DNA of 36,213 nt from an uncultured Spirochaetota bacterium. Lineage in GTDB: Bacteria; Spirochaetota; Spirochaetia; Treponematales; UBA12059. The translations under genes were made by a program, and so were the position numbers. Positions 1 to 36,213 of the stretch are shown in pieces. The stretch is taken from NCBI GenBank assembly GCA_937873275.1, contig CALMRC010000072.1, positions 1 to 36,213 of the forward strand, read 5' to 3'. The first letter of the stretch is position 1, and each line of letters starts with the position of its first letter. Under the pieces are notes generated by a model. The model did not search any database, had not been told where the DNA came from, and was given only the letters and a program-made list of their open reading frames with translations.

Positions 1-157
1 GGCCGGGCGGGCCCGCGGTCTACAACCGCGTTCCCACCTGGTTGCCCGACTCGTACCGCTACAGTCCCGCCCGGGGTTTTGCCGGCCGGGCGGGCCCGCG
101 GTCTACAACCGCGTTCCCACCTGGTTGCCCGACTCGTACCGCCGCAGTCCCGCCCGG
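1..157. repeat. Direct repeat of 74 bp (two copies, 9 bp apart)
   Basis: Positions 1-74 and 84-157 are identical except for two adjacent bases (60-61 versus 143-144). The right copy contains the last 18 codons and stop of the permease gene that ends at 103; the left copy lies beyond that stop. In the left copy the two substitutions turn a CGG codon of the duplicated frame into TAG. The boundary also forms a 9-bp stem (66-74 with 86-94) downstream of the gene, which could act in termination, although no T-run follows. More copies may lie left of the window. Confidence 0.9.
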
Positions 158-912
158 AACAGGCCGTAGGCTCCGGCCGCGTAGGCGCCCGCGACCGCCA
201 GAAGGACGGGCACCAGGGGCCAGTCCAGGTCCCGGTACACCGACAGGGGCACGAAGGCGATGAATCCCGACGGGAGCAGGGTGTAGAAAAGCCACTGCAT
301 CCCCGGGTCGAAGACGGTCTCGGGGTAGAGGGAGAAGGACAGGAGGAACTCGGTGACCGCCTGGGACAGGGGACCCGCGTTGCCCAGGAAGAAGGTCAGG
401 CTTTCCGCGGCGGAGAAGACGGAGGCGAAGATGACCGCCCCGCCCAGGGCCAGAAGGGTGAAGAGGGCCAGGCGCTCCGGCCCGGTGCCCGGGAGAAAAG
501 CCAGGACCAAGTAGCCGTAGGCCAGGTCCCCCCAGGCGGAGACCACGGTCCGGGAGGCCAGGACGTTCAGGAACGGGTCCTTGGGCTGGAGGAGATATAC
601 GTCCAACTCGCCCCGCTGGATGATGGGTCCCAGGGAGCGGATGTTGCCCCACAGGACGTGGGCGATGCCGAAGGAGGTCGAGGTCAGGGCCCAGAGGATC
701 ATCACGTCCGGGAAGCCGTAGCCGCCCACCGTCCCGGCCCGGGCGATCAGGACCGCCCAGAAGGCGGCGAAGGCGGCGTTGTTCAGCATCATCCCGAAGA
801 CTTGGACGAGGAAGGAGACCCGGTATTCGGCCACGGCCTGGAGGTTCGCCGAGAAGGCGGCTCCCAGGAACCGCAGGTAGGCCGCGGGGCGGCCGGGACG
901 GAATCGGTCCAT
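103..912 (-). CDS. ABC-2 type exporter permease (second permease of the operon)
   Basis: This 269-residue integral membrane protein has about six hydrophobic segments and no soluble domain. It lies one base after the preceding permease gene (914-1747), and that gene overlaps an ATPase gene, so the three form one transcription unit. The ATPase plus two dissimilar permeases match the COG4586/COG4587/COG3694 type of uncharacterised ABC-2 exporter. The substrate is unknown; related systems export drugs, lipids or polysaccharides. The ATG at 912 follows the upstream stop closely. The stop lies inside the right copy of the 74-bp direct repeat. Confidence 0.88.
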   Translation of the reverse strand: MDRFRPGRPAAYLRFLGAAFSANLQAVAEYRVSFLVQVFGMMLNNAAFAAFWAVLIARAGTVGGYGFPDVMILWALTSTSFGIAHVLWGNIRSLGPIIQRGELDVYLLQPKDPFLNVLASRTVVSAWGDLAYGYLVLAFLPGTGPERLALFTLLALGGAVIFASVFSAAESLTFFLGNAGPLSQAVTEFLLSFSLYPETVFDPGMQWLFYTLLPSGFIAFVPLSVYRDLDWPLVPVLLAVAGAYAAGAYGLFRAGLRRYESGNQVGTRL

Positions 913-913
913 T

Positions 914-1747
914 TCAGCCTCCGTTCACGGTGATCTTGCCCCGCCCCGCCGCGAACACCCCCCGGCACAGGAGGGCGGCCGCCGCGGTCCAGGCCGCCTG
1001 GGCCGCCAGCAGGCCCAGCGCCTCCCGGGGTTCCCAGGCCACGGCGATCCGGGCGGGCGCCCAGGAGAGGTAGGGGAAGGGGGTCCACCGGGCCGCGGCG
1101 GCCGCCGCCGGGGGCAGGAACTCCAGGGGCAGGAAGGTTCCGATCACCAAGGCGAGCTTCTGGTAGATCCAGTAGACCGCGGCGTTCTCCTCGAGCCAGA
1201 AGGCCGTCATCGCGATGGCGAACTGCAGGAAGAACTGCAGGCAGCCGGCCAGGAGGATGGACAGTACGAGGGCGGCCCCCTGAACCAGGGAGGTCACGGG
1301 GACCGGCCCGCCCAGGAGCCGGCCTAGCAGGACCCCCTCCGCGGCCAGCACCAGGCAGTCCCCCAGGGTGTTTCCCATGGTCTGGGAGAAGTGGTAGGCC
1401 GTGAAGCCGTAGGGCCGGGCGAGCAGGTAGGCCACCTGGCCGCTCTTGATGTCTTCGGACAGGGTGGAGTAGAAGTGGCCGAATCCGAAGACCGAGATCT
1501 CCGCGACGATGAAGTACCAGACCATCCCGGCCCGGTCGTAGCCGGCTATATCCCCCCGGCCCGAGTAGATGGACGCCCAGATCCGGGAGAACACGAAGAC
1601 GAAGAGACCGTAGGTCAAAAGGCTTCCCGCGAAGGCTGCGGGATAGGCCAGTCGGTTCCGCAGGCTGACGAGGGCCGCGGTGGAGTACTTCCGGAGGGCC
1701 GTCCGGATCCCGAGGGGCGCCGGTCGGCGCGGACCGCGGCAGGTCAT
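914..1747 (-). CDS. ABC-2 type exporter permease (first permease of the operon)
   Basis: This 277-residue membrane protein has about six hydrophobic segments beginning near residue 33. Its ATG at 1747 overlaps the TGA of the ATPase gene in an ATGA junction (1744-1747), indicating translational coupling. It is the partner of the permease at 103-912, and together they should form the membrane channel energised by the ATPase. The family is assigned from hydropathy and operon context rather than a sharp motif. The substrate cannot be inferred. Confidence 0.88.
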   Translation of the reverse strand: MTCRGPRRPAPLGIRTALRKYSTAALVSLRNRLAYPAAFAGSLLTYGLFVFVFSRIWASIYSGRGDIAGYDRAGMVWYFIVAEISVFGFGHFYSTLSEDIKSGQVAYLLARPYGFTAYHFSQTMGNTLGDCLVLAAEGVLLGRLLGGPVPVTSLVQGAALVLSILLAGCLQFFLQFAIAMTAFWLEENAAVYWIYQKLALVIGTFLPLEFLPPAAAAAARWTPFPYLSWAPARIAVAWEPREALGLLAAQAAWTAAAALLCRGVFAAGRGKITVNGG

Positions 1748-2769
1748 GATTCCGCCTCCCCGCCGGCCCAGGCGGCCCCCCGGGCTTCCTCCGCGCTCCG
1801 GCCCTGGAAGACCTCCGCGATGATGTCTTCCAGGGGCTCGTCCTCCACGGTCAGGTCCAGGACCTCTCCCCGGTCCACCAGGGCGCGGATGACGTCCTGG
1901 AGATTGTGCCTCCGTGTGTCCACCACGAAGCTTCCGGCGTCCTCGGTCCGCTTGACCGGGGACAAACCCGGAAGTTCCAGGTTTGCGGGGGCCGCGTACT
2001 TCACGCCGATGTACTTGCGGGCCAGGGCCCGGTGCTTGAGGGTCTTCATGGACTCGTCCACCACCACCGCCCCGTGGTGGATGATGATGGCGCGTTTGCA
2101 GATTTTCTCGATGTCCCCGATGTCGTGGCTGGTCAGGAAGATGGTGACCCCGTCCCGGGACCGGAGCTCCGACAGGAGGGCCCGGATCTCCCGCTTCACC
2201 ACCACGTCCAGGCCGATCGTGGGCTCATCCAGGAAGAGCACCTTCGGGGCGTGGAGGAGGCTGGCGGCGATCTCGCAGCGGATCCTCTCCCCCAGGGAGA
2301 GCTTGCGCACAGGCACGTCCATGTAGGGGCCGATCCCGAAGCGCTCCACCAGGTCCGACCGCCTCCGTTCGAGTTCCGCGGGCGGTACTTCGTAGATCGC
2401 CCCCAGGAGGCGGAAGGACTCCGAAGGCGGCAGGTGGAACCAGAGCTGGCTTTTCTGGCCGAACACCGCCCCGATCTCCAGGGCCAGGCGGGTCCGGTCC
2501 CGGGCGGGGTCGAGTCCCAGGACCCGGGCCGTCCCCGAGGTGGGGGTGAGGATTCCGGTGAGCATCTTGATGGTCGTGGACTTGCCCGCCCCGTTGGGCC
2601 CCAGGAAGGCCACCACCTCGCCGGGCTCCACGGAGAACGAAACCTCCCGGACGGCCGGGACGGTGCGCCATTCGGGGCGGGCCAGGGAGCGGAGGGCCGC
2701 GGCGAGTCCCGTCCCTCGCACGCGGGTACGGAACGTCTTGGATAACCCTTCCACGGCGATGACGGACAC
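1744..2769 (-). CDS. ABC exporter ATP-binding protein (COG4586-like)
   Basis: This 341-residue cytoplasmic ATPase drives the exporter formed with the next two genes. Visible motifs are Walker A GPNGAGKST (57-65), Q-loop Gln105, a variant signature LSLGE (157-161), Walker B VLFLDEP (177-183) and the H-loop His215. About 100 residues follow the nucleotide-binding domain, as in NatA/COG4586-type ATPases with a C-terminal accessory domain. The start is GTG at 2769, five bases after a strong GGGAGG. The LSLGE in place of LSGGQ is a common variant in this subfamily. A promoter candidate lies about 150 nt upstream. Confidence 0.95.
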   Translation of the reverse strand: MSVIAVEGLSKTFRTRVRGTGLAAALRSLARPEWRTVPAVREVSFSVEPGEVVAFLGPNGAGKSTTIKMLTGILTPTSGTARVLGLDPARDRTRLALEIGAVFGQKSQLWFHLPPSESFRLLGAIYEVPPAELERRRSDLVERFGIGPYMDVPVRKLSLGERIRCEIAASLLHAPKVLFLDEPTIGLDVVVKREIRALLSELRSRDGVTIFLTSHDIGDIEKICKRAIIIHHGAVVVDESMKTLKHRALARKYIGVKYAAPANLELPGLSPVKRTEDAGSFVVDTRRHNLQDVIRALVDRGEVLDLTVEDEPLEDIIAEVFQGRSAEEARGAAWAGGEAES

Positions 2770-2921
2770 GGCGACCTCCCGGCGGTATCGGTGGTCGAGA
2801 CTCCGTCCTCGGGCTTTTTTCCCGTGGGTGTGTCGGGCGGCCGGCGCCCGCCGGCGCCGCTCGGTCCGTGCCGTCCGCTTCCGCGGGCGAGGAACCCTAG
2901 GCGCCCTCTCGAGGTGGGGTA

Positions 2922-2951
2922 ACGGTAGATCCGCCCGCGCCGGAAGGTCAA
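2922..2951 (-). promoter_or_regulatory. Candidate sigma70 promoter of the ABC exporter operon
   Basis: TTGACC (2946-2951) is followed after 18 bp by TACCGT (2922-2927) on the minus strand. A second TTGACC lies 2 bp further upstream (2954-2959). The -10 is weak. The predicted leader is about 146 nt and GC-rich with self-complementary GGCGCC blocks. An AT-rich palindrome sits just upstream. Confidence 0.5.
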
Positions 2952-2963
2952 GAGGTCAAAGTG

Positions 2964-2979
2964 TTTCTATATATAGAAA
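2964..2979. promoter_or_regulatory. 16-bp perfect AT-rich palindrome, possible operator
   Basis: TTTCTATATATAGAAA reads the same on both strands and sits between the chemoreceptor stop and the ABC operon promoter candidate, immediately upstream of the doubled TTGACC. Such AT-rich sequence is very unusual for this GC-rich region. The half-site TTTCTATA recurs at 5361-5368 (minus strand) and at 7990-7997. No binding protein is identified. Confidence 0.55.
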
Positions 2980-3000
2980 TAATATCACTATCCAGCGCGG

Positions 3001-3021
3001 CCGGAGCCGACGAGGTTCCGG
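3001..3021 (-). terminator. Hairpin downstream of the chemoreceptor gene
   Basis: An 8-bp stem with one G-U pair (3001-3008 with 3014-3021, loop of 5) lies 12 bases after the chemoreceptor stop. It is not followed directly by a T-run, so intrinsic termination is uncertain. AT-rich sequence starts about 20 bases further on. Confidence 0.35.
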
Positions 3022-3033
3022 CCCCGGATCGGT

Positions 3034-5229
3034 TCACCGCGGAGCTTCCCCGGTAGGCTCCGCGGGATCCGGGTCCTCGTCCAGGGTGAAGCCCCGGACG
3101 ATGGCGTCCAGACCCCGGCTCTCGTCCTTCAGGACCGCGGAGAGTTCGGCCAGGGAATCGGAAGCCTGGGCATTCCGGACGGAGGCGTCCCGCAGGACCT
3201 GGACGGACCGGGCGATCTCCCGGGAACCCTGGTCCTGCTCCTCCACGGCGTCCTTGATGGACTGGGAGAAGTCCTTGAGGGACCGGGACTCGGCCAGGGA
3301 TTCCGAGGCGAGGTCCCGGAACCCGCCCATCGCGGCGGCGGCCTTCTCTATGTCCGCGCCCAGGGACTCGACCGCCGACTCGATGCCGGCTAGGGCCGTC
3401 TCCGCCGCGGACGTCCTGCGGACGACCTCCTCGGATACCCGGTCCACCAGGGTCGAATCCGACAAGGCGGCCTCCACGGAGGCTTCCATGGTCCGGGCTC
3501 GTTCCTGGACCGTCTGGAGCGTCCGGGTCGTGGACGCGGCGAGCTCCCGGATGGACTGGGCCACCACCGCGAAACCCCGTCCCGCGGATCCGGCGTGGGC
3601 CGCCTCGATGGAGGCGTTCATGGCCAGAAGCCCGGTACGCTCCGCGATGTCCCCGATGGAGCCCATCAATTCCCGGATCGCCCGGGTCGCCTCGGCCACC
3701 CGGGTCATCCCCTCCGCCAGGGATCGGGCGTGGGAGCCCAGGTTCCGGGACTCGCCGATAAGGCCGGAAATCGTCGCCTCCCCGTCCCGGGCCGTGGACC
3801 CGCTCTGACGGGCCATCTGCCGGAGCCGTTCCATATCCCGGCCGACCCCCTCGAGGCCTTCCATGGCCTGCCCGAAGGAAGCGGTCGTTCGGTCGACGGT
3901 CTCGAACTGCCGGCCGATGCTGGTCCGTATGGAGGACATGCTCCCCATGGATTCCTCCAGGGTGGCGGCGATCTCCTCCACGGAGGCCGCGAGGGACTCT
4001 CCGGTGGTTCTCAGCTCCGAGGAGGCGTCCGAGATCCGAAGGGAGGACGTGTCCAGGGAGCGCACCGAGGAGCGGAGGTCCTTCATGGACTCGTTGAGGG
4101 TCCCCGAAAGCCGGGCCAGGTCCCCGGAGGCCTGTCCGAGCTCGTCCCCGGACCGGAGGACTTCCCGGGGACGCAGGTCCAGGGCCGCCATCGAGGCGAC
4201 GAGCCGCCGCATGGATCCGATCTGGGCCAGGAGGTTCCGGGCGACCGCCCACACCAGGGCGTAGGCGGCGGCCACGGCGGCCGCCGTCGCGGCCAGGGAC
4301 AGGGCGAGGCTGCGCCGGTAGGACCGGAGGCGGATTTCCAGGAGGCGGGACAATTCGGCGGCGGCGGTCTTCCAGTACTCCAGGGACGCGTCCAGGGACC
4401 GGTCCAGGGCCTCGTCGAAATGGGTCCGGGTGTCCGAAAGGTCCTCGGGACGGTACGACCAACCCGCGGTCGCGAGGTCCGTGGAAGCCTGCTCGAATTC
4501 CTCCAGGGCCGGCGGGAGGTTCTCCTGGAGGGATGCGGAGACGCCCAGGAAGTTCGGGTCCTCCGCCAGGGCGGTACGGGAGCCCGAGGAGATCCGCGCG
4601 GATTCCACGCCTTCGTGGAGTGCGAGGAATACCAGGAGATCCTCCCGGGTGATCTCCCGGCGGGTCCGGAGGCTGGTGATGGTCACGATCGCGTTCGGAA
4701 GGGCCCGGAGGACGACGTCCGTGAGGTAGGCGCTGTCCAGGTCCTGGTCCAGGATCAGGTTGGAGGTGTCCCCCACGTGGACGATCAGCTCCCGGACGTC
4801 CGCGCCGAGACGCTCCAGCTTGACCCCGGAAATGGAGTCCGCCGTCTTCAGCTCCGTCCACCGCTCAACGAGCTGGGCCGGCTCCAGCCATTCCCGGCCC
4901 CGGATGCCCAGTCCTTCCGGGGTGACCGAAAGGTCCTTTCCGTGGCGGGCCTGCAGGTCCTGCAGGCGGGCGAAGTCGGCGTCCAGCTCGTCTCGGATCC
5001 GCTGTGCGGCCTCGGGATCGGACTCGGAAATCCGTCCGTAGGTGGGCAGGCGGCCCAGGATCTCCACGAGAGGCTCCAGGTAGGCGGCCCCGTAGGCTTC
5101 CTTCTCGTTGAACCGGATGTCGTACCGTATCCCGCTCACGATGAACCAGGACATGACGGCCAGGGGAATCGTGAAGGCGAGGCTCGAGATCGCGAGTTTT
5201 CCGGATACGGACGCCTTGGACAGGAACAT
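3034..5229 (-). CDS. Methyl-accepting chemotaxis protein, two-TM type
   Basis: This 731-residue chemoreceptor senses an unknown signal outside the inner membrane and controls CheA/CheW. A first membrane helix lies near residues 14-35, followed by a long periplasmic helical region of about 270 residues, a second alanine-rich helix near 310-335, and then HAMP and coiled-coil signalling regions. The conserved hairpin tip LLAMNASIEAAHAG lies near residues 537-550. A longer reading from TTG at 5340 is possible, but the promoter at 5312-5340 lies inside it, so ATG at 5229 is chosen. The leader is about 76 nt. The ligand domain is not recognised. Confidence 0.94.
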   Translation of the reverse strand: MFLSKASVSGKLAISSLAFTIPLAVMSWFIVSGIRYDIRFNEKEAYGAAYLEPLVEILGRLPTYGRISESDPEAAQRIRDELDADFARLQDLQARHGKDLSVTPEGLGIRGREWLEPAQLVERWTELKTADSISGVKLERLGADVRELIVHVGDTSNLILDQDLDSAYLTDVVLRALPNAIVTITSLRTRREITREDLLVFLALHEGVESARISSGSRTALAEDPNFLGVSASLQENLPPALEEFEQASTDLATAGWSYRPEDLSDTRTHFDEALDRSLDASLEYWKTAAAELSRLLEIRLRSYRRSLALSLAATAAAVAAAYALVWAVARNLLAQIGSMRRLVASMAALDLRPREVLRSGDELGQASGDLARLSGTLNESMKDLRSSVRSLDTSSLRISDASSELRTTGESLAASVEEIAATLEESMGSMSSIRTSIGRQFETVDRTTASFGQAMEGLEGVGRDMERLRQMARQSGSTARDGEATISGLIGESRNLGSHARSLAEGMTRVAEATRAIRELMGSIGDIAERTGLLAMNASIEAAHAGSAGRGFAVVAQSIRELAASTTRTLQTVQERARTMEASVEAALSDSTLVDRVSEEVVRRTSAAETALAGIESAVESLGADIEKAAAAMGGFRDLASESLAESRSLKDFSQSIKDAVEEQDQGSREIARSVQVLRDASVRNAQASDSLAELSAVLKDESRGLDAIVRGFTLDEDPDPAEPTGEAPR

Positions 5230-5311
5230 GGAGGCCCCCCGAGCTGGATTTCCCGACCGCGGAGAGCGACGTGTCCCGGCGGGTGGTTGGACATTTTGAG
5301 CGGGCCCGTCC

Positions 5312-5340
5312 AGAGTATGACGGACCAAGGAATTGGTCAA
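5312..5340 (-). promoter_or_regulatory. Sigma70 promoter of the chemoreceptor gene
   Basis: TTGACC (5335-5340), a 17-bp spacer and TACTCT (5312-5317) on the minus strand give a start near 5305. An AT-rich stretch containing TATAGAAATAA (5361-5371) lies just upstream and could act as an UP element or operator. Confidence 0.7.
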
Positions 5341-5535
5341 GATAGGAAAATGTTACTGCGTATAGAAATAAATACCAGGCGGCCGCGTAGGCCGGCGGCG
5401 CCTGAGGAGGCATTTTCGGATCGCCGACTCCCCCGGGGTTGCCGTCTTTACGGGCGCCGCGGTCGGACCCCATACTGGGACGGCCCGGCGGCCGGGACGC
5501 TCCGCTTACCCCGTTCCGGCACGAAAGGACCGACC

Positions 5536-6411
5536 ATGGACGCGAAACTCCTCGAGGACGTCCTCGCCTTTCAGCGCGAGGAACGGACCGGACAGATCCT
5601 GTACGAGCGCCTGGCCGGGGTGATCAAGGACGAGAAGAACGCCCGGACCCTCCGGGACATGTCCCGGGCCGAGGGGGAGCACTACGAATTCTGGAGGAAG
5701 CTTTCGGGCCGGGACGTCCGGCCCTACGGGGGGAGGGTCCGCTTCTTCGAATTCCTCGCCCGGACCCTGGGGCTCACCTTCGCCCTGAAGCTCATGGAGC
5801 GGGGAGAGGAGGCCACCGCGGAGGCCTACGCACGGGTGGCCCCGGCGGTTCCCGGGGCGGAGGCGGTGGGCCGGGAGGAGGAGTCCCACGAGGACGCCCT
5901 GATGGCCATGATCGAGGAGGAGCGCCTTGCCTACATGGGTTCCATCGTCCTGGGGCTGAACGACGCCCTGGTGGAGCTGACCGGGACCCTGGCGGGCCTG
6001 ACCTTCGCCCTCCGGAACGGCCCCTTGGTGGCCATAAGCGGCATCGTCACGGGCATCGCGGCCGCCTTCTCCATGGCCGCCTCGGATTACCTCTCCAGCC
6101 GCGCGGATGGCGACCCCCGGGCGGCCAAGTCCGCCCTGTACACCGGGGCGGCCTACCTGATCACCGTGGCCCTCCTGGTCCTGCCCTACCTGGTCTTACC
6201 CCGGGGAGGATCCTGGATCTTCGTGAGCCTGGGGGCGACCCTCACGATCGCCGTGGGGATCATAGCGGCCTTCAACTTCTACCTGGCCGTGGCCAAGGAC
6301 CTGGACTTCCGGAAACGGTTCCTGGAAATGGCGGGGATCTCCCTGGGGGTATCGGCCTTCTCCTTCCTGGTGGGGCTCGTCGTCCGGGCTCTCTTCGGGG
6401 TCGAGGTCTAG
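5536..6411 (+). CDS. Rubrerythrin-VIT1/CCC1 fusion, iron/manganese transporter
   Basis: This 291-residue protein joins an N-terminal ferritin-like (rubrerythrin) four-helix domain (about residues 1-135, with Glu-rich and ExxH patterns such as EGEH near 49-52 and EEESH near 115-119) to a C-terminal VIT1/CCC1 membrane domain with about five hydrophobic helices. The architecture matches MbfA-type membrane erythrins, which bind iron at the di-iron domain and export Fe2+ or Mn2+ across the inner membrane, often for oxidative-stress protection. ATG at 5536 follows AAAGGA (5523-5528) by seven bases. A GH2 gene starts four bases after the stop. Metal specificity is inferred. Confidence 0.92.
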   Translation: MDAKLLEDVLAFQREERTGQILYERLAGVIKDEKNARTLRDMSRAEGEHYEFWRKLSGRDVRPYGGRVRFFEFLARTLGLTFALKLMERGEEATAEAYARVAPAVPGAEAVGREEESHEDALMAMIEEERLAYMGSIVLGLNDALVELTGTLAGLTFALRNGPLVAISGIVTGIAAAFSMAASDYLSSRADGDPRAAKSALYTGAAYLITVALLVLPYLVLPRGGSWIFVSLGATLTIAVGIIAAFNFYLAVAKDLDFRKRFLEMAGISLGVSAFSFLVGLVVRALFGVEV

Positions 6412-6415
6412 CGGG

Positions 6416-8338
6416 ATGCCGCGGGGTCCGGCGGCGTCCCCTCCCTCCTCCGGTCCGGAGGCTCCGACCCCCGGCTCGGAGGGGGCCGGCTTCGTCGAAG
6501 ACGGTTTCCTCTTCTCGGCCCACCCCGATCCCTCCTGGGCCCGCCGCTCCTGGATCTCCCTGGACGGGCCCTGGCGGGTGCGCCGGGGCCGGCGGGTCCG
6601 GGAGGTCCGGGTGCCCTTCCCGATCGGAAGCGGTCTGGGCGGGGCGGACTTCCCGGACCGCGGGAGCTTCGAGTATTCCCGGGACTTCGACCTGGCCCCG
6701 GACGCCGCCCGCGGGTCCGTGATCCTCCGGGTCGGCGCCTGCGACTACGAGACGGTCGTGGAGGTCAACGGCCGGGAGGCGGGTCGGCACGTCGGCGGGT
6801 ACTCCTCCTTCGCCCTCGACGTCACGGCGTTCGTCCGCCCGGGCAGGAACCGGATCGTCCTGTGGGTACGGGACTCCCACAGCCCGTTCCAGGTCCGGGG
6901 AAAGCAGACCTTCCTGCGGGGCCCCTTCATGGTCTGGTATTCCGGGATCTCCGGTCCCTGGCAGTCCGTCTGGCTGGAGACCGCGGGACCCTGGCGCCTG
7001 GACCGACCCCGGGTGCGGGCGGATTTCGACGCCGGGGTGGTCCGGATCGAGGCGCCCGCGGTTTCGGCGGGCCGGGATTTGGCGGCCCGGGAGCCGGAAT
7101 CCCGATCCGGAAATCCATCCTCCGCTCGGCCCGCGCCGTCGGAGATACCGGCTCCGGCCGCGCCGCGCCTGGCGGTCGATCTGGAATCCCCCGGAGGCGG
7201 ATCCTCCCGGTTCGAGGCGGAACTGTCCGGGACGGTCTTCCGGGTCGAGATCCCCTTCGAGGCCGTCCCCGGCCCCCGCTGGTCCCCGGACACCCCGGCG
7301 CTTCACAGGCTCCGATACACCCTGTCCGCGGAGGGCCGGGTTTCCGACGCCGTCGAAAGCTACCTGGGCCTCCGCCGGATCGAGGCCCGGGACGGACGGA
7401 TCCTCCTCAACGGGGCGCCGATCAACCTTCGGATGGCCCTGGTCCAGGGCTACTTTCCCGGGGGATGGTATACCCCCCGGACACCCGAAGGGTACCGGGA
7501 CGACATCGAGGCCCTGAAGCGGATGGGATTCAACGGAGCCCGGATCCACGAGAAGATCGAGAGCCCGTATTTCCATTTCCTCGCGGACCGGCTGGGCCTG
7601 CTCACGACCTTCGAGATGCCCTCCTTCTACCTGCCTTCCCGGACGGCCTTCCGGGCCTACGAGTCCGAGCTCTGCCAGGTCGTCGAGCGGGACTCGATGC
7701 ATCCCTCGGGGATCGCCTGGATCCTGTTCAACGAGACCTGGGGCGTCTGGGGACTCTACGGCCGCGCGTCCCGGACCCGGTCCTTCGTCCGCTCCATGAT
7801 CGACCTGGTCCGGGCCCTGGATCCCGGCCGGCCGGTCATCGACAACTCCGGCTGGGAGCACCTGGATTCGGACATCGTGGACGTGCACCATTACCTGAAG
7901 TCCTCCCGCCTCGCCCGGGACGCTTACGCGGCCTTCCGGCGGGGGGATCCCCGCGTACTGGCGCGGGTATCCGTGCCCCGGGTGCTGCTTTTCTATATAT
8001 TGAACCGTATAGGAACCGAGACCCGTTCCGTCTTCCTGGACGTCGAGGCGAGGTCCGCCTGCGAAAAGGCGCCGTGGATCCTGTCCGAGTACGGCGGCTT
8101 CGGCTGGTACGCCAGCGCGGAAGGCGGGACCGTCCCGGAGCGGATCGAGGCCTACACCCGGGACGCGGTGGAATGCGGGCTGTTCCAGGGGTACTGCCTG
8201 ACCCAGCTGTACGACGTGGGGACGGAGACCAACGGGATCCTGGACTTCGAGCGGAAGCCCAAGGTGGCCGAGGACGGGATCCGCCGGGCCAACGAGATCC
8301 CGTTCCGGTCGTTCCGGAACGTCGAGGAGGGACCATGA
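6416..8338 (+). CDS. Glycoside hydrolase family 2 protein
   Basis: This 640-residue protein has the GH2 order: an N-terminal jelly-roll sugar-binding domain (about 40-190), an immunoglobulin-like sandwich, then a TIM barrel. The acid/base is the Glu of FNETW (E440) and the nucleophile is the Glu of LSEYGG (E558). There is no signal peptide, so it is probably cytoplasmic and acts on imported oligosaccharides. Beta-galactosidase, beta-glucuronidase and beta-mannosidase activities all occur in this family and the sequence alone does not decide. The stop overlaps the next start (ATGA, 8335-8338). Residues 215-250 are a proline/alanine/serine-rich insertion, possibly a linker. The SD is poor, suggesting coupling to the transporter gene upstream. 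Confidence 0.92.
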   Translation: MPRGPAASPPSSGPEAPTPGSEGAGFVEDGFLFSAHPDPSWARRSWISLDGPWRVRRGRRVREVRVPFPIGSGLGGADFPDRGSFEYSRDFDLAPDAARGSVILRVGACDYETVVEVNGREAGRHVGGYSSFALDVTAFVRPGRNRIVLWVRDSHSPFQVRGKQTFLRGPFMVWYSGISGPWQSVWLETAGPWRLDRPRVRADFDAGVVRIEAPAVSAGRDLAAREPESRSGNPSSARPAPSEIPAPAAPRLAVDLESPGGGSSRFEAELSGTVFRVEIPFEAVPGPRWSPDTPALHRLRYTLSAEGRVSDAVESYLGLRRIEARDGRILLNGAPINLRMALVQGYFPGGWYTPRTPEGYRDDIEALKRMGFNGARIHEKIESPYFHFLADRLGLLTTFEMPSFYLPSRTAFRAYESELCQVVERDSMHPSGIAWILFNETWGVWGLYGRASRTRSFVRSMIDLVRALDPGRPVIDNSGWEHLDSDIVDVHHYLKSSRLARDAYAAFRRGDPRVLARVSVPRVLLFYILNRIGTETRSVFLDVEARSACEKAPWILSEYGGFGWYASAEGGTVPERIEAYTRDAVECGLFQGYCLTQLYDVGTETNGILDFERKPKVAEDGIRRANEIPFRSFRNVEEGP

Positions 8339-8760
8339 GAAGACTCGCATGTGCCGTCCTGGGCCTGGCGGCCGTCCTGACCGCGGCGGGCCAGGAGGCG
8401 GCCGTCCGGTTGAGCGTCCCGGGCGTCAAGCCCGGCGGAGGAACCGTGTACGCCGCCGTATTCGACAGCTCCGAAGGCTACCGGAAGAACCTGCCCTTCC
8501 GTACATTGACCCTCCCGCCCTCCGCGCCGACGATGGAGGCGGCCCTGTCCCTGCCCCCGGGGGAGTACGTGTTCTCCCTGTACCAGGACCTCAATTCCAA
8601 CGGCAAGCTGGATACCAATTTCATAGGCATCCCCCGGGAACCCGTGGGGATCAGCAACTACGACGGAAAGGGGCCGCCGGGCGGCTTCGACAAGCAGAAG
8701 GTCCGCGTCTCCGCGGGAGGGATCGTCCTGGAGATCCGCCTGATCGCGATCAACCCCTGA
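8335..8760 (+). CDS. Secreted DUF2141 family protein
   Basis: This 141-residue protein begins with a signal peptide (MRRLACAVLGLAAVLTAAGQ, cleavage probably near residue 20) and is otherwise one DUF2141 domain, recognised by the YQDLNSNGKLDTN stretch and the following GIPREPVGISN. Function is unknown for the family; the DxNxNGxxD pattern resembles a calcium-binding loop. Its ATG overlaps the GH2 stop, so it is translationally coupled to it. It would be periplasmic or surface-associated. Confidence 0.9.
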   Translation: MRRLACAVLGLAAVLTAAGQEAAVRLSVPGVKPGGGTVYAAVFDSSEGYRKNLPFRTLTLPPSAPTMEAALSLPPGEYVFSLYQDLNSNGKLDTNFIGIPREPVGISNYDGKGPPGGFDKQKVRVSAGGIVLEIRLIAINP

Positions 8761-8846
8761 CGGCGGGCGGGAGAGGCATCGGGAATCGTCCTTACCGGCG
8801 GCGCCCCGGGGAGCGGGCGCGGGCGATCGGCGCCGTCCCCGGAGGG

Positions 8847-10106
8847 CTAGGCCGTTTCCCGCCGCGGCCGGAACTTGCTCATCACCAGGGGCACCAGGGC
8901 CAGGGCCGCCAGGGCGGTCACGTAGAAGGGCGTCACGGGGGCGATCCGCTTCCAGAGCAGGGCCCCGATCCAGGGGGCCGGCAGGGCCACGAAGCCGTTG
9001 CTGGTGGACAGGAACCCGAAGGTGATGCCCCGGTACTTTTCCGGCACGGCCTTGGAGATCAGGCTCTGGTAGGCGGGAGACATGAGGCCCATGCCCGCCC
9101 CGAAGACGACGGAAAATCCCGCCCCGGCCAGCCAGGGGACGGGCGAGAAGAGCAGGAACCCGAAGGACAGGAAGGCCAGGAGGTAACCCCCCGCGATGGG
9201 GTAGCGTTCCCCGCGGAGATCCGCCAGGTGCCCCGAGGGCAGCATCATGCTCATGCTGGCGATCCCGAACAGGGAGTTGAAGACCCCGATGGCCGCCACG
9301 TCGACGCCCCGGATCTCCCGGAGGTAGAGGGGGACCAGCTCCATGCTCATCCCCATGGCGATGTCCCGTCCCCCGTCCGAGAGGATCAGCCAGGTGACCA
9401 CCCCTCCGGACAGGGCCATGCCGATCACGGCCTTGAAGGAGGAGCCGAAGGACTTGAAGTCCAGGTTCCCGCTCCGGGGGACGGCGGCCGCCTTCCGGGC
9501 CATGGACAGCCGGACCGCGGTGGCGCCGAAGTAGAGGACCGCGGCGATCCAGATCAGGGGACGCCAGCCTAAGGCCCGGACGGCCAGGCCTCCGGCCAAG
9601 GGGCCGACGACCATGACCACCTGGTAGATGGTCTGGCTCACCGCGAAGACCTTGGCCCGGTTCTTTTCCTCGGACTGCTCGGCGATGAAGGCGTCGTAGC
9701 TCGGGGCCACGAAGGACATGGCGATGGCGCCCACGGACTGGCTGACCAGGAGCCACTTCCAGTCCGGGGACAGGATGATCCCGATCCACCCCAGGGTACC
9801 CCCGATGGACCCGATGGCAATGGCCTTGAGACGGCCGATGTGGTCGCTGATCCAGCCTCCCGCGATCTGCAGGGCCAGGGGCACGATCATGGACAGGGTG
9901 AAGAAGAGACCGATCTCCTCCACCCCGGCGTCGAGTTCCCGGAGGTAGAGGGTCAGCAGGGGGTAGAACATCTGGCCGCTCACGTTGGCCAGGATCATCC
10001 CGATCAGGAACATCCAAAGGAGGGGCGAGATGAGCCGGGCCCGGGGCGCGGTCCCCTCGGCCGGGCCCGGGGCCGCGGGGGCTCCCGGTTCTCCGCTATT
10101 TTGCAT
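8847..10106 (-). CDS. Major facilitator superfamily transporter
   Basis: This 419-residue protein has about twelve membrane helices in two halves. MFS motif A is visible as GGWISDHIGR after helix 2, with a degenerate counterpart GHLADLRGER in the second half. The substrate is unknown; the family pattern resembles drug or metabolite exporters. The first 27 residues are a proline/alanine-rich cytoplasmic tail. The promoter at 10113-10141 puts the transcription start on the A of the ATG at 10106, so the mRNA would be leaderless. It faces the DUF2141 gene tail to tail, with 86 bp between. Confidence 0.94.
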   Translation of the reverse strand: MQNSGEPGAPAAPGPAEGTAPRARLISPLLWMFLIGMILANVSGQMFYPLLTLYLRELDAGVEEIGLFFTLSMIVPLALQIAGGWISDHIGRLKAIAIGSIGGTLGWIGIILSPDWKWLLVSQSVGAIAMSFVAPSYDAFIAEQSEEKNRAKVFAVSQTIYQVVMVVGPLAGGLAVRALGWRPLIWIAAVLYFGATAVRLSMARKAAAVPRSGNLDFKSFGSSFKAVIGMALSGGVVTWLILSDGGRDIAMGMSMELVPLYLREIRGVDVAAIGVFNSLFGIASMSMMLPSGHLADLRGERYPIAGGYLLAFLSFGFLLFSPVPWLAGAGFSVVFGAGMGLMSPAYQSLISKAVPEKYRGITFGFLSTSNGFVALPAPWIGALLWKRIAPVTPFYVTALAALALVPLVMSKFRPRRETA

Positions 10107-10112
10107 GGGAGA

Positions 10113-10141
10113 ACAATACTCCCCGCCCGGGCCCTTGGCAA
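10113..10141 (-). promoter_or_regulatory. Sigma70 promoter of the MFS gene, leaderless geometry
   Basis: TTGCCA (10136-10141), a 17-bp spacer and TATTGT (10113-10118) on the minus strand. Only six bases separate the -10 from the ATG, so position +1 coincides with the start codon. No Shine-Dalgarno is available. Confidence 0.72.
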
Positions 10142-10160
10142 GCGGCGCGGGCGGGGCGGT

Positions 10161-11516
10161 CTAGAAGCTCATCCTCAGCCCGGCGAAGACGGACGGTTCG
10201 GTCAGGTCCACCGTGCCGAGCCCGTAGGCCGAGAGGTCCCGCCTCCCGTCGAACTCGCTGCCCGCCGGGCCGAAGGGGAGGACGGCGCCCGCCTCGATCT
10301 CCAGGTTCCCCCCCGCCTCCCGGGAGATCCGGGGCAGGAGGATCCAGGAGCCGTCCCCCGCGTTCGCGAGGCTCGCGAAGGAAAGGGTCCACCAGTCTCC
10401 GAGGGTGCGGGACGCGTGGAGGAAGACGTAGTGCCGCCCGAGCACCGAGGAGGCGCCGGACAGAAGGATCGAGGGATCGTAGTCCCCAGGCCGCGTCGGT
10501 CCGGAACCCCGGTAGTGATACTCGCCCCGCACCTCGACTCCGAGACCCGGTAGGATCCCGTCGAAGCCCGCGGAGATTTCCAGGTCCCGGGCCGGGTCGA
10601 GATCCTCCGGTCCCGTGCCGGACAGCACGGAGGACGGGAGACCCAGGGCCGCTTCCCCGTAGACGCCGAAGGGACCCAGGGCCCCCGCGAAGTCCAGTCC
10701 CGCCCAGGCCCGGCGCCGGAACGACGCGGTCCCGGCCAGGGTTTCCGCCCAGATCACCTCCCGCAGGAACGAGGCGGAAAGGTCGAAACTCCCGATCACC
10801 CCCTGGACCTTGATCCCGAAGGGCAGGTTTTCCGGCCTCCCTTCCTCCAGGGTCGAAGCGCCCCGCAGGCCGCGGTCCTGGAAGGCCAGGTAGGCCTGGA
10901 TGGAGAGGCCCGGGCCCGGGGCCAGGCTCGGGGCAAGGGCGAGGATACCCGGGGTTTCCTCGGAGGCCGGGTCGAGCCCGCCCGCGGGCGCCGTCCGGGC
11001 GGTGGGATTGAAGACGTAGGCGGTTCCCCACGCGATCGGCATCTTCCCGAAGGCCAGGTCGAAGGAGCCGAAATTCACCCGGCTGTAGGCGTGGTCGACG
11101 GAGAAGGTCGAGTGGAAATCCTCGTAGGGGTAGAGGTCCCCGGCCTCCGACGAGGGGCCCCCGAGGGCCTCCAGCACGGACCCCAGGTAGGTCGGGATGC
11201 CGTACCCCGCGAGCCGGGCCGGATCGCTCGAGCCGCCGAAGGAGGCGCCGTAGTCCGCCTCCAGCCGGAAGGCCAGGTTTTCCGCGGGTTCCCAATCCGC
11301 CTTTAGGCGCACCCGCAGGGCCGCCCCCGAGAGGGTCCCCTCCGGGGCGGGGAAGCCGTAGGCTCCCGACAGGACCCGGACATAGCCGTAGACGGTGAAG
11401 GGTTCCGGGGCCGTTCCCGGGCTCCCGGGGTCCTGGGCGGCGGCCGCGCCGGCGCATCCCAGGAGGACCGCCGCCAAGGCGGTCCGGAGGGTCGAGCTCG
11501 TTCCCGTTCGGTTCAT
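10161..11516 (-). CDS. Outer-membrane beta-barrel protein of the RND operon
   Basis: This 451-residue protein has a signal peptide (cleavage after AAAAQ, near residue 28), then alternating hydrophobic/aromatic strands and glycine-rich turns throughout, and ends in RMSF. A C-terminal phenylalanine is the classical signal for barrel insertion by BamA. It is the last gene of the tetR-RND-LolA-like operon; AAGGAGG sits just before its ATG and only 10 bases separate it from the upstream stop. By analogy with DUF1302/DUF1329 pairs it may receive or release the cargo moved by the RND and LolA-like proteins. No named family was recognised directly. Confidence 0.82.
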   Translation of the reverse strand: MNRTGTSSTLRTALAAVLLGCAGAAAAQDPGSPGTAPEPFTVYGYVRVLSGAYGFPAPEGTLSGAALRVRLKADWEPAENLAFRLEADYGASFGGSSDPARLAGYGIPTYLGSVLEALGGPSSEAGDLYPYEDFHSTFSVDHAYSRVNFGSFDLAFGKMPIAWGTAYVFNPTARTAPAGGLDPASEETPGILALAPSLAPGPGLSIQAYLAFQDRGLRGASTLEEGRPENLPFGIKVQGVIGSFDLSASFLREVIWAETLAGTASFRRRAWAGLDFAGALGPFGVYGEAALGLPSSVLSGTGPEDLDPARDLEISAGFDGILPGLGVEVRGEYHYRGSGPTRPGDYDPSILLSGASSVLGRHYVFLHASRTLGDWWTLSFASLANAGDGSWILLPRISREAGGNLEIEAGAVLPFGPAGSEFDGRRDLSAYGLGTVDLTEPSVFAGLRMSF

Positions 11517-11526
11517 CCTGTCCTCC

Positions 11527-12300
11527 TTACTTGTAGAACTGCACCGGGTTGAGGTACTTCTCGGCCACCGGCACCCCGTACGCGGCGGACAGGATGGCCA
11601 CGACGGTCCGGGATCCCTTGCGGCGATTGGTCATGACCAACCGGGTCGCGGTGTCCCGTCCGTCCAAGACCTTGTAGTCCTGGAAGGTCAGGGTCTTCAG
11701 AAGGCCGTCCTTTTCCGTGTGGAAATCCACGCTCGACACCCGATAGCCCTCCTTGAGCACGGTGACCTCCAGCCGGGAGTAGACGCCGCCGGCTTTCCGC
11801 GGGACGCCCTCCAGGACCCAGGAACGGGCGTCCGTGGAGAGGATGCGGAACTCGTATTTCTCATCGTACAGCCCGCCCCCGAGGTCCTCGTAGGAGAAGT
11901 CCCCCCCGATTCCCTGGACCGATTCCCCCCGGGACGTGCCGGCGATCTTGCGGACCCGTCCGGTGGAGGGGAAGTAGAGCCAGGCGTCGTCCCCGATGGA
12001 CAGGATCCGCAGGCCCTTGACGGACCGGGGCTCCAGGACTTCCCGGTAGCTCTCCGAGTCCCCCCGCTCGAACCCTTCGATGGTGAACTCCCGGTACTCG
12101 GCTTCGTTCGACCCGTCGGGGTAGATGCGCATGACCGTACGGGTGAGGCTCGTGTCGACCCTCTGGCGGCGGTCCACCTCGCGGATGATGGACCGGGCGT
12201 CCTCCTGGGCCGCCAGGGGGAGGGCCGCTGCCAGGATCGCGAGGACCGCGACGGTCCTCCGGCCTTCGTAGGTTCTCGTCGATTTCCAGGTTCCGTTCAT
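11527..12300 (-). CDS. LolA-like outer membrane lipoprotein-sorting family protein
   Basis: This 257-residue periplasmic protein has a signal peptide (hydrophobic residues about 16-30, cleavage near AAQ) and a LolA-like half-barrel of the PF17131 type, recognised from the FTIEGFERGD, RILSIGDDAWLYFPSTGRVRKI and FSYEDLGGG stretches. Such proteins bind a lipid or lipid-linked cargo in the periplasm. Its ATG overlaps the TGA of the RND gene (12297-12300), so the two are translationally coupled, and the barrel gene follows. It is a paralogue of lipoprotein carriers, not the general LolA. Confidence 0.88.
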   Translation of the reverse strand: MNGTWKSTRTYEGRRTVAVLAILAAALPLAAQEDARSIIREVDRRQRVDTSLTRTVMRIYPDGSNEAEYREFTIEGFERGDSESYREVLEPRSVKGLRILSIGDDAWLYFPSTGRVRKIAGTSRGESVQGIGGDFSYEDLGGGLYDEKYEFRILSTDARSWVLEGVPRKAGGVYSRLEVTVLKEGYRVSSVDFHTEKDGLLKTLTFQDYKVLDGRDTATRLVMTNRRKGSRTVVAILSAAYGVPVAEKYLNPVQFYK

Positions 12301-15068
12301 TTCGATGCCTTCCTTTCCGGGTTCGTTTCCGGGAGCCCGGCCGGTATCCGGCGGGCGAATGCGGTTCTAGGCGAGGCCCCGGCCAGGGCCGGGACCAGGG
12401 TCAGGGCGGCGGCGTAGCAGGCCAGGATGCCGAGGGTCAGGGTCTCCCCCAGGGCGGCGATGCCGGCGAACCGGCCCGCCAGGGCCAGGGACCCGAAGCC
12501 CAGGGCCGTGGTGAGCATGGAGAGGGTCACGGCCTTGACGGAGTGGTCGAGATCCTCCGGCTTGCCGGAGTTCAGGGCCGACAGGATATGGACGCAGTAG
12601 TCGATCCCCACCCCCAGGATGAGGGGGAGGGACAGGGCGTTCACGATGTTGAACCGCCCGAAGAAGGGTTGGGCTCCGAAGGTCCAGGCCAGGGCGGCCG
12701 CGAACGCGGTTCCCGCGAGGACCGAGAGGGGGACGGAGCGGAAGCCCGCCGCCACGACCGCGAAGACAAGGATGCCCACGAGCAGGGATGCGGACCGGGC
12801 CTCCGCGAGGATCTCCCGGGACAGTTCGACCCCCAGAACCAGGGAGCCCGTCGCCTCCGGATCCACGGCGGCGAGTCCCCGGGCGAAGCGCCGGATCGCC
12901 TCGGAATCCCCCAGCCCGGACGCTCCCTGGACGAGGACCAAGTACCGGCCGTCGGGACTCACGAACTCGGACCGGACGTCCTCCGGCAGGTCCGAAGGGG
13001 TCAGGGGCCGGTCCACGGCCGCGAGGACGCGGACCTTCCGGTCCAGCGCTTCCGAGAATCCCCGGTCGATGCCGGAAAGCAGGGCGGCGGCCCGATCCGG
13101 AGGCAGGGCCTGCACCCGGGCCCGCAGGATGTCGAAAACCTCCCGTCCGGGTTTCCCCGTCCCGTCCCCCAGGATCTCCCGGACCATGTGGTTCCGTTTC
13201 CGCACGGGCAGGGATCCTTCCCCCAGGGACAGGGCAGCCAGGTCGCCCAGTTCCACCGCGTTCCATTCGAGCCGCTGTATTTCGTAGAGGAATTCCTCGA
13301 CGGTACCCTCCGTCCAGTCCGCTCCGTCTGCGCGCCCCTCCCGCAGCGCCATGTCGGCGATCGCGGACAGACGGGCGGCCTGCTCCTCGGGGCTCGGTAC
13401 CCAATCCGCCGCCGATTCGGTCCTCCGGACCAAGGGCGCTTCCTTGAGCCGATCCTGCAGGGCCCTGGCCTCCTCGAGCCCGCCGGCCAGGACCATGTGC
13501 TGCCAGGTGGACAGGCCGAAGCGCTGAGACACGAGGCGTTCCGTCGCCTGGGCTTCCGTGCCCTGGGGGCCGATGCGGCGCATGTCGAAGTCGAAGGAAT
13601 TGTTCGGGATGTTGAGTCCCGCCAGGGCGGCCAGGACGGCCCCGCCCGCAAGGACGAGGCCGGGATGGCGTCCGCTGGCCCGGGCCGCCCGGGCGGGAAG
13701 GGAGAAGGACAGGACGGCCCGGGTCCTCCGGGTGTCGGGCTTTCCGGGGAAGACCGACAGAAGTGCGGGGAGGACCAGGAACGAGGCCGCCAGGGTCGTG
13801 AGAATGCCCGTGCCCGCGATGAGCCCGAACTGCCGGAACGCCAGGGTCCTGGACAGGAGGAGGGAGTAGAAGGCCAGGGCGGTCGTCAGGCCTCCGACCA
13901 GGACGGGGCCGCCGACCGAGGCGAAGACCCGTCCCATCCGTTCCGAAGGGTCCAGCCCGGAATCCGGGAGGGAATCGTACCGGGAGGCCAGGTGGATGCC
14001 GAAGTCGATCCCCAGTCCCACCAGGAGGGCCCCGAAGGAAGTCGTGATCATGTTGAGCTCGCCCACCGTCGCCGCGGCGAAACCCAGGTCCACGGCGATC
14101 CCGACGCCCAGGGCGGCGACCGCGAAGAGGATGGATCTCCGCCTGCGGAAGGACGCCAGGAAGAGCAGGAGGATGAGGGAGAGCGCCAGCAGGCTCGGAT
14201 AGAACAGGTCCGCGCCGATAGCCTCCTCCTCGTCCGCCTCGTTGGCGACGTCGCCGGTGAAGGAGAAGGAAAGCCCCGGGCGGGCGGATTCGATCTCGCG
14301 GGCCAGGTCCCGGGCGCCCTCGGTCAGGGCGGTCAGCTTGGCGCGGTCCCCCAGGTCGAAGGTCGGCCGCACGGTCAGGAGTAGGGTACCCTCCTCGGGG
14401 TCCAGGAAGTACTCCTGGCCGTAGAGCCATGCGTCCGCGAGACCCTCGTTCCCCGCCGGTCCCTCCGGGAGGTCCCCGGCCGCCTCGGCCTCCACGCGCC
14501 GGCCGAGCTCCTCCGCGAAGAGCCCCAGCCGGGACAGGAGGGCGAAGGCCCCGTCCTCCCCGTCCGGGCCCTCCACCTCCTCGTCGGACCCGTCGGCCAG
14601 CTTTTCCTCCATGAGGTCGTTCGTCGCCCGGAGGAGGGGGACGAGCCGGGTGGACTCGAGGACGCGGTCCGTGTCGGCCAGCTCGTCGGCGTCCTGGAGC
14701 AGGAGCCCCCACCGTTCCAGGAAAGCCCGGTCGGCCTTGAGCCGGACCGATCGTACCAGGCCCGAAGTGTCCGGATCCTCCCGGATCCGGGCGGCGAAGT
14801 CCTCGGCCGCGGACGCCAGGACCCTCCGATCCGGCCCCCGGAGAACGACCACGAGGGAGGAGGTCGTGGAGAACGCGTCCGAGATCTCCGAAAAGCCCCG
14901 GGCCGTCGGATTGTCCGGGGGGAGCATCTGGGAGATGTCCGTCTCCACTCCGAGGCCCGTCGCCGCCCCGAGGGAGGCGGCCAGGATCACCGCGGTCACC
15001 GCCAGGATTCCCCCGGGGTGCCGCATCGTCCAGGCTCCCAATCGTTCCAGTCTCGAGTGCAGGTACAT
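12297..15068 (-). CDS. RND/MMPL family lipid transporter
   Basis: This 923-residue inner-membrane protein has the MMPL/HpnN-like plan: one N-terminal helix, a large periplasmic domain, five or so helices, then the same order again. The paired GxGIDF and GVGIDY motifs lie near residues 352 and 823. Members move lipids, hopanoids or lipoproteins out of the inner membrane using the proton gradient. AGGAGG lies six bases before the ATG, and two TetR-type operators lie immediately upstream (15085-15116). Downstream genes code for a LolA-like carrier and a barrel, making a plausible route to the outer membrane. The cargo is unknown. Confidence 0.93.
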   Translation of the reverse strand: MYLHSRLERLGAWTMRHPGGILAVTAVILAASLGAATGLGVETDISQMLPPDNPTARGFSEISDAFSTTSSLVVVLRGPDRRVLASAAEDFAARIREDPDTSGLVRSVRLKADRAFLERWGLLLQDADELADTDRVLESTRLVPLLRATNDLMEEKLADGSDEEVEGPDGEDGAFALLSRLGLFAEELGRRVEAEAAGDLPEGPAGNEGLADAWLYGQEYFLDPEEGTLLLTVRPTFDLGDRAKLTALTEGARDLAREIESARPGLSFSFTGDVANEADEEEAIGADLFYPSLLALSLILLLFLASFRRRRSILFAVAALGVGIAVDLGFAAATVGELNMITTSFGALLVGLGIDFGIHLASRYDSLPDSGLDPSERMGRVFASVGGPVLVGGLTTALAFYSLLLSRTLAFRQFGLIAGTGILTTLAASFLVLPALLSVFPGKPDTRRTRAVLSFSLPARAARASGRHPGLVLAGGAVLAALAGLNIPNNSFDFDMRRIGPQGTEAQATERLVSQRFGLSTWQHMVLAGGLEEARALQDRLKEAPLVRRTESAADWVPSPEEQAARLSAIADMALREGRADGADWTEGTVEEFLYEIQRLEWNAVELGDLAALSLGEGSLPVRKRNHMVREILGDGTGKPGREVFDILRARVQALPPDRAAALLSGIDRGFSEALDRKVRVLAAVDRPLTPSDLPEDVRSEFVSPDGRYLVLVQGASGLGDSEAIRRFARGLAAVDPEATGSLVLGVELSREILAEARSASLLVGILVFAVVAAGFRSVPLSVLAGTAFAAALAWTFGAQPFFGRFNIVNALSLPLILGVGIDYCVHILSALNSGKPEDLDHSVKAVTLSMLTTALGFGSLALAGRFAGIAALGETLTLGILACYAAALTLVPALAGASPRTAFARRIPAGLPETNPERKASK

Positions 15069-15084
15069 TTGGATCCTCCTTTTC

Positions 15085-15116
15085 TAACCGGTTAGTTAAA
15101 CTATCCGGTTAGTTAA
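15085..15116 (-). promoter_or_regulatory. Two tandem TetR-type operators before the RND gene
   Basis: TAACCGGTTAGTTAA (15085-15099) and TATCCGGTTAGTTAA (15102-15116) share the 11-base block CCGGTTAGTTAA and are 17 bp apart start to start. Both match the site at the tetR promoter (15774-15788). They end just before the RND Shine-Dalgarno. The full palindrome would be TTAACTAACCGGTTAGTTAA. Repression by the adjacent TetR is inferred. Confidence 0.82.
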
Positions 15117-15132
15117 TCAGGTATCGGAAAAA

Positions 15133-15768
15133 TCATCCGCCGCTCTTCCTCATCGTGTACTCCAGGTGGGTACCCAGGAAGGCTTCGATGAACTGGGCCC
15201 GCAAGACGGATTCTTCCATTCCGTAGCGCTCCATCCAGATTTCATGGTAGGCCACGTAGTTCAGGATGGGCATCATTCCCGTGAAGAATTCCGTCACCTT
15301 GGCCTTCGCCGGATCCGTCCCGATGTGGTACCCCGTGTCCGACGCGAGGGCCAGCATCCGGTCCAGGACTTCCCCGATCAGGGTGAAGATCATGTCGTTG
15401 ATGGGGGTCCGCTTCGCGCACTCCATCAGGACCACCCGGATTATGTCCTGTCGTTCCTCCAGAACGTCCAGGAAGGTGGTCAGCATTCGCCGGGCGTCCT
15501 CCCCGCCCGCGAGGTCCATCCTGCGGATCGTCCCGGCGTCGAACAGGGCGAAGACGGAGTCCCGGGTCTCCTCGAACAGGATCGCGAGGAGCTCGTCCTT
15601 GCTCTTGAAATAGTAGTAGATGAGGGCCTTGTTCACCCCCGCCTTCCGGGCGATCTCGTCCACCCGGGCCCCGTCGAACCCCGACTCGGAGAATTCCCGG
15701 GCCGCCGCGTCCAGGATGCGTCGGCGCGCGGTGAGTTCGTTGTCGTCGGAATTCATTCGTCTCGCCAT
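15133..15768 (-). CDS. TetR family transcriptional repressor
   Basis: This 211-residue regulator has an N-terminal helix-turn-helix (about residues 15-62; VDEIARKAGVNKALIYYYFKSKDELL is the typical TetR recognition region) and a C-terminal ligand/dimer domain. It is the first gene of the RND operon and its promoter carries an operator identical in half-site to the two before the RND gene, so autoregulation and operon control are likely. ATG at 15768 has no Shine-Dalgarno and only about 13 nt of leader; the in-frame ATG at 15756 is an alternative start with a weak GGCGAG ahead of it. The inducer is unknown, perhaps the lipid or toxin exported. Confidence 0.94.
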   Translation of the reverse strand: MARRMNSDDNELTARRRILDAAAREFSESGFDGARVDEIARKAGVNKALIYYYFKSKDELLAILFEETRDSVFALFDAGTIRRMDLAGGEDARRMLTTFLDVLEERQDIIRVVLMECAKRTPINDMIFTLIGEVLDRMLALASDTGYHIGTDPAKAKVTEFFTGMMPILNYVAYHEIWMERYGMEESVLRAQFIEAFLGTHLEYTMRKSGG

Positions 15769-15773
15769 GATAT

Positions 15774-15788
15774 TAACCAGTTAGTTAA
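15774..15788 (-). promoter_or_regulatory. TetR operator at the tetR transcription start
   Basis: TAACCAGTTAGTTAA contains the same GTTAGTTAA half-site as the two sites before the RND gene. It abuts the -10 box and covers the predicted +1 (about 15781), a position suited to blocking RNA polymerase. Confidence 0.82.
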
Positions 15789-15816
15789 CAATAGACCAAG
15801 CACCGTCCCCTGTCAA
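15788..15816 (-). promoter_or_regulatory. Sigma70 promoter of tetR
   Basis: Consensus TTGACA (15811-15816), a 17-bp spacer and TATTGT (15788-15793) on the minus strand. It is one of the strongest promoter matches in the window and is overlapped downstream by the operator. Confidence 0.82.
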
Positions 15817-15872
15817 CCCCGTTTCCGCGCCGAATTCTGTACAATCCGCCGCTCCGGCGCTAAGATCCTTCC

Positions 15873-16361
15873 ATGAACGACACGGACAGGCGGCTCCTGG
15901 CCGCCGCGGTGGAGCGGGCCCGGGCTGCCCGGGCTGCCGGCAATCACCCCTTCGGGGCGGTCCTGGCGGACGCGGACGGGAGGATCCTCCTCCAGGCGGG
16001 CAACACCGTCGTGACCGGCCGGGACTGCACGGGCCACGCGGAGACCAACCTGGCCCGGGCCGCCTCGGCGGCCTACGGCCGGGACTTCCTGCGGACCTGC
16101 ACCCTCTACACCAGCGCCGAGCCCTGCGCCATGTGCGCCGGGGCCATCTACTGGTCCGGGATCGGCCGGGTGGTCTACGCCCTGGCGGAGTCCGACCTCC
16201 GGGACCTGACCGGGGACGACCCCGAGAATCCCACCCTGGACCTGCCCTGCCGGGAGGTCTTCGCCCGGGGGCAGCGTCCCGTGTCCGTGGAGGGCCCGGC
16301 GGAGGTACCCGGGGCGGCGGAGGTGCACGCGGGTTTCTGGAAGCCGGAAACGCCGGCGTAA
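15873..16361 (+). CDS. Nucleoside/guanine deaminase of the cytidine deaminase superfamily
   Basis: This 162-residue zinc enzyme carries HAE (His55, Glu57) and PCAMC (Cys85, Cys88), the zinc ligands and proton-shuttling Glu of the CDA fold. NHPFGAVL (24-31) and GAIYWSGIGRVVYA (90-103) are closer to guanine deaminase (GuaD) and general nucleoside deaminases than to the tRNA enzyme TadA, whose arginine-rich tRNA-binding pattern is not obvious. The likely reaction is hydrolytic deamination of guanine or a related base in the cytoplasm. ATG at 15873 has a poor Shine-Dalgarno. A TACAAT at 15840-15845 may be its -10, without a clear -35. It is divergent from tetR. Confidence 0.85.
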   Translation: MNDTDRRLLAAAVERARAARAAGNHPFGAVLADADGRILLQAGNTVVTGRDCTGHAETNLARAASAAYGRDFLRTCTLYTSAEPCAMCAGAIYWSGIGRVVYALAESDLRDLTGDDPENPTLDLPCREVFARGQRPVSVEGPAEVPGAAEVHAGFWKPETPA

Positions 16362-16474
16362 CGGCCGGAGCGCGGAACCTGCGCTCCCCGGCCTCGAGAG
16401 TCCGTCGGCTCATCGAATTGTGGGGGGATGCCTCGGTCGTTCCTGGCGATTCCTGGATCCATGCGATTTTTCAT

Positions 16475-16503
16475 TTGCGCCTTCATTTCCTGCAAGCTAG
16501 AAT
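16475..16503 (+). promoter_or_regulatory. Sigma70 promoter of the lipoprotein protease gene
   Basis: TTGCGC (16475-16480), a 17-bp spacer and TAGAAT (16498-16503) on the plus strand predict a start near 16510, about 30 nt before the gene. Confidence 0.65.
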
Positions 16504-16535
16504 AGCCGAATAAGCATTGAAATATTCGGAGAAGA

Positions 16536-18359
16536 ATGATGAGAAAATGCGGAAAAGCCGTCCCGACTGTCGTCATCGTTTGGCTGCTCTTGTCTACCAC
16601 CGGTTGCGTTTCCCTGGGCGTTCCCGAAGGGTACGTACCGGACGAGAAGGTCGTCTTCCTAAAGGAAAGAAACGAATACGGCCCGATACGGTACGACCCC
16701 ATAACCGTCGATCCGTACACGTTCGAACCGTACGCAGGCGATATCAGGACGGACAAACCTTCGTTTCTCAGGATAACCGATTTCAAGAACCTGCTGAAAC
16801 CGGATTTCAAGGCCGACAGCGTCCTGTACCGCGAAGTCGAGACCTATCTGTATTCAGTCTTGAAATCTCCCGCCTTCACGGAACTGCGGGCGAAACTGGA
16901 TGCCGCCGAAATCGTCGCGCCTGCGCCCTTTCCGGCAGCCTGCGGCGAGATGACGAAGGAATACAGCAACGCGAAACAGTACGTATACCCGGATGCGGAC
17001 GGCGCTTTCATCACCGTCCTGGCCAACGGCGACTATACGATCGATTTTCCGGATAAGAGCACCTTCTCGTACTTCCGGAGCGGGTCGTACCAGCGCAAGG
17101 ACGGCTCGGGAAATATCCTGTTCTCGTACAACGCCTCGGACCAGTCGGTCGTGGTCAAGGTAGGGGACGATCTGTTTTCGATGAGAGGAAGCTCGAAGCG
17201 GGTCGCGGCGTTTCAAGGGGTTCTCGAGTACGCGAGTACGCCGGACCCCCAGTATCAATTCACCCCCTCAGGTTCGTCCTTGAAGCATACGCTGTTTATC
17301 TCGAAGGACGGGGCGGCGAAAGAATACAGCGTCGTCGGTGCCTCGAATATCCGGTTTGACTTCCTTGCGGACAAGAAGGTCGTCCTCGTCACATCGGGCG
17401 ACCAAGCCGTGTCCATCAATCCGGAATATGAAAAACAGCAGACCGCATTTGACACGAAGGCGCACAAGGCGACGGATGTTCTTTCGGTATATCTGCCGGA
17501 AGGGGTGCGGTTCGCGAATCTGAAGGGCTCCGGTCTCCCGTACTCCGAGATATCCCCCGCCTGGCCCGAGGGGTACAAGACAAAAATCCTGGGGCCGTTC
17601 TCCGTGCTCTATACGGAGAAGGATTCCGGGCTGCTGTCCAGGCTGAACACCTCGCGATTGGCGGAAATCGAGGCGACGGTTCGGAAGCTTTCCGGTTTCG
17701 ATGTCGTGCGACGCCGTACGCTGATATTCCCTCCGGATCTCGAATCCTATAGCAGACTCAGCGCGTCGAGGCCCGGGACGACTCTGCATTGGTACCCATC
17801 CGGGTTCCAGACGAAGGACTATATCGTCATGTGGCCCCTGTCGATTCCGAGGTACGACCTGCCGGAGGGACAGGATTTCTTTTTCGGGCAGGAGTTATAC
17901 GAGATATTGGCGCACGAGTATCTTCACCTGGCGGTCGGGGAGAACTCGGGTCTTTTGTGTCCCCTGCCAGTGTGGCTGAACGAGGGATTCGCGGTTTATA
18001 TCGAATCACGGATTTCTCCGGAAACCGGGGCATACTGGGACCTGACCTATTTTGTCGCGAACAAGAAACGGCAACTCCTGTCCTGGGATGACGCGGCCCT
18101 ACATGCGACGGGCGACTTCGAGATCTCCCGGGCAAGGACCCAGTACGCCCAATCCTATGCCATCGTGAAATTCTTGATCGAAAAATTCGGGACACCCAAG
18201 GTGGCGGAGTACGTGAAGTCGTTCCGGGTGCCGCTCGAGAATCTGGCCGGGACGGATCTGAAGACCGCCTATAGGAAGAACTTCAAGATGGTCTTCGGGG
18301 TGGATTTCGAAAACGCTCTCGCGATGATGGACGAGGCGAACAAGACAGTAAAGTTCTGA
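16536..18359 (+). CDS. Putative lipoprotein zinc protease (gluzincin, peptidase MA-like)
   Basis: This protein of 607 residues begins with a lipoprotein signal (hydrophobic core about 9-20, then STTGC; a relaxed lipobox as in spirochaetes). The C-terminal third carries HEYLH (460-464) and, after exactly 18 residues, Glu483 in WLNEGFA, the HExxH-18-E zinc site of gluzincins; this resembles the peptidase MA family. The N-terminal 430 residues are beta-rich and unrecognised. Its composition differs from its neighbours (33/60 G+C at 17281-17340) and it uses AT-ending codons freely, which suggests transfer. The second ATG, at 16539, fits the GGAG (16528-16531) better than the first. It has its own promoter and no operon partner. 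Confidence 0.82.
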   Translation: MMRKCGKAVPTVVIVWLLLSTTGCVSLGVPEGYVPDEKVVFLKERNEYGPIRYDPITVDPYTFEPYAGDIRTDKPSFLRITDFKNLLKPDFKADSVLYREVETYLYSVLKSPAFTELRAKLDAAEIVAPAPFPAACGEMTKEYSNAKQYVYPDADGAFITVLANGDYTIDFPDKSTFSYFRSGSYQRKDGSGNILFSYNASDQSVVVKVGDDLFSMRGSSKRVAAFQGVLEYASTPDPQYQFTPSGSSLKHTLFISKDGAAKEYSVVGASNIRFDFLADKKVVLVTSGDQAVSINPEYEKQQTAFDTKAHKATDVLSVYLPEGVRFANLKGSGLPYSEISPAWPEGYKTKILGPFSVLYTEKDSGLLSRLNTSRLAEIEATVRKLSGFDVVRRRTLIFPPDLESYSRLSASRPGTTLHWYPSGFQTKDYIVMWPLSIPRYDLPEGQDFFFGQELYEILAHEYLHLAVGENSGLLCPLPVWLNEGFAVYIESRISPETGAYWDLTYFVANKKRQLLSWDDAALHATGDFEISRARTQYAQSYAIVKFLIEKFGTPKVAEYVKSFRVPLENLAGTDLKTAYRKNFKMVFGVDFENALAMMDEANKTVKF

Positions 18360-18420
18360 GGGATCTCGGCTCAATGTCGCGCCGGAACCGCGAGCCAAAT
18401 CGGTCTCCCTCAGAATGCAA

Positions 18421-18444
18421 CGGCCGCCCCTTTCGGGGCGGCCG
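18421..18444. terminator. Strong GC hairpin after the protease gene
   Basis: A perfect 10-bp stem (18421-18430 with 18435-18444) with loop TTTC. No T-run follows on either strand, so intrinsic termination is likely only by analogy. It sits between convergent genes. Confidence 0.6.
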
Positions 18445-18478
18445 CTGATTTGTCAGGACGTTCGGCTTAGAACGGGCG

Positions 18479-18504
18479 CGCCGATCCGCCTACGCGGATC
18501 GGCG
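18479..18504. terminator. Second GC hairpin between convergent genes
   Basis: An 11-bp stem (18479-18489 with 18494-18504) with loop CTAC. It may help stop transcription from either side. No T-run is seen. Confidence 0.5.
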
Positions 18505-18543
18505 GCGCGGAGCTCAGGCTTGCGCCCTCGCTCCGCGATCCTC

Positions 18544-18592
18544 AGTACATCGCCTCGCGCCCCTTTTTAGAAGGGGCGTTCGGCGATGTACT
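18544..18592. repeat. Nested inverted repeat across the nifJ stop codon
   Basis: Outer arms of 11 bp (18544-18554 with 18582-18592) enclose an inner perfect stem of 8 bp (18558-18565 with 18571-18578) with loop TTTAG, separated by 3-base internal loops. The right half encodes the last codons of nifJ and the TAA lies in the inner loop region. Probable 3'-end structure protecting or terminating the mRNA. Confidence 0.75.
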
Positions 18593-21500
18593 TGTATTCC
18601 TTCCACCGGCGCTCGACCAGGGCCTTCTCCTTGGCGGTCAGGAGGTCCGCCCGGTCCTTGTCGGCGTCCCGGAGGGTCTTGAACCGCACTTCGTTGGCCA
18701 TGAAGAGCTCGATCTTGGAGGTGTCCGGCTCCTTGGAGTCCAGCTGGAAGGGGTTCTTGCCCTCGGCGACCAGGCGCGGATCGTAGCGGTAAAGCGGCCA
18801 GATCCCCGCCTCGACGGAGAGCTTCTGCTGGTTCATGCCCTTCATCATGTCGATCCCGTGCATGGCGCAGTGGGAGTAGGCGATGATGATGGACGGACCG
18901 TCGTAGCTCTCCGCCTCCCGGAAGGCCTTGATGGCCTGGGACATGTTGGCGCCCATGGCGATGCTGGCCACGTAGACGTAGCCGTAGCTCATGGCGATCA
19001 TGCCGAGGTCCTTCTTGCCGATGTCCTTGCCCGCGGCCGCGAACTTGGCCACCGCGCCGAAGGGCGTGGCCTTGGACATCTGGCCGCCGGTGTTGGAGTA
19101 GACCTCGGTGTCCATGACCAGGAGGTTGACGTTCCGGCCGGAGGCGATGACGTGGTCCAGGCCGCCGAAGCCGATGTCGTAGGCCCATCCGTCGCCGCCG
19201 AAGATCCAGACGGAGCGGCGGATCAGGTGGTCCGCCACCGCGGAGAGATCCGCGGCCCAGGCTTCCTTGACCTTGGCCAGCTCGGCCTTGAGCTTGGCCA
19301 CGTCCGCCCGCTGGGCCTCGATGTCCGTGTCGTCCTTCTGCGGGTTGAACAGGAGCTTGTTGGCCAGGCCGGGCTGGACGCCCTTGCCCTTGTACTCCGT
19401 GAGGAGCTCCCGGGCGTAGGTGTTGAGCTTGTCCGCGTTCAGGCGCATGCCGTACCCGAACTCCGCGGCGTCCTCGAAGAGGGAGTTGGACCAGGCGGGT
19501 CCGCGTCCGTCGTCCCGGGTCGCGTAGGGGGTGGTGGGCAGGTTGCCGCCGTAGATGGAGGAACAGCCGGTGGCGTTGGCGATGACTGAACGGTCGCCGA
19601 AGAGCTGGGTCATCAGCTTGATGTACGGGGTCTCCCCGCAGCCCGCGCAGGCGCCGGAGAACTCGAACAGGGGCTGGCGCATGGCGATGCCCTTGGGCGT
19701 GGACAGGTTGAGGAGCTTGACGTCGGTGTTCGGGATCTTGAGGAAGTAATCCCAGTTGGCGGCCTCGGCCTCCCGCAGGGGCAGCTGGGGCTCCAGGTTG
19801 ATCGCCTTGCGGCCGGGATTGGCCTTGTCCAGGACGGGGCAGATATTCACGCAGGCGCCGCAGCCGGTGCAGTCCTCCGGGGCGACCTGGAGGGTGGCCT
19901 TGAGACCCGCGAATTCCTTGCCCTTGGCGTCCACGGCCTTGAAGGTGGCCGGGGCCTTGACGGCGTACTTGGGCTCGAAGGCCTTGAGGCGGATGACCGC
20001 GTGGGGGCAGACCATGGTGCAGTTGCCGCACTGGATGCAGAGGTCCTCGTTCCACACCGGGATCTTTTCCGCGATGTTCCGCTTCTCGAATTTGGTCGTT
20101 CCCGTGGGGAAGGTCCCGTCCGCGGGCATCTGGCTCACCTTGAGGGAGGCGCCCCGGCCGGCGATGATCTCGCCCAGGACTTCCTTGACGAACTTCGGCG
20201 CGCTCGCGGGTACCGGCGGGGTCATCTTGAGCTTGCCGGAGGTCTTGGCGGGATACTTGACCTCCCGGACTTCCTGGAGGGCCAGGTCGATGGCTTCCAG
20301 GTTCTTCTTGACCACGTCCGCGCCCTTCCGGGCGTAGGTCTTCTCGGTGTACTTCTTGACCAGCTTGATGGCCTCGGCGGTGGGGAGGACGCCGGAGATC
20401 TTGAAGAAGGCGGTCTGCATGACCGTGTTGACCCGGTTGCCCATGCCCGCCCGCTCCGCGATGTCCATGCCGTCGATCACGTAGAACTTGAGCTTCTTCT
20501 CGATGATGGTCTTCTGGACTTCCACGGGGATGTGGTCCCAGACCTTGTCCGCCGCGAAGGGGGAGTTGAGGAGGAATACCCCGCCCGGCTTGGCGTAGGC
20601 CAGGACGTCCAGCTTCTCGATGTAGCTGAACTTGTGGAGGGCCACGAAGTCGGCCTTGGAGATGAGGTAGGGCCGGCGGATGGGCTTGGGCCCGAAGCGG
20701 AGGTGGCTGACCGTGGAGGTTCCGGCCTTCTTCGAGTCGTACACGAAGTAGCCCTGGGCGAAGTAGTCCGTCTCGTCCCCGATGATCTTGATGGAGTTCT
20801 TGTTGGCGCCCACGGTGCCGTCGGACCCGAGTCCGATGAACACGCACTCCACGGTGCCCTGGGCGTCCAGGGTGAAGGAGCCGTCCACTTCGAGGGAGGT
20901 CCCGGAGACGTCGTCCGTGATGCCCACGGTGAAGTGGTTCTTGGGCTCCGCCTTCTTGAGCTCGTCGAAGATCGACTTGACCATGGCGGGGGTGAACTCC
21001 GCGGAGCCGAGGCCGTAGCGGCCCCCGACTACCTTGGGATACTTCTTGAAGGGCGCCGTGCCCGCCGCCTGGGCTTCCCCGATGGCGGTGCGGACGTCCT
21101 CGTAGAGGGGCTCCCCGATGGATCCGGGCTCCTTGGTCCGGTCCAGGACGGCGATGGCCTGGACGGAGGCCGGGAGGGCCTGGATGAAGTGCTCGACGCT
21201 GAAGGGGCGGAAGAGCCGGACCTTGAGGAGGCCGACCTTCTGGCCCTTCTTGACGAGGTATTCCACGGTCTCCTCGATGGGCTCCACGCCGGATCCCAGG
21301 GCGATGATGACCTGCTTGGCGTCCGGGGCGCCCACGTAGTCGAAGAGCTTGTAGGGCCGGCCGGTGATCTTCCCGAGCTTGTCCATGTACTTCTGGACCA
21401 GGTTCGGCACGGCGGCGTAGAGCTTGTTAAGGGTCTCCCGGCTGGTGAAGTAGACGTCCGGGTTCTGGCTGGTGCCCCGGATGGCGGGCTTCTCGGGATT

Positions 21501-22130
21501 GAGGCCCCGGGCGCGATGGGCGCGGACGAACTTGGAGTCGACCATCTTGCGCATCACGTCCTGGGAGAGCTCCTCGACCTTCTGGACCTCGTGGGAGGTG
21601 CGGAAGCCGTCGAAGAAGTGGAGGAAGGGAACCCGGGCTTCCAGGGTGGCCGCGTGGGCCACCAGGGCCAGGTCCATGACCTCCTGGACGTTGGCGGAGG
21701 ACAACATGGCCCAGCCGGTCTGGCGGGCCGCCATGACGTCCTGGTGGTCCCCGAAGATGGACAGGGCGTGGGCCGCCACGGCCCGGGCGGCGATATGGAA
21801 GACCGCGGGGGTGGCTTCCCCGGCGATCTTGAACATGTTCGGGATCATCAGGAGCAGGCCCTGGCTGGCGGTGAAGGTGGTGGTCAGGGCTCCGGTGGTC
21901 AGGGAACCGTGGACGGCTCCCGCGGCTCCGGCCTCGGACTGGAGCTCCACGACCTGGGGCACGGTTCCGTAGATGTTCTTCCGGCCCTGGGCGGAGAATT
22001 CGTCCGCGAGCTCTCCCATGTTGGAGGAGGGGGTGATCGGGTAGATCGCCACCACCTCGGAACACGCGTGGGCCACGTGGGCGGCGGCGGTGTTGCCGTC
22101 GATCATGACCAGATTCTTCTTGGTGGGCAT
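18567..22130 (-). CDS. nifJ: Pyruvate:ferredoxin (flavodoxin) oxidoreductase
   Basis: This single-chain 1187-residue enzyme oxidises pyruvate and CoA to acetyl-CoA and CO2, passing electrons to ferredoxin or flavodoxin. It shows the N-terminal YPITPSS motif (30-36), two ferredoxin-type 4Fe-4S motifs (Cys698/701/704/708 and Cys754/757/760/764), the CAGCGE cysteines (828, 831) of the proximal cluster and the TPP-binding GDGWAYDIGFGG stretch followed by NTGGQMS. Length is typical. ATG at 22130 follows AAGGAT. The promoter at 22183-22211 gives a 46-nt leader. It is divergent from the chemoreceptor-nfnAB operon, which handles the same ferredoxin pool. Codon bias is strong, consistent with high expression. 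Confidence 0.97.
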   Translation of the reverse strand: MPTKKNLVMIDGNTAAAHVAHACSEVVAIYPITPSSNMGELADEFSAQGRKNIYGTVPQVVELQSEAGAAGAVHGSLTTGALTTTFTASQGLLLMIPNMFKIAGEATPAVFHIAARAVAAHALSIFGDHQDVMAARQTGWAMLSSANVQEVMDLALVAHAATLEARVPFLHFFDGFRTSHEVQKVEELSQDVMRKMVDSKFVRAHRARGLNPEKPAIRGTSQNPDVYFTSRETLNKLYAAVPNLVQKYMDKLGKITGRPYKLFDYVGAPDAKQVIIALGSGVEPIEETVEYLVKKGQKVGLLKVRLFRPFSVEHFIQALPASVQAIAVLDRTKEPGSIGEPLYEDVRTAIGEAQAAGTAPFKKYPKVVGGRYGLGSAEFTPAMVKSIFDELKKAEPKNHFTVGITDDVSGTSLEVDGSFTLDAQGTVECVFIGLGSDGTVGANKNSIKIIGDETDYFAQGYFVYDSKKAGTSTVSHLRFGPKPIRRPYLISKADFVALHKFSYIEKLDVLAYAKPGGVFLLNSPFAADKVWDHIPVEVQKTIIEKKLKFYVIDGMDIAERAGMGNRVNTVMQTAFFKISGVLPTAEAIKLVKKYTEKTYARKGADVVKKNLEAIDLALQEVREVKYPAKTSGKLKMTPPVPASAPKFVKEVLGEIIAGRGASLKVSQMPADGTFPTGTTKFEKRNIAEKIPVWNEDLCIQCGNCTMVCPHAVIRLKAFEPKYAVKAPATFKAVDAKGKEFAGLKATLQVAPEDCTGCGACVNICPVLDKANPGRKAINLEPQLPLREAEAANWDYFLKIPNTDVKLLNLSTPKGIAMRQPLFEFSGACAGCGETPYIKLMTQLFGDRSVIANATGCSSIYGGNLPTTPYATRDDGRGPAWSNSLFEDAAEFGYGMRLNADKLNTYARELLTEYKGKGVQPGLANKLLFNPQKDDTDIEAQRADVAKLKAELAKVKEAWAADLSAVADHLIRRSVWIFGGDGWAYDIGFGGLDHVIASGRNVNLLVMDTEVYSNTGGQMSKATPFGAVAKFAAAGKDIGKKDLGMIAMSYGYVYVASIAMGANMSQAIKAFREAESYDGPSIIIAYSHCAMHGIDMMKGMNQQKLSVEAGIWPLYRYDPRLVAEGKNPFQLDSKEPDTSKIELFMANEVRFKTLRDADKDRADLLTAKEKALVERRWKEYKYIAERPF

Positions 22131-22182
22131 GTTGGATCCTTAGGGTAGGGGTGTGGGGCCCGGCAACCGCCGGACGGCCCTT

Positions 22183-22211
22183 ATAGTATGCCCTTTCGGG
22201 ATTTATATCAA
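22183..22211 (-). promoter_or_regulatory. Sigma70 promoter of nifJ
   Basis: TTGATA (22206-22211), a 17-bp spacer and TACTAT (22183-22188) on the minus strand. Its -35 lies 20 bp from the -35 of the divergent promoter, so one regulator could act on both. Confidence 0.78.
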
Positions 22212-22231
22212 GCTCCGATCTCGCATTCCGC

Positions 22232-22260
22232 TTGCGAAAAGATAAATCCGTATCTATAAT
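22232..22260 (+). promoter_or_regulatory. Sigma70 promoter of the chemoreceptor-nfnAB operon
   Basis: TTGCGA (22232-22237), a 17-bp spacer and a perfect TATAAT (22255-22260). The predicted start near 22267 leaves a leader of about 160 nt. Confidence 0.78.
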
Positions 22261-22344
22261 TTTTTTAGTTATGGCGGATCCATCCCGATCCGGCCTCCGG
22301 GAGCCTTCCGGGCGCGCCCCCCGGGGCCGTCGCGGGCCCTTTGC

Positions 22345-22396
22345 ATCGCCGTCCATCGGCGATAGTATGGGGGTGCCTCCGCCGCTCGGCCGGAGG
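22345..22396 (+). other. Two stem-loops in the long leader of the chemoreceptor gene
   Basis: A 7-bp stem (22345-22351 with 22357-22363) and a 6-bp stem CCTCCG/CGGAGG (22376-22381 with 22391-22396) lie in the roughly 160-nt leader. They do not match a riboswitch class I know and may be incidental in GC-rich DNA. Confidence 0.35.
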
Positions 22397-22428
22397 ACGT
22401 TCCGCATGGATGTATCCGGAGGGGTTCC

Positions 22429-24342
22429 ATGAACAGACTGAGGCTCAAGGCCATCGTCCGCATGGTTTCCATAAGCCTGGGGGCGGCCCTTCTCATGAGG
22501 ACCTTCCTGGCCCTCTTCCTGGCCCGGGATCCGGCCTCGATCCTGGACGGTCTGGGATCCTTCGCGGCCGTCGTCGGGATCCTCCTGGCGGCCTCGGCCC
22601 TGTGGATCTACGCCCTCCTGGGGCCCCTGGTGAGGGCGGCCTCCAAGGCGGCCGGAGGGGAGGCCCTCTCCGCGGAGGAAAAGGAAGCCGCCGCGGCCGC
22701 GGGCTACCGCATCCCCGCGGCCATCACGATCGTCCTGATCCTGGCCTTCCTGGTCGGGCCCCTGGTTTCCATGACCCTGAACACCCTGTCCGGAAGCGCC
22801 CGGTACTCGGGGACGGAAACCGTCCTGATCGTCCTTTTGAACCTGTCCTTCGGGCTCATGGCCCGGACCCACATCACCGAGTCCATCGAGGGGGTCCTGT
22901 CCGAGGCGGTCGGGATCCTGGGCATCCACGAATTGCCTCCGGGGGCTCGCAAGCGGGGGCTCCGGAGCCGCCTGGTCCTGGCCGGGCTCTCGGGCACCTT
23001 CCTGGCCCTCTTCCTCCTGGCGGTGTCCGGCATGGGGTACATCCGGAGCCTGTCCCGGGGCTTCCAGAACCCGGACGCCTTCCTCCCGAGGTACGCCGGG
23101 GAGACGGGAATCGTCATCCTCCTGGTCCTGGGCTGGACGGTCTGGGTCATCGCGCGGCTGTCCCGGAACATCACCTCCGACATCGGCTCCGTGACGGGCC
23201 AGATCCGAACCATCGCGGAGGGCCGGGGCGACCTGAGCCGCAAGGCGAACATCCACCGGACCGACGAGATCGGCCTCTTGACCGAGTCCTTCAACCGCTT
23301 CCTGTCCAGCCTGGAGACCCTGATCGGCATGGCCCGGACCGCGGCGGCGGCGGTGCGAGGCTCCTCCGAATCCCTGACGGCCACCGCCGACGAGGCCACC
23401 CAGGCGGTCGGCCACCTGGAGGGGGCCCTGGAGAACATGCGGGCCGCCGTGGACCGGCAGAACGCGGAGATCGGGGACACCGAGGGCACCATCGCCCGCA
23501 TGATCGAGTCCATCGACGAGGTGGCCGCCCAGGTGAGCACCCAGGCGGGCTTCGTGGAGCAGAGTTCCGCGGCGGTGGCCGAGATGGCCGCCAATATCGG
23601 ATCCGTGTCCTCTGTGGCGGATCGGGCGGACGGGGTGGCCCGGAAGCTCAAGGAGGCCGCGGACGAGGGGGACGCCGCCCTGGCGGACTCCATGAAGGCC
23701 ATCCAGGAGATCGACGAGTCCGCCCGGGCGGTCCGGGACATCGTCCTGGTCCTGTCCAAGATCGCCGCCCAGACCAACCTGCTGGCGATGAACGCGGCCA
23801 TCGAGGCCGCCCACGCCGGGGAGGCGGGCAAGGGCTTCGCCGTGGTGGCCGCGGAGGTCCGGTCCCTGGCCGAGAACGCCGCCGCCAGCGCCAAGAACAT
23901 CGCGGGCCTCATGAAGGAGATGAACGGCAAGGTCGAGCGGGGATCCTCCCTGGCGGGCAAGGCCGGGGAGGCCTTCATGAGCATCCGGCAGGGGGTGGAG
24001 CAGACCACGGAGCTCGTGGTGTCCATCTCCTCCTCCATGGCGGAGCAGAAGTCCGGGGCCCAGGAGATCCTGGACAGCGTCAATTCCCTGATCGAGGCCA
24101 CCGCCGCGATCCGGGACCGGACGGCGGACCAGAAGGAGAAATCGAAAGGCATGGAGCAGGCCATGCTGCGCATCGTGGAGGCTTCGAACAACATATTCGA
24201 GGCGGTCCAGGAGGAGACGGGGAGCACCCAGTCCCTGTCCCGGGTGGTGCGCACGGTACGGGAAGAGGCGGAAAACAACCGCGGCCACGTGGGAGACCTG
24301 GACGCCGCGGTATCCAAATTCAAGGTCGGAGAGGAAAGATGA
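22429..24342 (+). CDS. Methyl-accepting chemotaxis protein with about six TM helices
   Basis: This 637-residue chemoreceptor differs from the usual two-helix type: hydrophobic segments near residues 12-30, 41-65, 100-122, 126-142, 183-205 and 223-243 leave no large periplasmic domain. A HAMP domain (about 245-300) and signalling coiled coil follow, with the tip AAQTNLLAMNAAIEAAHAG near 446-464. GGAGGGG precedes the ATG by four bases. Its TGA overlaps the nfnA ATG, so it is made together with a redox enzyme. A membrane-buried sensor fits energy or redox sensing, as inferred from context; no cofactor-binding motif was recognised. Confidence 0.93.
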   Translation: MNRLRLKAIVRMVSISLGAALLMRTFLALFLARDPASILDGLGSFAAVVGILLAASALWIYALLGPLVRAASKAAGGEALSAEEKEAAAAAGYRIPAAITIVLILAFLVGPLVSMTLNTLSGSARYSGTETVLIVLLNLSFGLMARTHITESIEGVLSEAVGILGIHELPPGARKRGLRSRLVLAGLSGTFLALFLLAVSGMGYIRSLSRGFQNPDAFLPRYAGETGIVILLVLGWTVWVIARLSRNITSDIGSVTGQIRTIAEGRGDLSRKANIHRTDEIGLLTESFNRFLSSLETLIGMARTAAAAVRGSSESLTATADEATQAVGHLEGALENMRAAVDRQNAEIGDTEGTIARMIESIDEVAAQVSTQAGFVEQSSAAVAEMAANIGSVSSVADRADGVARKLKEAADEGDAALADSMKAIQEIDESARAVRDIVLVLSKIAAQTNLLAMNAAIEAAHAGEAGKGFAVVAAEVRSLAENAAASAKNIAGLMKEMNGKVERGSSLAGKAGEAFMSIRQGVEQTTELVVSISSSMAEQKSGAQEILDSVNSLIEATAAIRDRTADQKEKSKGMEQAMLRIVEASNNIFEAVQEETGSTQSLSRVVRTVREEAENNRGHVGDLDAAVSKFKVGEER

Positions 24343-25223
24343 ACCGCATCATCGCAAAGCGCCTCCTGTCGGAGGACGTGTACCGCATCGAGGTGGAGGC
24401 GCCCAACATCGCGCGGGAACGGAAGGCCGGGCAGTTCGTCATCGTCCAGGCCGACACGGAGTGGGGGGAGCGCATTCCCCTGACCATCGCGGACGCGGAT
24501 CCCGGGAAGGGATCCATCGCCCTGGTGTTCCAGGCCGTCGGGGCCTCCACGCATAAGCTGGCCCTCAAGGAGCCCGGGGACGCCATCGCCGTCCTGGGGC
24601 CCCTGGGGAATCCCACCCATATCGAGAAATTCGGCCACGCGGTCTGCGTGGGGGGCGGGATCGGGGTGGCCCCCCTCCATCCCATCGTCCAGGCCCTCAA
24701 GGCCGCGGGCAACCGCCTGACCGTGATCATCGGCGCCCGCACCAAGAGCCTCCTCATCATGGAGGAGGAGATGCGGGCCCTGGCGGACGACCTGATCGTC
24801 GTGACCGACGACGGCTCGTACGGCCGCAAGGCCCTGGTCACGGAGCCCCTCAAGGAGATCTGCTCCCGGGATCCGAAACCGGATCTGGCGGTCGCCATCG
24901 GGCCGCCCATCATGATGAAGTTCTGCGCCGAGACCACCCGGCCCTTCGGCGTCCACACGGTCGTGTCCCTGAACACGATCATGATCGACGGGACGGGCAT
25001 GTGCGGGGGCTGCCGGGTATCCGTGGGGGGCGAGACGAAATTCGTCTGCGTGGACGGTCCGGAGTTCGACGGCCACCAGGTGGACTTCGACCAGATGATG
25101 CGCCGCCTCCGGGCCTACAAGTCCATCGAGGACGCCGCCCACGAGAAGTGCCATCTGGAGATCGCGGCTGCCGGGCTGGCCGCCAAGCAGGCCGTCGAGG
25201 CCGGGAAGGGAGGCGCCCGATGA
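24339..25223 (+). CDS. nfnA: NfnA-type FAD/2Fe-2S subunit (SudB-like ferredoxin-NADP+ reductase)
   Basis: This 294-residue flavoprotein is the small subunit of NADH-dependent reduced ferredoxin:NADP+ oxidoreductase, or of the related sulfide dehydrogenase. It has a FAD-binding RIPLTI motif (45-50), the nucleotide-binding GGGIGVAP (105-112) and the 2Fe-2S ligand cysteines Cys222, Cys225 and Cys237 (with Asp217 close by) in the DGTGMCGGC region. The start is the ATG at 24339 inside the ATGA overlap with the chemoreceptor, preceded by GGAGAGG. The next gene also overlaps by ATGA. Bifurcating Nfn activity versus SudAB activity cannot be separated from sequence alone. Confidence 0.92.
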   Translation: MNRIIAKRLLSEDVYRIEVEAPNIARERKAGQFVIVQADTEWGERIPLTIADADPGKGSIALVFQAVGASTHKLALKEPGDAIAVLGPLGNPTHIEKFGHAVCVGGGIGVAPLHPIVQALKAAGNRLTVIIGARTKSLLIMEEEMRALADDLIVVTDDGSYGRKALVTEPLKEICSRDPKPDLAVAIGPPIMMKFCAETTRPFGVHTVVSLNTIMIDGTGMCGGCRVSVGGETKFVCVDGPEFDGHQVDFDQMMRRLRAYKSIEDAAHEKCHLEIAAAGLAAKQAVEAGKGGAR

Positions 25224-26710
25224 CCCGTACGAACGAGCAGCTGGCCTCCGAGGCCCGGGCCGTCTGGGCCGACATCTCGAGCCGGGAGCTCAAGCCCAGG
25301 GACCGTCTGGCCATCCCGGTCCAGGACATGCCCTGCCAGGACCCCGTGGAGCGGGGCCGGAACATGAACGAGGTGGCCCTGGGTTACACGGAGGAACAGG
25401 CCCGGGTGGAGGCCTCCCGGTGCATCCAGTGCAAGAACGCCCCCTGCATCGCCGGCTGTCCGGTGCGCATCGACATTCCGGGCTTCATCGGCAAGGTCCG
25501 GGACGGAGACTACGCCTCCGCCGCGGGGATCATCAAGAAGACCAACCTCCTGCCCTCCATCTGCGGCCGGGTCTGCCCCCAGGAAGTCCAGTGCCAGCTG
25601 CCCTGTACCCTGGGCAAGTCCCTGGGCGGGGTGGACAAGGCCGTTCAGATCGGGCGCCTGGAGCGCTTCGTCGCGGACTGGGAGGCCCGGGAGGGAAAGG
25701 CCCAGGCCCCCGAGATCGCCGCGGACACGGGCAAGCGGGTGGCGGTGATCGGTTCCGGGCCTGCGGGCCTGACGGTGGCCGCGGACGTGCGCCGGGCCGG
25801 CCACGGGGTGACCATCTTCGAGGCCTTCCAGAAACCCGGGGGCGTCATGGTCTACGGCATCCCGGAGTTCCGGCTGCCCAAGGCCATCGTCCAGTCCGAG
25901 GCCCGGGCCCTGGAGGCCCTGGGGGTCAAGTTCGAGCTGAACTTCCTGGTGGGCCGGACGCGCCCCCTCATGTCCCTGCTCTCCAAGGACGGGTTCGACG
26001 CCGCCTTCGTGGGCGTGGGGGCCGGGCTTCCCAAGTTCATGGAGATCCCCGGGGAGAACCTGGTGGGCGTGTTCAGCGCCAACGAGTACCTGACCCGGGC
26101 CAACCTGATGAAGGCCTACGACCGGAGCCGGGCCTACACCCCCATCTACCCGTCCCGCCGTGTCGCCGTCCTGGGAGGCGGCAACGTGGCCATGGACTCG
26201 GCCCGCATGGCCCTGCGTCTGGGGGCCGAGGAGGTCCGGGTTCTCTACCGCCGGACCCGGGAGGAGATGCCCGCCCGTGCCGAGGAGGTGGAGCACGCCA
26301 TGGAGGAGGGGATCCACTTCGACTTCCTCTCCAGTCCCGTGGAGGTCCTGGCGGATTCCGAGGGCAAGGCCGCGGGGCTCCGGGTCCAGGCCTACCGGTT
26401 GGGAGACCCGGATTCCTCCGGGCGACGGTCCCCGGTGGCCATCCCCGGGGCGATCACGGAAGTCCCCTTCGACACGGTGATCGTCGCCATCGGCAACGAG
26501 TCCAACCCCCTCCTGGCGCGCACGACCCCGGGCCTGGTGGTCGACAAGAAGGGCCGGGTCCTGGTGGACGAGGCGCAGAAGACCTCGGTGGACCGGATCT
26601 ACGCGGGAGGGGACATCGTCCTGGGCGCCGCCACGGTCATCCTTGCCATGGGGGAGGGCCGCAAGGCCGCCGCCTCGATCAACGGCATACTGTCGAACGG
26701 ACATAGTTGA
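25220..26710 (+). CDS. nfnB: NfnB-type large subunit (SudA/GltD-like, 4Fe-4S, FAD, NADPH)
   Basis: This 496-residue protein pairs with NfnA. Two 4Fe-4S motifs are visible at the N-terminus (Cys68/71/76/80 and Cys115/119/125/129), then a FAD-binding GSGPAG (178-183) and an NADP-binding GGGNVAMDSAR (319-329). The complex would couple NADH and reduced ferredoxin to NADPH formation by flavin-based electron bifurcation in the cytoplasm. Similar chains occur as glutamate synthase small subunit, but the adjacent NfnA partner favours Nfn/Sud. ATG at 25220 overlaps the NfnA TGA. Downstream comes a 124-bp hairpin element. Confidence 0.92.
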   Translation: MTRTNEQLASEARAVWADISSRELKPRDRLAIPVQDMPCQDPVERGRNMNEVALGYTEEQARVEASRCIQCKNAPCIAGCPVRIDIPGFIGKVRDGDYASAAGIIKKTNLLPSICGRVCPQEVQCQLPCTLGKSLGGVDKAVQIGRLERFVADWEAREGKAQAPEIAADTGKRVAVIGSGPAGLTVAADVRRAGHGVTIFEAFQKPGGVMVYGIPEFRLPKAIVQSEARALEALGVKFELNFLVGRTRPLMSLLSKDGFDAAFVGVGAGLPKFMEIPGENLVGVFSANEYLTRANLMKAYDRSRAYTPIYPSRRVAVLGGGNVAMDSARMALRLGAEEVRVLYRRTREEMPARAEEVEHAMEEGIHFDFLSSPVEVLADSEGKAAGLRVQAYRLGDPDSSGRRSPVAIPGAITEVPFDTVIVAIGNESNPLLARTTPGLVVDKKGRVLVDEAQKTSVDRIYAGGDIVLGAATVILAMGEGRKAAASINGILSNGHS

Positions 26711-26724
26711 TCCATGACCCGGGA

Positions 26725-26848
26725 ACCATAGATCCAACAAGATCTACAAGATGGATCAAGATGAACAGGATGGAGTATGGGGCCCGATCGTTCCATACTC
26801 ATCTTGTTCATCCATTTCCAATCCTGTTCATCTTGTTGGTTCTATGGT
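26725..26848. repeat. 124-bp imperfect palindrome (hairpin element A)
   Basis: Outer arms of 19 bp (26725-26743 with 26830-26848) pair with one mismatch. The innermost arms GAGTATGG/CCATACTC (26773-26780 with 26793-26800) pair perfectly around a 12-nt loop. The arms between are near-matching and rich in GATGAACAGGAT-like words. The element is AT-rich relative to its surroundings, non-coding, and lies 14 bases after the nfnB stop. It may serve as a terminator, or be a small non-autonomous repeat. Confidence 0.85.
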
Positions 26849-26858
26849 AGTCAGCGGC

Positions 26859-26888
26859 TTGTCGCGGCCGGGGCGTTTGGGGGATAAT
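26859..26888 (+). promoter_or_regulatory. Candidate promoter of the TPR gene
   Basis: TTGTCG (26859-26864), 18 bp and GATAAT (26883-26888). The start would be near 26895, 16 nt before the ATG, leaving room for GGAGG (26901-26905). The -35 is weak. Confidence 0.55.
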
Positions 26889-26910
26889 CGGGGTGAACCC
26901 GGAGGATCCC

Positions 26911-27687
26911 ATGCGTTCCAGAATCCGTCTCCCCGCCCTCGTCGTCCTGGCCTCCTGGGCGGCCGCCTCGTTCGCCCAGGATGCCGTGCCCGCTCCGTCC
27001 CCGGAGCCGACGGCTCCGGCGCCCTCGTCCCCCGCCTCTCCGGCCCCGGCCGTACCGCCGTCCTTCTCCCCGGCGCCCGCCCCCGTCCCGACCCGGGTGG
27101 ACGCCCTGGAGCTCTACCGGCGGGGCCGCAACCTGGAATCCGCGGGTCGTATGTCGGAAGCCCAGGGTCTCTACCGGGAGGCCGTCGCGGCCTGCGATCG
27201 GGAACTGGCGGCGGATCCCGCCCGCATGGACGCCTACGCCGTCAAATGCTGGTCCCTGTTCCGCCTGGACCGGTTCCGGGACGTGGTGGATACGGCTACC
27301 GCGGGACTGAAAGTCCGCTACGATCCCCGGCTTTCCGAGGTGATGGGAGAGGCGTATTTCCACCTGGGCAACAACGACCTGGCCCTGAAGAACCTGCAGA
27401 GGTACATCGAGAACGTCGGGGAGTTCGGGGACCGGGTCTCCACGGCCTACTTCTACATGGGCGAAATCTACCAACGCCTCAAGAAATTCGACCACGCGGA
27501 CATCGCCTACGCCCTGGCCCTGCACCGGGATCCTTCCATGTCCCGATGGTGGTTCCGGTACGGCCAGGCGGTGGAGGCCCTCGCGGACTACCGACGGGCC
27601 GCGGATCTTTACGCCCGGGCCCTGAAGCTCTCCCCGGAGATGAAGGAAGCCTCGGACGCCCTGGCCCGTGTCCGCTCCCGAATTTGA
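26911..27687 (+). CDS. Secreted TPR-repeat protein
   Basis: This 258-residue protein has a signal peptide (residues 1-22, cleavage at SFA-QD), a proline/alanine/serine linker (about 23-65), and then about five tetratricopeptide-like helical pairs, for example LYRRGRNLESAGRMSEAQGL and MGEIYQRLKKFDHADIAYAL. TPRs scaffold protein-protein contacts, here in the periplasm; the partner is unknown. The ATG at 26911 is chosen because GGAGG lies five bases upstream; a GTG start at 26893 would leave no Shine-Dalgarno. The gene stands alone between two non-coding repeat elements. Confidence 0.87.
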   Translation: MRSRIRLPALVVLASWAAASFAQDAVPAPSPEPTAPAPSSPASPAPAVPPSFSPAPAPVPTRVDALELYRRGRNLESAGRMSEAQGLYREAVAACDRELAADPARMDAYAVKCWSLFRLDRFRDVVDTATAGLKVRYDPRLSEVMGEAYFHLGNNDLALKNLQRYIENVGEFGDRVSTAYFYMGEIYQRLKKFDHADIAYALALHRDPSMSRWWFRYGQAVEALADYRRAADLYARALKLSPEMKEASDALARVRSRI

Positions 27688-27997
27688 GCAGAGTCTGCGC
27701 CTACGGTTCACCGGACAAACAAGGAAGGATCTGGTTTACGAGATCAACCACAGAGGCACAGAGAACACAGAGGAAGAACGAGAGAATCAGTAAAGATGAA
27801 CGATTTAGAATACAGATGATAACAGTATAATCCTGTTCTGAATCGGGCTTCTCTCCCGTCGTCCTTTTTTCTGCCTATCCGTCTATCCTTAATCGATCCT
27901 GTTCATCCTGTCTCTCTTAGGTTTTCCCTCTGTCTTCCTCTTTTCTTTTCTTTTTCTTCCTCTTCTCTCTGTGCCTCTGTGTCTCTGTGGCGCATTG
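27688..27997. repeat. Gene-free 310 bp with CACAGAG inverted-repeat element B (27748-27990)
   Basis: CCACAGAGGCACAGAGA (27748-27764) is the imperfect inverse of TCTCTGTGCCTCTGTG (27965-27980), and the right end finishes TCTCTGTGG at 27990. An internal hairpin (near GATTTAGAATACAG at 27802-27815 and CTGTTCTGAATC at 27833-27844) and a GATGAAC/ATCCTGTTCATC pair are also present. Positions 27907-27990 are almost pure pyrimidine on the plus strand. The right end is 8 bp from the priA stop. It shares GATGAACAGGAT-type words with element A. No coding frame of interest was seen. Confidence 0.8.
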
Positions 27998-29998
27998 TTA
28001 TAGCAAACTGACCGGATCGACATCCGTCTCCAGGCGGCAGTCCGGGGGCGGTACGAAGTCCCGGACCAGGCCCGACACGGACCGGTGCAGACCGCCCATG
28101 GTGGGCGCCCGCAGGACCACGTGGAGCCGGTAGGTGCCGGCCATGGAGGCGATGGGGCATTCCGCGGGCCCCAGGATCTCCGCGTCCGGCGGAAGGGTCC
28201 GGGCTGCGGCATCCGCGAAGGCCCGGGCTCCCTCCCAGGCCCGGTCGGCCTTCCGGGACCGGAATACCACCCGGATGATCCGGGAAAAGGGCGGAAAGCC
28301 CAGGTCCCGCCGGGCGGCCAGCTCGGTTTCGTAGAATCCCTCCACGTCCTGGGCCGCCGCGAAGCGCATCGTCGGGGATTCCGGGCGGAAGGTCTGGAGG
28401 ATGACCCGTCCGTCCGGGGAGAACCGACCGGCACGGCCCGCGACCTGGACGACCAGGGAGAAGGTCCGCTCCGCGGCCCGGAAGTCCGGGAGGTTCAGGG
28501 TCGTGTCCGCCAGGACGATGCCCACCAGCTTGACCCCCGGGAAATTGAGACCCTTCGCCACCATCTGGGTTCCCAGGAGGACGTCGATCCGCCCCTCCCG
28601 GAAGGAGTCCAGGATCCTATCCAGTTCCCCCTTCCGGGCCGCGGTGTCCGCGTCCAGCCGGGCCGAGGACAGGCCGGGAAACTTGGCGGCCAGTTCCTCC
28701 TCCACCCGCTCGGTGCCGAAGCCCGCCCATCCCACGTCCAGGGACCCGCACTCCGGGCAGGCCCGGGGGGGAGCCTCGGAATAGCCGCAGTAGTGGCACA
28801 GCAGGCGGTTCCGGTCCTTGTGGTAGGTGAGCCCCACGGAGCAGTGGCGGCACCGGATCTCGGCCCCGCAGGACCGGCAGCGGAAGAAGTAGGAGAAGCC
28901 CCGTCGGTTCAGGAAGAGGATGCTCTGGCCGCCCTCGGACTTCACCCGGGCCAGCTCCCCGGCGAGGCGGCGGGACAGGGCCCCCTCCTCGCCCCGCATG
29001 TCCACCACCTCCACCGCGGGGGGGGCTCCCCCCGCCAGCCGTCGGGTAAGGTCCCGCCGGGCCAGGGTCCCCTCGGACATGAGGTTCCAGGCTTCCGCGG
29101 AGGGAGTGGCGGATCCCAGGACCAGGCGGGCCTCCTCGTCGGAACAGCGCTTCATGGCCACCTGACGGGCGTGGTACCGTGGGGAGGAGCCGGACTTGTA
29201 GGAGCCCTCGTGCTCCTCGTCGATCACCACCAGGCCCAGGTTCGACACGGGGGCGAAGACCGCGCTCCGGGCTCCCACCACCACGTCGGCCTTGCCGGAG
29301 AGGATCCGGCGCCATTCCGAGAGGCGTCGGGAGGGGGACAGCCCCGAATGGAGGACCGCGCAGCGGTCCCCGAAGCGGCGGGATACGGCCTCCACGACCT
29401 GGCGGGTCAGGGCGATCTCGGGCACCAGGTAAAGGACGCCCCGACCCTCCCGGAGGGTGGCTTCCGCGGCCTGCAGGAAGACCTCGGTCTTGCCCGAGCC
29501 CGTCGTACCGTACAGGTAGGTCCGTCCGGATTTCCGGCCCAGGATGGCTTTCAAGGCCGCCTCCTGCTCGGGGGACAGGACCAGAGCCTCGTCGACCGGG
29601 GGATAGTCCTCGAAGGGGGCGGAGGCGTCCGAAGGTTCCCGGCGCGCGGTGGGAAGCATCGCCGAGAGGGCTTCCCCCCGGGAGCAGAGGTACATCCCCG
29701 CCAGCCAGGCGGCCAGCTCGAGGGTGCGGGATCCGAACAGGGGTTCCGGATCCAGGACCCGGAGGATGGTCTTGATCGACCCGGGATCCACGGACGGGGC
29801 GTCCCGGGACAAGGCGACCACCCAGCCCACGGCCTTCCGACGTCCCAGGGGCGCCTCCACGCGGCAGCCGACCGCGGCGGTCCGGTCGGGAGGAAGGCGG
29901 TACGTGAAGGCCTGGTCCACGGGAATGGGGAAGGCCACCTCGACGAAGGGCGCGGGCCCCGGGGCGGAGCTTTCCGGTACGGGGCTCTCGGGAATCAC
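27998..29998 (-). CDS. priA: Primosomal protein N' (replication restart helicase PriA)
   Basis: This 666-residue DEAH-like helicase reloads the replisome at stalled forks. It shows an N-terminal 3'-DNA-binding domain (VEVAFPIPVDQAFTYRLP), Walker A GTTGSGKT, Walker B IDEEHEGSYK and the zinc-binding cysteine cluster (CRSCGAEIRCRHC, then CHYCGY and CPECGS). A longer open reading continues upstream, but the GTG at 29998 is preferred because it overlaps the TGA of the uracil-DNA glycosylase gene (GTGA, 29995-29998) and gives the family length. The initial region (IPESPVPESS) is not conserved. It ends 8 bp before hairpin element B. Confidence 0.95.
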   Translation of the reverse strand: MIPESPVPESSAPGPAPFVEVAFPIPVDQAFTYRLPPDRTAAVGCRVEAPLGRRKAVGWVVALSRDAPSVDPGSIKTILRVLDPEPLFGSRTLELAAWLAGMYLCSRGEALSAMLPTARREPSDASAPFEDYPPVDEALVLSPEQEAALKAILGRKSGRTYLYGTTGSGKTEVFLQAAEATLREGRGVLYLVPEIALTRQVVEAVSRRFGDRCAVLHSGLSPSRRLSEWRRILSGKADVVVGARSAVFAPVSNLGLVVIDEEHEGSYKSGSSPRYHARQVAMKRCSDEEARLVLGSATPSAEAWNLMSEGTLARRDLTRRLAGGAPPAVEVVDMRGEEGALSRRLAGELARVKSEGGQSILFLNRRGFSYFFRCRSCGAEIRCRHCSVGLTYHKDRNRLLCHYCGYSEAPPRACPECGSLDVGWAGFGTERVEEELAAKFPGLSSARLDADTAARKGELDRILDSFREGRIDVLLGTQMVAKGLNFPGVKLVGIVLADTTLNLPDFRAAERTFSLVVQVAGRAGRFSPDGRVILQTFRPESPTMRFAAAQDVEGFYETELAARRDLGFPPFSRIIRVVFRSRKADRAWEGARAFADAAARTLPPDAEILGPAECPIASMAGTYRLHVVLRAPTMGGLHRSVSGLVRDFVPPPDCRLETDVDPVSLL

Positions 29999-30726
29999 GT
30001 CGCCGGACCGTCGTCCAGGAAGGCCCGGAGCTTCTTGAGGTCCTCCCAGGCGGGGCGTTTCAGGGCCTCGTCCCGGAGGATGGCGCTGGGGTGGTAGGTC
30101 ACCAGGAGGGGGACCCCCTTCCGGTCGTGGAAGGAGCCCCGAAGGGCGGCCACGCCCCGCTCGGTCTTGAGAAGGGTCTGGGCCGCCGTCCGGCCCAGGG
30201 CCAGGATGACCTTCGGCCGGAGGAACCGGATCTGCCGCTCCAGGTAGGGCATGCAGGTCTCCCGCTCGTCCGGGGCGGGATCCCGGTTCATGGGGGGACG
30301 GCACTTCACGATGTTGGCGATGTAGCAGTTCCGGGTCCGGTCCAGATCCACGGCGGCCAGCATCTTGTCCAGGAGCCGGCCCGCGGGGCCCACGAAGGGC
30401 TTGCCCTGCTTGTCCTCCTCCTCCCCGGGCCCCTCGCCCACCACCAGGACCGGGGGATTCAGGACCCCCTCGCCGAAGACCGCGTACTTCCGGTTCAGGG
30501 CCAGGCGGCATTTGGCGCAGCGGAGGACGTCGGTCTCGACCTTGGACAGGGTTTCGGGGGTGAAGGGGGCGTCCAACCATTCCGGACCCGCTCGAGGGCC
30601 GTCCTCTCGGGGCGGGTCCGGCATCTCGAACACCGGCTCGGGGCGCTCCTGTCGGCTGCCCAGGGAGAGCCAATCGGACAGGAGGGTCAGGCGGTCGTGG
30701 AGTTCGGCGCGGTCGGTCGGGTCCAT
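29995..30726 (-). CDS. Family 4 uracil-DNA glycosylase (iron-sulfur)
   Basis: This 243-residue enzyme excises uracil from DNA. Motif I GEGPGEEEDKQGKPFVG (97-113) and HPS (212-214) are the two active-site motifs; Cys70, Cys73, Cys142 and Cys158 are the 4Fe-4S ligands expected of the family. About 45 residues precede the conserved core and look variable. Its stop overlaps the priA start. Six bases upstream of the ATG is TACAAT, a possible leaderless promoter; alternatively it is read from the def operon, as 33 bp separate it from the preceding stop. Confidence 0.93.
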   Translation of the reverse strand: MDPTDRAELHDRLTLLSDWLSLGSRQERPEPVFEMPDPPREDGPRAGPEWLDAPFTPETLSKVETDVLRCAKCRLALNRKYAVFGEGVLNPPVLVVGEGPGEEEDKQGKPFVGPAGRLLDKMLAAVDLDRTRNCYIANIVKCRPPMNRDPAPDERETCMPYLERQIRFLRPKVILALGRTAAQTLLKTERGVAALRGSFHDRKGVPLLVTYHPSAILRDEALKRPAWEDLKKLRAFLDDGPAT

Positions 30727-30732
30727 GGGGGG

Positions 30733-30738
30733 ATTGTA
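30733..30738 (-). promoter_or_regulatory. Possible -10 box of udg, leaderless geometry
   Basis: TACAAT is separated from the ATG by exactly six bases (CCCCCC), the same layout as the MFS gene. The -35 is weak (TAGAGT at 30757-30762 or AGAGTT at 30756-30761), so this is tentative. Confidence 0.4.
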
Positions 30739-30759
30739 CCCCGAAGCCCCGGGGAAACT

Positions 30760-32001
30760 CTAGGGCGAGAGCATGACCTGGAGGATCTGGAGGATCGGGA
30801 AGGCGATGCAGACGATGATGAAGACGATCTCCAGGACGATCATGGTCCGCTCGTTCTTGTCGCTCTTGACGATCTCGTAGACGCTCTGCAGGGCCCCAAG
30901 CCGTCGCTCCACGCTCCGGGTCCAGCCCTCCACGCTGAAGATCCGCCCCAGGTGCAGGTAAATCTGGCCCAGGAAATAGTCGCCGATGATCTTGGCGGAG
31001 TTCTCCAGGTTCTCCAGGATGAAGAGGGCCTCGAGCCGGAGCCCCTGGAGGCGGGCGAACTTGGCGGGCAGGGCACGGATGCGGGCCTTGCGGCCCCGCC
31101 GACCTCGGCTCTGGGAGTAGAAGGCCCGCAGATCCTTCTCCGCGTCCTCCAGCCAGTGGTCCAACAGGCGGTCCAGGACCCGGAGCTCCAGGAGCTGGTA
31201 GTTGGCGTGCTCGACGATCAGGAGGATGTCCTCCCAGTCCCGGGAGCGGTCCAGGATGACGCAGTGGTCCAGGTCGAAGATGGCGAGGTCCTCGGCCCCG
31301 TAGGCGAAGGGATTGGCCAGGGACTTGCGGACCTGGAGGTCGTGGAGATCCTGGGTCTCCGGCTCGCCCTCCAGGAGGGAGGCCAGGGCGCGGTTGTGCT
31401 TGGCGACGAAGGCGTCCGGGCTCCCCCGGCCCCAGTCGGAGATGCAGTAGGCCGTGTAGGTTTCCCGTTCCGGCTCCGCGTTCCCTCCATCCTCCCGGGA
31501 GATCGCCGGACCCAGCCGCTCGTGGAGCTCCCGGAAGCGCTCTTCGATGAACTGGTCCACCGTGCGGTCCCGCCCGCCCAGGAGGAAGGTCCGGCGCTCC
31601 AGGGCGTGCAGCTCGGACAGTCCCGAGCTCAGCCGGATCCGGACGGACAGGGAGATGACACCCTCGTCGAAGAGCTTGGCCGTGGCTTCCAGCCCCTCGT
31701 AGGCGGAGGGGGAGGGGGACCCGAAGGCGTCCTTTTCCAGGGAAATGCAGAGGGTCTTGGGCAGGGTGAGGGACGCGGGGGTGTTCCGCCTCTTGACGGC
31801 CTTGGAATCCGCGCGGCCCGGAAGGACCGCCGAGGCCTTCTTCAGGTCGATGGAACGCCCCACGTCGAAGAGGACGAATCGGACGTACTCCACGGCCAGA
31901 CGGGGTCCCCGGGCGGCCGGCTTGCGCCGCCCGGCCGGTCCGGCTTGGGCGGCCGCGCCGGAAGGCGTTCCGGCGGATGCGGCGGGCCGTGCGGTTTTCA
32001 T
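30760..32001 (-). CDS. Membrane-anchored DUF155/RMD1-like protein (tentative)
   Basis: This 413-residue protein has a basic, alanine-rich start, a long soluble region and one or two hydrophobic helices close to the C-terminus (about 388-410, MIVLEIVFIIVCIAFPILQI). Patterns such as DWEDILLIVEHANYQLLELRVLDRLLD and the closing helix resemble the RMD1/Sif2/DUF155 family found in bacteria and mitochondria; the family role is unclear. It is likely tail-anchored in the inner membrane. Its ATG overlaps the TGA of the PASTA gene (31998-32001), so it may act with it. Family assignment is only moderately certain. Confidence 0.6.
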   Translation of the reverse strand: MKTARPAASAGTPSGAAAQAGPAGRRKPAARGPRLAVEYVRFVLFDVGRSIDLKKASAVLPGRADSKAVKRRNTPASLTLPKTLCISLEKDAFGSPSPSAYEGLEATAKLFDEGVISLSVRIRLSSGLSELHALERRTFLLGGRDRTVDQFIEERFRELHERLGPAISREDGGNAEPERETYTAYCISDWGRGSPDAFVAKHNRALASLLEGEPETQDLHDLQVRKSLANPFAYGAEDLAIFDLDHCVILDRSRDWEDILLIVEHANYQLLELRVLDRLLDHWLEDAEKDLRAFYSQSRGRRGRKARIRALPAKFARLQGLRLEALFILENLENSAKIIGDYFLGQIYLHLGRIFSVEGWTRSVERRLGALQSVYEIVKSDKNERTMIVLEIVFIIVCIAFPILQILQVMLSP

Positions 32002-33005
32002 TCGGACCGGACCTCGCGGCGCAGGAGTTCCCGGTTCGCGGCGGTCAGGATGAGGACCGTGTTGTTCGGGACGACGTAGGGCACCGAGAAGGGACCTCCG
32101 GGGTGCTGGGCCGAGAGCAGGACGACTTTTTCCCCCGTCGGGTACTGGGCCGTGAGGGTGACCTTGAGGAGGTAGGGGAAGACCGAGAGGGTCTCCTCCA
32201 GGAGCCCCGCGACCATGCCCTTTTCCGGGGCGGGCCGGGACACCAGGACGGAGACCGGGGCGTCCGGGGCCACCAGGGATCCGGCGGCGGGCATCTGGGA
32301 GACCACCAGGCCCGGACGTTCCCGTCCTTCCGGGGCCCGCAGGGCGAAGTTGAAGGCCACCCCGGAATCCTCGATCTTCCGGATCGCCTCGGGAATGGAC
32401 AGGCCCTGGAGGTCGGGGACCCGGACCCGGGCCTGTTCCGGACCGCGGCTGACCACGAAGACCAGCTCCGTCAGGCCGGCGATTTCCGTACCCGGCACCG
32501 GCTTCTGCTCCAGGATCGTCCCCGCGGGTGCGCGGTCGAAGATGTAGACCGGGGGCTCCCGGATGGACAGGAGGGGCCGGGTGGAGGAGAAGAGGGTCTG
32601 GAGGTGGATCTTGACCTCGTCCAGGGTCTGGCCGACGTAGTTCTCCACCTGGTTGATCGCGGGACCCCGGCTGACGGTCAGGTGGATCCGGCGCCCGGCC
32701 TTGACGATGGAGCCCGCCGGGGGTTTCTGCTCCAGGATCCGACCCCGATCCGCCGGATCCGAGGAGAACCGGAGGGCGATGCGGGGGTAGAGCTCCTTCT
32801 CCTGGAGCTTGATGAGGGCCGTCGTCAACTCCAGGTCCGTGACGTCCGGAACCATGGTCTGTTCCTTCCCCTGGAGGGCCAGGAAGAAGGCGATGAGGCC
32901 GGAAACCGTCATGAGGACGATGAGGCCCACCAGGGCGAGGATGGTGAATTTTCGGGAGAGGGGGTCCAGTTCTTCGAGTCGTTTGATGTCGAACGGAAGT
33001 TTCAT
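31998..33005 (-). CDS. Stand-alone PASTA-domain membrane protein
   Basis: This 335-residue protein has a cytoplasmic N-terminus, one membrane helix (about residues 21-44) and then three PASTA domains (about 50-115, 118-190 and 192-262), seen as repeated VPDLxG..xxxA...L and QxPxxGxxV elements. A non-PASTA tail follows. PASTA domains bind peptidoglycan fragments and normally sit on Ser/Thr kinases or PBPs; here no kinase is attached, so it is probably a cell-wall sensor or scaffold. It is the third gene of the def-fmt operon, 52 bp after fmt, with a weak Shine-Dalgarno. Confidence 0.9.
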   Translation of the reverse strand: MKLPFDIKRLEELDPLSRKFTILALVGLIVLMTVSGLIAFFLALQGKEQTMVPDVTDLELTTALIKLQEKELYPRIALRFSSDPADRGRILEQKPPAGSIVKAGRRIHLTVSRGPAINQVENYVGQTLDEVKIHLQTLFSSTRPLLSIREPPVYIFDRAPAGTILEQKPVPGTEIAGLTELVFVVSRGPEQARVRVPDLQGLSIPEAIRKIEDSGVAFNFALRAPEGRERPGLVVSQMPAAGSLVAPDAPVSVLVSRPAPEKGMVAGLLEETLSVFPYLLKVTLTAQYPTGEKVVLLSAQHPGGPFSVPYVVPNNTVLILTAANRELLRREVRSE

Positions 33006-33057
33006 GCTCGGTCCCGGATTCGAGGATTCGACCCTCGGCCCCTGACGGTACCGGATG

Positions 33058-34008
33058 TCAGATGAAACGAGCCCCCACGATGTCTCTCACGCCGTTCGCG
33101 AATTCCCGGAACGGCAAGGGTTTCTTCGTCTGGAGCTGGAGGCGCCGCAGGGCCAGGAGGCCGTTCCCCGTTTGTACCATTATTCCCCGAGACTTGTCTA
33201 GGGCAACCACGGATCCGGGCACCGGCCGGTCCCCGCCGTCGGGGACGGAGTCCTCCGGGAAGGGCTCCGATTCCAGGAGGTTCACCCTCTGGCCCCGGAG
33301 TTCCGAGTAGGCCCCCGGCCAAGGAAAGAAGGCCCGGATCCGGGCGTCGATGTCCGGGGCCGGAAGGGCCCAGTCGACGCGGCCGTCCTCCTTCCGAAGG
33401 AAGGTGCAGTAGGTCGCCTGCCCCTCGTCCTGCTCCTCCTCCAAGGCTTCGCCCCGTTCGATGCTCTGGAGGACCGAGGCAAGAAGGTCGGCCCCCCGTT
33501 CGGCCATCCGGGAGGAAAGGCTTTCCGTCGTCTCCCTCCCCGAGAGGGGGACGGTCTCCCGGGCCAGGACGGCCCCGGAATCCATTCGCAGGGCCAGGCG
33601 CTGGACCGTGATCCCCGTCTCGGGTTCCCGGTTCAGGATGGCCCAGGGGATGGGGGCGCAGCCCCGGTACCGGGGCAGGAGGGAGGGGTGGACGTTCACG
33701 CCCCCCCGGGGAAAGAGGGACAGGAATTTCGGGCCGAAGATCCGGCCGTAGGCGAAGCTCACCAGGATTTCCGGCCGGAGGGCCGCGACCGCCTCCCGGG
33801 ACTCCGCGCCGAGGTGGTCGAAGGCCAGGACCGGGACTTCGGGCGTCAGGTCCGCCGCGGCCTCGGCCACGGGGGTCCGGACCTCCCGCAGCCCCCGGCC
33901 CTTCGGGGCGTCCGGGTTCGTGAGCACCCCCACCAAGTCGTGATCCCGGACCACCGCCGCCAGGGCGGGTACGGCGATCTCGGGACTCCCCGCGAACAGG
34001 ACTCTCAC
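33058..34008 (-). CDS. fmt: Methionyl-tRNA formyltransferase
   Basis: This 316-residue enzyme formylates Met-tRNA for translation initiation using 10-formyl-THF. Catalytic residues are visible: Asn105 and His107 (in GGVNVHPSLLPRYRG) and Asp143, with the SLLPRYRG loop (109-116). The C-terminal OB-like domain begins near 205. It starts 7 bp after def, the usual pairing with the peptide deformylase that later removes the formyl group. Length is typical. Confidence 0.96.
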   Translation of the reverse strand: MRVLFAGSPEIAVPALAAVVRDHDLVGVLTNPDAPKGRGLREVRTPVAEAAADLTPEVPVLAFDHLGAESREAVAALRPEILVSFAYGRIFGPKFLSLFPRGGVNVHPSLLPRYRGCAPIPWAILNREPETGITVQRLALRMDSGAVLARETVPLSGRETTESLSSRMAERGADLLASVLQSIERGEALEEEQDEGQATYCTFLRKEDGRVDWALPAPDIDARIRAFFPWPGAYSELRGQRVNLLESEPFPEDSVPDGGDRPVPGSVVALDKSRGIMVQTGNGLLALRRLQLQTKKPLPFREFANGVRDIVGARFI

Positions 34009-34015
34009 GGGGACC

Positions 34016-34501
34016 TCACATCCGGAGCCGGCGTTCGTACTGGGCCAGGACCCGCTTCCGGGCCGGCTCCGAGAGCCGGTCCACGAAGAGCACCCCGTTC
34101 AGGTGGTCCAGCTCGTGCAGGATGACCCGGGCTTCCAGTCCCTCGGCGTCCAGGTTGAAGGGTCGGCCGCGCTCGTTCCAGGCCTGGATGCGCACCGCCG
34201 CCGGTCGCTTCAGTTTGGCGTAGACCCCGGGGATGGACAGACAGCCCTCCTCGAGGTCGGCGAGCTCCTGGGAGGTGAGCACGATCTCGGGGTTGATGAA
34301 GATCCGGGGACGTTCGTCGACCTCCGTGACGAAGAGCCGGAGCCCCAGGTCCACCTGGGGGGCCGCCAGTCCGATCCCCTTTCCTATACGCATGGCCTGG
34401 AGCATCTCCTGGGCCAGGGACCGGATCCTGTCGTCGATATCCTGGACGGGCTCGGCGGTCTGGGTCAGGACCTCCCTCCCGAGCGTGACGATTTCCAGCA
34501 T
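34016..34501 (-). CDS. def: Peptide deformylase
   Basis: This 161-residue metalloenzyme removes the N-formyl group from new proteins. All three motifs are present: GIGLAAPQ (42-49), EGCLS (85-89, Cys87 as metal ligand) and HELDH (129-133). ATG at 34501 follows GGAGG by six bases. It opens the def-fmt-PASTA-DUF155-like-udg-priA run, driven by the promoter at 34575-34603. Confidence 0.97.
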   Translation of the reverse strand: MLEIVTLGREVLTQTAEPVQDIDDRIRSLAQEMLQAMRIGKGIGLAAPQVDLGLRLFVTEVDERPRIFINPEIVLTSQELADLEEGCLSIPGVYAKLKRPAAVRIQAWNERGRPFNLDAEGLEARVILHELDHLNGVLFVDRLSEPARKRVLAQYERRLRM

Positions 34502-34574
34502 TCTATACCTCCGGGGCGCGGGCTCCGGCGGCCCAAGCTTCGTGCCGTCCGATTCCGCGGCCCATCACGATTAC

Positions 34575-34603
34575 ATAGTACGAACGGAAGGCTTCCGGGT
34601 CAA
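34575..34603 (-). promoter_or_regulatory. Sigma70 promoter of the def operon
   Basis: TTGACC (34598-34603), a 17-bp spacer and TACTAT (34575-34580) on the minus strand. The start near 34568 leaves a leader of about 67 nt. It lies within the gap after the DUF192 gene. Confidence 0.78.
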
Positions 34604-34616
34604 ACCGGGCGCGGGC

Positions 34617-35075
34617 TCAGCGGGACCGGACCGAGTCCGGCAGGACGACCCGGTCCCCGACCCGGACCCCCGCCCGGCCGAACCAGCCCCGGGGAACCTC
34701 CAGGGCGTACCGCACCGAGAACTGGGAGGGCACCGGCGCCAGGGACCGGGGCTCCATGTCCAGGATCTCCCGGATGGTGCCGTCCGAGGATATGTAGGCG
34801 ATGGACAGGGGTACCAGGGTGTTCTTCATCCAGAAGGCCAGCCGCTCGTCCACCTCGAATACGAAGAGCATGCCTTTCCCGTCCGGGAGGTCTTTCCGGA
34901 ACATGAGGCCCTTTTCCCGCTCTTCCGGGGTCCGGGCGATCTCGGCCAGGACCTCCGCGGAGCCGACGGCCAGGCGCTCGGAGCGGAGGACGGGATTGCC
35001 CTTGGGGGACGCGCAGGCCGCGAAGGTCAAGGCTCCGGCTGCCAGGATCGTCAGGATCGTTCCGTTTCGTCTCAT
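34617..35075 (-). CDS. DUF192 family lipoprotein
   Basis: This 152-residue protein starts with a lipoprotein signal peptide (MRRNGTILTILAAGALTFAAC; lipobox Cys near residue 21) and a DUF192 domain: GLMFRKDLPDGKGMLFVF, then RLAFWMKNTLVPLSIAY, both hallmarks of the family. Function is unknown. The ATG at 35075 is preceded by GGAGG at six bases; a start at 35120 would fall inside the rpsU terminator. The terminator's T-run ends only 15 bases before this ATG, so the gene probably relies on readthrough or an unseen promoter. Confidence 0.9.
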   Translation of the reverse strand: MRRNGTILTILAAGALTFAACASPKGNPVLRSERLAVGSAEVLAEIARTPEEREKGLMFRKDLPDGKGMLFVFEVDERLAFWMKNTLVPLSIAYISSDGTIREILDMEPRSLAPVPSQFSVRYALEVPRGWFGRAGVRVGDRVVLPDSVRSR

Positions 35076-35090
35076 GGTCCGCCTCCGGGC

Positions 35091-35124
35091 AAGAAAAAGG
35101 CCTTGAAGGAATACCCTCAAGGCC
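35091..35124 (-). terminator. Rho-independent terminator of rpsU
   Basis: An 8-bp stem GGCCTTGA/TCAAGGCC (35099-35106 with 35117-35124) with a 10-nt loop is followed on the minus strand by TTTTTCTT (35091-35098). It lies 45 bp after the rpsU stop. Confidence 0.93.
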
Positions 35125-35169
35125 GTGTCGACGATGCTCCTGGACGCTAGGCCGCATCCGGTTCCGGGA

Positions 35170-35376
35170 TCAGTACTTGCTCTCCCGGGACTTGCGCGTC
35201 TTCTTCATCAGCTTGCGCTGGAGGGCCTTCTGCTTCCGGTTCTTGATGAGGGAGGGCTTCTCGAAAAACTCCCGCTTTTTCCATTCGCGGATGATGCCCT
35301 CCTTCTCGACCATGCGCTTGAAGCGCTTGATGGCCTTCTCGAGGGGCTCGCTGTCGTCTACGATGATCTGGCTAAT
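35170..35376 (-). CDS. rpsU: 30S ribosomal protein S21, apparent AUU start
   Basis: This 68-residue basic protein ([20 protein letters not shown], then [20 protein letters not shown]) is S21, a small-subunit protein lying next to the anti-Shine-Dalgarno end of 16S rRNA. Starting from ATT at 35374-35376 the N-terminus aligns residue for residue with E. coli S21 (MPVIKVRENEPF) and lies eight bases from GGAGG. The alternative GTG at 35383-35385 is itself part of the Shine-Dalgarno GGAGGTGAT, which is too close to serve. The gene has its own promoter and terminator and follows an M23 peptidase gene. Confidence 0.9.
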
Positions 35377-35380
35377 GGGA

Positions 35381-35389
35381 ATCACCTCC
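35381..35389 (-). promoter_or_regulatory. Extended Shine-Dalgarno of rpsU
   Basis: GGAGGTGAT on the minus strand could pair over nine bases with the 16S anti-SD AUCACCUCC. Such extended SDs on rpsU have been linked to autoregulation by S21 in Flavobacterium; the same role here is inferred. Confidence 0.75.
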
Positions 35390-35409
35390 CTTCCTCTTCA
35401 AGTGTGGGC

Positions 35410-35438
35410 ATTGTACCGGGGGGCGAAAGGAAGGTCAA
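35410..35438 (-). promoter_or_regulatory. Sigma70 promoter of rpsU
   Basis: TTGACC (35433-35438), a 17-bp spacer and TACAAT (35410-35415) on the minus strand. Its -35 overlaps the TGA of the M23 gene. The start near 35403 leaves a 27-nt leader. Confidence 0.8.
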
Positions 35439-36213
35439 GGTCCGGGGGGGAACTCCACGAAGGCGCGGGTCTCGGGGTCGCAGGCGACGCCCCGGACCCG
35501 GAGCTCCCAGTGCAGGTGGGGACCCGTAGCCAGACCCGTGGAGCCGACGGTGCCCAGGGGCGCCCCCCGCTCCAGGACGGAGCCCGGGACCGCGGCCAGG
35601 GTGTCCAGGTGCATGTAGATGGTGTAGACCCCGGGAAGGTGCTCCAGGACCACCGTCTTGCCCGTGACCTCCCGGTCCTCGGCCAGGACCACCCGGCCCC
35701 GCCCGGCGGCCACGACAGGAGTGCCCGTGGGCGCCGCGAAGTCGATGCCCGCGTGGACGCTCGCGGCGGTCCCCCCGGTGGCGTAGAGATAGCGCCTCCG
35801 GTCCCCGAAATGGCTGGTCCGCCGGTCCGAGCCCACGGGCCGGAGGAAGGGGCCGTCCAGCCAGACTCCCCGGGGGTCCGTCGTCGCCAGCACCTCCCCG
35901 TAGACCCGGGCTTCCCGGTCCTTCCGGGGGCTCGGGACCGTGCGGAGGGAGGTCAGGTCCTCGCCCAGGGGGATGTCCTCCGCGCGGAAGTCCCGGGGGC
36001 GCACGGTCACCGGGAGGCGGGAGGAATCCGGTGAGGCTCCGGGAATCTCGACCGTGTAGACCCCCGCCGGTGCGTCCGCGGGAAGGCCGAAGACGAATCC
36101 TTCCCAGCCCGGGCCCGTCCGGACCCGGAAGCCCCCGGACGACTGGAGCGCGGTTCCCGCCGGGGACCGCAGGACCGCCTCCCCGGACCCGTCGGACCCC
36201 GGACGGGGCACCC
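35435..36213 (-). CDS. M23 family metallopeptidase (LytM-type), 5' end outside the window
   Basis: The C-terminal 120 residues are a LytM/M23 domain: the zinc-site HxxxD in SVHAGIDFAAP, then a central YMHLD and HLHWEL with the HxH motif. These enzymes cleave peptidoglycan cross-bridges in the periplasm. An upstream beta-rich domain (seen from about 36200) is like the Ig-like or DUF-type leads of spirochaete M23 proteins. No signal peptide lies in the window, so the reading frame is treated as open at the edge; a GTG at 36211 is probably internal. Confidence 0.9.
   Translation of the reverse strand, partial: VPRPGSDGSGEAVLRSPAGTALQSSGGFRVRTGPGWEGFVFGLPADAPAGVYTVEIPGASPDSSRLPVTVRPRDFRAEDIPLGEDLTSLRTVPSPRKDREARVYGEVLATTDPRGVWLDGPFLRPVGSDRRTSHFGDRRRYLYATGGTAASVHAGIDFAAPTGTPVVAAGRGRVVLAEDREVTGKTVVLEHLPGVYTIYMHLDTLAAVPGSVLERGAPLGTVGSTGLATGPHLHWELRVRGVACDPETRAFVEFPPGP

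Follow-up and report, generated by a model that had tools for sequence, protein, structure and literature searches.

Two AT-rich, non-coding elements, here called A and B, stand on either side of a TPR-repeat protein gene in a 36,213-nucleotide stretch of DNA from an uncultured Spirochaetota bacterium (the window), raising the question of whether they are related to each other, how far such elements are dispersed, and whether they are mobile. The composition described in an earlier note on this DNA was confirmed, the G+C content being 0.43 for A and 0.44 for B against 0.68 for the whole window. The TPR gene between them is located at 26911 to 27687 on the plus strand (Pfam TPR_2, E 5.9e-15), with an alternative GTG start possible at 26893.

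Elements A and B of the window

Element A (26725 to 26848) is an inverted repeat of 124 bp, a hairpin whose arms (ACCATAGATCC...) are heptamer arrays of the ACARGAT type, which starts 14 bp past the stop of the Fer4_20 / pyridine nucleotide-disulphide oxidoreductase gene (25220 to 26710, plus strand) and is flanked by two co-directional genes. Its DNA minimum-energy fold contains 47 pairs (94 of 124 nucleotides paired); the palindrome claimed before is thus present, its description as "near-perfect" being slightly strong. Element B (27748 to 27990; 243 bp) is situated between the TPR gene and the convergent gene for PriA helicase (27998 to 29998, minus strand), terminating 7 bp short of the priA 3' end. 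It is composed of an outer CACAGAG heptamer frame and degenerate A-type inner arms, the left outer arm (27748 to 27772, plus strand) reading CCACAGAG-G-CACAGAG-AA-CACAGAG and the right outer arm (27966 to 27990) reading CCACAGAG-A-CACAGAG-G-CACAGAG on the minus strand. The termini reported previously, CCACAGAG beginning at 27748 and CTCTGTGG ending at 27990, were found as described. The capacity to form long hairpins is in agreement with the folds of A as single-stranded DNA (z = -7.9) and of B as RNA (z = -5.4), each of which was equalled in stability by none of 200 shuffled sequences.

The word GATGAACAGGAT occurs as an exact match in the left arm of A (26760 to 26771, plus strand), and as its complement in the right arm of A (26821 to 26832, minus strand, also exact) and within B (27896 to 27907, minus strand); with up to two mismatches allowed, 14 matches were found in the window against 1.9 expected. 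The sharing of words claimed in the earlier note therefore holds for GATGAACAGGAT, with the limit that B contains only the complement. The two elements had been considered unrelated in appearance, but they are related, since both consist of heptamers with short spacers between them, and B includes a degenerate A-type inner arm. A known RNA family was not identified for either element, the Rfam search giving nothing above the gathering score (the best, SNORD69, reaching 23.5 of the required 37 bits, E 0.29). An open reading frame at 26751 to 27830 gives a spurious translation containing a TTEAQRTQRK-like peptide. Such peptides are common in databases, and heptamer repeats may account for these recurring spurious translations.

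Heptamer-ladder architecture

Each repeat unit combines a conserved heptamer, ACARGAT in the case of A and CACRGAG in that of B, with one or two variable nucleotides behind it, and other heptamer forms, including CGCAGAG, CACGAAG and further ones, were found elsewhere. An arm usually consists of two or three units in tandem, and two arms are arranged in inverted orientation. In the host genome, the A-arms follow the pattern ACARGAT-NN-ACARGAT... and the B-arms CACRGAG-N(N)-CACRGAG-N(N)-CACRGAG, many copies having an A module nested within a B frame. In some frames of the B type, the interior is another GC-rich hairpin (GCCGAAGC...GCTTCGGC) and not A, as observed at L049, L051, L052 and L054 of the host genome (G000) and at C7:233256-233359 of a genome of the same genus (G001).

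Between the arms of single elements, heptamer bases matched at 181 of 189 positions in G001, 220 of 231 in G000 and 938 of 959 in the cross-phylum set. Spacers of equal length matched between arms in 4 of 22, 4 of 18 and 52 of 103 cases, respectively, no more than in permutations, and the 56 two-nucleotide spacers of G001 show 13 of 16 possible dinucleotides. Spacer lengths agreed between arms in 84 of 85 cross-phylum pairs, but only in 12 of 16 in G001 and 14 of 20 in G000. Because heptamers match between arms, spacer sequences do not match beyond permutation, and spacer lengths agree in the cross-phylum set, the hairpin is a ladder in which 7-bp helices alternate with small mismatched steps or internal loops. 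In some copies, the arms continue as palindromes a few nucleotides into the flanks. Insertion into existing hairpin loops was suggested by this extension together with one empty site (L059), but does not hold in general. CsrA and Hfq binding motifs were dropped as candidates, as CACAGAG has no GGA and the period of 8 or 9 nucleotides breaks triplets.

Copies in the host genome and in the same genus

Alignment of A and B against the host genome (3.6 Mb in 200 contigs) gave, with self matches and matches on both strands counted, 31 and 56 matches, respectively (E <= 1). Identity was 68-100 % among non-self matches and mostly 70-90 % in the longer ones. Neither element is single-copy in its own genome, and the proposal that they belong to dispersed small repeats is borne out. 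The two-heptamer B pattern was detected in 26 of 58 relatives, the number of matches ranging from 0 to 242 within one family. The congener G002 contains 48 forward and 69 reverse matches; G065, from which L071 comes, has identical counts, and G002 thus appears to be the 'Treponema sp. AS27yjCOA_177' MAG.

A total of 26 clusters of at least four heptamers were identified in 1.27 Mb of G001, and none in the reversed sequence used as the control. With genes of G001 and the window called by a home-made gene caller, all 26 clusters were intergenic, 12 in convergent, 12 in co-directional and two in divergent gaps, while the 864 gaps include 136 convergent and 153 divergent ones.

The A locus is empty in G001, and in G002 it is occupied by other DNA instead of A. 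This DNA (L338, L339) carries the inverted ends GTTAGTGTTACGAAGCTTG/CAAGCTTCGTAACACTAA and is probably an insertion sequence broken by assembly. At the B site, a different hairpin is present in each of the three species (that of the window, G001 and G002). Among 34 clusters of the host genome with flanks, 23 rows (21 loci) were mapped to part of the G001 genome, of which three loci, including the A locus of the window, were empty in G001. Since most of the mapped sites are shared, several with swapped content, the elements are largely old residents within the genus of the window. At 11 chosen shared loci, 497 of 563 heptamer positions, 831 of 1070 other element positions and 2789 of 3226 flank positions were identical. 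The shared elements vary, some being conserved like the coding flanks or better and others swapped; intergenic elements at least as conserved between species as their coding flanks are exemplified by L034 against L266 of G001 and by L002 against C1:7571-7869 of G001. That some elements are conserved to this degree points to selection or gene conversion more than to simple parasitic DNA.

Distribution across phyla and position relative to genes

An 18-mer of B, AACCACAGAGGCACAGAG, was found in at least 117 stretches, against a chance expectation of about 7.5 in 257 Gb (arithmetic from 4^18). Among the 80 matches listed are isolates of Verrucomicrobium, Sorangium, Roseateles, Spirosoma, Bowmanella, Nostoc and Aquisphaera, and metagenome-assembled genomes of Spirochaetes, Acidobacteria, Chloroflexi, Calditrichaceae, Abditibacterium, Methanothrix and a Diapherotrites bin. 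A partner arm was located within 500 bp at 68 of 101 sites in these 80 loci, a count in which both arms of one element can be included. All 30 genomes counted from the listed loci were multicopy (4-491 pattern matches each), a set that is biased because every genome was chosen for containing a copy. The A-type array ACARGATNNACARGAT was present in 18 of 35 genomes from several phyla, with 61 matches in Verrucomicrobium, 41 in Calditrichaceae and 34 in Spirosoma (control, one at most per strand). From these matches, the hairpin family is far more widespread than the earlier note supposed. A 23-mer of B was found in 27 stretches of viral contigs; blastn gave no match for plasmid or phage carriage, a search in which the low-complexity filter may mask such a query.

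Some copies depart from the paired form. Cyanobacterial copies are often lone arms, and in Nostoc, Anabaena and Calothrix (L062, L077, L115, L119, L125), unlike most other phyla, single arms (AACCACAGAG...) lack a partner. The copies of Methanothrix (G077, L330-L333) show a reversed arm order, with CTCTGTG arrays outside-left and CACAGAG arrays outside-right surrounding a conserved core that contains a palindrome similar to GGTTATAACC, and appear to be a separate element of archaea. Such a heptamer array also turns up in a Bacteroides fragilis primer.

The neighbors of paired cross-phylum elements were oriented ++ in nine cases, +- in eight, -- in seven and -+ in one (25 elements at locus edges and one intragenic element left out), and those of paired elements on viral contigs ++ in six and -- in eight (four at edges). 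Paired elements with called neighbors therefore avoid divergent gaps in both sets. The median distance, G001 elements included, was 22 nucleotides to gene 3' ends (n=59) against 117 to 5' ends (n=41). No classical target-site duplication was recognized in 68 cross-phylum site readings (double counts included).

Insertion site in Roseateles

Comparison of empty sites, a check named in the earlier note, resolved one Roseateles copy against three empty sites, in addition to the A locus empty in G001. The element at L086 (G072) is missing at the same site in the genomes of three sister species, where gene 1 terminates with ...ENAGLLK*, gene 2 starts at the GTG within AAGTGA, and the two genes overlap stop and start as GTGA. 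In G072, the genes are separated by about 150 bp, both reading frames are intact, and TGAAGTG is present on either side. Different GC-rich repeats occupy this stop/start junction in G098 (L345) and G095 (L346), and from these genomes the junction appears to be a hot spot for small insertions.

A set of 20 Roseateles copies (L086 and 19 of the 20 fetched; L381 was without an anchor match) has the stop-side end AGTGAAACCTCAAAGGCAACC in common, and most of them also share the start-side end ...GGACAACTGA-N-start. In 19 of 20 copies, a stop codon is found 9-21 nucleotides ahead of the arm anchor, its frame being open throughout the fetched flank; in 17 of 20, the element is followed by a start codon whose frame is likewise open. 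The search for target duplication gave a divided result: no simple duplication was seen at the cross-phylum copies, but a TGA-containing direct repeat lies on both sides of many Roseateles copies. The proposal of non-autonomous mobile elements is supported by the presence or absence of A among congeners and by the three empty sites in Roseateles.

Search for a mobilizing enzyme

RAYT-family genes (PF01797) were detected in the host genome and in 20 of 20 Roseateles genomes, of which 14 carry the repeats and six do not. Repeats were found without PF01797 in G002 (117 pattern matches) and G006 (88), and G056 contains 21 PF01797 matches with no pattern match; G042 and G056, of the same order, have 28 and 21 PF01797 matches and almost no heptamer repeats. 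Among 63 Y1_Tnp loci examined, none had a tandem heptamer array nearby. RAYT was accordingly rejected as the mobilizer for the genomes tested, as PF01797 does not track the repeats. RVT_1 (PF00078) was absent from the carriers G000, G001, G002, G006, G015, G017 and G018, ruling out mobilization by reverse transcriptase (group II intron, retron or DGR) in these main carriers within the window's family. No autonomous copy or mobilizing gene was found; convergent solo arms far apart were rare, as judged from the arm positions. Copy number is very patchy among close relatives.

Nature of the repeats

With the dispersal, the architecture, the distribution across phyla, the location at 3' ends and the presence or absence between related species observed as described above, A and B are probably copies of a chromosomally dispersed, non-coding and non-autonomous family of mobile hairpins. 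Alternatively, the arrays could be binding sites of a host DNA-binding protein such as the nucleoid protein IHF or HU, the pairing being incidental. IHF and HU are widespread in bacteria, whereas the copy number ranges from 0 to 242 within one family; moreover, heptamer arms pair in register with spacer lengths in agreement in nearly all cross-phylum pairs. This interpretation is unlikely, even though heptamers are conserved while spacers vary, spacers are not complementary between arms beyond permutation, and binding sites were proposed for a similar repeat of Geobacter metallireducens in the account of its class 2 sites (PMC2700814). The proximity to gene 3' ends, the enrichment in convergent gaps (12 of 26 G001 clusters against 136 of 864 gaps) and the conservation of some elements would also fit RNA elements under selection at mRNA 3' ends, acting as an exonuclease roadblock or bidirectional terminator and not as mobile DNA. 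Since elements are missing from close relatives, the outer ends of the copies examined carry no constant U-tract, and sense-strand wobble pairs (53 against 42, summed over co-directional elements) indicate no clear preference, we consider this quite unlikely.

It is improbable that these are REP/REPIN-like repeats moved by a RAYT (HUH Y1) transposase: the palindromic form and the location at 3' ends and in convergent gaps resemble REPs as outlined in PMC3733652, and the host and all Roseateles genomes possess RAYT-family genes, but carriers lacking PF01797, PF01797-rich genomes lacking repeats (six Roseateles included) and the Y1_Tnp loci devoid of arrays argue against it. Replication slippage or template switching generating quasi-palindromes, or low-complexity chance, could be considered from the arms that run as palindromes into some flanks, but is hardly credible, because identical heptamers recur in unrelated phyla, the arms differ in spacers that are complementary no more than by chance, and reversed controls contain no heptamer cluster.

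For the mobile hairpin family, a trans-acting enzyme would recognize the heptamer arrays or the hairpin and move the element, and the direct repeat at the Roseateles sites may be a target-site duplication or a copy of the cleavage site. In Roseateles, the element is placed after a stop codon and ahead of the following start codon, and the one resolved insertion left both genes intact. The family may have spread horizontally. As a tentative and rather doubtful extension, we propose a trans-domain family of heptamer-ladder DNA moved by a class of enzyme not yet linked to such repeats, which would enter stop/start junctions of operons, the short target copy restoring the upstream stop and the downstream start, and could thereby spread through bacteria and archaea while doing little damage. 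Dispersed palindromes of small size are generally regarded as lineage-specific, yet here the same 7-letter words in the same arrangement occur in many phyla and archaea. Given these shared words, the tens to hundreds of sites per genome and the sharp on/off contrast between close relatives, what moves short non-coding repeats becomes a question that can be tested by comparing genomes with and without the repeats in genera that can be cultured, Roseateles for example.

Comparison with known repeat systems

The heptamer family is similar to REP, REPIN and BIME elements (PMC3733652; see also PMC3116915), which are short dispersed intergenic palindromes, mostly 3' of open reading frames, in several phyla, but is different with respect to the heptamer-ladder arms, the identical words across phyla and the lack of association with RAYT genes. 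A GTAG or CGTC tag at the palindrome foot was not constant among the copies listed (read by eye), the usual foot being AACC/GGTT or GGAACCATAG; in the window, GTAG is present after element A. As in MITEs, the elements are small, non-coding and multicopy, with terminal inverted repeats and presence or absence between relatives, but their build is nested and modular, no autonomous parent was found for them, and for most copies no target-site duplication was recognized. The TAACTGA heptamers of Beggiatoaceae, as summarized in PMC4679880, are likewise intergenic heptamer arrays common to distant lineages, but these are direct repeats, located for the most part immediately before start codons, and have a different sequence.

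In the open-access literature covered, the closest record of the heptamer family, and the only description found, was that of the class 2 "global regulator binding sites" of G. metallireducens (2009). According to the class 2 description in PMC2700814, three tandem TCTCCGTS[Y] repeats form multicopy sites that come in pairs, one on each strand and a variable distance apart; the sites were called "unique" to this genome, and binding of IHF or HU was put forward as a guess. By this motif description, the complement of TCTCCGTS[Y] is of the ACGGAG type (CACGGAG), paired and multicopy as in the present family; tandem TCTCCGTS[Y] in opposite-strand pairs is found in the CACGGAG arrays of G001 and G000, and B of the window is the CACAGAG variant. 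Beyond the class 2 account in PMC2700814, the present family is characterized by spread across phyla, nesting with ACARGAT arrays, siting at gene 3' ends and evidence of insertion.
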